DNA from: Deltaproteobacteria bacterium
GTDB lineage: Bacteria > Desulfobacterota > JACPFL01
DNA: 33,670 bases
Assembly: GCA_016183025.1 (NCBI GenBank)
Contig: JACPFL010000026.1
Coordinates: forward strand, 14,859 to 48,528
Reading direction: 5' to 3'
Positions 1-33,670 of this stretch are shown one piece after another. Each line of letters opens with the position of its first letter. Position 1 is the stretch's first letter. The translations under genes were made by a program, and so were the position numbers. The notes below the pieces were generated by a model that was not told where the DNA came from, did not search any database, and saw only the letters and a list, made by a program, of their open reading frames with translations.

Positions 1-803
1 AGGCCCTGCTTCGCGAGGTCCCAGGTCTCCTCCAGGACCGGGATGTCCCGCTTGCGCAGGCGGGCACCCACCTTGCTCCCGACGGTCATCCCGTGCAGGT
101 GGCCGAGCAGCCCGTACCCCGTGATGTCGGTGCAGGCGTCCACCCCCACCTCCATCATCGCCTCGGCGGCGGCGCGGTTCAGGGTGCTCATGAGCTCCAC
201 CGCGCGCGCGACCAGCGCGGGGGTGGCCGCGTCGCGCTTGACGGCGGTGGAGATGATCCCCATCCCCAGGGGTTTCGTCAGGACGAGGACGTCCCCGGCC
301 CGGGCCCTCGCGTTGGTCATGATCCGGTCGGGGTGCACGAACCCCACGACGGCCAGCCCGTACTTCGGCTCGGCGTCGTCGATGGAGTGGCCGCCGACGA
401 TGCTCACCCCGGCCTCCGTGGCCTTGTCGCTCCCGCCCCGGATGATCTCGCCGAGGATGCTCAGGGGCAGGGTCTTCGAGGGGAAGGCGACGATGTTCAG
501 CGCCATGAAGGGCCGCCCGCCCATGGCGTAGATGTCGCTCATGGAGTTGGCGGCGCTGATCAGGCCGAAGCTGTAGGGGTCGTCCACGATGGGCGTGAAG
601 AAATCCACCGTGAAGGCGATGGCCGTCGTCTCGTTCAGGCGGTACACCCCCGCGTCATCGCCGGTCTCCACGCCGACGAGCACGTTGGGGTCCACGATCT
701 TGGGCAGCTGACACAGGACCTGTGTCAGGTCGCGAAGACTGAGCTTGCAGGCTCAGCCGGCCCCGTGGCTGAGCGCGGTCAGGCGGACCTGTGGCTCGCT
801 CAT
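1..803 (-). CDS. selD: Selenide, water dikinase (selenophosphate synthase), selenocysteine-containing, 3' end outside window
   Basis: SelD makes selenophosphate from selenide and ATP, the selenium donor for selenocysteine and selenouridine. Reading from ATG 803 gives a SelD N-terminus with HGAG-UGA-ACK at residues 13-20. The UGA (755-753) sits exactly where E. coli SelD has catalytic Cys17, and the frame stays open and SelD-like afterwards to the window edge. Downstream family motifs include GDDAGVY, DFFTPIVDDPYSFG, ANSMSDIYAMGGRP, GGHSIDDAEPKYGL, LTKPLGMG and CTDITGYGLLGH. A standard gene caller would split or miss this gene because of the UGA. The start is supported by GGAGGT seven bases upstream of ATG. 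About 267 codons are visible of a usual 340-350; the C-terminus lies beyond position 1. No selA, selB or selC is in the window. Confidence 0.95.
708..755 (-). promoter_or_regulatory. Sec UGA codon and bacterial SECIS-like hairpin in selD
   Basis: The in-frame UGA occupies 755-753. Downstream in the mRNA a perfect 9-bp inverted repeat, CTGACACAG / CTGTGTCAG (728-720 and 716-708), encloses a GUC loop. The loop begins 33 nt after the UGA, inside the roughly 16-37 nt distance known for bacterial SECIS elements, and its first bases G and U fit the usual SelB-binding apical GU. The stem and spacing are seen in the sequence; the SelB-binding role is inferred. Confidence 0.82.
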
Positions 804-830
804 GAACGGCACCTCCCTCCTGCGCGTTCG

Positions 831-860
831 ATGATGGCAGACCCCCCGCGGATTTGTCAA
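831..860 (-). promoter_or_regulatory. Promoter of selD
   Basis: On the minus strand a perfect -35 TTGACA (860-855) is followed after 18 bp by CATCAT (836-831), a 4/6 match to the -10 consensus. Transcription would start near 824, giving a leader of about 20 nt that contains the GGAGGT ribosome site. Confidence 0.5.
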
Positions 861-965
861 AGCGATTCGGGCTGGGTCCCCGCGCCACCGGGCGGCATCC
901 GCGCCCGGGCAGCGCGCGGGCCTCCGGGTGCGGGGTCCGTGCGCCTGTCGTGGCCCTGCCCGCCC

Positions 966-994
966 TTGTGCTCCCTGGGGAGCCGTATTACACT
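966..994 (+). promoter_or_regulatory. Promoter placed for a leaderless mRNA (cNMP-domain gene)
   Basis: TTGTGC (966-971), 17 bp, TACACT (989-994). The start codon ATG 1004 begins only nine bases after the -10 box, so the transcript would have a leader of about three bases. No Shine-Dalgarno sequence is present. Confidence 0.45.
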
Positions 995-1003
995 AATTCT
1001 GGC

Positions 1004-1495
1004 ATGGCCCAGTTCGAGGATATTCACCAGCTGGACTTCTTCCAGCCCCTCCCGGCCGACAGCGTCCGCGAGATCCTGGCCAAGGGCTCCCTGCGGGTGT
1101 ACCGGCAGGGCGACATCATCATCGAGGAAGGCAGGACGCGCACGCGCGGCCTCTATATCGTCCTGTCGGGCCAGGTGAAGGTGATCAAACGGATCACGGA
1201 CCGGGAGAGCAAGACGCTGGCCGTGCTTCGCGCCGGGGAGGTCCTGGGGGAGATGTCGATCTTCGAAGATCAGCCACATTCGGCCACCGCTGTGGCCATG
1301 CGTGAGACCAGCGTGCTCCTGCTCTCGCGGGAGGAGGTCCAGGCCTTCGTGGCCCGGGACCTGGAGCTCGGGGTGCGGTTGCTCGTCAAGCTTCTGCAGG
1401 TCATGGGGATGCGGATCCGGGCCCTGAACGAGCAGGTGACCCTGCTCGGTTCCATGGCGCTCTCCCTGCGGCGCCGAAACCTGCCCATGGACTGA
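1004..1495 (+). CDS. Stand-alone cyclic-nucleotide-binding domain protein (Crp/Fnr sensor domain without HTH)
   Basis: A 163-residue protein made almost entirely of one cNMP-binding beta-roll (about residues 10-125) followed by a single helix. The phosphate-binding cassette region reads GEMSIFEDQPHSATA (82-96): Glu83 is kept, but the arginine that grips the cyclic phosphate in CRP is His92, so ligand binding is doubtful or altered. There is no C-terminal helix-turn-helix, so it is probably a sensor or regulatory subunit rather than a transcription factor. An upstream in-frame start exists at 854, but the protein homology begins at ATG 1004 and a -10 box lies directly before it. It stands alone, divergent from selD. 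Its partner is unknown. Confidence 0.75.
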   Translation: MAQFEDIHQLDFFQPLPADSVREILAKGSLRVYRQGDIIIEEGRTRTRGLYIVLSGQVKVIKRITDRESKTLAVLRAGEVLGEMSIFEDQPHSATAVAMRETSVLLLSREEVQAFVARDLELGVRLLVKLLQVMGMRIRALNEQVTLLGSMALSLRRRNLPMD

Positions 1496-1818
1496 GTGCC
1501 CCTGCGGGGGTCCGAATAGAACGCCCGCCCTGTTCCTTCTCGATGTAAAGAAAACGATATTTTTTTCAGAGAAGAACATTTTTTTCTTGCAATCCCCCCC
1601 AGCCCGTACTAAGATCTTTTTCAAGAGCGTGGTATTTCCTGATGTTGTGGCGAGGGTTGGCAGGTTATACACACAGCGGGCCAGATGATGGTTTGGACAA
1701 AGGGAGATGGTCCCATCGTTTTAAACGGATCAGCGCAGCGTTTTAGCACTCTGACTGCCGGGGTGAAAAGAACAGCGATATAGCAGGCGACTCCAAGGCA
1801 GAAGGGAGGTGAGACGCG
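1496..1818. other. AT-rich intergenic stretch / long untranslated leader
   Basis: No credible protein-coding gene is visible. The stretch is markedly richer in A and T than the rest of the window between about 1540 and 1790. It contains the promoter at 1587-1615, a small palindrome CGTTT-T-AAACG (1716-1726) and a single DnaA-box-like TTATACACA (1664-1672). It reads as the 5' leader of the short ORF at 1819, or as a non-coding RNA. No known riboswitch consensus was recognised. Confidence 0.4.
1587..1615 (+). promoter_or_regulatory. Promoter with upstream T-tracts, for the lysine-rich peptide unit
   Basis: TTGCAA (1587-1592), 17 bp, TAAGAT (1610-1615). Immediately upstream lie two copies of ATTTTTTTC (1559-1567 and 1578-1586), 19 bp apart, resembling an UP element in an otherwise very GC-rich sequence. 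Transcription would start near 1622 and give a leader of about 197 nt before ATG 1819. Confidence 0.45.
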
Positions 1819-1869
1819 ATGGCGAAGAAGGCGAAGAAGGCCGCCAAGAAAGGCGGGAAGAAGAAGTAA
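1819..1869 (+). CDS. 16-residue lysine/alanine-rich peptide
   Basis: ATG 1819 opens a 16-codon frame, MAKKAKKAAKKGGKKK, ending in TAA. It is preceded by a strong Shine-Dalgarno sequence, GGAGGT (1805-1810), eight bases from the ATG. Ten of sixteen residues are lysine, like the basic tails of histone H1-like and other nucleoid proteins, so RNA or DNA binding is possible. A degenerate copy of the AAG-rich coding block follows at about 1885-1920 in another frame, after stops in the first two frames. It could equally be a leader peptide or a decayed end of a longer basic protein. The good ribosome site is the main reason to believe it is translated. Confidence 0.45.
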   Translation: MAKKAKKAAKKGGKKK

Positions 1870-1935
1870 GTTGGTAGGCGGCAGGGGCGAAGAAGGCAAA
1901 GAAGGGCGGCCAGAAGCAGTCAGGCCGTAACCCTT

Positions 1936-1985
1936 CGGAGTGGGCAGCGGCGGAAGACAGTTCGTTCCGACCCCTGCCCACTCCG
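1936..1985 (+). terminator. Strong 12-bp hairpin downstream of the lysine-rich ORF
   Basis: CGGAGTGGGCAG (1936-1947) pairs perfectly with CTGCCCACTCCG (1974-1985). Inside the 26-nt loop, CGGAA (1951-1955) pairs with TTCCG (1965-1969). No U-run follows, so it is not a classical intrinsic terminator. It may protect or end the transcript begun near 1622, or be part of a structured RNA. Nothing else is recognised between it and the promoter at 2076. Confidence 0.4.
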
Positions 1986-2075
1986 TCCCTGCCTCTGCTC
2001 ACCGCTGGGCTCACCTCTCGATTCTGTTTCCCCTGCCCGCTCCGCACAGCCATTGGTCCGAGCGCGCAGGTGGCC

Positions 2076-2105
2076 TTGCTTGCCCGCCTCGGACCGGTTT
2101 ATAAT
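2076..2105 (+). promoter_or_regulatory. Promoter of the fmdB-fni-ribK-GGDEF operon, leaderless arrangement
   Basis: TTGCTT (2076-2081), 18 bp, perfect TATAAT (2100-2105). Only seven bases separate the -10 box from GTG 2113, so transcription is expected to begin at or one base before the start codon. No Shine-Dalgarno sequence precedes the GTG. Confidence 0.65.
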
Positions 2106-2112
2106 AGGGCCT

Positions 2113-2316
2113 GTGCCTATTTACGAGTATACCTGCGCTGCCTGCGACCGGGTGTTTGAGGTCCTGAGGCTCGGCTCCGTGGCTGAGACCGCGACGTGTC
2201 CAGCCTGTGGCAGCACCGCGGTCAGCCGGCAGCCCTCCCGCTTCGCGCTCTCTGGGGCGCAGCCCTCCGGCTCCCTCACCCCGGGCGCGGGAGCGCCCTC
2301 CGCAGCCTCCGGGTGA
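2113..2316 (+). CDS. FmdB-family zinc-ribbon protein
   Basis: A 67-residue protein starting VPIYEYTC, the usual opening of FmdB-type regulatory/zinc-ribbon proteins (normally MPIYEY-C). Two CxxC pairs, Cys8/Cys11 and Cys29/Cys32, should bind one zinc. The tail after residue 45 is low-complexity Pro/Gly/Ala/Ser. GTG 2113 is chosen because the family motif begins there; an ATG at 2053 lies upstream of the promoter and cannot be used from this transcript. It leads a seven-gene operon, 49 bp before the isomerase gene. The molecular function of such short FmdB proteins is not established. Confidence 0.85.
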   Translation: MPIYEYTCAACDRVFEVLRLGSVAETATCPACGSTAVSRQPSRFALSGAQPSGSLTPGAGAPSAASG

Positions 2317-2365
2317 GGGATCTGAGTCCGGCCGGCGGTCGCCGGCTGTGCCGAGGGGTTCCGGG

Positions 2366-3466
2366 GTGATCGAGGAGCGGAAGCGGGAGCATGTCGAGAT
2401 CTGTCTGACCGAGGACGTGCAGGCCCCGGCCGAGTTCTGGGGTGACGTCCGGTTCGTCCACTGTTCCCTCCCGGAGATCTCCCGCGCGGAGCTCGATCTC
2501 ACCACCGACCTGTTCGGACATCGCCTGCAGGCGCCCCTCGTGATCTCCGGGATGACCGGCGGGTTTGACGAGGCAGAGCGGATCAACGCCAACCTGGCCC
2601 GGGCCGCGGAGGCCCTCGGCCTGGCCATGGGCGTCGGGAGCCAGCGCGCGGCGCTGGTCAAGCCCGCGCTCATCCCGACCTACGCCGTGGTCCGGAAGTT
2701 TCACGTCCCGCTGATGATCGCCAACCTCGGCATCCCCCAGTTCTTGCCCCAGGGGACGGCCGCGCCCCTGGACCTCCCCGAGGCCCGCGCGGCCATGCAG
2801 ATGGTGGGCGCCCACGTGCTCGGCGTTCACCTGAACTATGTCCAGGAGGTTGCCCAGGTCGAGGGCGATGAGAACGCGACGGGCGGCGCCGCGGCCCTCG
2901 AGCGGCTGGCGATGGCCCTCCCGGTGCTGGCCAAGGAGACGGGAGGCGGGGTCTCGCGGGAGACGGCGCTCCAACTCAAGGGGGCCGGCGTGCTCGGCAT
3001 CGACATCGGCGGGCTCGGAGGGACCAGCTTCTCGGCGGTGGAGGCCTACCGCTCCCGCAGACGAGGGGATGCCCAGGTGGAGCGGATCGGCGAAGCCTTC
3101 TGGGCCTGGGGGATCCCGGCGCCCGCCTCGGTGGTGGAGGCCCAGGTGGGGCTCCCGGTGATCGCGACAGGCGGGATCCGCTCGGGGATTGATGTCGCCA
3201 GGGCCCTGGCGCTCGGGGCCCGGGCCGCGGGGCTCGCCCGCCCGCTGCTCGCTCCGGCCCGGGAGAGCGCCGAGGCGGTGATCCGTACCCTGGAGAGGAT
3301 CCTGCAGGAGTTGCGGTCAGCCATGTTCCTGGTCGGGGCCCGCACGCCGGACGCCCTCCAGGGGGCCGACATCGTGGTGACCGGCTACACCGCCCAGTGG
3401 CTGGAGCGCCGGGGGTTCAACGTGAACGGGCTGGCGCAGCGGCGGCAGCCTGGGGCCAGCCGGTGA
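2366..3466 (+). CDS. fni: Type 2 isopentenyl-diphosphate delta-isomerase (FMN-dependent)
   Basis: Interconverts isopentenyl and dimethylallyl diphosphate, the isoprenoid building blocks, using reduced FMN, NAD(P)H and Mg2+. The 366-residue protein carries the family landmarks in order: RKREHVEICL near the N-terminus (5-14), SGMTGG (61-66), GSQR (91-94), HLNYVQE (155-161, with the Gln-Glu metal site), KETGGG (190-195), GGLGGTSF (215-222) and a C-terminal ATGGIRSG flavin-phosphate loop. GTG 2366 is chosen because family homology begins right there and GAGGGG lies seven bases upstream; the longer open frame contains only proline-rich sequence. The stop overlaps the start of the riboflavin kinase gene by four bases. 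Confidence 0.94.
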   Translation: MIEERKREHVEICLTEDVQAPAEFWGDVRFVHCSLPEISRAELDLTTDLFGHRLQAPLVISGMTGGFDEAERINANLARAAEALGLAMGVGSQRAALVKPALIPTYAVVRKFHVPLMIANLGIPQFLPQGTAAPLDLPEARAAMQMVGAHVLGVHLNYVQEVAQVEGDENATGGAAALERLAMALPVLAKETGGGVSRETALQLKGAGVLGIDIGGLGGTSFSAVEAYRSRRRGDAQVERIGEAFWAWGIPAPASVVEAQVGLPVIATGGIRSGIDVARALALGARAAGLARPLLAPARESAEAVIRTLERILQELRSAMFLVGARTPDALQGADIVVTGYTAQWLERRGFNVNGLAQRRQPGASR

Positions 3467-3858
3467 TCATCGACGGGGAGCTGTTCACCGGGGCCGGACA
3501 GGGGGCGTACTTCACGCAGTTGGAGGGGTATCGCCGGCAGTTCGAGACCAAGCTCGGCTTCACCCCATTCCCCGGCACCGTGAACCTCAGGGTGCGCACC
3601 CAGGAAGGCCTGGGAGCGCTGCAGCGGCTCCGCACCTTGCCGGGGATTCCCATCGACCCGTGGGGTGGGAGCACCTGCGGCGCGCGCTGCTTTCGCGTGC
3701 GGATCGGCGACCGCCTCCTCGGAGGCCTGGTCATCCCCGACGAGACGTTCTACAGCGAAGATGTGCTCGAGCTGATGGCTCCCGAGAACGTGCGGCAGGC
3801 CCTCGGGCTGGCTGACGGGGACACAGTCCGGGTGGAGATCCTGCTGGAGCATGGGTAG
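3463..3858 (+). CDS. ribK: CTP-dependent riboflavin kinase, archaeal type (DUF120/RibK)
   Basis: Predicted to phosphorylate riboflavin to FMN using CTP. The 131-residue length fits the compact archaeal enzyme (Methanocaldococcus jannaschii RibK is of similar size), and the sequence follows it closely: GELFTGAGQGAYF near the N-terminus, LGFTPFPGTVNLRV, then GGLVIPDETFYSEDVLELMAP and LADGDTVRVEI. It has no resemblance to bacterial RibF/FAD synthetase. GTG 3463 overlaps the fni stop in a GTGA, suggesting translational coupling with an FMN-dependent enzyme. Its end overlaps the HAD gene by eight bases. The family call is strong; CTP preference is inferred from the archaeal members. Confidence 0.87.
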   Translation: MIIDGELFTGAGQGAYFTQLEGYRRQFETKLGFTPFPGTVNLRVRTQEGLGALQRLRTLPGIPIDPWGGSTCGARCFRVRIGDRLLGGLVIPDETFYSEDVLELMAPENVRQALGLADGDTVRVEILLEHG

Positions 3859-4579
3859 CGGCAGGAGTCCGTCTCAGACCATGACCCGCCTCAACTGCCG
3901 CGCGGCCTTCTTCGACCTCGACGGGACGCTCTTTCACTCCCTGGAAGCCTACCGCAGCGCCTTCAACCATGTGCTGGAGCAGTTCGGCCTGAAGCCCGTG
4001 GAACGGGCGGCCTTCGTCCGCTACTTCCGGCACATGGAGAATGGAGGTCGATTCCCCGAGATCCTCACGCAGCTCACGCCCGACGGGGCGGAGGAGACCT
4101 TCCTGCGCCGCTTCCTGGGGGCGTACCGGGAGGTCTTCCCCGGCATGGACCGGGCGTACACCGTCATGGATGACGCGGCCCCGGCGGTGCTGCGGTGTGT
4201 CTCGGCGTCGCTCCCCGTGGCCGTGATCACGGCCCGCCGCGACCCGGTCCCCACGCGCGCCTTGCTCGAGCGGCACGGCTTGGTTCCCTTCATCGCCCTG
4301 GTGGTGCATCCCCGGGAGGGGGTGGCAGTCAAGCCCGCCCCCGACCAGCTCATCGAGGCGGCCCGGCAGCTCGATGTCCCCGCGGAGGCGTGCGTCATGG
4401 TGGGGGACTCCCCCCGCGACATCCGGGCGGGTCGGGCGGCGGGCGCGCGCACCATCGGGGTGACGCCGCCCGGCGGGGCCTGGCAGCATGACGACCTGCA
4501 CCGGGAGTCCCCCGACCTCGTGGTCGACCGCCTGGCCGAGGTGCCGCGGGCCCTGGGGCTCGGGCTGGGGGAGCGCTGA
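3851..4579 (+). CDS. HAD-superfamily phosphatase (phosphoglycolate phosphatase/beta-phosphoglucomutase-like)
   Basis: A 242-residue haloacid-dehalogenase hydrolase. Motif I is FFDLDGTLF with the nucleophile and acid aspartates, motif II is the threonine in AVITARR, motif III the lysine in VAVKPAPDQ, and motif IV VGDSPRDIRAG. An alpha-helical cap domain of about 80 residues sits between motifs I and II, as in the phosphoglycolate phosphatase subgroup. ATG 3851 overlaps ribK; ATG 3881, ten codons in and just before the conserved region, is an alternative start. The substrate cannot be read from sequence. Position behind fni and ribK would allow a role with phosphorylated flavin or isoprenoid intermediates, but that is guesswork. 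The stop shares one base with the next ATG. Confidence 0.85.
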   Translation: MGSGRSPSQTMTRLNCRAAFFDLDGTLFHSLEAYRSAFNHVLEQFGLKPVERAAFVRYFRHMENGGRFPEILTQLTPDGAEETFLRRFLGAYREVFPGMDRAYTVMDDAAPAVLRCVSASLPVAVITARRDPVPTRALLERHGLVPFIALVVHPREGVAVKPAPDQLIEAARQLDVPAEACVMVGDSPRDIRAGRAAGARTIGVTPPGGAWQHDDLHRESPDLVVDRLAEVPRALGLGLGER

Positions 4580-7500
4580 TGCGGGTCGGCGCCCGGATCT
4601 GGTATGCGCTGAGCCCGCTGCAGCGGTTCGCCGGGGTGGCCCTGGCCTTGCTGCTCGGCGTGGCCCTGGCGGCCAGCCTGCTCCTCTCCTCCCTGCTGGG
4701 GGAGACCCTCCTGCGCAAGGCCTCGGCCATGCTCGCGGAGCGGACCTCTGGCCGTCGCATGATCTGGGGGCTCGCATTCCTCGCCGCGGCCGCCGTGTTC
4801 CTCGGGCTGTACCGCTACGTGCAGCGCTCGTTCCGCTTCCACCAGGGCGTGGAGGGCAAGCTCCGGGAGCACTCGCGGGAGCTGGAGGAGCAGGTGGAGG
4901 AGCGGATCGAGGCCTTCCGGGAGACGGCGGGTTTCCTCCAGAACATCTTCGACCACTCCACTGACGCCATCATCGGCACGGACCTGGAGGGGACCGTCAT
5001 CCGCTGGAATCGCGGGGCCGAGCAGCTCTACGGGTGGCAGGCGGAGGAAGTCCTCGGACGCCCTCTCTCCATCGTCCCCTCAGGGATGGAGAAGGAGCTC
5101 GCGCAGGTGCGGGCGGCGGTGCGGACCGGGCGGACCTTCGCGGGGATACGGACCCGGCGGCGGCGCAAGAACGGCACGCTCGTGGACGTGAGCGTCACCC
5201 TGTCGCCACTCTACGGCGCGTCGGGACGGGTGATCGGCCTGTGCGGCATCTCGCGGGACATCTCAACCCTCGTCCACATGGAGGAGGAGCTGCGGGAGCG
5301 CAACCAGGAGCTGCAGGGCCTGAACCGCATCATGGAGGCCGTCAGCCGATCCCTGGAGCTGGACGAAGTCCTGGACGTGGCGCTGGAGCAGGTGCTGGCC
5401 GTCACGGGGCTGGACGCGGGGTACCTCCGGGTCCTGGACGCGGCGGGCCACTACCTGCCCACCATGGCCCGCCGGGGATGCTCCGAGGTCTTCGTGCGGG
5501 CCCACCTCGGAGCCCATGCCCCGGAGCTGGTGGCGGGCGCCGTGGTCGCGGGACGCCGGCCCCTGGTCCTGGACCCGCAGGCCGAGGACCTGGCGCGCGA
5601 TGGGACTGGCCCGGAGGAGGGGCTGCACGCGTTCGCCTGCATCCCGTTGCTCTCAAAGGAGCAGGTACTGGGCGTGCTGGGCGTGGGCAGCCGGGACCCG
5701 GCGCGCCGCTTCTCGCCACGGGAGCTCGACTTCCTCATGTCCGTGGGGAGCCATCTCGGCGTGATCGTCGATAACGCCAAGCTCTTCGCGGAGGTCTCCC
5801 GGAGCCGCCACGAGCTGTCCATCTCGAACGTGGTCTCCTCCACGGTCGGACAGTCGCTCAACCTGGACGAGATGCTGAACCTCGTCCTCATGAAGGTGGT
5901 GGAGCTGCTGGAGTTTGAGGCCGGCTGGATCCGGCTGGTCGGTGAGACCCCTGACGAGCTCGTCCTGCGGGCCCACGTGGGGATCTCGCCGGAATCCGCC
6001 CGCGTGGCCAAGCGCCGGTCGGCCGGCAGAGGGCTGCTGGCCACGGTGCTGGCCCGAGGGGAGGCGGTCGCCATCGACCTGCGTTTCACCGCCCCCGAGG
6101 TGTCCAGCGGTCTGTCGCGTCTGGTGGGGATCGTCACCCTGGTCGAGGTCCCGCTGAAGTCGAAGAGCGGGGTCCAGGGGCTCATGGCCCTGGGGATGCG
6201 GCAGCCCCGGGAGATCTCACCGAGCGTCCTGCAGCTCCTGCAGGCCATCGGGAGCCACATCGCCGTCTCCATCGAGAACACCTGCCTCTACCAGTCGGCC
6301 GAGACGCGCGCCCGCGAGTTCCGGGCCCTGTACGACGTGGGGAAAACGGTGGCCTCCACGCTGGACTCGCGCGAGGTGCTGGACCGGATCGCGGAGCAGG
6401 CACTGGAGGTCATCGGGGCCAAGCACTGCGCGGTCTTCGAGCTGGATCGGGATGGATGGCTCTATCCGCGGGCGGCGAGGGGGATTAGCGGAGAGCAGCC
6501 GGTTCTGCCGGTGCGCCTGGGCCAAGGGGCGTCAGGGGCCGCGGCGCTGGCGCGGCGGCCCGTGTTCAGCGAGGATATTCTCGACGCGCCGCCCCCCGGG
6601 TATGACGACCCGGTGGACGCGGCCGGGCATACCCCGCGGGAGGCGATCGCCCGGTGGGGGCTCCGGTCGGTCCTGGCCGTCCCGCTCATCCGCGGGGACC
6701 AGGTCTTCGGGGCCATCTGCATCTTCTGGGACGAGGTGCGCCCGCGGAGCGAGGGAGAGGTGGCCCTGCTCCAGATGTTCGCCGACCAGGCCGCCATCGC
6801 CATCGACAACGCCCGGCTCATGGAGGCGACCCGGAAGAGCTACCGGGACCTGCAGGTGATCCACGAGATCACCCAGGCTATCGACCGCGGGGCCGATCTG
6901 CAGAGCATCCTGCAGAGCGCGGTGGACAATGTCACCAGGGTGGTCGAGCGCGCGAGGTGCTTCATCCTCCTGCACGATGCGGCCGCGGACGACCTGGCGG
7001 AGGTGGCGCACTCCGAGCGCCAGGCGGTGGAGATGGAGGGGCTCCGGATGGCGGTCCAGACCCGTTCCCTGACGGCGTGGGCCTTCCGGGAGCGTCAGAC
7101 GGTCGTCGTCGAGGACCCCGCGGAGGACGATCGGACGAGCGAGGAGATCCTGCGCCGCCTGGGGCGGCGAGGAGTGATCGCGATCCCCCTGCTCGTCGGG
7201 GAGTGCTGCGTGGGCGTGTTCGGCCTGAGCGACCTGGACGGCCCCCGGCGCTTCACCGGGGAGGAGGTGGAGAAGGCGACCCTCATCGCCCGGCACGCGT
7301 CCATCGCCATCGCCCGGGCCCAGCTCTTCGAGGAGGTGAAGGCGCGCTCCGAACGGCTGGAGGTCCTCGCCCAGGTGAGCCGCGGGCTCGCCTCCACGCT
7401 CGAGCTCCGTCCCCTGGGCGAGCTCGTGCTGGATGCCATCGGGCGGCTGCTCGACGTCCCCATCGTGAACCTCTGGCTCGAGGAGCCCGAGACGGGCGAC

Positions 7501-9390
7501 CTCGTCCTCAGCGCCCGGCGCGGGATGCGGGAGCCCTGGGAGGCCGCCGAGTTCCGCCTGGAACGCGGCTCCGGCCTGGTCGGGTGGATTGTAGAGCACG
7601 GCCAGCCCCTCGGCCTGCCGGACGTGCTGGAGGATCCGCGTTTCGTCCTCAAGGACTGGGCCCACGACCGGGGGGTGACCTCGTACCTCGGGGTCCCCTT
7701 GCACTCGGGGGGGCGGGTCTCAGGGACGATCTCCATCTTCTCCACCCGGCGGCGGGTCTTCACCCAGGACGAGATCGACCTGGCCGTGATGCTCGCCGAC
7801 CACGTGGCGGTCGCCCTCGAGAACGCCCGCCTGTTCCAGGAGGTTCAGGCGCGCAGCGCGCGGCTGGAGGGGCTCATCAGCCTCAGCCGGCGGGTCACGT
7901 CGAGCCTGGAGCTGGAGGCGCTCTTCCAGGCCGTGATGGCGGCCTCCCAGCAGTTCGTCCCCGACGCCGTGATCCGCCTGTGGATGCTCGACCCCGAGGC
8001 GCAGGAGTTGGCCCTCGTGGGAGAGCTGGGGAGCCGGGTGGAGCACGGCGGGACGGTGCTGCGCTTCAAGCACGGCGAGGGACTGGTGGGCTACGTCTGG
8101 GAGCGGCGCGCCCCCTACACCATCGCGGAGATCTGCGAGGACCCCAAGATGGTCAACGTGGAGTGGGCCCGACAGGAGGGGCTGCGGTCGTTCCTGGGGA
8201 TCCCGCTCTGCTACGAGGAGGCCTTCCTGGGCGTGCTGACCATCGTGACCCGCGCGCCCCACCGGTTCGCCGAGGACGAGGTCGTCATCCTGCAGGCCTT
8301 CGCCGACGAGGCATCGGTGGCCCTGCGCAACGCCCAGCTCTTCGACGAGGCCCGGCTGAAGTCCCACCGTCTGGAGACGCTGGCCCGCCTCGGCCAGACC
8401 GTGAACACGGCCCTGGATTTCCCGCGGGTCCTGGAGCTGATCGTCGAGGCTGGGGCCGCCCTGGTCGAGGGGGCGGCCGTGCGCCTGTGGCGCTACCACG
8501 AGGAGTCGCAGGAGCTCACGCTCGTGGCCGAACACGGCTTCCCCCCAGGCGGAGCGTCTTTGATCACCCGGGCGCGTCTGGGCGAGGCGCTCGTGGGGGC
8601 GGTGGAGGCTGAGCGACAGGTCTTCATCAGCTACGACCTGCAGCGTGAACCCCGCTTCGCCGACAAGGCCCGCGCGGAGGAGCAGGGGCTGAAGGCCTAC
8701 ATGGGGATTCCGCTCCTGATCGGCGAACAGCTCGTGGGGCAGATCAGCCTCTTTCGCCGGACCACGCGGCCCTTCGGGCAGGACGAGATCAACCGGATGC
8801 GCATCTTCGCCAACCAGGCGGCCATCGCCCTGCGCAACGCCCGGCTCTTCGAGGAGCTCGAGGAGGCGAACCGGATGCTGCGGGCCCAGGCCGTCACCGA
8901 CGGGCTCACCAACCTGTACAACCACCGCTTCTTCCACGAGGCGCTCGCCAAGGAGGTGGAGCGGGCCCGGCGGTTTGGCACGTCGGTCTCGATGGCCATG
9001 ATCGACATCGACTTCTTCAAGTTCTACAACGACGCCAACGGCCATCCCCAGGGGGACATGGTCCTCCGGGCCGGGGCGGATCTGTTCCGACGATCGGTTC
9101 GGGGCGTGGACGTCGTGGCCCGCTACGGGGGGGAGGAGTTCGCGGTCATTTTCCCGGAGACGTCCAGGGAGGGGGCGTTGCTGGCAGCCGAGAAGCTCCG
9201 GGAGAGGTTCGAGCAGTTTTCCTTCCCCGGGGAGGAGACCCAGCCGGGTGGCCGGCTGACCATCAGCATCGGCGTCTCCGCCTACCCGGACGATGCGTCG
9301 ACCACCGCAGAACTCATCGACCGGGCCGACCAGGCGCTCTACCGGGCGAAGCGAGCCGGGCGCAACCGGGTGATGGCGGCGCAGAGGTGA
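4579..9390 (+). CDS. Membrane PAS / seven-GAF / GGDEF diguanylate cyclase, 1603 residues
   Basis: Predicted to make cyclic di-GMP from two GTP. Order: two transmembrane segments (about 15-38 and 55-75), a coiled stretch, a PAS domain (about 115-235), seven successive GAF domains (starting near 248, 405, 580, 750, 920, 1090 and 1260) and a GGDEF domain (about 1430-1600). The GAF units are joined by long helices ending in similar ENARLFEEV-type motifs, so they look like tandem duplications. The active-site loop is RYGGEEF (GGEEF at 1517-1521), and RGVD just upstream matches the RxxD product-inhibition site. The short gap between the two membrane segments leaves little periplasmic sensor, so sensing is probably cytoplasmic through PAS and GAF. 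ATG 4579 overlaps the HAD stop. No EAL domain is present. Confidence 0.93.
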   Translation: MRVGARIWYALSPLQRFAGVALALLLGVALAASLLLSSLLGETLLRKASAMLAERTSGRRMIWGLAFLAAAAVFLGLYRYVQRSFRFHQGVEGKLREHSRELEEQVEERIEAFRETAGFLQNIFDHSTDAIIGTDLEGTVIRWNRGAEQLYGWQAEEVLGRPLSIVPSGMEKELAQVRAAVRTGRTFAGIRTRRRRKNGTLVDVSVTLSPLYGASGRVIGLCGISRDISTLVHMEEELRERNQELQGLNRIMEAVSRSLELDEVLDVALEQVLAVTGLDAGYLRVLDAAGHYLPTMARRGCSEVFVRAHLGAHAPELVAGAVVAGRRPLVLDPQAEDLARDGTGPEEGLHAFACIPLLSKEQVLGVLGVGSRDPARRFSPRELDFLMSVGSHLGVIVDNAKLFAEVSRSRHELSISNVVSSTVGQSLNLDEMLNLVLMKVVELLEFEAGWIRLVGETPDELVLRAHVGISPESARVAKRRSAGRGLLATVLARGEAVAIDLRFTAPEVSSGLSRLVGIVTLVEVPLKSKSGVQGLMALGMRQPREISPSVLQLLQAIGSHIAVSIENTCLYQSAETRAREFRALYDVGKTVASTLDSREVLDRIAEQALEVIGAKHCAVFELDRDGWLYPRAARGISGEQPVLPVRLGQGASGAAALARRPVFSEDILDAPPPGYDDPVDAAGHTPREAIARWGLRSVLAVPLIRGDQVFGAICIFWDEVRPRSEGEVALLQMFADQAAIAIDNARLMEATRKSYRDLQVIHEITQAIDRGADLQSILQSAVDNVTRVVERARCFILLHDAAADDLAEVAHSERQAVEMEGLRMAVQTRSLTAWAFRERQTVVVEDPAEDDRTSEEILRRLGRRGVIAIPLLVGECCVGVFGLSDLDGPRRFTGEEVEKATLIARHASIAIARAQLFEEVKARSERLEVLAQVSRGLASTLELRPLGELVLDAIGRLLDVPIVNLWLEEPETGDLVLSARRGMREPWEAAEFRLERGSGLVGWIVEHGQPLGLPDVLEDPRFVLKDWAHDRGVTSYLGVPLHSGGRVSGTISIFSTRRRVFTQDEIDLAVMLADHVAVALENARLFQEVQARSARLEGLISLSRRVTSSLELEALFQAVMAASQQFVPDAVIRLWMLDPEAQELALVGELGSRVEHGGTVLRFKHGEGLVGYVWERRAPYTIAEICEDPKMVNVEWARQEGLRSFLGIPLCYEEAFLGVLTIVTRAPHRFAEDEVVILQAFADEASVALRNAQLFDEARLKSHRLETLARLGQTVNTALDFPRVLELIVEAGAALVEGAAVRLWRYHEESQELTLVAEHGFPPGGASLITRARLGEALVGAVEAERQVFISYDLQREPRFADKARAEEQGLKAYMGIPLLIGEQLVGQISLFRRTTRPFGQDEINRMRIFANQAAIALRNARLFEELEEANRMLRAQAVTDGLTNLYNHRFFHEALAKEVERARRFGTSVSMAMIDIDFFKFYNDANGHPQGDMVLRAGADLFRRSVRGVDVVARYGGEEFAVIFPETSREGALLAAEKLRERFEQFSFPGEETQPGGRLTISIGVSAYPDDASTTAELIDRADQALYRAKRAGRNRVMAAQR

Positions 9391-9399
9391 TCGAGGACG

Positions 9400-9681
9400 A
9401 TGGCCAAGTCGATTCGCTTCACGGTGGTCAATTCAGGGGGGCCGCTCGTGGCGACGGCCCAGGTTGAGCTGTTTCGGGGCGTCTATCTCGCCGGGTGGTG
9501 CGTGTTCCGGGAGGGGGATCGCGTGTGGGTCTGGCCGCCCTACCGGGAGGTGGTGGAGACCCCTGCAGGCGGGCGCCGCTTCGTCAGCTATCTGCGCTTC
9601 GACGACCAGAAGACCTTCCAGCGGTGGGCGGACCGGATCCGGGACGAGTACGTCAAGTGGGCGAAGACCCAGGGGGATTGA
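9400..9681 (+). CDS. Small SpoVG-like protein (93 residues)
   Basis: A soluble 93-residue protein with no signal peptide or membrane segment. Its pattern resembles the nucleic-acid-binding SpoVG family: an opening like IRFTVVNSGGPLVATAQVEL, a central strand pair ending in VWVWPPYREV where SpoVG has its LFVAMPSKR segment, and a closing helix with RIRDEYVKW, comparable to the C-terminal NEY helix of SpoVG. Identity is low, so this is a fold-level suggestion from reading alone. It sits ten bases after the diguanylate cyclase gene and overlaps the SAM hydrolase gene by four bases. It could instead be an unrelated small protein of unknown function. Confidence 0.7.
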   Translation: MAKSIRFTVVNSGGPLVATAQVELFRGVYLAGWCVFREGDRVWVWPPYREVVETPAGGRRFVSYLRFDDQKTFQRWADRIRDEYVKWAKTQGD

Positions 9682-10526
9682 GCCGTCCGCCTGGCCGCCC
9701 CTCCCGTCCCGGCCCGCTGGTCACCCTCCTTACCGACTTCGGGGCCCGGGAAGGGTACGTGGGGGCGATGAAGGGGGTCCTGCTCAGCCTCAACCCCCGG
9801 CTCCGCGTGGTGGACCTCTCCCACGACGTCCCGGCCCACGACGTGGGGGCTGGGGCGCTGCTCCTGGCGCAGTGCTACCCCTTCTTCCCTGCGGGGACGA
9901 TTCACGTCGCGGTCGTGGATCCGGGCGTGGGCGGCCCGCGACGGGGCCTGCTCGTTCAGGCCGCGGGGCAGTTCTTCGTGGGGCCGGACAACGGGCTGTT
10001 CACCCTGGTCTATGACCGCGAGGCGCGGGCTCGGGTCCGGGCCCTGACGCGCCCGGCCTACTTCCGCCATCCCGTCAGTTCCACGTTCCACGGACGCGAT
10101 GTCTTCGCCCCCGTGGCCGCCCACCTCTCGCTCGGCGTGCCGCCGACGCGGCTGGGGCCGGCCGTGGTCGACCCCGTGCGCCTTCCCTGGTCGCGCCCCG
10201 TGCCCGGCCCGAGCGGCGTCCGGGGCACGGTCATCCATGTGGACCGGTTCGGGAACCTGATCACCAATATCGGGCAGGAGTCGTGCGGAGGGCGGGAGGT
10301 GGCCGGGGTGGTGCTCGGCGGGCGCCGGGTGCGGGTGCATCGCACGTACGACGATGTGCGGCCCGGTGAGCTGCTGGCGCTGTGGGGGTCGAGCGGGCTG
10401 CTCGAGATCTCGGTCAGCCGGGGGCGGGCAGATCGCCGGCTGAGGGCTCGTGTCGGCACACGGGTGCACGCCCGGTGGCGCGGGCCGGCCCACGGGCGTG
10501 CGCAGGGGTCCGAATCAGAGCTGTGA
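9678..10526 (+). CDS. S-adenosyl-L-methionine hydrolase (adenosine-forming), DUF62/SAM-hydroxide adenosyltransferase family
   Basis: Members use water/hydroxide to split SAM into adenosine and methionine. Family motifs appear in order: LLTDFG near the N-terminus, DLSHDVPAHDV, VVDPGVGGPRRG, GPDNGLFT, TFHGRDVFAPVAAHLS, HVDRFGNLITNI and a C-terminal GELLALWGSSGLLEISV. The protein is about 282 residues, the usual size. Homology begins almost at TTG 9678, which overlaps the upstream stop (TTGA); GTG 9657 is an alternative. The 3' end overlaps the convergent CRP-type gene by 12 bases. The physiological reason for SAM hydrolysis is unknown for the family; SAM-using polyamine genes lie about 12 kb away but are not linked. 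Confidence 0.9.
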   Translation: MSRPPGRPSRPGPLVTLLTDFGAREGYVGAMKGVLLSLNPRLRVVDLSHDVPAHDVGAGALLLAQCYPFFPAGTIHVAVVDPGVGGPRRGLLVQAAGQFFVGPDNGLFTLVYDREARARVRALTRPAYFRHPVSSTFHGRDVFAPVAAHLSLGVPPTRLGPAVVDPVRLPWSRPVPGPSGVRGTVIHVDRFGNLITNIGQESCGGREVAGVVLGGRRVRVHRTYDDVRPGELLALWGSSGLLEISVSRGRADRRLRARVGTRVHARWRGPAHGRAQGSESEL

Positions 10527-11195
10527 CCCGAAGTTCGGCGGGAGGACCAGGCGCCGTCCGCTGAAGCTGAGGTGCCCTCGCTTCTGGAAGCGGCTCAGGA
10601 CGCGGGAGACGGTCTCCCGGGAGGTCCCGGCCATGGAGGCGATCTCCTGATGGGTGATGCGGCGGGTCAGCACGGTCAGGTCGCCCTGGCGGACCCCCTC
10701 CTTGGCCGCCATCTGCAGGATCACGCGGGCCACCCGGCCGAAGACGTCCAGCATGGCCAGGCTCTCGATCTTCTCGTCCGCCTCGCGCAGGCGCTGACAG
10801 AGGGCCTCGATGATCTTCACCGCCATGGCCGGGTTCCTGTTCAGGATCGCCAGGAAGTCGCGGCGGCGCACCACGAGCGCCTCCGTCGCCTCCAGGGCGA
10901 TGACCATGGCGGAGCGGGGCTTGCCGTCGAGCAGCGACATCTCCCCGAAGAAGTCCCCCTCGCGGAGCTCGGCCAGGATCAGCTCCCGCCCATCCTCGCT
11001 GTACAGGGTCACCTTCACGTTGCCCGAGACGATGAGGTAGAGGTCGTCTCCGGGCGCATCCTTCTGGATGATGAAGGCCCCTTTGGGGAAGGCCTTCGGC
11101 ACCGCCGTGGCCGCGAGCTCTTCGAGCTCGGCATCCCGGAGGCGCGAGAACAGATCGGACTTCTTGAAGTAGGCGAGGGGCTTCGTCTGCTGCAT
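10515..11195 (-). CDS. CRP/FNR-family transcription regulator with CRP-type recognition helix
   Basis: A 226-residue regulator: cNMP-binding domain (about 15-130), dimerisation helix, and winged helix-turn-helix (about 165-220). The phosphate-binding cassette GEMSLLDGKPRSA keeps Glu85 and Arg94. The dimerisation helix ends LAMLDVFGRVAR, very like CRP's LAFLDVTGRIAQ, but positions matching CRP Thr127 and Ser128 are Ala139 and Asp140, so the ligand may not be cAMP. The recognition helix TSRETVSRVL carries Arg193, Glu194 and Arg198, equivalent to CRP Arg180, Glu181 and Arg185. There is no FNR-type cysteine cluster. ATG 11195, with GGGGAG seven bases upstream, is preferred over GTG 11216. A perfect CRP-type site lies upstream of its promoter. 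Confidence 0.92.
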   Translation of the reverse strand: MQQTKPLAYFKKSDLFSRLRDAELEELAATAVPKAFPKGAFIIQKDAPGDDLYLIVSGNVKVTLYSEDGRELILAELREGDFFGEMSLLDGKPRSAMVIALEATEALVVRRRDFLAILNRNPAMAVKIIEALCQRLREADEKIESLAMLDVFGRVARVILQMAAKEGVRQGDLTVLTRRITHQEIASMAGTSRETVSRVLSRFQKRGHLSFSGRRLVLPPNFGSQL

Positions 11196-11284
11196 TGGCC
11201 TCCTCCCCGTCACCACGCCGCCCGCCCCATCCGGACCACACGGGCGCCGGGGGTCGGGCGGACCACCTCGCGATCCGCAGACCT

Positions 11285-11313
11285 AGTATATCTCCCGCCC
11301 CCGGAGGGGCCAA
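11285..11313 (-). promoter_or_regulatory. Promoter of the CRP-type regulator gene
   Basis: Minus strand: TTGGCC (11313-11308), 17 bp, TATACT (11290-11285). Transcription would start near 11278, leaving a leader of about 80 nt before ATG 11195. Confidence 0.6.
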
Positions 11314-11350
11314 GGGCTTCGCCAGCATGGCGCAGAGGGGGCGGGCGGGA

Positions 11351-11366
11351 TGTGATCCCCGTCACA
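11351..11366. promoter_or_regulatory. Perfect CRP-type operator TGTGA-N6-TCACA
   Basis: TGTGATCCCCGTCACA has two perfect CRP half-sites with the canonical six-base spacer. It is centred about 80 bp upstream of the predicted start of the CRP-type gene and about 175 bp upstream of the start for the sigma-54 activator gene. Because the neighbouring regulator has a CRP-like recognition helix, this is most simply its own binding site, giving autoregulation. Confidence 0.75.
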
Positions 11367-11497
11367 CTGCGGCCGGGGAGCCCGGCTGGCCGCGCGCCGC
11401 CAGGGCCCCACATGTCTGATCAGCGAGGGCGGAGGGCACATGACGTGACGAAGGCTCGCCGGGTTCGCGTTCAGGTGATCCGATCCGATACGTCGCC

Positions 11498-11527
11498 TTG
11501 ACACGGGAGACGGCTGATCCTTACAAT
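11498..11527 (+). promoter_or_regulatory. Promoter of the sigma-54 activator gene
   Basis: Perfect TTGACA (11498-11503), 18 bp, TACAAT (11522-11527). Transcription would begin near 11534, about 50 bases before GTG 11584. The rest of the 388-bp divergent region holds the CRP-type site and the regulator's own promoter. Confidence 0.65.
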
Positions 11528-11583
11528 GCGCGCGGTTTGGCGGGACGCCCGCGTGGTGGGCGCCGGGAGCATCGGGAGGCCTC

Positions 11584-12984
11584 GTGAAGGACATTCTCAT
11601 CGTGGAGCGGGACCAGGCCCTGCGCCAGCGCCTGAGGGAGTTCTTCACGGGGCTCGGCTATGACGCCGAGGAGGCGGCCGAGGCCACCGAGGCGGTGGAG
11701 AGGCTGGAGAAGGCCGAGTGCAAACTCGTCATCGCCGACCTCGAGGAGCCCCTGGAGATGGGCCTGGCGCTGCTCCGGCGGGTCCGGGAGATCAACCCGC
11801 AGATTCCCGTCATCTTCATGACGAGCCACGCGACCGTCGAGGGGGCCGTGGAGGTCATCAAGGAGGGGGCGACGGACTATGTCCAGCGGCCCCCGGTCCT
11901 CGAGGAGCTGCGCCTGAAGGCCGAACGGGCCCTCGACCACCACCAGCTCCAGTACGAGGTCGCCTACCTGCGCCACGAGCGCAACCTCATCTACCGGTTC
12001 GACGACATCATCGGGGAGAACCTGGAGATGCAGCGCCTCAAGGAGGTGCTGCGCAAGGTCGCCCCGACCAACGCCAACGTCCTCATCCAGGGCGAGACCG
12101 GGACGGGCAAGGAGCTGATCGCCGGCGCGATCCACTACAACAGTCCCCGTCACGACAAGAACTTCGTCTGCGTCAACTGCGCCGCGCTCCACGAGAATCT
12201 CCTCGAGACGGAGCTGTTCGGGCACGAGAAGGGCGCGTTCACCGGAGCCTACAAGCAGCGGATCGGCCGCTTCGAGCAGGCCGACCTGGGGACGATGTTC
12301 CTCGACGAGATCGGGGACATGAGCCTCGGGACCCAGGCGAAGGTGCTCCGCGTGATCGAGGGGCACGGGTTTGAGCGGCTGGGGGGGTCGCGCAGCATCC
12401 GGGTGGATGTCCGGGTGCTGGCCGCCACGAACAAGGACCTGCTGGACCTGATCGGCCGCAGCCTGTTTCGGGAGGACCTGTACTACCGGCTGAACGTGGT
12501 GGGGGTCCAGGTCCCGCCGCTCCGGGAGCGGCGGGACGACATCCCCCGGCTCGCCACCTACCTGCTGCGCAAGTGCGGGGCCGCCCTCAAGCGCCGCCTG
12601 ACGGGCCTCCACCCGGACGCGATGAAGCTCCTCGTGGAGTATGACTGGCCCGGGAACGTGCGGGAGCTGGAGAACACCATCGAGCGGGCCGTGATCCTGT
12701 GCGAGGGCGAGCAGGTCCTGCCCGGCGATCTCACGCTGGGTCCCGGCCGGCCGGTACGGGGGCGTCCGCCCGGCGAGGAGCCGGCGGCTCCGGCCCTGGG
12801 AGGCGAGGTTCGCCTGGCGGCCCTGGAGCGCCGCGCCATCGTGGCGGCGCTGGAGCGGGCCAACTTCGTCCAGAAGGATGCCGCCCGGCTCCTGGGGGTC
12901 TCGAGCCGAGTCCTCAGCTACAAGATCGACAAATACGGGCTGGACATGCCCCGGCGCCGGCGTTCTGCGCCTGGGGAGCCGTAG
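11584..12984 (+). CDS. NtrC-family sigma-54-dependent response regulator, orphan
   Basis: A 466-residue activator: receiver domain (about 1-118), AAA+ domain (about 140-370) and Fis-type helix-turn-helix (about 425-458). AAA+ motifs are intact: Walker A GETGTGKE (170-177), the sigma-54 contact loop GAFTGA (217-222) and Walker B with Asp241/Glu242. The receiver has the phospho-acceptor Asp52 and Thr80, but the acidic pair is Glu8-Arg9 instead of Asp-Asp, and the conserved lysine before proline is Arg102. Phosphorylation may therefore be weak or lost. GTG 11584 is at the natural start of the receiver. No histidine kinase gene adjoins, and no -24/-12 sigma-54 promoter was recognised in the window. 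Confidence 0.93.
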   Translation: MKDILIVERDQALRQRLREFFTGLGYDAEEAAEATEAVERLEKAECKLVIADLEEPLEMGLALLRRVREINPQIPVIFMTSHATVEGAVEVIKEGATDYVQRPPVLEELRLKAERALDHHQLQYEVAYLRHERNLIYRFDDIIGENLEMQRLKEVLRKVAPTNANVLIQGETGTGKELIAGAIHYNSPRHDKNFVCVNCAALHENLLETELFGHEKGAFTGAYKQRIGRFEQADLGTMFLDEIGDMSLGTQAKVLRVIEGHGFERLGGSRSIRVDVRVLAATNKDLLDLIGRSLFREDLYYRLNVVGVQVPPLRERRDDIPRLATYLLRKCGAALKRRLTGLHPDAMKLLVEYDWPGNVRELENTIERAVILCEGEQVLPGDLTLGPGRPVRGRPPGEEPAAPALGGEVRLAALERRAIVAALERANFVQKDAARLLGVSSRVLSYKIDKYGLDMPRRRRSAPGEP

Positions 12985-12988
12985 CCGA

Positions 12989-15067
12989 TCAGGCGCGCAT
13001 CACCTGGAGGCGCTTGAGCGCCTGTTCCACCTCGGTGGCCTCTGCCGCCGTCAGCCCCCCGCCGCCGTAGCGCACCCGGTAGTACAGCCCCGTCAGGCGC
13101 AACACCTCGGCCCCGGCCCCGCGGCTCCGCGCCAGCACGCCCCGCGCGAACTCCAGGGGCGTCTGGTGCGGTTCCCGCCGGAATCCGCGGCGGGCGAGCA
13201 GGCGCAGCATGCGGGCGTAGAAGGCCACCTCGAGCCTGGTCCGGCCCTGGCCGCGTGCTGGCCCCAGGGCGGGCCACCGCCGCCGGGCCAGGCGGTACGT
13301 CACGGCTCCCGCGACCAGGAGGGCGATGACGATGAGCAGCGCCGGGGCCCGCAGGGGGGGAGGCCAGCCCAACCCCGGCACCTTGAGACGCGGCTGGAGC
13401 ACCAGCGCCCGGGTCCCCTCCTGCCACATCTCCCGCAGCGTCCGGAGCAGGGAGAGCTGGTCGCCGAGCTGGTAGTGGATGACATAGCGGTTCCACTGCA
13501 TGCGCAGGGCGTCCAGGTAGTGCATGACCGTGGTGAACACCGGGACCGCCTCGACGTCCGCACGCGGGGTGGGGTCGAAGGGGATCCAGCCGTACCCGGG
13601 GAAGTAGACCTCCACCCACAGGTGCGCGTCGCGCTGGCGGACCAGGTAGTAGCCGCCCACCTCGTTCCACTCCCCGGCCAGGAACCCGCTGACCGGACGA
13701 CTGGGGATTCCCACAGCGCGGAGCATGAGGACCATGGCGGTGGCGAACTGCTCGCAGTAGCCGCGGCGCTGGACGAAGAGGAAGTCCTCCACGGGGCTGT
13801 ACCGCTCATCGCGGTCGATCTTCAGGCTGTAGCGCAGGCGACTCTGCAGGTAGCGCTCGATGGCGAGGACCTTGGCGTAGGCGCTGGGCCTTCCCTCCGT
13901 CAGGCTCCGGGCGAGCGCGGCGGTGCGCTCCTCGCCCGGGGGCACCTGCAGGTAGCGGTCCAGGATCCCGGGCGGGTACGGGGCGGTGTCCGCGGCCAGC
14001 TGCGCCCCGGAGGGCCGCGAGGGGTCGGAGTGCACGACGTAGCTGAGGCGGTCTTGGGGGAGAAACGGTAAGTGGAGGGCGTCTCCGAGGTCGGCGTAGA
14101 GCCCCGGGACCCCCTGCACCAACACCGGGCGGGGCAGGGCGAACAGCACCGTGGTGCTCAACGGCTCCAGCCAGACCTGCTGGCGCACCGTGGGCCCGGG
14201 CGCCGGGCTGCCCACAGGGAAGCCCCCCCGCCACTGCCGCAGGGGGATCAGCCCCCGGTACTGGCTGCGGCTCCACTCCCGGCCGTCGTAGTTCTCGAAG
14301 CTGATCCCCCGCCACAGGGGGCGGGTGCGCAGCGCCGCCCGGTCCTCGACCTCGATCCGCATGACGGCCGTGCTGTCCGAGAGGATCTCGCCCATCGTGC
14401 CGAGCTGAACCCTGTCGGAGAAGCCGACGACCTGGATGGCCGGCGTCGCGCGTTTCTTGAAGAACCCCGCGCCCACCCGCGGGATGACCACGAAGAAGGC
14501 GAGGGTGAAGATGAAGGCGGCCAGGGAGACCGAGGAGGTCACGACCAGGAACGAAGGGGTCAGGAGCGCGGGCGCCCTGACGGCCTCGGCTGGCCGACGG
14601 TCCATCTCGCGGCGGAGGTGAAAGAGGATCAGGCTCCAGGTGCCCACCAGCAGGTACAGGACGAAGATCCCCCCGAAGGCCACGGTGGTGGTCAGGGTCG
14701 AGGCGAGCAGCAGGAAGCAGAAGCTCAGGAGCTGGAGCCGCGCATGGTCCGAGGCGGACTTGGGCTGGAGCAGCAGGTGGAGCTGGAGCAGGATGAAGAA
14801 GTGCCCGAGGGCGATGAGGAACGGCTGCCCGAGCACGAGCAGCTCCACGGTGATCACCGTCAGGGGGATGGCGAGCAGGGCGTTCCAGACCCAGGGGGCC
14901 GGCCGGAAGCGGATGCGCCCGGAGTCAATCCCCCAGGCCGCCGTCACCCCGAGCAGCCCGACGACGAAGGTCCCCCGGCCGAACTCGTTGGTCAGGGCCA
15001 GGAAGGTGAACCCCAGCAGAACGTTGAGGGAGGAAGTCAGGCGAAGCGCCTCCGTCTTCGCCGTCAT
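12989..15067 (-). CDS. Transglutaminase-like membrane protein (TgpA/DUF3488 type)
   Basis: A 692-residue protein with a membrane-embedded N-terminal third (several segments within about 10-205), a large extracytoplasmic transglutaminase-like domain, one further membrane segment near 575-595 and a short DUF4129-like cytoplasmic tail. The thiol-protease-like triad is visible as Cys438 in RGYCEQFATA, His482 in RDAHLWVEV and Asp498 in PFDPTPR. Such proteins are commonly encoded with MoxR ATPases and DUF58 proteins, exactly as here. Its ATG overlaps the DUF58 stop (ATGA). The substrate and reaction are not established. It ends four bases from the convergent sigma-54 activator gene. Confidence 0.9.
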   Translation of the reverse strand: MTAKTEALRLTSSLNVLLGFTFLALTNEFGRGTFVVGLLGVTAAWGIDSGRIRFRPAPWVWNALLAIPLTVITVELLVLGQPFLIALGHFFILLQLHLLLQPKSASDHARLQLLSFCFLLLASTLTTTVAFGGIFVLYLLVGTWSLILFHLRREMDRRPAEAVRAPALLTPSFLVVTSSVSLAAFIFTLAFFVVIPRVGAGFFKKRATPAIQVVGFSDRVQLGTMGEILSDSTAVMRIEVEDRAALRTRPLWRGISFENYDGREWSRSQYRGLIPLRQWRGGFPVGSPAPGPTVRQQVWLEPLSTTVLFALPRPVLVQGVPGLYADLGDALHLPFLPQDRLSYVVHSDPSRPSGAQLAADTAPYPPGILDRYLQVPPGEERTAALARSLTEGRPSAYAKVLAIERYLQSRLRYSLKIDRDERYSPVEDFLFVQRRGYCEQFATAMVLMLRAVGIPSRPVSGFLAGEWNEVGGYYLVRQRDAHLWVEVYFPGYGWIPFDPTPRADVEAVPVFTTVMHYLDALRMQWNRYVIHYQLGDQLSLLRTLREMWQEGTRALVLQPRLKVPGLGWPPPLRAPALLIVIALLVAGAVTYRLARRRWPALGPARGQGRTRLEVAFYARMLRLLARRGFRREPHQTPLEFARGVLARSRGAGAEVLRLTGLYYRVRYGGGGLTAAEATEVEQALKRLQVMRA

Positions 15068-16245
15068 GGCTGCCCCTCGCCGGACCCGGCGCTACCCTCG
15101 AACGCCTCGCCCGCGCTCGTGCCGAGCCGCCTCCCACCGTTCCCGGCGCTCCGGCCCCGGCCATTCCCCGCAGGGCCATCCGGGGTGAGGACCTGCTGGT
15201 ATCGGGCCCGCCATCCGGTGGGCGCGGGATGCAGGGTCACGAGCAGGGTCAGCATGCCCGGGGGCGCCGGCGCCTCGAGGTGGCCCGGGAAGGCCGCCGC
15301 CGGCTCCGGCGCGTAGTCGGCCAGCCGGCGCAGGAGCGCCAGCGCGTGGGCCGCCCCTGTCCCGGCGGGGAGATGGTCGGTGGCGGTCAGGTACTCCACC
15401 TGCAGCCGACGGTCGAGCAGGGCTACCGCCAGCGAGGCGGCCAGGCTCACGGCCGCCTCGACCGCTCCGGGCTCCGCGCCAGCCGGGATCTCCAGGCCGA
15501 GCCGCGCCCGTTGCCCGCCGCCCGCCTCGAACTCCTGCATCATCAGCTTGAGCAGCTTGGCTGAGGTCTTCCAGTGGATCCGGCGCCGGTCGTCCCCGGC
15601 CTGATACTCGCGGAGGCCGAAGAAGTCCTCGCCTTCGGGGGCCTTCCGTCGCCCGGGCTGCTCCGCCACACTGCCGAGCACGCTCCGCAGACGAGCCCCT
15701 ACCCCGTGGATCTCCGGGAAGACCACCAGCTCGCGCTCACAGCGGACCTGCATCGCCTTCACGAAGAGCCCGAAGGGGTAGGTCGTGGCCACGCGGAGCG
15801 TCGAGAGCCGGTACACGCCCCGGCGGGCGACCGTGTGGACCTCGTGCCGCTGCACCGGCTCTCCCGGCGCCACCCGCAGGATGTAGCTCGAGAGTCCGAG
15901 CGGGCGAGGCTCGCCGGGGGGCTCCTCCACGGTGAGGGCGTAGGCCGGGTAGAACCGGTTCGCGCTGGACAGCGCCACCGTGTAGAGGAACGGCGTGCCG
16001 GCGAAGGTGCTCCGCGGCAGGCGGACCTCCGCGCGCAGGCGCTTCAGGCAGAACTCCGAGAGGATCCCCGAGACGACGATGAGGCTCAGCATGGTGGCCA
16101 GGATCAGGTAGAGCAGGTTGTTGCCGGTGTTGATGGAGGCCAGGCCGATCGCGAGCGTCATCATGACGAACTTGGTCCCGTCGGCGGTGAAGCGAAGGGT
16201 GCGCGGGGGGCGGAGCCAGCGGAGCAGCCGGCGGAGCCAGGGCAT
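15064..16245 (-). CDS. DUF58 domain protein, MoxR partner
   Basis: A 393-residue membrane-anchored protein. Two adjacent transmembrane segments lie at about 25-45 and 46-65, followed by a beta-rich region and the DUF58 signature REYQAGDDRRRIHWKTSAK. The C-terminal 40 residues are low-complexity Gly/Arg/Ser. DUF58 proteins often have a von Willebrand A-like fold and work with MoxR AAA+ ATPases in the maturation of other proteins or complexes. It starts seven bases after the moxR stop and overlaps the transglutaminase gene by four bases, so the three are surely co-transcribed. Confidence 0.9.
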   Translation of the reverse strand: MPWLRRLLRWLRPPRTLRFTADGTKFVMMTLAIGLASINTGNNLLYLILATMLSLIVVSGILSEFCLKRLRAEVRLPRSTFAGTPFLYTVALSSANRFYPAYALTVEEPPGEPRPLGLSSYILRVAPGEPVQRHEVHTVARRGVYRLSTLRVATTYPFGLFVKAMQVRCERELVVFPEIHGVGARLRSVLGSVAEQPGRRKAPEGEDFFGLREYQAGDDRRRIHWKTSAKLLKLMMQEFEAGGGQRARLGLEIPAGAEPGAVEAAVSLAASLAVALLDRRLQVEYLTATDHLPAGTGAAHALALLRRLADYAPEPAAAFPGHLEAPAPPGMLTLLVTLHPAPTGWRARYQQVLTPDGPAGNGRGRSAGNGGRRLGTSAGEAFEGSAGSGEGQP

Positions 16246-16252
16246 GGCCGGG

Positions 16253-17242
16253 CTAGGCCGGCGCCGGCACGGAGGTGAGGATCTCCTCGATCAGCCGGTG
16301 CGCGTCGCCGTGATTATGGTCGGCGCCGAAGCGGGCGCGCGGGATGACGCGGTGGGCCAGGACGGCCGGGGCGGCCGCCTTGATGTCGTCGGGCACACAG
16401 TAATCGCGCCCCTCGACGAAGGCCATGGCCTGCCCGACCTTGTAGAGCTGAATGGCCGCCCGCGGGCTGGCTCCGAGCTCGACCAGGGGGGACTCCCGCG
16501 TGGCGCTGATGATCTGCAGCAGGTAGGAGACCAGGGCCTCGTCGACCTTGACCTGCTCCACCAGGACCTGCAGCTCCAGGAGCTCCGCCGCGGAGAGCAC
16601 CTCGGGCAGCTCCTCGGCGGCGTGGGCGAGGCTGGGGTTGCGCACGATCTCCCGCTCTTCGCCCGGTGGCGGGTAGCCCATGCGGATGCGCATGGTGAAC
16701 CGGTCCATCTGCGACTCGGGCAGGGGGTAGGTGCCGTGAAACTCCATCGGGTTCTGCGTGGCCACCACCATGAAGGGCACGGGCAGCGGGTAGGTCATGC
16801 TGTCGATGGAGACCTGCCCGTCGTTCATCGCCTGAAGCAGGCAGCTCTGGGTCTTCGGCGTGGTGCGGTTGATCTCGTCGGCCAGGACGATGTTGGCGAA
16901 CAGCGGCCCCGGGTGGAACTCGAACTCGCCGGTCCGCTGGTTGTACACGGAGACGCCCAGGATGTCCGAGGGGAGCAGGTCGCTGGTGAACTGGATCCGG
17001 CGGAAGGAGCAGCGGAGCGACTTGGCCAGGCACCGGGCCAGGGTGCTCTTGCCCACCCCGGGGACATCCTCGATGAGAAGGTGGCCGCGGGCCAGCAGGG
17101 TGACCACCGCCTGCTTGATGACGTCGGCCTTGCCCAGGATGGCCCGCTCGATGTTGGCCTGGAGGCGCCGGACCTTCACCTGGGAGGGCTCCTCCGCCAC
17201 GTGGGGCGAGCTGGACGGGCTTATGCTAGAAAGGGACGTCAT
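16253..17242 (-). CDS. MoxR-family AAA+ ATPase
   Basis: A 329-residue AAA+ chaperone-like ATPase. Walker A is DVPGVGKST (59-67), Walker B is LADEINR with Asp122/Glu123, sensor 1 is [21 protein letters not shown], and the lid domain carries the GASPRA arginine motif. ATG 17242 lies inside the end of ssb (17-bp overlap), with GGAGG touching the ATG. GTG 17179, nine bases after GGAGGAG and close to the first conserved residues, is a plausible alternative. It energises the DUF58/transglutaminase module encoded just downstream; the target is unknown. Confidence 0.93.
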
Positions 17243-17642
17243 CCTCCGGTCCGCCCTCCATGCCGACCTCGCGGCCCGCAGCCGCGATCTCGGGAACCCT
17301 TCCGCTCTCTCCCGGACTGCCGAGCATGACCATGTTGGTGGCGACGATCTCGGTCGTGTGGCGCTTGTTCCCGTCCCGGTCGTCCCAGGAGCGGGTCTGC
17401 AGCCGGCCCTCGATATAGACCTGCTTGCCCTTGGCGAGGTGCTCCCGGCAGATCTCCCCCAGCTTGCCCCAGGCGACGATCCGGTGCCACTCGGTCCGCT
17501 CCTGGCGTTCGCCGTTCTTGTTGACCCAGGTCTCGTTGGTCGCCAGGTTGAAGTTGGCCACCGCGGTGCCGCTGCTGGTGTACCTGACCTCCGGGTCTGC
17601 CCCAAGTCGGCCGATGAGTATCACTTTGTTGACGCTCGCCAT
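17226..17642 (-). CDS. ssb: Single-stranded DNA-binding protein
   Basis: A 138-residue SSB. It has a full OB-fold starting [21 protein letters not shown], with the usual [14 protein letters not shown] and [16 protein letters not shown] segments, a short flexible linker and the acidic tail ending DDVPF. That tail is the docking site for replication and repair partners. It is the first gene of a minus-strand run and its stop codon lies within moxR. Sharing a transcript with moxR is unusual, because ssb is more often near rpsF/rpsR or uvrA. Confidence 0.97.
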
Positions 17643-17670
17643 TACCCTTCCCCCCGCGGTCGTTCAAGCC

Positions 17671-17699
17671 AGCATCGCAAATTCCCCTGGGAGCGTCAA
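17671..17699 (-). promoter_or_regulatory. Promoter of ssb operon
   Basis: Minus strand: TTGACG (17699-17694), 17 bp, GATGCT (17676-17671), the latter a weak 3/6 match. It is back-to-back with the plsC promoter, whose -35 box is only 22 bp away. Confidence 0.45.
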
Positions 17700-17720
17700 G
17701 CGGCACCGGCCAGGCCCCGA

Positions 17721-17749
17721 TTGCTGCGGGATTCGAAAACCGGTATAAT
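17721..17749 (+). promoter_or_regulatory. Promoter of plsC-ftsK-lolA
   Basis: TTGCTG (17721-17726), 17 bp, perfect TATAAT (17744-17749). Transcription would begin near 17756, giving a leader of about 29 nt that contains GAGGTG (17775-17780). Confidence 0.7.
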
Positions 17750-17784
17750 TTTTCACTGTTATCGTTTCGCGGACGAGGTGACGC

Positions 17785-18513
17785 GTGCAGGACCTCGGTT
17801 CGGCGTTTCGGTGGTGTCTCATAGGGTTCTACACGCTCGGCCTGGGCATCCCGGCCCTGGCGGCCTCCCTGGTCGATCGTTCTGGCCGCTATATGCAATT
17901 CTTCGGCCGGATCTGGTCGCTGGGGGTTCTCCGACTGGCCGGCGCCCGGGTGGAGGTGCATGGCCGACACCACCTCCGGGGGGAACAGGCCCAGGTCATC
18001 GTGGCCAATCACCAAGGGTATTTCGACATCTTCGCCCTGCTGACCGTGCTGAGGATGCCGAACGCCTGGATGCTGAAACAGGAGTTGCTCCGTATCCCGA
18101 TCGTCGGGTGGTGCATGGCCCGCGGCGGCCATGTCGCGGTGGACCGGTTCGATGCGGCGCGCGCCTCACGGGGGCTCGGGGAGGCAGAGGCGAAGCTCCG
18201 TCAGGGGATCTCGGTCGTGGTCTTCCCGGAAGGGACCCGGAGCCGGGACGGGCAGGTGCAGCCGTTCAAGAAGGGTGCCTTCCTCCTGGCGCTGCGGAAC
18301 CAGGCGCCCATCCTGCCGATCTCCCTGAGCGGCAGCCAGCACATCCTGGCGAAGGGAAGCTTCCGGCTCACCCCGGGGGTCGTCCGGGTGGTGATCCATC
18401 CCCCGTGGCCGGTGAAGGGGCTCGGGGTGGAGGCGGTGGAGGATTTGATCATCAAGGTGCGGGATCAGATCGTGTCGGGCCTGGGGGCTGAGGGCCCGGC
18501 GGTGGGCGGTTAG
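17785..18513 (+). CDS. plsC: 1-acyl-sn-glycerol-3-phosphate acyltransferase
   Basis: A 242-residue PlsC-type acyltransferase that makes phosphatidic acid from lysophosphatidic acid at the inner membrane. Motif I, NHQGYFD, supplies His76 and Asp81 (HX4D); motif III is FPEGTRS (147-153); the motif IV region is PILPISLSG. An N-terminal hydrophobic segment (about 9-30) would anchor it. GTG 17785 is preceded by GAGGTG four bases upstream. It leads a run with ftsK ten bases downstream. Confidence 0.92.
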   Translation: MQDLGSAFRWCLIGFYTLGLGIPALAASLVDRSGRYMQFFGRIWSLGVLRLAGARVEVHGRHHLRGEQAQVIVANHQGYFDIFALLTVLRMPNAWMLKQELLRIPIVGWCMARGGHVAVDRFDAARASRGLGEAEAKLRQGISVVVFPEGTRSRDGQVQPFKKGAFLLALRNQAPILPISLSGSQHILAKGSFRLTPGVVRVVIHPPWPVKGLGVEAVEDLIIKVRDQIVSGLGAEGPAVGG

Positions 18514-18523
18514 CGCAGGCGGC

Positions 18524-20698
18524 ATGGGGATCGTGGTCCGAGCCAAACTGATGCGGGAGATCGAGGGGCTCGCCCTCTTCTTCCCTGCCGTGTTTCTGTT
18601 CCTGAGTCTGATCTCCTACAGTCCGGCAGACCCGTCCGCGAACACCGTCGGCACCGTGGCCGGGCCTACGGCGAACTATGCGGGCCTCGTGGGGGCCTAC
18701 CTGGCTGACCTGCTGTGGCAGGCCTTCGGGATCTCCGCCTACCTCCTCCCCACGGGGCTCACGCTGATGGCCGCGCTCCGCCTCCGGGATCAGGCCATTC
18801 AGGCCCTCCCGCTGAAGCTGGCCGCGGCCACAGCCCTCGGTCTCTGCATGGTCACGCTGGCCGGGGTGAACCTCGCTGGCGTGCGCCTGTACGGGGGCCG
18901 CGTGGCCATCGAGGGGGCGCTGGGGGGCTACCTCGCCCACCTGCTGACGGGGTACTTCAATGTCCTGGGGAGCAACCTGCTGCTGGGATTCCTGGGGCTC
19001 CTGGCGCTCATGGTGACCACGGAGCTGTCGCTGGCCGGCACAGGCCCCGTGCTCCAGCGAGCCAGGACGTGGGTGCAGAGCGCGTGGCACCGCCTTCACC
19101 CGCCACGGGTGAGGGTCGAGACGGCCAGGCGGGCAGCGGTGGCCCCGGTGGAGCGGCCAGCCCCTGCGCCTCGCGCTGGACGACCGACGCCACGGGCGCC
19201 CGCGCCACCGGCGGCCAGGGAGGAGGCCCCGGCGGGGGTCAAGGAGGCCCACGCCAGACAGGAGGAGTTCGCCTTCGTGGAGCAGGGGGGCCCGTATCGC
19301 CGGCCGCCCCTGACCCTGCTGGACGACCAGGGCAGCCATGCCGCGGAGCCGGACCGCAAGGCGCTGGCCGCCAGCGCCCACGTGCTGGAGGAGCGGCTGA
19401 AGGAGTTCGGGGTCGAAGGCAAGGTGAGCGAGGTGCGGCCGGGCCCGATCGTGACCCTGTACGAGTTCGAACCGGCCCCGGGGGTCAAGATCAACCGCAT
19501 CGTCGGGCTGGCGGACGACCTGGCCCTGGGCCTGAAGGCCGCGGGGGTGCGCATCATCGCGCCGCTCCCCGGTCGGGCCGCGGTCGGGGTGGAAGTGCCC
19601 AACGAGGTCCGCGAGACGGTCTACCTCCGGGATCTCCTCGCGGACCGGACCTTCCAGGAGTCCCGGGGCCGGCTCCCCCTGGCTCTGGGCAAGGACATCG
19701 GCGGGCACCCCGTGGTGGCGGACCTGGCCGGCATGCCTCACCTGCTCGTGGCCGGGGCCACGGGCGCGGGCAAGAGCGTGGCGCTCTCGGCCATGGTCGT
19801 GAGCCTGCTCTACCGCGCCATCCCCGCGCAGATGAAGCTCCTGCTCATCGACCCCAAGGTCCTGGAACTCTCGGCCTTCGAAGGGGTGCCGCACCTGCTG
19901 GCTCCGGTGGTCACCGAGGCTCGGCGGGCCATCCACGCGCTGAAGGGGGCCGTGGAGCGGATGGAGGAACGCTACCGGCTCATGGGGCAGCTCGGGGTGC
20001 GGAGCATCGAGGGGTACAACCGCCTCATGGAGAGCGCGGGCGGGGAGCGGCTCCCCTACCTGGTCATCGTGATCGACGAGCTGGCCGACCTGATGCTGAC
20101 CTCCTCCCGGGAGGTGGAGGAGGCGATCATCCGCCTGGCCCAGATGGCCCGGGCCTCGGGGATCCACCTGATCGTGGCGACCCAGCGCCCCTCGGTGGAC
20201 GTCATCACCGGCCTGATCAAGGCCAACTTCTCCGCGCGGATCGCCTTCCAGGTCTCCTCGCGGGTGGACTCGCGGACCATCCTGGACGCCTTGGGCGCGG
20301 AGGCGCTGCTCGGCTCCGGGGACATGCTCTTCCTCACGCCCGGGACATCGAGGCTGCAGCGGGTGCACGGCCCGTTCATCTCGGAGGGCGAGGTGAAGCG
20401 GGTCGCGGAATTCCTGAAGCGTCAGGGGAAGCCCGCCTACGACAAGGGGCTGCTGCGGCCCCGGGAGGAGGAGGCGGCCGGCGGGGAGGGTGAGGCGGAC
20501 GACGAGCTCTATGCCCGGGCGGTGGAGCTGGTCATCCGGTCGGGCACCGCGTCGATCTCCCTGATCCAGCGGCACCTGCGCGTGGGGTACAACCGCGCGG
20601 CCCGCATGATCGAGCGGATGGAGGGCGAAGGGATCGTGGGGCCGGAGAAGAGCGGGCGGCGCCGGGACGTGCTGGTGGGGCAAGAGGAGCGGCGGTGA
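18524..20698 (+). CDS. ftsK: DNA translocase FtsK/SpoIIIE
   Basis: A 724-residue septal DNA pump that moves chromosome ends at division. About four membrane segments occupy residues 12-160. A Pro/Ala/Arg-rich linker of only about 100 residues follows (E. coli has about 600), then the alpha/beta motor. Walker A is GATGAGKS (411-418), Walker B is VIVIDELADLM with Asp518/Glu519, and ATQRPSVDVITG follows. The C-terminal gamma domain (about 660-715) contains SLIQRHLRVGYNRAARMIE, the winged helix that reads polar KOPS/SRS sequences. The length is typical of SpoIIIE-like proteins. The stop overlaps the lolA start in a GTGA. Confidence 0.96.
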   Translation: MGIVVRAKLMREIEGLALFFPAVFLFLSLISYSPADPSANTVGTVAGPTANYAGLVGAYLADLLWQAFGISAYLLPTGLTLMAALRLRDQAIQALPLKLAAATALGLCMVTLAGVNLAGVRLYGGRVAIEGALGGYLAHLLTGYFNVLGSNLLLGFLGLLALMVTTELSLAGTGPVLQRARTWVQSAWHRLHPPRVRVETARRAAVAPVERPAPAPRAGRPTPRAPAPPAAREEAPAGVKEAHARQEEFAFVEQGGPYRRPPLTLLDDQGSHAAEPDRKALAASAHVLEERLKEFGVEGKVSEVRPGPIVTLYEFEPAPGVKINRIVGLADDLALGLKAAGVRIIAPLPGRAAVGVEVPNEVRETVYLRDLLADRTFQESRGRLPLALGKDIGGHPVVADLAGMPHLLVAGATGAGKSVALSAMVVSLLYRAIPAQMKLLLIDPKVLELSAFEGVPHLLAPVVTEARRAIHALKGAVERMEERYRLMGQLGVRSIEGYNRLMESAGGERLPYLVIVIDELADLMLTSSREVEEAIIRLAQMARASGIHLIVATQRPSVDVITGLIKANFSARIAFQVSSRVDSRTILDALGAEALLGSGDMLFLTPGTSRLQRVHGPFISEGEVKRVAEFLKRQGKPAYDKGLLRPREEEAAGGEGEADDELYARAVELVIRSGTASISLIQRHLRVGYNRAARMIERMEGEGIVGPEKSGRRRDVLVGQEERR

Positions 20699-21402
20699 GC
20701 GGGGCGCATCTGGTGAGCCGTCGCGGCAGGGGTCAGTTGAGCCGCATCCTCGTCCTGGGTCTGCTGGCGGTCCTGCTCGGGCGCCCGACACCGGGGGCGG
20801 CCCAGGGCCTGGACGAGCTGGTCGCCCGGGTCCAGGCCAACTACGACCGCGCCCGGTCGCTGAAGGCCCGCTTTGTCCAGAAGGCCTACCTCAAGTCCCT
20901 GCGCAAGACCCAGCGCTCCGAGGGGATCGTCTACCTGAAGAAGCCGGGGAAGATGCGCTGGGACTACCAGGAGGGGAGCACCCAGAAGATCGTCTCCGAC
21001 GGCAAGAAGCTCTGGATCTACGTCCCCGAGGCCAAGCAGGTCATCGTCGAGGAGCTGGGGCGCTCACTGATGGGCTCCACCCCCCTGAGCTTCCTCCTCG
21101 GGCTTGGGCGGATCCGGGAGCAGTTCGAGGTGCGGATGCCCCCGGAGGGGCAGCGCGACAAGCAGGGGCGCCGCCTGCTGGAGCTGATCCCGAGGCAGCC
21201 CATGGCGAACCTGAGCCGCCTGGTGCTGGCCGTGGAGCCCCAGGAGTCCTGGGTGGCGGCGGCCGTCCTGCACGACCCTTACGGCAACCGGACGGAGCTG
21301 GAGTTCAGCGAGCAGCAGGTGGACCTGGAGCTGAGGGAGACGCTGTTCGCCTTCCGGATCCCGAAGGGGATCGAGGTGTTCGAGGCCCCCCGGCCGCGCT
21401 GA
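20695..21402 (+). CDS. lolA: Outer-membrane lipoprotein carrier protein LolA-like
   Basis: A 235-residue periplasmic protein. A basic start is followed by a hydrophobic signal segment (about residues 17-29) and a probable cleavage site after PGAAQ. The mature part has the LolA beta-barrel pattern: LKARFVQKAY, a GIVYLKKPGKMRWDY strand pair, KKLWIYVPEAKQV, and a C-terminal DPYGNRTELEFS strand. LolA carries lipoproteins from the inner to the outer membrane, so it implies a diderm cell. GTG 20695 overlaps the ftsK stop, and the ftsK-lolA order is common in proteobacteria. Confidence 0.9.
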   Translation: MSGAHLVSRRGRGQLSRILVLGLLAVLLGRPTPGAAQGLDELVARVQANYDRARSLKARFVQKAYLKSLRKTQRSEGIVYLKKPGKMRWDYQEGSTQKIVSDGKKLWIYVPEAKQVIVEELGRSLMGSTPLSFLLGLGRIREQFEVRMPPEGQRDKQGRRLLELIPRQPMANLSRLVLAVEPQESWVAAAVLHDPYGNRTELEFSEQQVDLELRETLFAFRIPKGIEVFEAPRPR

Positions 21403-21489
21403 GGGGGGCGGGAGGTGGGCATCCTCGAGGCCGATGTCGGCGAGCTGCACGCGGAGGTCCGGTGACGACCCGGTTGCCGGCCAAGGCTA

Positions 21490-21517
21490 TTGACAAGCCG
21501 GGAGTTTCAGGTAAAGT
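21490..21517 (+). promoter_or_regulatory. Promoter of dksA-like gene
   Basis: Perfect TTGACA (21490-21495), 16 bp, TAAAGT (21512-21517). Its position means GTG 21462, an in-frame upstream start, lies before the transcript and ATG 21561 is the real start. Confidence 0.6.
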
Positions 21518-21530
21518 GTCGGACTCCCGA

Positions 21531-21548
21531 GGAGGCCGCCGGGCCTCC
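21531..21548 (+). promoter_or_regulatory. Leader hairpin in front of dksA
   Basis: GGAGGCC (21531-21537) pairs perfectly with GGCCTCC (21542-21548) around a GCCG loop. It ends 12 bases before ATG 21561, and its 5' arm contains a Shine-Dalgarno-like GGAGG that would be hidden. GAGGG (21552-21556) remains as the working ribosome site. A regulatory role is only possible. Confidence 0.35.
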
Positions 21549-21560
21549 GATGAGGGCGCG

Positions 21561-21989
21561 ATGACGACGCCGAAGGCCATGACGCCCAAGCAGATGAAGA
21601 AGATGCTCCTGGACATGCGGGCCCAGCTCCTCCAGGGGATCTCCGAGAACGTCAAGGCCGAGAGCGGGACCGAGAAGACCGAGATCGGGGACCTCTACGA
21701 CCTGGCCACCTCGGAGCGTGACCGCGAGCTCTCGCTCCTGCTCGGGGACCGGGACCGGGCGAAGCTCAAGGAGATCGACAGCGCCCTGAAGCGGATCGAC
21801 GAGGGGACCTACGGGATCTGCGAGGAGTGCGGGGAGAAGATCGCCCCGGGACGGCTCAAGGCGCTGCCCTTCACCCGCCTGTGCGTGAACTGCAAGGCGA
21901 ACCTGGAGCGGCAGCAGAAGATGAAGCAGGAGGTGGAGGAGGAAGGACTGTACCGCGACCTCCCCTTCGGCGAGGACGAGGAGTCCTAG
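21561..21989 (+). CDS. dksA: DksA/TraR-family zinc-finger RNA polymerase regulator
   Basis: A 142-residue DksA-type protein. The N-terminal half (about 8-80) is a long helical coiled coil containing DLYDLATSERDRE, comparable to the acidic tip region of DksA. A four-cysteine zinc finger follows (Cys87, Cys90, Cys108, Cys111), then a C-terminal helix. DksA enters the RNA polymerase secondary channel and, with ppGpp, tunes stable RNA and amino-acid promoters. It also resembles shorter TraR/YocK-type members, so the exact subgroup is open. It has its own promoter and is not part of the ftsK-lolA transcript alone. Confidence 0.88.
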   Translation: MTTPKAMTPKQMKKMLLDMRAQLLQGISENVKAESGTEKTEIGDLYDLATSERDRELSLLLGDRDRAKLKEIDSALKRIDEGTYGICEECGEKIAPGRLKALPFTRLCVNCKANLERQQKMKQEVEEEGLYRDLPFGEDEES

Positions 21990-22001
21990 CTCGCGCGGCC
22001 C

Positions 22002-22916
22002 TCACTTGATCACGAGCGGGGTGTCGTCGTGGATGACGAACCCCGAGCGTTCAATGACCTTCCGTAGATTCTTCGGCAGGCTGAATACCCGCAGATGTGC
22101 CTCCTCATCGTAATAGCGCAGTCCGTCTAGCCCCCTGTCGGCGAGCCTGACCCGCAGCTCGGCGGCACCGAGCTCCCTGGGGGAGAGCTCGCGGGACGCC
22201 GCGATGAAGCCCCACAACGAGTCGTACGAGGGGATGAACTCGGCGTAGGAGACGACGACCGGGAAGACGCTGCGCAGGGTCTGGTGGATGGCCGCGTGGG
22301 GGTGATCGCCGGAATCGAATTTGAGGCCGAGGGCCTGGGTGACGAAGATGCCCGGGTCCGTCAGGCGGTGTCCCACGAGGTCGAAGAATTCCTTCGTGAA
22401 GAGGAGCGGCGACCGGCCGTGGTCGACAGGGTCGCTGATATCGTTGATGATGACGTCGTAGCGTGCCGCTGAGGCTTCCAGGAAATGGCGGGCCTCCTCG
22501 AAGATCAGCGTGGCCCGCGGGTCATCGAATGCCCCGCGGTGCCAGGCCCCCAGGTGCTTCCGGCAGAGCGCCACGAGCTCCTCGTCGAGGTCCACCATCG
22601 TCACCGCGCGCACCGTCCGGTGCCTGAGCACCTCTCGGAGCGTGGCCCCTTCGCCGCCCCCCAGGATGAGCACGGATGAGGGGCAGGGATGGGTGGTCAG
22701 GCCGGGATGCACCAGGAGCTCATGGTAGATGTGCTCGTCGAGCTCGGCGGACTGGATCTTGCCGTCGACGATGAGGCATCGTCCGATCCGCTGGCACTCC
22801 AGGATCTGAACCCGCTGATACTTGGTCCGGGTATCGACGATGACGGCGTGAATCCGCCGACGATGCACCTCATGCGCCGAGGTGTGGTCGTCGAGCCATT
22901 GAAGGTCCCGTGCCAT
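22002..22916 (-). CDS. speE: Polyamine aminopropyltransferase (spermidine synthase)
   Basis: Transfers the aminopropyl group of decarboxylated SAM to putrescine or a related amine. The 304-residue protein has a short N-terminal beta domain and a Rossmann methyltransferase-like core: YHELLVHPGL, the nucleotide loop LGGGEGATLREV (85-96), VDLDEE (108-113), and the catalytic region NDISDP with Asp159 and Asp162. The usual DPxGP after the catalytic aspartate is DPVDHG, and a C-terminal extension of about 60 residues follows the core, so amine specificity may differ from classical SpeE. It lies 58 bp after speD, which makes its co-substrate. Confidence 0.92.
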   Translation of the reverse strand: MARDLQWLDDHTSAHEVHRRRIHAVIVDTRTKYQRVQILECQRIGRCLIVDGKIQSAELDEHIYHELLVHPGLTTHPCPSSVLILGGGEGATLREVLRHRTVRAVTMVDLDEELVALCRKHLGAWHRGAFDDPRATLIFEEARHFLEASAARYDVIINDISDPVDHGRSPLLFTKEFFDLVGHRLTDPGIFVTQALGLKFDSGDHPHAAIHQTLRSVFPVVVSYAEFIPSYDSLWGFIAASRELSPRELGAAELRVRLADRGLDGLRYYDEEAHLRVFSLPKNLRKVIERSGFVIHDDTPLVIK

Positions 22917-22974
22917 GGTCGGTCAAGATCCGCCGTCTCCGGCGACCGCACCGGTGACGGCAGTGGGGCGGGCG

Positions 22975-23397
22975 CTACGAAAGCGAGCAGCGGACCTGCG
23001 GCGAGCCTTGGTCCCCGCCGACCTTGTGCGGGAGCTCCCCGTCGCCCGCGCCGAGCAGCCCCCGCTTGAGCTCCATCACCGAAGGGCTGTGGCTGTCGAA
23101 GGCCTGGATGAGGTAGGCGGCAGCCTGGTCGGGCTTCAGGCTGTCCCCGCAGGTGAAGATGTCCACCGCCGCGAAGCGATATTCGGGCCAGGTGTGCACC
23201 GACAGATGCGACTCGGCGATGATGACCATCCCGCTGATGCCGTGGGGATTGAATCGATGGAAGGAGACACCGACGATGGAGGCGCCCGCCTCTGTCGCCG
23301 CGGCAACGAGGGCGGACTTGACGGCGTTGATGTCGTTCAGGATATCGTTCTTGCAGTCCCTGAGTTCGAGAAGGAGGTGCTTCCCGAGAGCATTCAA
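22975..23397 (-). CDS. speD: S-adenosylmethionine decarboxylase proenzyme
   Basis: A 140-residue class 1B SAM decarboxylase that cleaves itself to create a pyruvoyl cofactor. The cleavage motif is AESHLSVHTWPEY; Glu62-Ser63 is the self-cleavage site, with His68 and Cys83 in the positions known from the Thermotoga maritima enzyme. It supplies decarboxylated SAM to the SpeE encoded next. The start ATG 23397 is just upstream of the conserved LGKHLLLELRDC. The last 25 residues are not conserved in my reading. Confidence 0.95.
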   Translation of the reverse strand: MNALGKHLLLELRDCKNDILNDINAVKSALVAAATEAGASIVGVSFHRFNPHGISGMVIIAESHLSVHTWPEYRFAAVDIFTCGDSLKPDQAAAYLIQAFDSHSPSVMELKRGLLGAGDGELPHKVGGDQGSPQVRCSLS

Positions 23398-23489
23398 CTA
23401 TCTACCCCCCTTCGGTCCCTGGGCTGATCACTCGCCCTGTCTCACCCCCTATTGTTCACGGCGGTCTCGATGCCGCCGGTTCTCAGCTA

Positions 23490-23517
23490 ACTATAAGGGA
23501 TCAGCGGGGGAATGCAA
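23490..23517 (-). promoter_or_regulatory. Promoter of speD-speE
   Basis: Minus strand: TTGCAT (23517-23512), 16 bp, TATAGT (23495-23490). The leader of about 85 nt contains a GGCGG/CCGCC hairpin at about 23461-23478 and no recognised riboswitch. Confidence 0.55.
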
Positions 23518-23537
23518 GCAAAAAATTCCCGCCGCCG

Positions 23538-24557
23538 CTAGTTCCGGGTGGGGGCGGCCCGCTGGAACCGCGCCACGGCGTTGTTGTGCTCCTCCAGGGT
23601 GGCGGAGAAGTGATGGGTCCCGTCGTTCCGGGAGACGAAGTAGAGGTAGTTGACGCGTGCGGGGTGGACCACGGCCATGATGGCGGCCCGGCCGGGGTTC
23701 GCGATCGGCCCGGGCGGCAGGCCCTCGATCTGGTACGTGTTGTACGGCGTGGACGCGCCGAGGTCCGTCTTGCGCACCGGGCCCTCGGGGCGCGGGGTGC
23801 CGTAGAGCACGGTGGGGTCGGCCTGGAGCCGCATCTGGCGGCGGAGCCGGTTGAGGAAGACGGCCGCGATCAGGGGACGCTCCTGGGCCACCGCCGCCTC
23901 CCGCTCCACGATCGAGGCCAGGGTGAGCACCGCGCGCTCGTCCAGGCCCAGCTCCTCACCGCGCTCCGCCAGCTCTGGGGTAAACACTTCGTGGAGGCGG
24001 GCGGCCATGGTGGCGATGATCTCGCCGGGCTCGGGCGCGCCGCGGAACCGATAGGTGTCCGGGAAGAGGTAGCCCTCGGCGCTGGCCGCCTCGATCCCGA
24101 GCGAGGCCAGGAACGCCTGGTCCGTCGCCTTCCGGAGGAAGGCCTCGGCCGTGACGATCCGCCGCTCCTCCAGGGCGGCGGCGATCTGGCGCATCGTGGC
24201 CCCCTCGGGGAAGGTGATCCCGTACTCGACCATCTCCCCCTTGAGCAGCCGCCGCAGGATCTCCTTGGGGCGCATGGTCCCGTTCAGCTCGTAGCGTCCG
24301 GCCTGGATCCGGGTGGTGGCTCCGCTGACGAAGGCCAGCAGGGCGAAGACCCGCGCCTCCCGGATGAGCCCTTCGCGTTCCAGCAACTGCGTGATCTCCT
24401 GGAACCGCATCCCCGCCGGGATGTCGATCAGCTTCGGGGTGGGATCGGTCGAGGCGGGCACCGAGGCCAGGGTGTAGCCGACGAGGAGCGCCAGGGCCGC
24501 CAGGGCTCCGAGGGCGGCAACCGCCCGCATCCAGCGCGGCGGCCGATCGGCCGTCAT
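23538..24557 (-). CDS. mltG: Endolytic peptidoglycan transglycosylase MltG (YceG)
   Basis: Cuts nascent glycan strands at the inner membrane and sets their length. The 339-residue protein has an N-terminal anchor (about 12-33), a LysM-like region with IPAGMRFQEI, and the catalytic YceG domain. The signature ASIVEREAA contains the catalytic glutamate (Glu218), preceded by EGYLFPDTYRF and followed by LQADPTVLYG, STPYNTYQIEGLPPGPIANPG and the YFV-x-HHFS segment. Its ATG overlaps the ruvX stop (ATGA); the pairing with ruvX/yqgF is common in bacteria. Confidence 0.96.
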   Translation of the reverse strand: MTADRPPRWMRAVAALGALAALALLVGYTLASVPASTDPTPKLIDIPAGMRFQEITQLLEREGLIREARVFALLAFVSGATTRIQAGRYELNGTMRPKEILRRLLKGEMVEYGITFPEGATMRQIAAALEERRIVTAEAFLRKATDQAFLASLGIEAASAEGYLFPDTYRFRGAPEPGEIIATMAARLHEVFTPELAERGEELGLDERAVLTLASIVEREAAVAQERPLIAAVFLNRLRRQMRLQADPTVLYGTPRPEGPVRKTDLGASTPYNTYQIEGLPPGPIANPGRAAIMAVVHPARVNYLYFVSRNDGTHHFSATLEEHNNAVARFQRAAPTRN

Positions 24558-24982
24558 CCCCGCGCTCCGCCGGAACGGTCCAGGTACCCCTGGAGGATGA
24601 AGGCGGCGGCCATCTTGTCGATCACCTTGCGCCGCTTGCGGCGAGAGAGGTCGGCCTCGAAGAGCGCGCGCTCCGCGCCGATGGTCGAGAGCCGCTCGTC
24701 CCAGGTCACGACCGGCACGGGGAGGGCCTTCTCCAGGGCCCTCACGAAGCTCAGGACGAGCTGCGCCTGGGGACCAAGGGTCCCGTCCATGTTCTTCGGG
24801 AGGCCGACGACCACCGTGTCGATCTGGTGCTCGTGGATCAGGCGTGTCAGCGCCTGGAGGTCTGCCGCCAGGGTGGCCCGGCGGATCGTGGTCAGGCCCT
24901 GGGCAGTCCAGCCCAGCTCGTCGCTCTTGGCCACGCCGATGGTCTTGCTCCCGACATCCAGCCCCAGCGCCCGCACGGTCAT
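24554..24982 (-). CDS. ruvX: Putative pre-16S rRNA nuclease YqgF/RuvX
   Basis: A 142-residue RNase H-fold nuclease. The opening LGLDVGSKTIGVA has the first catalytic aspartate (Asp9); GLPKNMDGT and WDERLST supply further conserved positions, and the C-terminal DKMAAAFILQGYL contains the last acidic residue. The family trims the 5' end of 16S rRNA, and the Holliday-junction resolvase role is disputed. ATG 24982 is chosen from homology; no Shine-Dalgarno sequence precedes it, but a four-codon ORF ends across its start (see separate entry). Confidence 0.93.
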   Translation of the reverse strand: MTVRALGLDVGSKTIGVAKSDELGWTAQGLTTIRRATLAADLQALTRLIHEHQIDTVVVGLPKNMDGTLGPQAQLVLSFVRALEKALPVPVVTWDERLSTIGAERALFEADLSRRKRRKVIDKMAAAFILQGYLDRSGGARG

Positions 24983-24993
24983 CGCGCGCCCAT
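24979..24993 (-). other. Four-codon upstream ORF overlapping the ruvX start
   Basis: ATG 24993 reads Met-Gly-Ala-Arg-stop, and its TGA overlaps the ruvX ATG in ATGA. The uORF ATG lies nine bases after a -10 box, so ribosomes could load on it as a leaderless message and re-initiate at ruvX, which has no ribosome site. Purely an inference from arrangement. Confidence 0.3.
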
Positions 24994-25002
24994 GACAGAT
25001 CG

Positions 25003-25032
25003 AGTGTAGTGAAGAGACGTCCGGACCGTCAA
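25003..25032 (-). promoter_or_regulatory. Promoter of ruvX-mltG
   Basis: Minus strand: TTGACG (25032-25027), 18 bp, TACACT (25008-25003). Start near 24996, leaving a leader of about 14 nt to ruvX and three to the upstream mini-ORF. Confidence 0.55.
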
Positions 25033-25093
25033 GACGACCGGCCTTCCGGGGGGCTGTGAGGCGCGCGGGCGCGACGTGATGCGGGCCGGCAGC

Positions 25094-25122
25094 TTGACAG
25101 CCGGAGCGGACTCTGTGATAAG
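25094..25122 (+). promoter_or_regulatory. Promoter of the small HEAT-repeat gene
   Basis: Perfect TTGACA (25094-25099), 17 bp, GATAAG (25117-25122). The leader of about 44 nt holds GGAGG (25130-25134) and a possible 11-codon ORF from GTG 25141 whose TGA overlaps GTG 25173. Confidence 0.5.
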
Positions 25123-25172
25123 AACCGCTGGAGGGTGCGCGTGCGGCCGAGGACGGAACCGGAGTCAACTTC

Positions 25173-25742
25173 GTGAAGGGCTCGCTCAGGCGGGAGGTCC
25201 TGGTCAAGGCCCTGGTGGACCGCAATGAGGCCGTCCGCCGCTCGGCGGCGGAGGCGCTCGAGCAGTTCGAGGCCAAGCTCGCGCTGCCGGGACTGATCGA
25301 GTCCTGGCAGCAAGGCGACAAGGTCACCCGGATCAGCATCGTCTACGCCCTGACCCGGATCTACGATGATCGGGCCGACGCCCTCCTGCTCCAATCCCTG
25401 GAGGACCCTACGGAGGACGTCCGGGCGGCCGCGCTGCGGGCGCTCCAGGACCGGCCGGGGGTGGACTACGCCGGCCCCCTGATGAAGCGCCTGGGCGACG
25501 ACAGCAAGGTCATCCGCTGCCTGGCGATCGAAACCCTGGGCTCACTGCGGTGCCGCCGGGCGGCGGAGCACCTGCTTCCCCTGCTGGGGCATCCCGACCT
25601 GGAGGTGGTGCAGCGGACGGTGGTGGCGTTGGGCCGCATGCGGGACAACCGGGCTGAGATCCCGCTGCTCACCCTGGCGGACGTGGAGGACGGCTACACG
25701 CGGAGCCTGGTGATCACGGCGCTGGGCGAGCTGGACCTCTGA
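25173..25742 (+). CDS. HEAT-repeat (PBS-lyase type) protein
   Basis: A 189-residue all-helical repeat protein. About six units of roughly 31 residues repeat a pattern like DPTEDVRAAALRALQD and DDSKVIRCLAIETLGSL, typical of PBS-lyase-like HEAT repeats, which serve as protein-binding scaffolds. There is no catalytic domain, signal peptide or membrane segment. GTG 25173 has GGAG eight bases upstream. The gene ends 14 bases from the end of the convergent HD-GYP gene and lies next to a second, larger HEAT-repeat gene, suggesting a shared pathway. Partner unknown. Confidence 0.85.
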   Translation: MKGSLRREVLVKALVDRNEAVRRSAAEALEQFEAKLALPGLIESWQQGDKVTRISIVYALTRIYDDRADALLLQSLEDPTEDVRAAALRALQDRPGVDYAGPLMKRLGDDSKVIRCLAIETLGSLRCRRAAEHLLPLLGHPDLEVVQRTVVALGRMRDNRAEIPLLTLADVEDGYTRSLVITALGELDL

Positions 25743-25756
25743 CGCCGCCGCGCATC

Positions 25757-27100
25757 CTACAGAAACGCGCCGACGTCGATCCCCTTCAGGGCCGGGTCCA
25801 TCGCGCCCGCGATGACCACGCCGGCCTCCCGCAGGTCGATCTGCCGGGCCTCCGGCAGCCGTCCCCCCTCGCGGTCGAAGATCACCTTCACCGTCGGCCG
25901 GAGCGGGTCCTCGGGGTGAACCCGGGCGACCACGGCCAGCTCGTTGGAGGACAGGCGGACCAGGCTCCCGATGGGGTGCATCCCCATCATGTCGATGAAG
26001 ATGCGGGCGAGGTCCGGGTCGAAGTTCGTCCCCGCCAGGCCGCGGATGATCTCCACGGCCTCGTACGGGGAGTAGCGACGCTGGTAACAGCGCAGGGTCG
26101 TGAGCGCGTCGTAGCAGTCGCCCAGGGCCACGATCATCCCGAACAGGCTGGGGCGGTCGACTTCGGTGAGCGAGGGGTAGCCCTGGAGGTTGTACTGGGC
26201 GTGGTGCTCCAGGACCGCCTGGACCGAGGGCTCGGTGACCCCCTCCATCTTCGCCACGATCTCGGCCCCCGTGATGGGGTGTCGCTTCACCTCCTCGAAC
26301 TCCTGCGGCGCGAGCCGGGCCGGTTTCCGGATGAGGTCGAGGGCGACCAGGGTCTTGCCGATGTCGTGGAGCAGCGCCCCCATGCCGAGCTCGGCGAGCT
26401 GCGCCCCCTTGAGCTTGAGGGCCTCGCCCATGGCGAGCGAGATGATGCAGACGTTCACGGAGTGGTTGAAGGTGTACTCGTCGTAGCTCTTGAGCATCGC
26501 CAGGCCGAGCATGCTGCTCCGGTCGCGGAGCACGTAGTCGGCCATGTCCTGCACGACGCGGCGGGCGCGGTCGGCCCGGGGGATCTTGCCCAGTCGCACG
26601 TCCCGAAAGGCATCGATGACCGTCTGGAGGGCGTCGGCGTAGACCTGGCGAGGGGGGGGGAGCTCCTCGGGGCCCGCGGCGATCTGGCCCACCTCGATGT
26701 GGCGCACGCCGGCGGCCGCCATGACGCCGGCCAGCGCGTCCTTGCCCTCGCTCCCCCCCCGGGCCAGCGCGGTCACGAGGACGCCCAGCTCCTCCACGGT
26801 GACCCCTGGCAGGAAGCTCACCTTCTGGAGGTTGTGCTGGGCGAATCGGGCCGCGAGCTCGGGGAACTTCCCATCGGTGTCGTAGAAGGTCTCCTCCTCG
26901 AACACGAGCAGCCCCTCGACCATGCCGAGGACGAGCCGGGGCTTGCTGGCGAGCAGGCCGGTCAGCAGCAGGTGTGACTCCCGGACCGGCTGGACGATGG
27001 CCGGATGGCCGGCAGGGTAGAGGCTCCGGCCCCGCACGGCGCGGTTCAGCCCCTTCAGGATCCCTTCCAGCTTATCGTGGACCTGGCTCACTTCTGGCAC
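25757..27100 (-). CDS. HD-GYP domain protein with N-terminal LYPxxHP domain
   Basis: A 447-residue protein. Residues 1-145 form a domain with LYPAGHP (27-33) and GVRHIEV (131-137) that is also present in the HEAT protein encoded upstream. Residues 200-375 are an HD-GYP domain, the class that hydrolyses cyclic di-GMP: NHSVNVC (His213), LLHDIGK (His245, Asp246, Lys249), HPITGAE (His274), HH (299-300), GYP (307-309) and GDCYDAL (Asp328). The usual HHExxDGxGYP is HHAQYNLQGYP, so the metal-binding histidines remain but the intervening acidic and glycine residues are changed. Activity may be altered. GTG 27100 has GAGGG seven bases upstream. It lies 47 bp after the HEAT gene. Confidence 0.9.
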   Translation of the reverse strand: MPEVSQVHDKLEGILKGLNRAVRGRSLYPAGHPAIVQPVRESHLLLTGLLASKPRLVLGMVEGLLVFEEETFYDTDGKFPELAARFAQHNLQKVSFLPGVTVEELGVLVTALARGGSEGKDALAGVMAAAGVRHIEVGQIAAGPEELPPPRQVYADALQTVIDAFRDVRLGKIPRADRARRVVQDMADYVLRDRSSMLGLAMLKSYDEYTFNHSVNVCIISLAMGEALKLKGAQLAELGMGALLHDIGKTLVALDLIRKPARLAPQEFEEVKRHPITGAEIVAKMEGVTEPSVQAVLEHHAQYNLQGYPSLTEVDRPSLFGMIVALGDCYDALTTLRCYQRRYSPYEAVEIIRGLAGTNFDPDLARIFIDMMGMHPIGSLVRLSSNELAVVARVHPEDPLRPTVKVIFDREGGRLPEARQIDLREAGVVIAGAMDPALKGIDVGAFL

Positions 27101-27147
27101 GTGGCGTCCCTCTGCCGCACCTCTCTCCTGGGCCCCGCGTCCGGTCC

Positions 27148-28890
27148 CTAGGACCGGCCTCCCGGCTGCATCTTGGCCGCACGCAGGGCGCGCTGGCAGA
27201 TCTCCCGGACCGGCGCGTGACGGTCGGTGGCGGCGGCCTCCAGCGCCCGGAGCGCCGGGAAGCTCCCGATCTCCGCCAGGGCGGCGGCCGCGGCGACGCG
27301 CAGCTCGTTGACCCGCACCCGCCGGAGCCAGGAGCGGCTGCGGAGCACCTTGGCCAGGGGCTCCACCACCTCCTCCCCGCCGATCCGCCCCAGGGCGCGG
27401 ATCGCCTCCCGGCGGACCTGGAACTTCCAGGAACGCGTCGAGCGCGGACCCACGAGCCGGAGCAGGGCTGGCGCCGCGGCGCGGTCGCCCATGGCCCCCA
27501 GGGCCGCGATGGCCTCCAGGCAGAGCTGATGGTCACGGGCGCCCAGGCAGGCGGTGAGCAGGCGACTGGCCTCCCGGGTGCCGATCCTGCCCAGGCCCCG
27601 GACCGCTGCCCGCTTGACCCGAATGTCGGGGTGCGCGAGCCCCGGGCGCAGGCACTGGACCGCCCCCGGGCCCCCCAGTTCGGTGATGACCGCGGCCGCA
27701 TTCTGGGCCATCTCCCACCGCCGGTCGCTCAAGGCGCCGGCGAGCAGGGGGAACAGGGCTTCTGTCCGGCCCGCCACCAGCGGGAGCAGCTTGGAGCGCT
27801 GCAGAGGATCCCCGATGAGCAGGCGCCGCACGATGGCCGGCAACGGCGCATCCCCCAGCGCCGCCAGGACCTGCAGGATCGGCTGCTCCTCGGCACGGAG
27901 CCCTCGGGCCACGCGCGTGATGAGGTCGTCGACCACGGCCGGGTCGCACAGGGCCCGGAGGGCCTCCTCCGCCCGAGCCCGAATCTCCGCGTCGGGCTTG
28001 ACCGCGGGGCTCGCATGGCGGGCGAAGGCGACCGGGGCTCCGAGCATCGCCTCGAGCCCCGTCAGGGCATAGAGCGACTGGGCCAGGGAGAGGACCTCGC
28101 CGGCCAGCGGCATGTACCGCCTGGGTTCCTGCTCGGCCTCGAGCCGGGAGAGGAGCTGGTCGAGCTGGGCCGACTGGGACGGGGGGAGCTTGGGAGCCGG
28201 CTCTGCGGAAGGTGGTTCCTTCCCCGCCTCCGGCGACGCCTCGGCTTCGGAGGACATGGGCGGCTGCTCGGCCTGCAGCTCCATGGCCTCCATGGCCAAG
28301 CCCCCCTCAAACTGGTTGGTCAGCTCCTCCGCCGCCGGCGGCTCCACCTCGCCGACCTCGGCCTCGACCCGTTCCTCGCGCGCCTGGAACCCGGCCTGCT
28401 CCGGGGCCTCTCCGCTGCTCGCGGTCCCTTCCTGCTGGATCAGCTTCTCGAACGCGCTCTCCTCGATCCGGATGTGCTGGACGCCGCGATCCCTCAGGAT
28501 CTGGGCCGCGCCGCCGAGCTTCCGGACCTCCTCGGCCTCGAGGCTCAAGAGCTCGACCAGGTGGAGGAGGTCCTGGGCCGTGAGCTGCGGGGTCATCTCG
28601 AAGATACGGGCCCGACGGCGGAAGAGATCCTCCGCGAGGGCACGGAGCACGGCGTTCTGCAGAGCCAGGGCGGCCCCCTGCACGGCGAAGCCACGGGCGC
28701 CGATGCTGAACTGGAGCCCGTCGCCCGGCAGCAGGGCCCGGATGGTCGCCGCGCACCGCTCGAGCGAGGCGCCCCGCGCAGGATGAGTGGAGGGGTAGAG
28801 CTTGCAGGCCCGCAGGGCCTTGGCGATCTCCAGCAGGGCGTCCTCGGCCTTCCGGGCAGCGGCCCCGGGGGACTCGGGGCGGGCGATCAT
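27148..28890 (-). CDS. HEAT-repeat protein with N-terminal LYPxxHP domain
   Basis: A 580-residue cytoplasmic protein. Residues 10-145 carry the same domain as the neighbouring HD-GYP protein (LYPSTHP at 31-37, GVQHIRI at 136-142). A Glu/Pro/Ala-rich linker follows (about 155-260), then a helical region and at least eight HEAT/PBS-lyase-like repeats to the C-terminus, including DIRVKRAAVRGLGRIGTREA and RREAIRALGRIGGEEV. No enzyme motif is visible, so it is probably a scaffold. ATG 28890 lies 37 bases after the expected transcript start, with GAGGA upstream; ATG 28935 is inside the -10 box and cannot be used. It is first in a two-gene operon with the HD-GYP gene. Confidence 0.85.
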   Translation of the reverse strand: MIARPESPGAAARKAEDALLEIAKALRACKLYPSTHPARGASLERCAATIRALLPGDGLQFSIGARGFAVQGAALALQNAVLRALAEDLFRRRARIFEMTPQLTAQDLLHLVELLSLEAEEVRKLGGAAQILRDRGVQHIRIEESAFEKLIQQEGTASSGEAPEQAGFQAREERVEAEVGEVEPPAAEELTNQFEGGLAMEAMELQAEQPPMSSEAEASPEAGKEPPSAEPAPKLPPSQSAQLDQLLSRLEAEQEPRRYMPLAGEVLSLAQSLYALTGLEAMLGAPVAFARHASPAVKPDAEIRARAEEALRALCDPAVVDDLITRVARGLRAEEQPILQVLAALGDAPLPAIVRRLLIGDPLQRSKLLPLVAGRTEALFPLLAGALSDRRWEMAQNAAAVITELGGPGAVQCLRPGLAHPDIRVKRAAVRGLGRIGTREASRLLTACLGARDHQLCLEAIAALGAMGDRAAAPALLRLVGPRSTRSWKFQVRREAIRALGRIGGEEVVEPLAKVLRSRSWLRRVRVNELRVAAAAALAEIGSFPALRALEAAATDRHAPVREICQRALRAAKMQPGGRS

Positions 28891-28933
28891 CGTTCTATCA
28901 TCCTCGCGAGCCGTCAAAGAAAATCCTGAAGGC

Positions 28934-28961
28934 ATTATAGAGTGATCCCCCCTTGTGTCAA
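28934..28961 (-). promoter_or_regulatory. Strong promoter of the HEAT/HD-GYP operon
   Basis: Minus strand: perfect TTGACA (28961-28956), 16 bp, perfect TATAAT (28939-28934). Start near 28927. This is the closest match to the sigma-70 consensus in the window. Confidence 0.75.
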
Positions 28962-29007
28962 TTCCACACCCGTGCTGAGAAGCGTAGCGCCAGGCCTGCA
29001 CCGCCAC

Positions 29008-29023
29008 TGTGATCCCCGTCAAC
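29008..29023. promoter_or_regulatory. Second CRP-type operator, imperfect
   Basis: TGTGATCCCCGTCAAC shares its first 14 bases exactly with the perfect site at 11351-11366, but its right half is TCAAC rather than TCACA. It lies between the divergent promoters of the HEAT/HD-GYP operon and radA, centred about 53 bp before the radA start and 88 bp before the HEAT start. Confidence 0.5.
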
Positions 29024-29033
29024 ATCGAGCCCC

Positions 29034-29062
29034 TTCCCCGGGCTACCGGGTGCCATTATAAT
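29034..29062 (+). promoter_or_regulatory. Promoter of radA-serS, with weak -35
   Basis: Perfect TATAAT (29057-29062) with only TTCCCC (29034-29039) at the -35 position, 17 bp upstream. Start near 29069. A poor -35 with an upstream CRP-type site is what an activator-dependent promoter would look like. Confidence 0.5.
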
Positions 29063-29105
29063 GACGCTGAGATCGTCGCATCTCCGATCTGAAGGATGGT
29101 GGCCC

Positions 29106-30473
29106 ATGGTCCGGATCCGGACTGTCTACACGTGCCAGGGGTGTGGCTACAAGAGCCCGCGATGGCTGGGGAGGTGCCCGGACTGTGGCCAGTGGAACAC
29201 CCTGGTCGAGGAACGGGTCGTGGAGCCGGGCCGAGAACGGCGCGGTGCCAGGCCCGCACAGGACCCCCGCGTGGCTCCGCTCCCGATCGGGGCGATCCAG
29301 AGCCAGGCCGAGGCCCGGGTCCGCACCGGGATCGGCGAGCTGGACCGCGTGCTGGGCGGCGGGATCGTCCCGGGCTCCCTGGTGCTGATCGGCGGGGACC
29401 CGGGGATCGGGAAGAGCACGCTGCTGCTGCAGGCCATGGAGCAGCTGGCCCGCGACGGGCGCACGGTCCTCTACGTCTCGGGGGAGGAGTCTCCCCAGCA
29501 GATCAAGCTCCGCGGCGAGCGTCTGGGGGTCGGCGCGCCGACCCTCTACGTCCTGGCCGAGACCTGCCTGGAGCGGCTGCTGGAGGAGGTCGAGCGCCTG
29601 TCGCCGGCCGTGCTGGTGATCGACTCCATCCAGACGATCTACACCGCCGAGGTCGAGAGCGCCCCCGGGAGCGTGAGCCAGGTGCGGGAGACCTGCGGGA
29701 AGCTCATGACGGTGGCCAAGGGCCGGGGCATCTCGACCTTCCTGATCGGCCACGTGACCAAGGAGGGGGCCATCGCCGGCCCGCGGGTCCTCGAGCACAT
29801 GGTGGACACGGTCCTCTACTTCGAGGGGGACCGCGGCCATCCCTATCGGATCCTCCGGGCGGTGAAGAACCGCTTCGGCTCCACCAACGAGCTGGGCGTG
29901 TTCGCCATGAAGGAGGTCGGCCTGGAGGAGGTCACCAACCCCTCCGAGCTCTTCCTGTCGGAGCGCCCGCTGGGCGTCTCGGGCTCGGTGGTGGTCCCGA
30001 GCCTGGAGGGGACCCGGCCGATCCTGGTAGAGCTGCAGGCCCTGGTCTCGGGATCGAGCCTCGCCCTGCCGCGCCGCACGACGATGGGGGTGGACCACAA
30101 CCGGGTGGGCCTGCTCGTGGCGGTCCTCGAGAAGAAGGTGGGGCTGCACCTGCTGAACCAGGACATCTTCGTGAACGTGGCTGGCGGGATCAAGCTGGTG
30201 GAGCCCGCCGTGGACCTGGGGATCGTGGTCGCGGTGGCCTCGAGCTTTCTGGAGCGGCCCGTGGACGCGCGGACCGTGGTGATGGGGGAGGTGGGGTTGG
30301 CGGGCGAGATCCGGGCCGTGGCCCAGGTGGAGGTGCGGATCCGGGAGGCCGAGAAGCTCGGCTTCACCCGGGCCCTGCTGCCGGAGCGCAACCTCGGCCG
30401 GCTGACCCTCACCTCGGCCATTGACCTGGTAGGGGTCTCCGCCGTGAAGGATGCCCTGGAGGTCCTCTTCTGA
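29106..30473 (+). CDS. radA: DNA repair protein RadA (Sms)
   Basis: A 455-residue RecA-like motor that aids branch migration in recombinational repair. It has an N-terminal zinc finger (Cys10, Cys13, Cys24, Cys27), Walker [11 protein letters not shown] (96-105), Walker [10 protein letters not shown], the RadA-specific KNRFG (254-258), and a C-terminal Lon-like domain (about 290-455). ATG 29106 is right for the family opening; an in-frame ATG at 29061 overlaps the -10 box. Its stop overlaps the serS ATG by one base. Confidence 0.97.
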
Positions 30474-31747
30474 TGCTGGACCTGCGGTTCGTCCGCCAGC
30501 ACCTGCCGGACGTGCGCGAGATGCTCGCCCGGCGGGGCCTCGCCCTGGACCTGGACGAGTTCGTCCGGCTGGACGCGGAGCACCGCGAGGTCCTGCGCGA
30601 GGTGGAGCAGCTCCGCGCGACGCGCAACCTCGTCTCGGAGCGGATCGCGGACCTGAAGAAGCGGGGGGAGCCCGTGGACTCCCAGGTGGCCGAGATGCGG
30701 GAGGTCTCGGCGAAGGTCAAGGAGCTGGAGGGGGCCCTGGCCGAAAAGGAGCAGGCGCTGGAGGGACTGCTGGCGGTCATCCCCAACATGCCCCACCCCT
30801 CCGTCCCCCTCGGGGTCGGTGGCTCGGCCAATCAGGTTGTGCGGAGCTGGGGGGAGCCGCCCGTGTTCGCCTTCACGCCCCGCCCCCACTGGGAGCTGGG
30901 CGAAGCGCTGGGGATCCTCGACCTGCAGCGGGCGGCCAAGATCGCCGGCGCCCGCTTCGCGCTGTACCGGGGCGCCGGCGCCCGGCTGGAGCGGGGCCTG
31001 ATGAACTTCATGCTGGACCTGCACACCCGCGAGCATGGCTACGTGGAGGTCCTGCCGCCGCTGCTGGCCAACCGGACGAGCTTCTACGGGACCGCGAACC
31101 TCCCGAAGTTCGAGGAGGAGCTGTTCAAGGTCGAGGACTCGGATTTCTACCTGATCCCCACGGCCGAGGTGCCCGTCACCAACATCCACCAGAACGAGCT
31201 CCTGGAGGCCTCGGCCCTGCCCATCCGGTATGTCGCCTGGACGCCCTGCTTCCGCCGGGAGGCCGGCTCGTACGGGAAGGACGTGCGCGGGCTGATCCGC
31301 CTGCACCAGTTCAACAAGGTCGAGCTGGTCAAGTTCGTCATGCCGGAGACCTCGTATGATGAGCTGGAGGCGCTGACCCGGGAGGCCGAGGCCGTGCTCC
31401 AGCGGCTGGGGCTCGCCTACCGCGTCGTGGCGCTCTGCACAGGGGACCTGGGGTTCGCCTCCGCCAAGACCTACGACCTGGAGGTCTGGCTGCCCGGGCA
31501 GGGCGACTACCGCGAGATCTCCTCCTGCTCGAACTTCGAGGACTTCCAGGCACGCCGGGCGAACATCCGGTACCGCCCGGCCGGCCGAGGCAAGCCGCGC
31601 TTCGTGCACACCCTGAATGGCTCCGGGCTGGCCATCGGGCGCACGGTCGTCGCCATCCTGGAGAACTACCAGCAAGCCGACGGCAGCGTGCTCATCCCCG
31701 AGGCGCTGCGCCCGTACATGGACGGTCTGGAGCGCCTCTCCCTGTAG
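30473..31747 (+). CDS. serS: Seryl-tRNA synthetase
   Basis: A 424-residue class II synthetase that charges tRNA-Ser (and tRNA-Sec where present). The N-terminal helical arm (about 25-100) is a coiled coil that grips the tRNA long variable arm. Motif 2 is [15 protein letters not shown] (260-274) and motif 3 is [18 protein letters not shown] (383-400), with the expected TAEVPVTN and [12 protein letters not shown] between. It starts on the last base of the radA stop. Seryl-tRNA synthetase would also be the first step for the selenocysteine predicted in selD. Confidence 0.97.
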
Positions 31748-31822
31748 CTTTCCGGGCCCTCCCCGGCGCCTTGCGCGCTCTCGTCCAGGCGGCAGTGCCC
31801 GCGTCGATCCCGGAGCCGCGGG

Positions 31823-31858
31823 TTGGCAAGGCAGCCGCCGGCAGGCTATGATGCCGGC
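31823..31858 (+). promoter_or_regulatory. Promoter of epimerase gene, with inverted repeat across the -10 box
   Basis: TTGGCA (31823-31828), 18 bp, TATGAT (31847-31852). A perfect inverted repeat GCCGGCA-N8-TGCCGGC (31837-31843 and 31852-31858) brackets the -10 box, where a repressor could bind. In such GC-rich DNA it may be chance. Confidence 0.5.
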
Positions 31859-31898
31859 CGAGTCAGCAGGGCCCCGAGCCCGGGGAAGGAGGGGGGCC

Positions 31899-32810
31899 AT
31901 GAATATCCTGGTGGCGGGCGGGACAGGGCTGATTGGCTCCCATGTGCTGCGGGAGCTCCTGGCCACGCGGCCCAGCGAGCGGCTCCACGTCCTGACCCGG
32001 GATCCCGGGCGGCCGCATCCCCTGTCCGCCCACGTCCGCAGGGTCCGGGGCGATGTCGGGGACCCGGCGTCGCTGGCGCAGGCGGTCCGGGGGATGGACG
32101 TGGTGATCCACGCGGTCCAGTTCCCCAATCATCCGGTGGAGAACCCGCGGAAGGGGTGGACCTACCTGGAGGTTGATGGCCGCGGCACGGTGAACATGGT
32201 AGCGGCGTGCCGGAAGGTCGGGGTGCAGCGTTTCATCTACCTGAGCGGGGCCGGCGTGCGCCCGGGCCGGACCGAGCCCTGGTTCCAGGCCAAGGCCATG
32301 GCCGAGGAGGCGATCCAGAGGAGCGGCCTGCCCTACGTCATCATCCGCCCCTCGTGGGTGTACGGCCCCGGTGACCGCAGCGTGAACAAGTTCGTGAAGA
32401 TGGCCCGGCTCCTCCCGTTCATGCCGGTCATCGGCGATGGCGAGGGGAAGGTGCAGCCGGTCTCGGTCCTCGACGTCGCCCGGGTCGTGACCCTGGCCGT
32501 GGACCTGCCGGAGGCGACGAACCGGATCTTCGAGGCGGGCGGCCCGGAGGCGCTCACGATGAACCAGATCCTGCAGACCGTGCTCCGGGTCCTGGGCAAG
32601 CGACGCCCCCTGGTCCACCACCCGGTCGGGTTCATGAAGGCGGTGGCCTCGATCCTGCAGTATCTCCCCAACCCCCCGCTCACGCCGGCAGCCATCGACT
32701 TCATCCTGATGGAGGAGCGGGTGGACCCGACCGAGACCGAGCGGGTCTTCGGGGTGAAGTTCGAGCGCTTCCAGGACGGTCTGCGCCGGTACCTGGGGCC
32801 GCGCCGCTGA
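31899..32810 (+). CDS. NAD(P)-binding epimerase/dehydratase-like protein (NDUFA9/atypical SDR type)
   Basis: A 303-residue atypical short-chain dehydrogenase. The N-terminal Rossmann motif is GGTGLIG (7-13), followed by GDV and the DVVIHAVQF strand, then FIYLSGAGV and a shortened active site with WFQAKAMAEEA in place of the usual Tyr-x-x-x-Lys. That pattern matches the NDUFA9-like and YwnB/NmrA-like groups, which often bind NAD(P) without classical dehydrogenase activity. RPSWVYGPGDR is conserved in the group. ATG 31899 has AGGAGG six bases upstream. Role unknown; quinone biosynthesis or complex I assembly are possible from related proteins. Confidence 0.88.
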   Translation: MNILVAGGTGLIGSHVLRELLATRPSERLHVLTRDPGRPHPLSAHVRRVRGDVGDPASLAQAVRGMDVVIHAVQFPNHPVENPRKGWTYLEVDGRGTVNMVAACRKVGVQRFIYLSGAGVRPGRTEPWFQAKAMAEEAIQRSGLPYVIIRPSWVYGPGDRSVNKFVKMARLLPFMPVIGDGEGKVQPVSVLDVARVVTLAVDLPEATNRIFEAGGPEALTMNQILQTVLRVLGKRRPLVHHPVGFMKAVASILQYLPNPPLTPAAIDFILMEERVDPTETERVFGVKFERFQDGLRRYLGPRR

Positions 32811-32871
32811 GAGAGCCGGATCGCGGCCCGGAGATGCGGGGAGCGGCGGCGTTCGTGTAGGATGGAGCTGG

Positions 32872-32945
32872 TCAGGGGTCGTCCAACGGCAGGACACCAG
32901 ACTTTGGATCTGGGAATGGAGGTTCAAATCCTCCCCCCTGAGCCA
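32872..32945 (+). tRNA. tRNA-Gln, anticodon UUG
   Basis: A complete cloverleaf of 74 nt including an encoded CCA. Acceptor TCAGGGG pairs with CCCCTGA, D stem GTCC/GGAC, anticodon stem CCAGA/TCTGG with loop CTTTGGA (anticodon TTG at 32904-32906), variable loop GAAT, and T stem GGAGG/CCTCC with loop TTCAAAT. The discriminator base is G. It decodes CAA and, by wobble, CAG. No strong promoter was recognised between the epimerase stop and the tRNA. Confidence 0.96.
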
Positions 32946-32979
32946 TCCGCCCCGGGATGGGGTTGAAGGAGGGTTTGCC

Positions 32980-33670
32980 ATGGCCCCGGAATACCGCATG
33001 CTGATCGGCGGCAAGTGGGTGGCGGGCAGGGCCACCCGTGAGGTGAAGAACAAGTACGACGGGAGCGTGCTCGGCACGATCCCGCTGGCGCAGCGGGCCG
33101 ATGTCGAGACGGCCATCTTCGAGGCCGAGAAGGCGTTCCCGGCCATGGCCGACATGCCGGCCCACCGGCGCGGCCAGATCCTGGAGAAGACCGCGGCCCT
33201 CCTCGAGGCACGCCGGGACGAGGTCGCCCGGGTCATCGCTGCCGAGGCGGGCAAGGCGATGAAGTTCGCCCGGATCGAGGTGGACCGGGGGATCCAGACC
33301 TTCAAGTTCGCCGGGGAGGAGGCCAAGCGGATCCACGGCGAGACGGTCCCCACGGACGCCAGCCCGGCCGGGACGACCCACGCCGGCTTCTATCTCCGCG
33401 TGCCGGTGGGCGTGGTCGTGGCCATCAGCCCGTTCAACTTCCCGCTGAATCTGGTCGCCCACAAGGTGGCCCCGGCCCTGGCCGCCGGCAACACCCTCGT
33501 GCTCAAGCCGGCCACGTGGACCCCGCTCACCGCGGTGAAGCTGGGCGAGATCCTCCTGGAGGCCGGCTGCCCGCCCGGGGCCTTCAACCTCATCTTCGGG
33601 GACGGCGGGACCGTGGGGGAGTGGCTGGTCACGGACCCACGGGTGGCGAAGATCACCTTCACCGGGAGCG
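32980..33670 (+). CDS. NAD(P)-dependent aldehyde dehydrogenase, 5' part
   Basis: The first 230 codons of an aldehyde dehydrogenase; the gene runs off the right edge before the catalytic glutamate and cysteine. The opening YRMLIGGKWVAG is typical, and SPFNFPLNLVAHKVAPALAAGN, LKPATWTPLTA (with the cofactor-binding lysine) and the beginning of KITFTGS are clear. The sequence resembles the lactaldehyde/succinate-semialdehyde group, but the substrate cannot be assigned. ATG 32980 has AAGGAGG seven bases upstream, 34 bases after the tRNA-Gln. Confidence 0.93.
   Translation, partial: MAPEYRMLIGGKWVAGRATREVKNKYDGSVLGTIPLAQRADVETAIFEAEKAFPAMADMPAHRRGQILEKTAALLEARRDEVARVIAAEAGKAMKFARIEVDRGIQTFKFAGEEAKRIHGETVPTDASPAGTTHAGFYLRVPVGVVVAISPFNFPLNLVAHKVAPALAAGNTLVLKPATWTPLTAVKLGEILLEAGCPPGAFNLIFGDGGTVGEWLVTDPRVAKITFTGS

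Follow-up and report, generated by a model that had tools for sequence, protein, structure and literature searches.

The HD-GYP protein P0001 and the neighbouring HEAT protein P0002 have homologous N-termini. Both begin with a domain of about 140 residues that contains a LYPxxHP motif (here the N-domain), and their remaining parts are unrelated, being HD_5 in one and HEAT_2 in the other. Both points agree with a first-pass annotation of the window, the whole stretch of 33,670 nucleotides that was analysed. On sequence evidence, the N-domains may well dock with one another, which would link a divergent phosphodiesterase and a HEAT scaffold, a reading that is held with slightly better than even confidence. 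The features of the locus are as follows.

25173..25742 (+): third HEAT-repeat protein P0003, 189 aa, without the N-domain; HEAT_2 E 2.5e-25
25757..27100 (-): HD-GYP protein P0001, 447 aa; open reading frame with GTG as the first possible start in the open frame
26009..26497 (-): HD-GYP catalytic domain of P0001; PF13487 HD_5 E 6.2e-18
26687..27094 (-): N-terminal LYPxxHP domain of P0001, residues 3-138; profile match and AlphaFold2 model
27101..27147 (-): intergenic gap of 47 bp between the co-directional P0002 and P0001 genes; the orthologues mostly have a 4-bp overlap
27148..28890 (-): HEAT protein P0002, 580 aa, encoded by the first of the two paired genes; open reading frame with longer alternative starts up to 29025, HEAT_2 E 1.5e-25, pLDDT 86.3
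27169..28182 (-): HEAT alpha-solenoid of P0002, residues 237-574; Pfam HEAT_2/HEAT_PBS and an all-helical high-confidence model
28216..28443 (-): linker of P0002, predicted disordered, residues 150-225; pLDDT <50
28459..28869 (-): N-terminal LYPxxHP domain of P0002, residues 8-144; profile match and predicted elements

The common N-terminal domain

Homology: BLASTP of P0001 against P0002 aligns only a 25-residue LYPxxHP block (E 0.012), and a global alignment of the two N-termini gives z=4.6, with 1 of 2000 shuffles equally high. Since BLASTP on this one pair could not settle the question, families of N-termini were collected from genomes of the same phylum (20 HD-GYP and 18 HEAT) and profiles were used. 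The profile comparison, which the first-pass annotation had named as a check on its common N-terminal domain, finds significant similarity and bears the domain out: hhalign of the HD-GYP and HEAT profiles covers 132 columns with a probability of 99.6% and E 6.5e-24, against 1.2% for the reversed control. An HMM from the HEAT N-termini alone recovers P0001 (E 8.8e-18), one from the HD-GYP N-termini alone recovers P0002 (E 3.5e-13), and P0001 directly matches the HEAT proteins of several relatives (best E 9.6e-8). The homologous stretch comprises residues ~5-142 of P0001 and ~9-146 of P0002.

Fold: The AlphaFold2 model of the P0001 N-domain, made with 137 homologues, has a pLDDT of 92.5 and a pTM of 0.86. 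Its first half contains helices 3-27 and 33-50 and strands 56-61, 64-67, and 70-72. The second half comprises helices 75-88, 102-113, and 120-129, a strand at 93-96 before helix 102-113, and a last strand at 135-138. In the full-length model of P0002, the first half of the N-domain has helices 8-31 and 37-53 and strands 59-64, 67-70, and 73-75, and the second half consists of helix 80-91, strand 94-99, helices 105-115 and 119-134, and strand 140-144. Compared by element order, helices and strands follow identically in the two models, both of high confidence; different folds had been named earlier as evidence against a common domain. As modelled, the N-domain is thus an alpha/beta domain of ~140 residues with a common fold in P0001 and P0002. 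Its middle, described in the first-pass annotation as glycine-rich, is really a beta hairpin. The YPxxHP residues are strongly conserved (Y28 99%, P29 87%, H32 91%, and P33 90%), and in the P0001 model the motif sits where the first two helices join.

Known relatives: Pfam finds HD_5/HD in P0001 and HEAT repeats in P0002 and P0003, the latter at 89.7 and 89.0 bits for HEAT_2 with a Pfam cut-off of 27.7 bits. The first ~140 residues of P0001 and P0002 have no match in Pfam or NCBIfam. In a Pfam scan of 137 N-domains, no family matched more than one member and all matches were weak, RecX being a single weak match. Named Pfam N-terminal domains (DUF3391, GAF, PAS, MshEN, and others) gave no supported match. 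Foldseek returned zero matches at E <=0.001 in PDB and the viral library BFVD, and a PDB sequence search gave no convincing relative. The PDB sequence matches with E near 1e-6, a cytochrome trimer and Octarellin, are partial and multi-stretch and come from an engineered tandem and a designed protein. PelD, which provides the top Foldseek matches, was rejected as a relative at a TM of <0.25. MshEN, a c-di-GMP domain of ~145 aa that one M. xanthus HD-GYP also carries (PMC8844925), was considered as well, and it has no supporting Pfam match. As the first-pass annotation had noted, the domain carries no known name in the libraries searched; no description was found in Pfam, NCBIfam, PDB, BFVD, or the open-access literature, and it may exist under another name.

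The gene pair and other carriers of the domain

Gene order: Loci with enough flanking sequence were picked by HD-GYP similarity, and the sample therefore represents the HD-GYP family and not all bacteria; in 71 of the 72 such loci, all from named relatives, N-HEAT is the gene immediately upstream of N-HD-GYP. The commonest spacing is a 4-bp overlap, typical of translationally coupled partners. The pair is kept at 30-40% identity and across different phyla while the flanking genes change. The P0003 gene is convergent with the HD-GYP gene, 14 bp from its stop, and in 57 of 77 loci the N-HD-GYP gene is likewise followed by a small HEAT gene in convergent orientation, in line with the third HEAT protein that had been described as facing the pair. 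The operon proposed in the first-pass annotation stands for the N-HEAT/N-HD-GYP pair; the P0003 gene, being on the opposite strand, is outside it. In the window radA adjoins the pair at 29061-30473 (+), and the same divergent upstream radA is present in 26 of 65 loci. The window also encodes a SAM hydroxide adenosyltransferase (SAM_HAT) family protein at 9495-10526 (+), and genes for a MoxR ATPase, a DUF58 protein, and a TgpA-like transglutaminase side by side at 12989-17605 (-).

Distribution: Named relatives are found among the former Deltaproteobacteria, Desulfuromonadales included (Geobacter, Geotalea, Desulfuromonas, and Geothermobacter), and in Methylomirabilota/NC10; further ones are single MAGs with the label Nitrospirae or Actinomycetota. 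When genomes were drawn evenly from the window's phylum, the N-domain was present in 81 of 198, mostly as adjacent pairs; in the phylum of locus L114 it was present in 38 of 95. The window's genome has exactly two copies, those of P0001 and P0002, as has each of four genomes reached via the loci labelled Nitrospirae, Actinomycetota, and Methylomirabilota/NC10. A plasmid search gave HD-part matches only, among the matches listed. A tree of 154 N-domains, quickly made from few columns and with weak individual branches, separates HD-type from HEAT-type copies with 2 label changes, against 51 when shuffled. This split indicates one ancient duplication and then inheritance as a pair, as of two subunits.

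HEAT proteins: P0002 shares the HEAT repeat solenoid with HEAT/PBS-lyase repeat proteins such as NblB and the CpcE-like proteins. In contrast to these, it has the N-domain and a long linker, and it scores far below their curated cut-offs.

Other architectures: A survey of domain partners in other genomes, which had also been suggested at the outset, finds the N-domain with GGDEF-AAA-HEAT, with cNMP-PilZ, and with a PAS-histidine kinase. Chains of ~1400 residues comprising GGDEF, an AAA ATPase, two tandem N-domains, and HEAT are present in L219, L220, and many loci of the L114 phylum, with the AAA domain confirmed by Pfam in L219, L220, and L222 only. The tandem N-domains are found in nearly all complete GGDEF-AAA-N-N-HEAT chains. 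In L223, the N-domain is followed by PAS-HisKA-HATPase in one chain. The recurring partners are HEAT and domains that make, degrade, or bind cyclic dinucleotides, and N-domains recurrently come in twos, whether in cis or in trans.

Several carriers have further features of their own. L219, L239, L240, L251, and L255 have two adjacent and often overlapping genes, each encoding a full GGDEF-(AAA)-N-N-HEAT protein of ~1400-1500 aa, that is, a tandem pair of giant cyclases. A single chain of 1680 aa at L221:7014-12056 contains the N-domain, HEAT, cNMP-binding, and PilZ. The N-domain proteins of ~740 aa at L229:6623-8878, L230:5829-8057, and L238:5404-7629 have no Pfam match; their C-termini match GGDEF by profile (95%) and lack the GGDEF motif. 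Other GGDEF and PilZ proteins are encoded in the window's genome. One protein of 1603 aa at 4579-9390 (+) of the window, 16 kb from the HD-GYP gene, comprises PAS, about seven GAF, and a C-terminal GGDEF.

The HD-GYP active site

P0001 consists of the N-domain (1-142), a linker, the HD-GYP domain (202-372), and a C-terminal tail (373-447) that is kept across the family alignment. Its metal ligands are H213, H245, D246, H274, H299, H300, and D328, and its GYP motif lies at 307-309. The seven ligands (H...HD...H...HH...D) and the GYP triad (G307 Y308 P309) are present without exception in all 96 family members, P0001 included. By sequence, the catalytic domain resembles PmGH of Persephonella marina (PDB 4mcw; E 1.9e-44), with which residues were equated by HMM alignment, and the equivalents of PmGH D183, K225, D308, and R314 are conserved in the family. 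In contrast to PmGH, which is trinuclear with a GAF input, P0001 has neither the third-metal glutamate nor GAF. At the PmGH E185 position, the carboxylate of the trinuclear (E/D-T-G) subgroup is absent from P0001, which has Y209, and Tyr is present in 95 of 96 members. The tyrosine and the seven conserved ligands place the family in the Y/F (dinuclear) subgroup, which was defined along with the trinuclear one by Bellini et al. (PMC4159591). Y/F enzymes, including V. cholerae V-cGAP3 (PDB 5z7c), likewise have HD_5, the seven ligands, and GYP, and V-cGAP3 also has Tyr at the E185 position.

The P0001 family differs from the other Y/F enzymes in having the new N-domain instead of other inputs, and in the motif. 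The full HHExxDGxGYP signature is replaced by HHxxY[DN]xxGYP, P0001 itself having HHAQYNLQGYP. Among N-domain HD-GYPs whose motif could be read, none of 110 has Glu after HH; of 15 other HD-GYPs from the same loci 13 have it, and the remaining two come from the same kind of gene pair, their N-domain having fallen below threshold. The family is therefore called divergent, not canonical, and since the HHE glutamate and DG are missing, its activity or substrate may differ. At the position of PmGH K317, which reads guanine O6 (PMC4159591), most members have Gln (86 of 114), compared with none of the 16 other HD-GYPs whose motif was readable. The new N-domain and the altered active site thus occur together. 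The altered site could mean a different substrate, for which cGAMP is the obvious candidate (PMC8177086), or a different kind of control. The family is probably a divergent two-metal cyclic-dinucleotide phosphodiesterase, which may act on c-di-GMP or cGAMP.

Proposed docking and alternative readings

In the favoured reading, P0001 and P0002 would be two subunits of one cyclic-dinucleotide signalling module. The N-domain would serve for docking and oligomerisation, with the copy on the HEAT protein associating with the copy on the HD-GYP protein. The HEAT solenoid on its flexible linker would place and regulate the HD-GYP phosphodiesterase beside a client or signal, and P0003 is a likely further partner. 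The computed domain homology and predicted fold, gene pairing, metal ligands, and second-messenger partners suggest physical pairing of the N-domains, phosphodiesterase activity, and regulation by the HEAT protein. The undescribed signalling complex proposed in the first-pass annotation likewise appears plausible from the strict pairing, the tandem N-domains of the fusions, and the cyclic-dinucleotide partners. If N-domains function pairwise, two tandem copies within single chains would be expected. The tandem copies were also considered as one HD-type plus one HEAT-type; no such split was found, which counts against docking as stated. A conserved operon can mean common function without physical contact. 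In RpfG complexes of Xanthomonas, as cited in PMC4877007 and PMC4159591, an HD-GYP similarly acts with GGDEF and PilZ proteins; in these complexes the contact is via the GYP motif, not via a common N-terminal domain or HEAT scaffold.

Other readings have to be weighed, some of them compatible with each other. The N-domain could be a small-molecule or metabolite sensor that binds through YPxxHP, each protein passing the same ligand signal to its own output. Its place at the N-terminus of the PAS histidine kinase of L223 and of the HD-GYP is the usual one for input domains, the motif is strongly conserved at a helix-helix junction, and the top Foldseek matches are PelD, though at a non-significant probability of <=0.10. 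The sensor reading is nevertheless rather unlikely, as the motif could equally be conserved for structure, no known ligand-binding fold matches the domain, and the GGDEF-AAA fusions have it mid-chain, in tandem, before HEAT. A mere tandem neighbourhood, in which a duplicated start region has no joint function and vertical inheritance alone keeps the genes together, is very improbable. The divergent radA does show that gene order is partly conserved in general, but the pair persists in nearly all loci at low identity, in different phyla and changing surroundings, and the N-domain is strongly conserved in both proteins and reused in other signalling proteins.

Two further readings concern the enzyme. 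Silent HD-GYP enzymes usually lose metal ligands. P0001 could lack catalysis and instead serve as a receptor or regulator, binding a cyclic dinucleotide and signalling via the HEAT protein; the loss of the HHE glutamate in every member with a readable motif and the frequent Gln in place of the Lys that reads guanine agree with this, and Bd1817 is a precedent (PMC8177086). With all seven ligands, GYP, and the equivalents of the four PmGH residues kept, such a role is improbable. The enzyme could also prefer cGAMP to c-di-GMP, a reading compatible with docking that is on the unlikely side. It is suggested by the glutamine at the K317 position, frequent in this family and absent from the 16 other HD-GYPs compared, and by Geobacter, a genus that has the module and uses cGAMP (PMC8835794). 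A glutamine-based selectivity is proposed for the cGAMP-preferring HD-GYP PmxA of Myxococcus xanthus (PMC8177086); that glutamine may sit elsewhere than the K317 position, and V. cholerae cGAMP enzymes lack it (PMC8177086). PmxA, a membrane protein, carries Cache and HAMP domains (PMC4877007) and not this N-domain, an architecture that rules it out as a family member.

The docking reading may be extended tentatively, its parts taken jointly being less than even in likelihood. The N-domain would be a new fold, pairing with a further copy of itself or with the sister domain and forming the assembly unit of N-HEAT with N-HD-GYP for degradation, or of a one-chain GGDEF-AAA-N-N-HEAT for synthesis. 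The HD-GYP active site would be remodelled and its dinucleotide specificity altered, possibly to cGAMP.

HD-GYP signalling and HEAT scaffolds are already known kinds. In the libraries and open-access papers searched, no description was found of the common domain with its apparently unmatched fold, of the strict gene pairing, of the active site that changes along with the domain, or of an HD-GYP with HEAT partners. It has long been asked how a cyclase or phosphodiesterase is restricted to its own targets. If one dedicated domain is carried by a phosphodiesterase, by a HEAT scaffold, and elsewhere by a diguanylate cyclase, this would offer a general route to local complexes. The module is present in Geobacter, Geotalea, and Desulfuromonas, some of them cultured, and is thus open to experiment. 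Metal respiration in Geobacter is under cGAMP control (PMC6456294, PMC8835794), and the module supplies candidate cyclic-dinucleotide phosphodiesterases in this genus.
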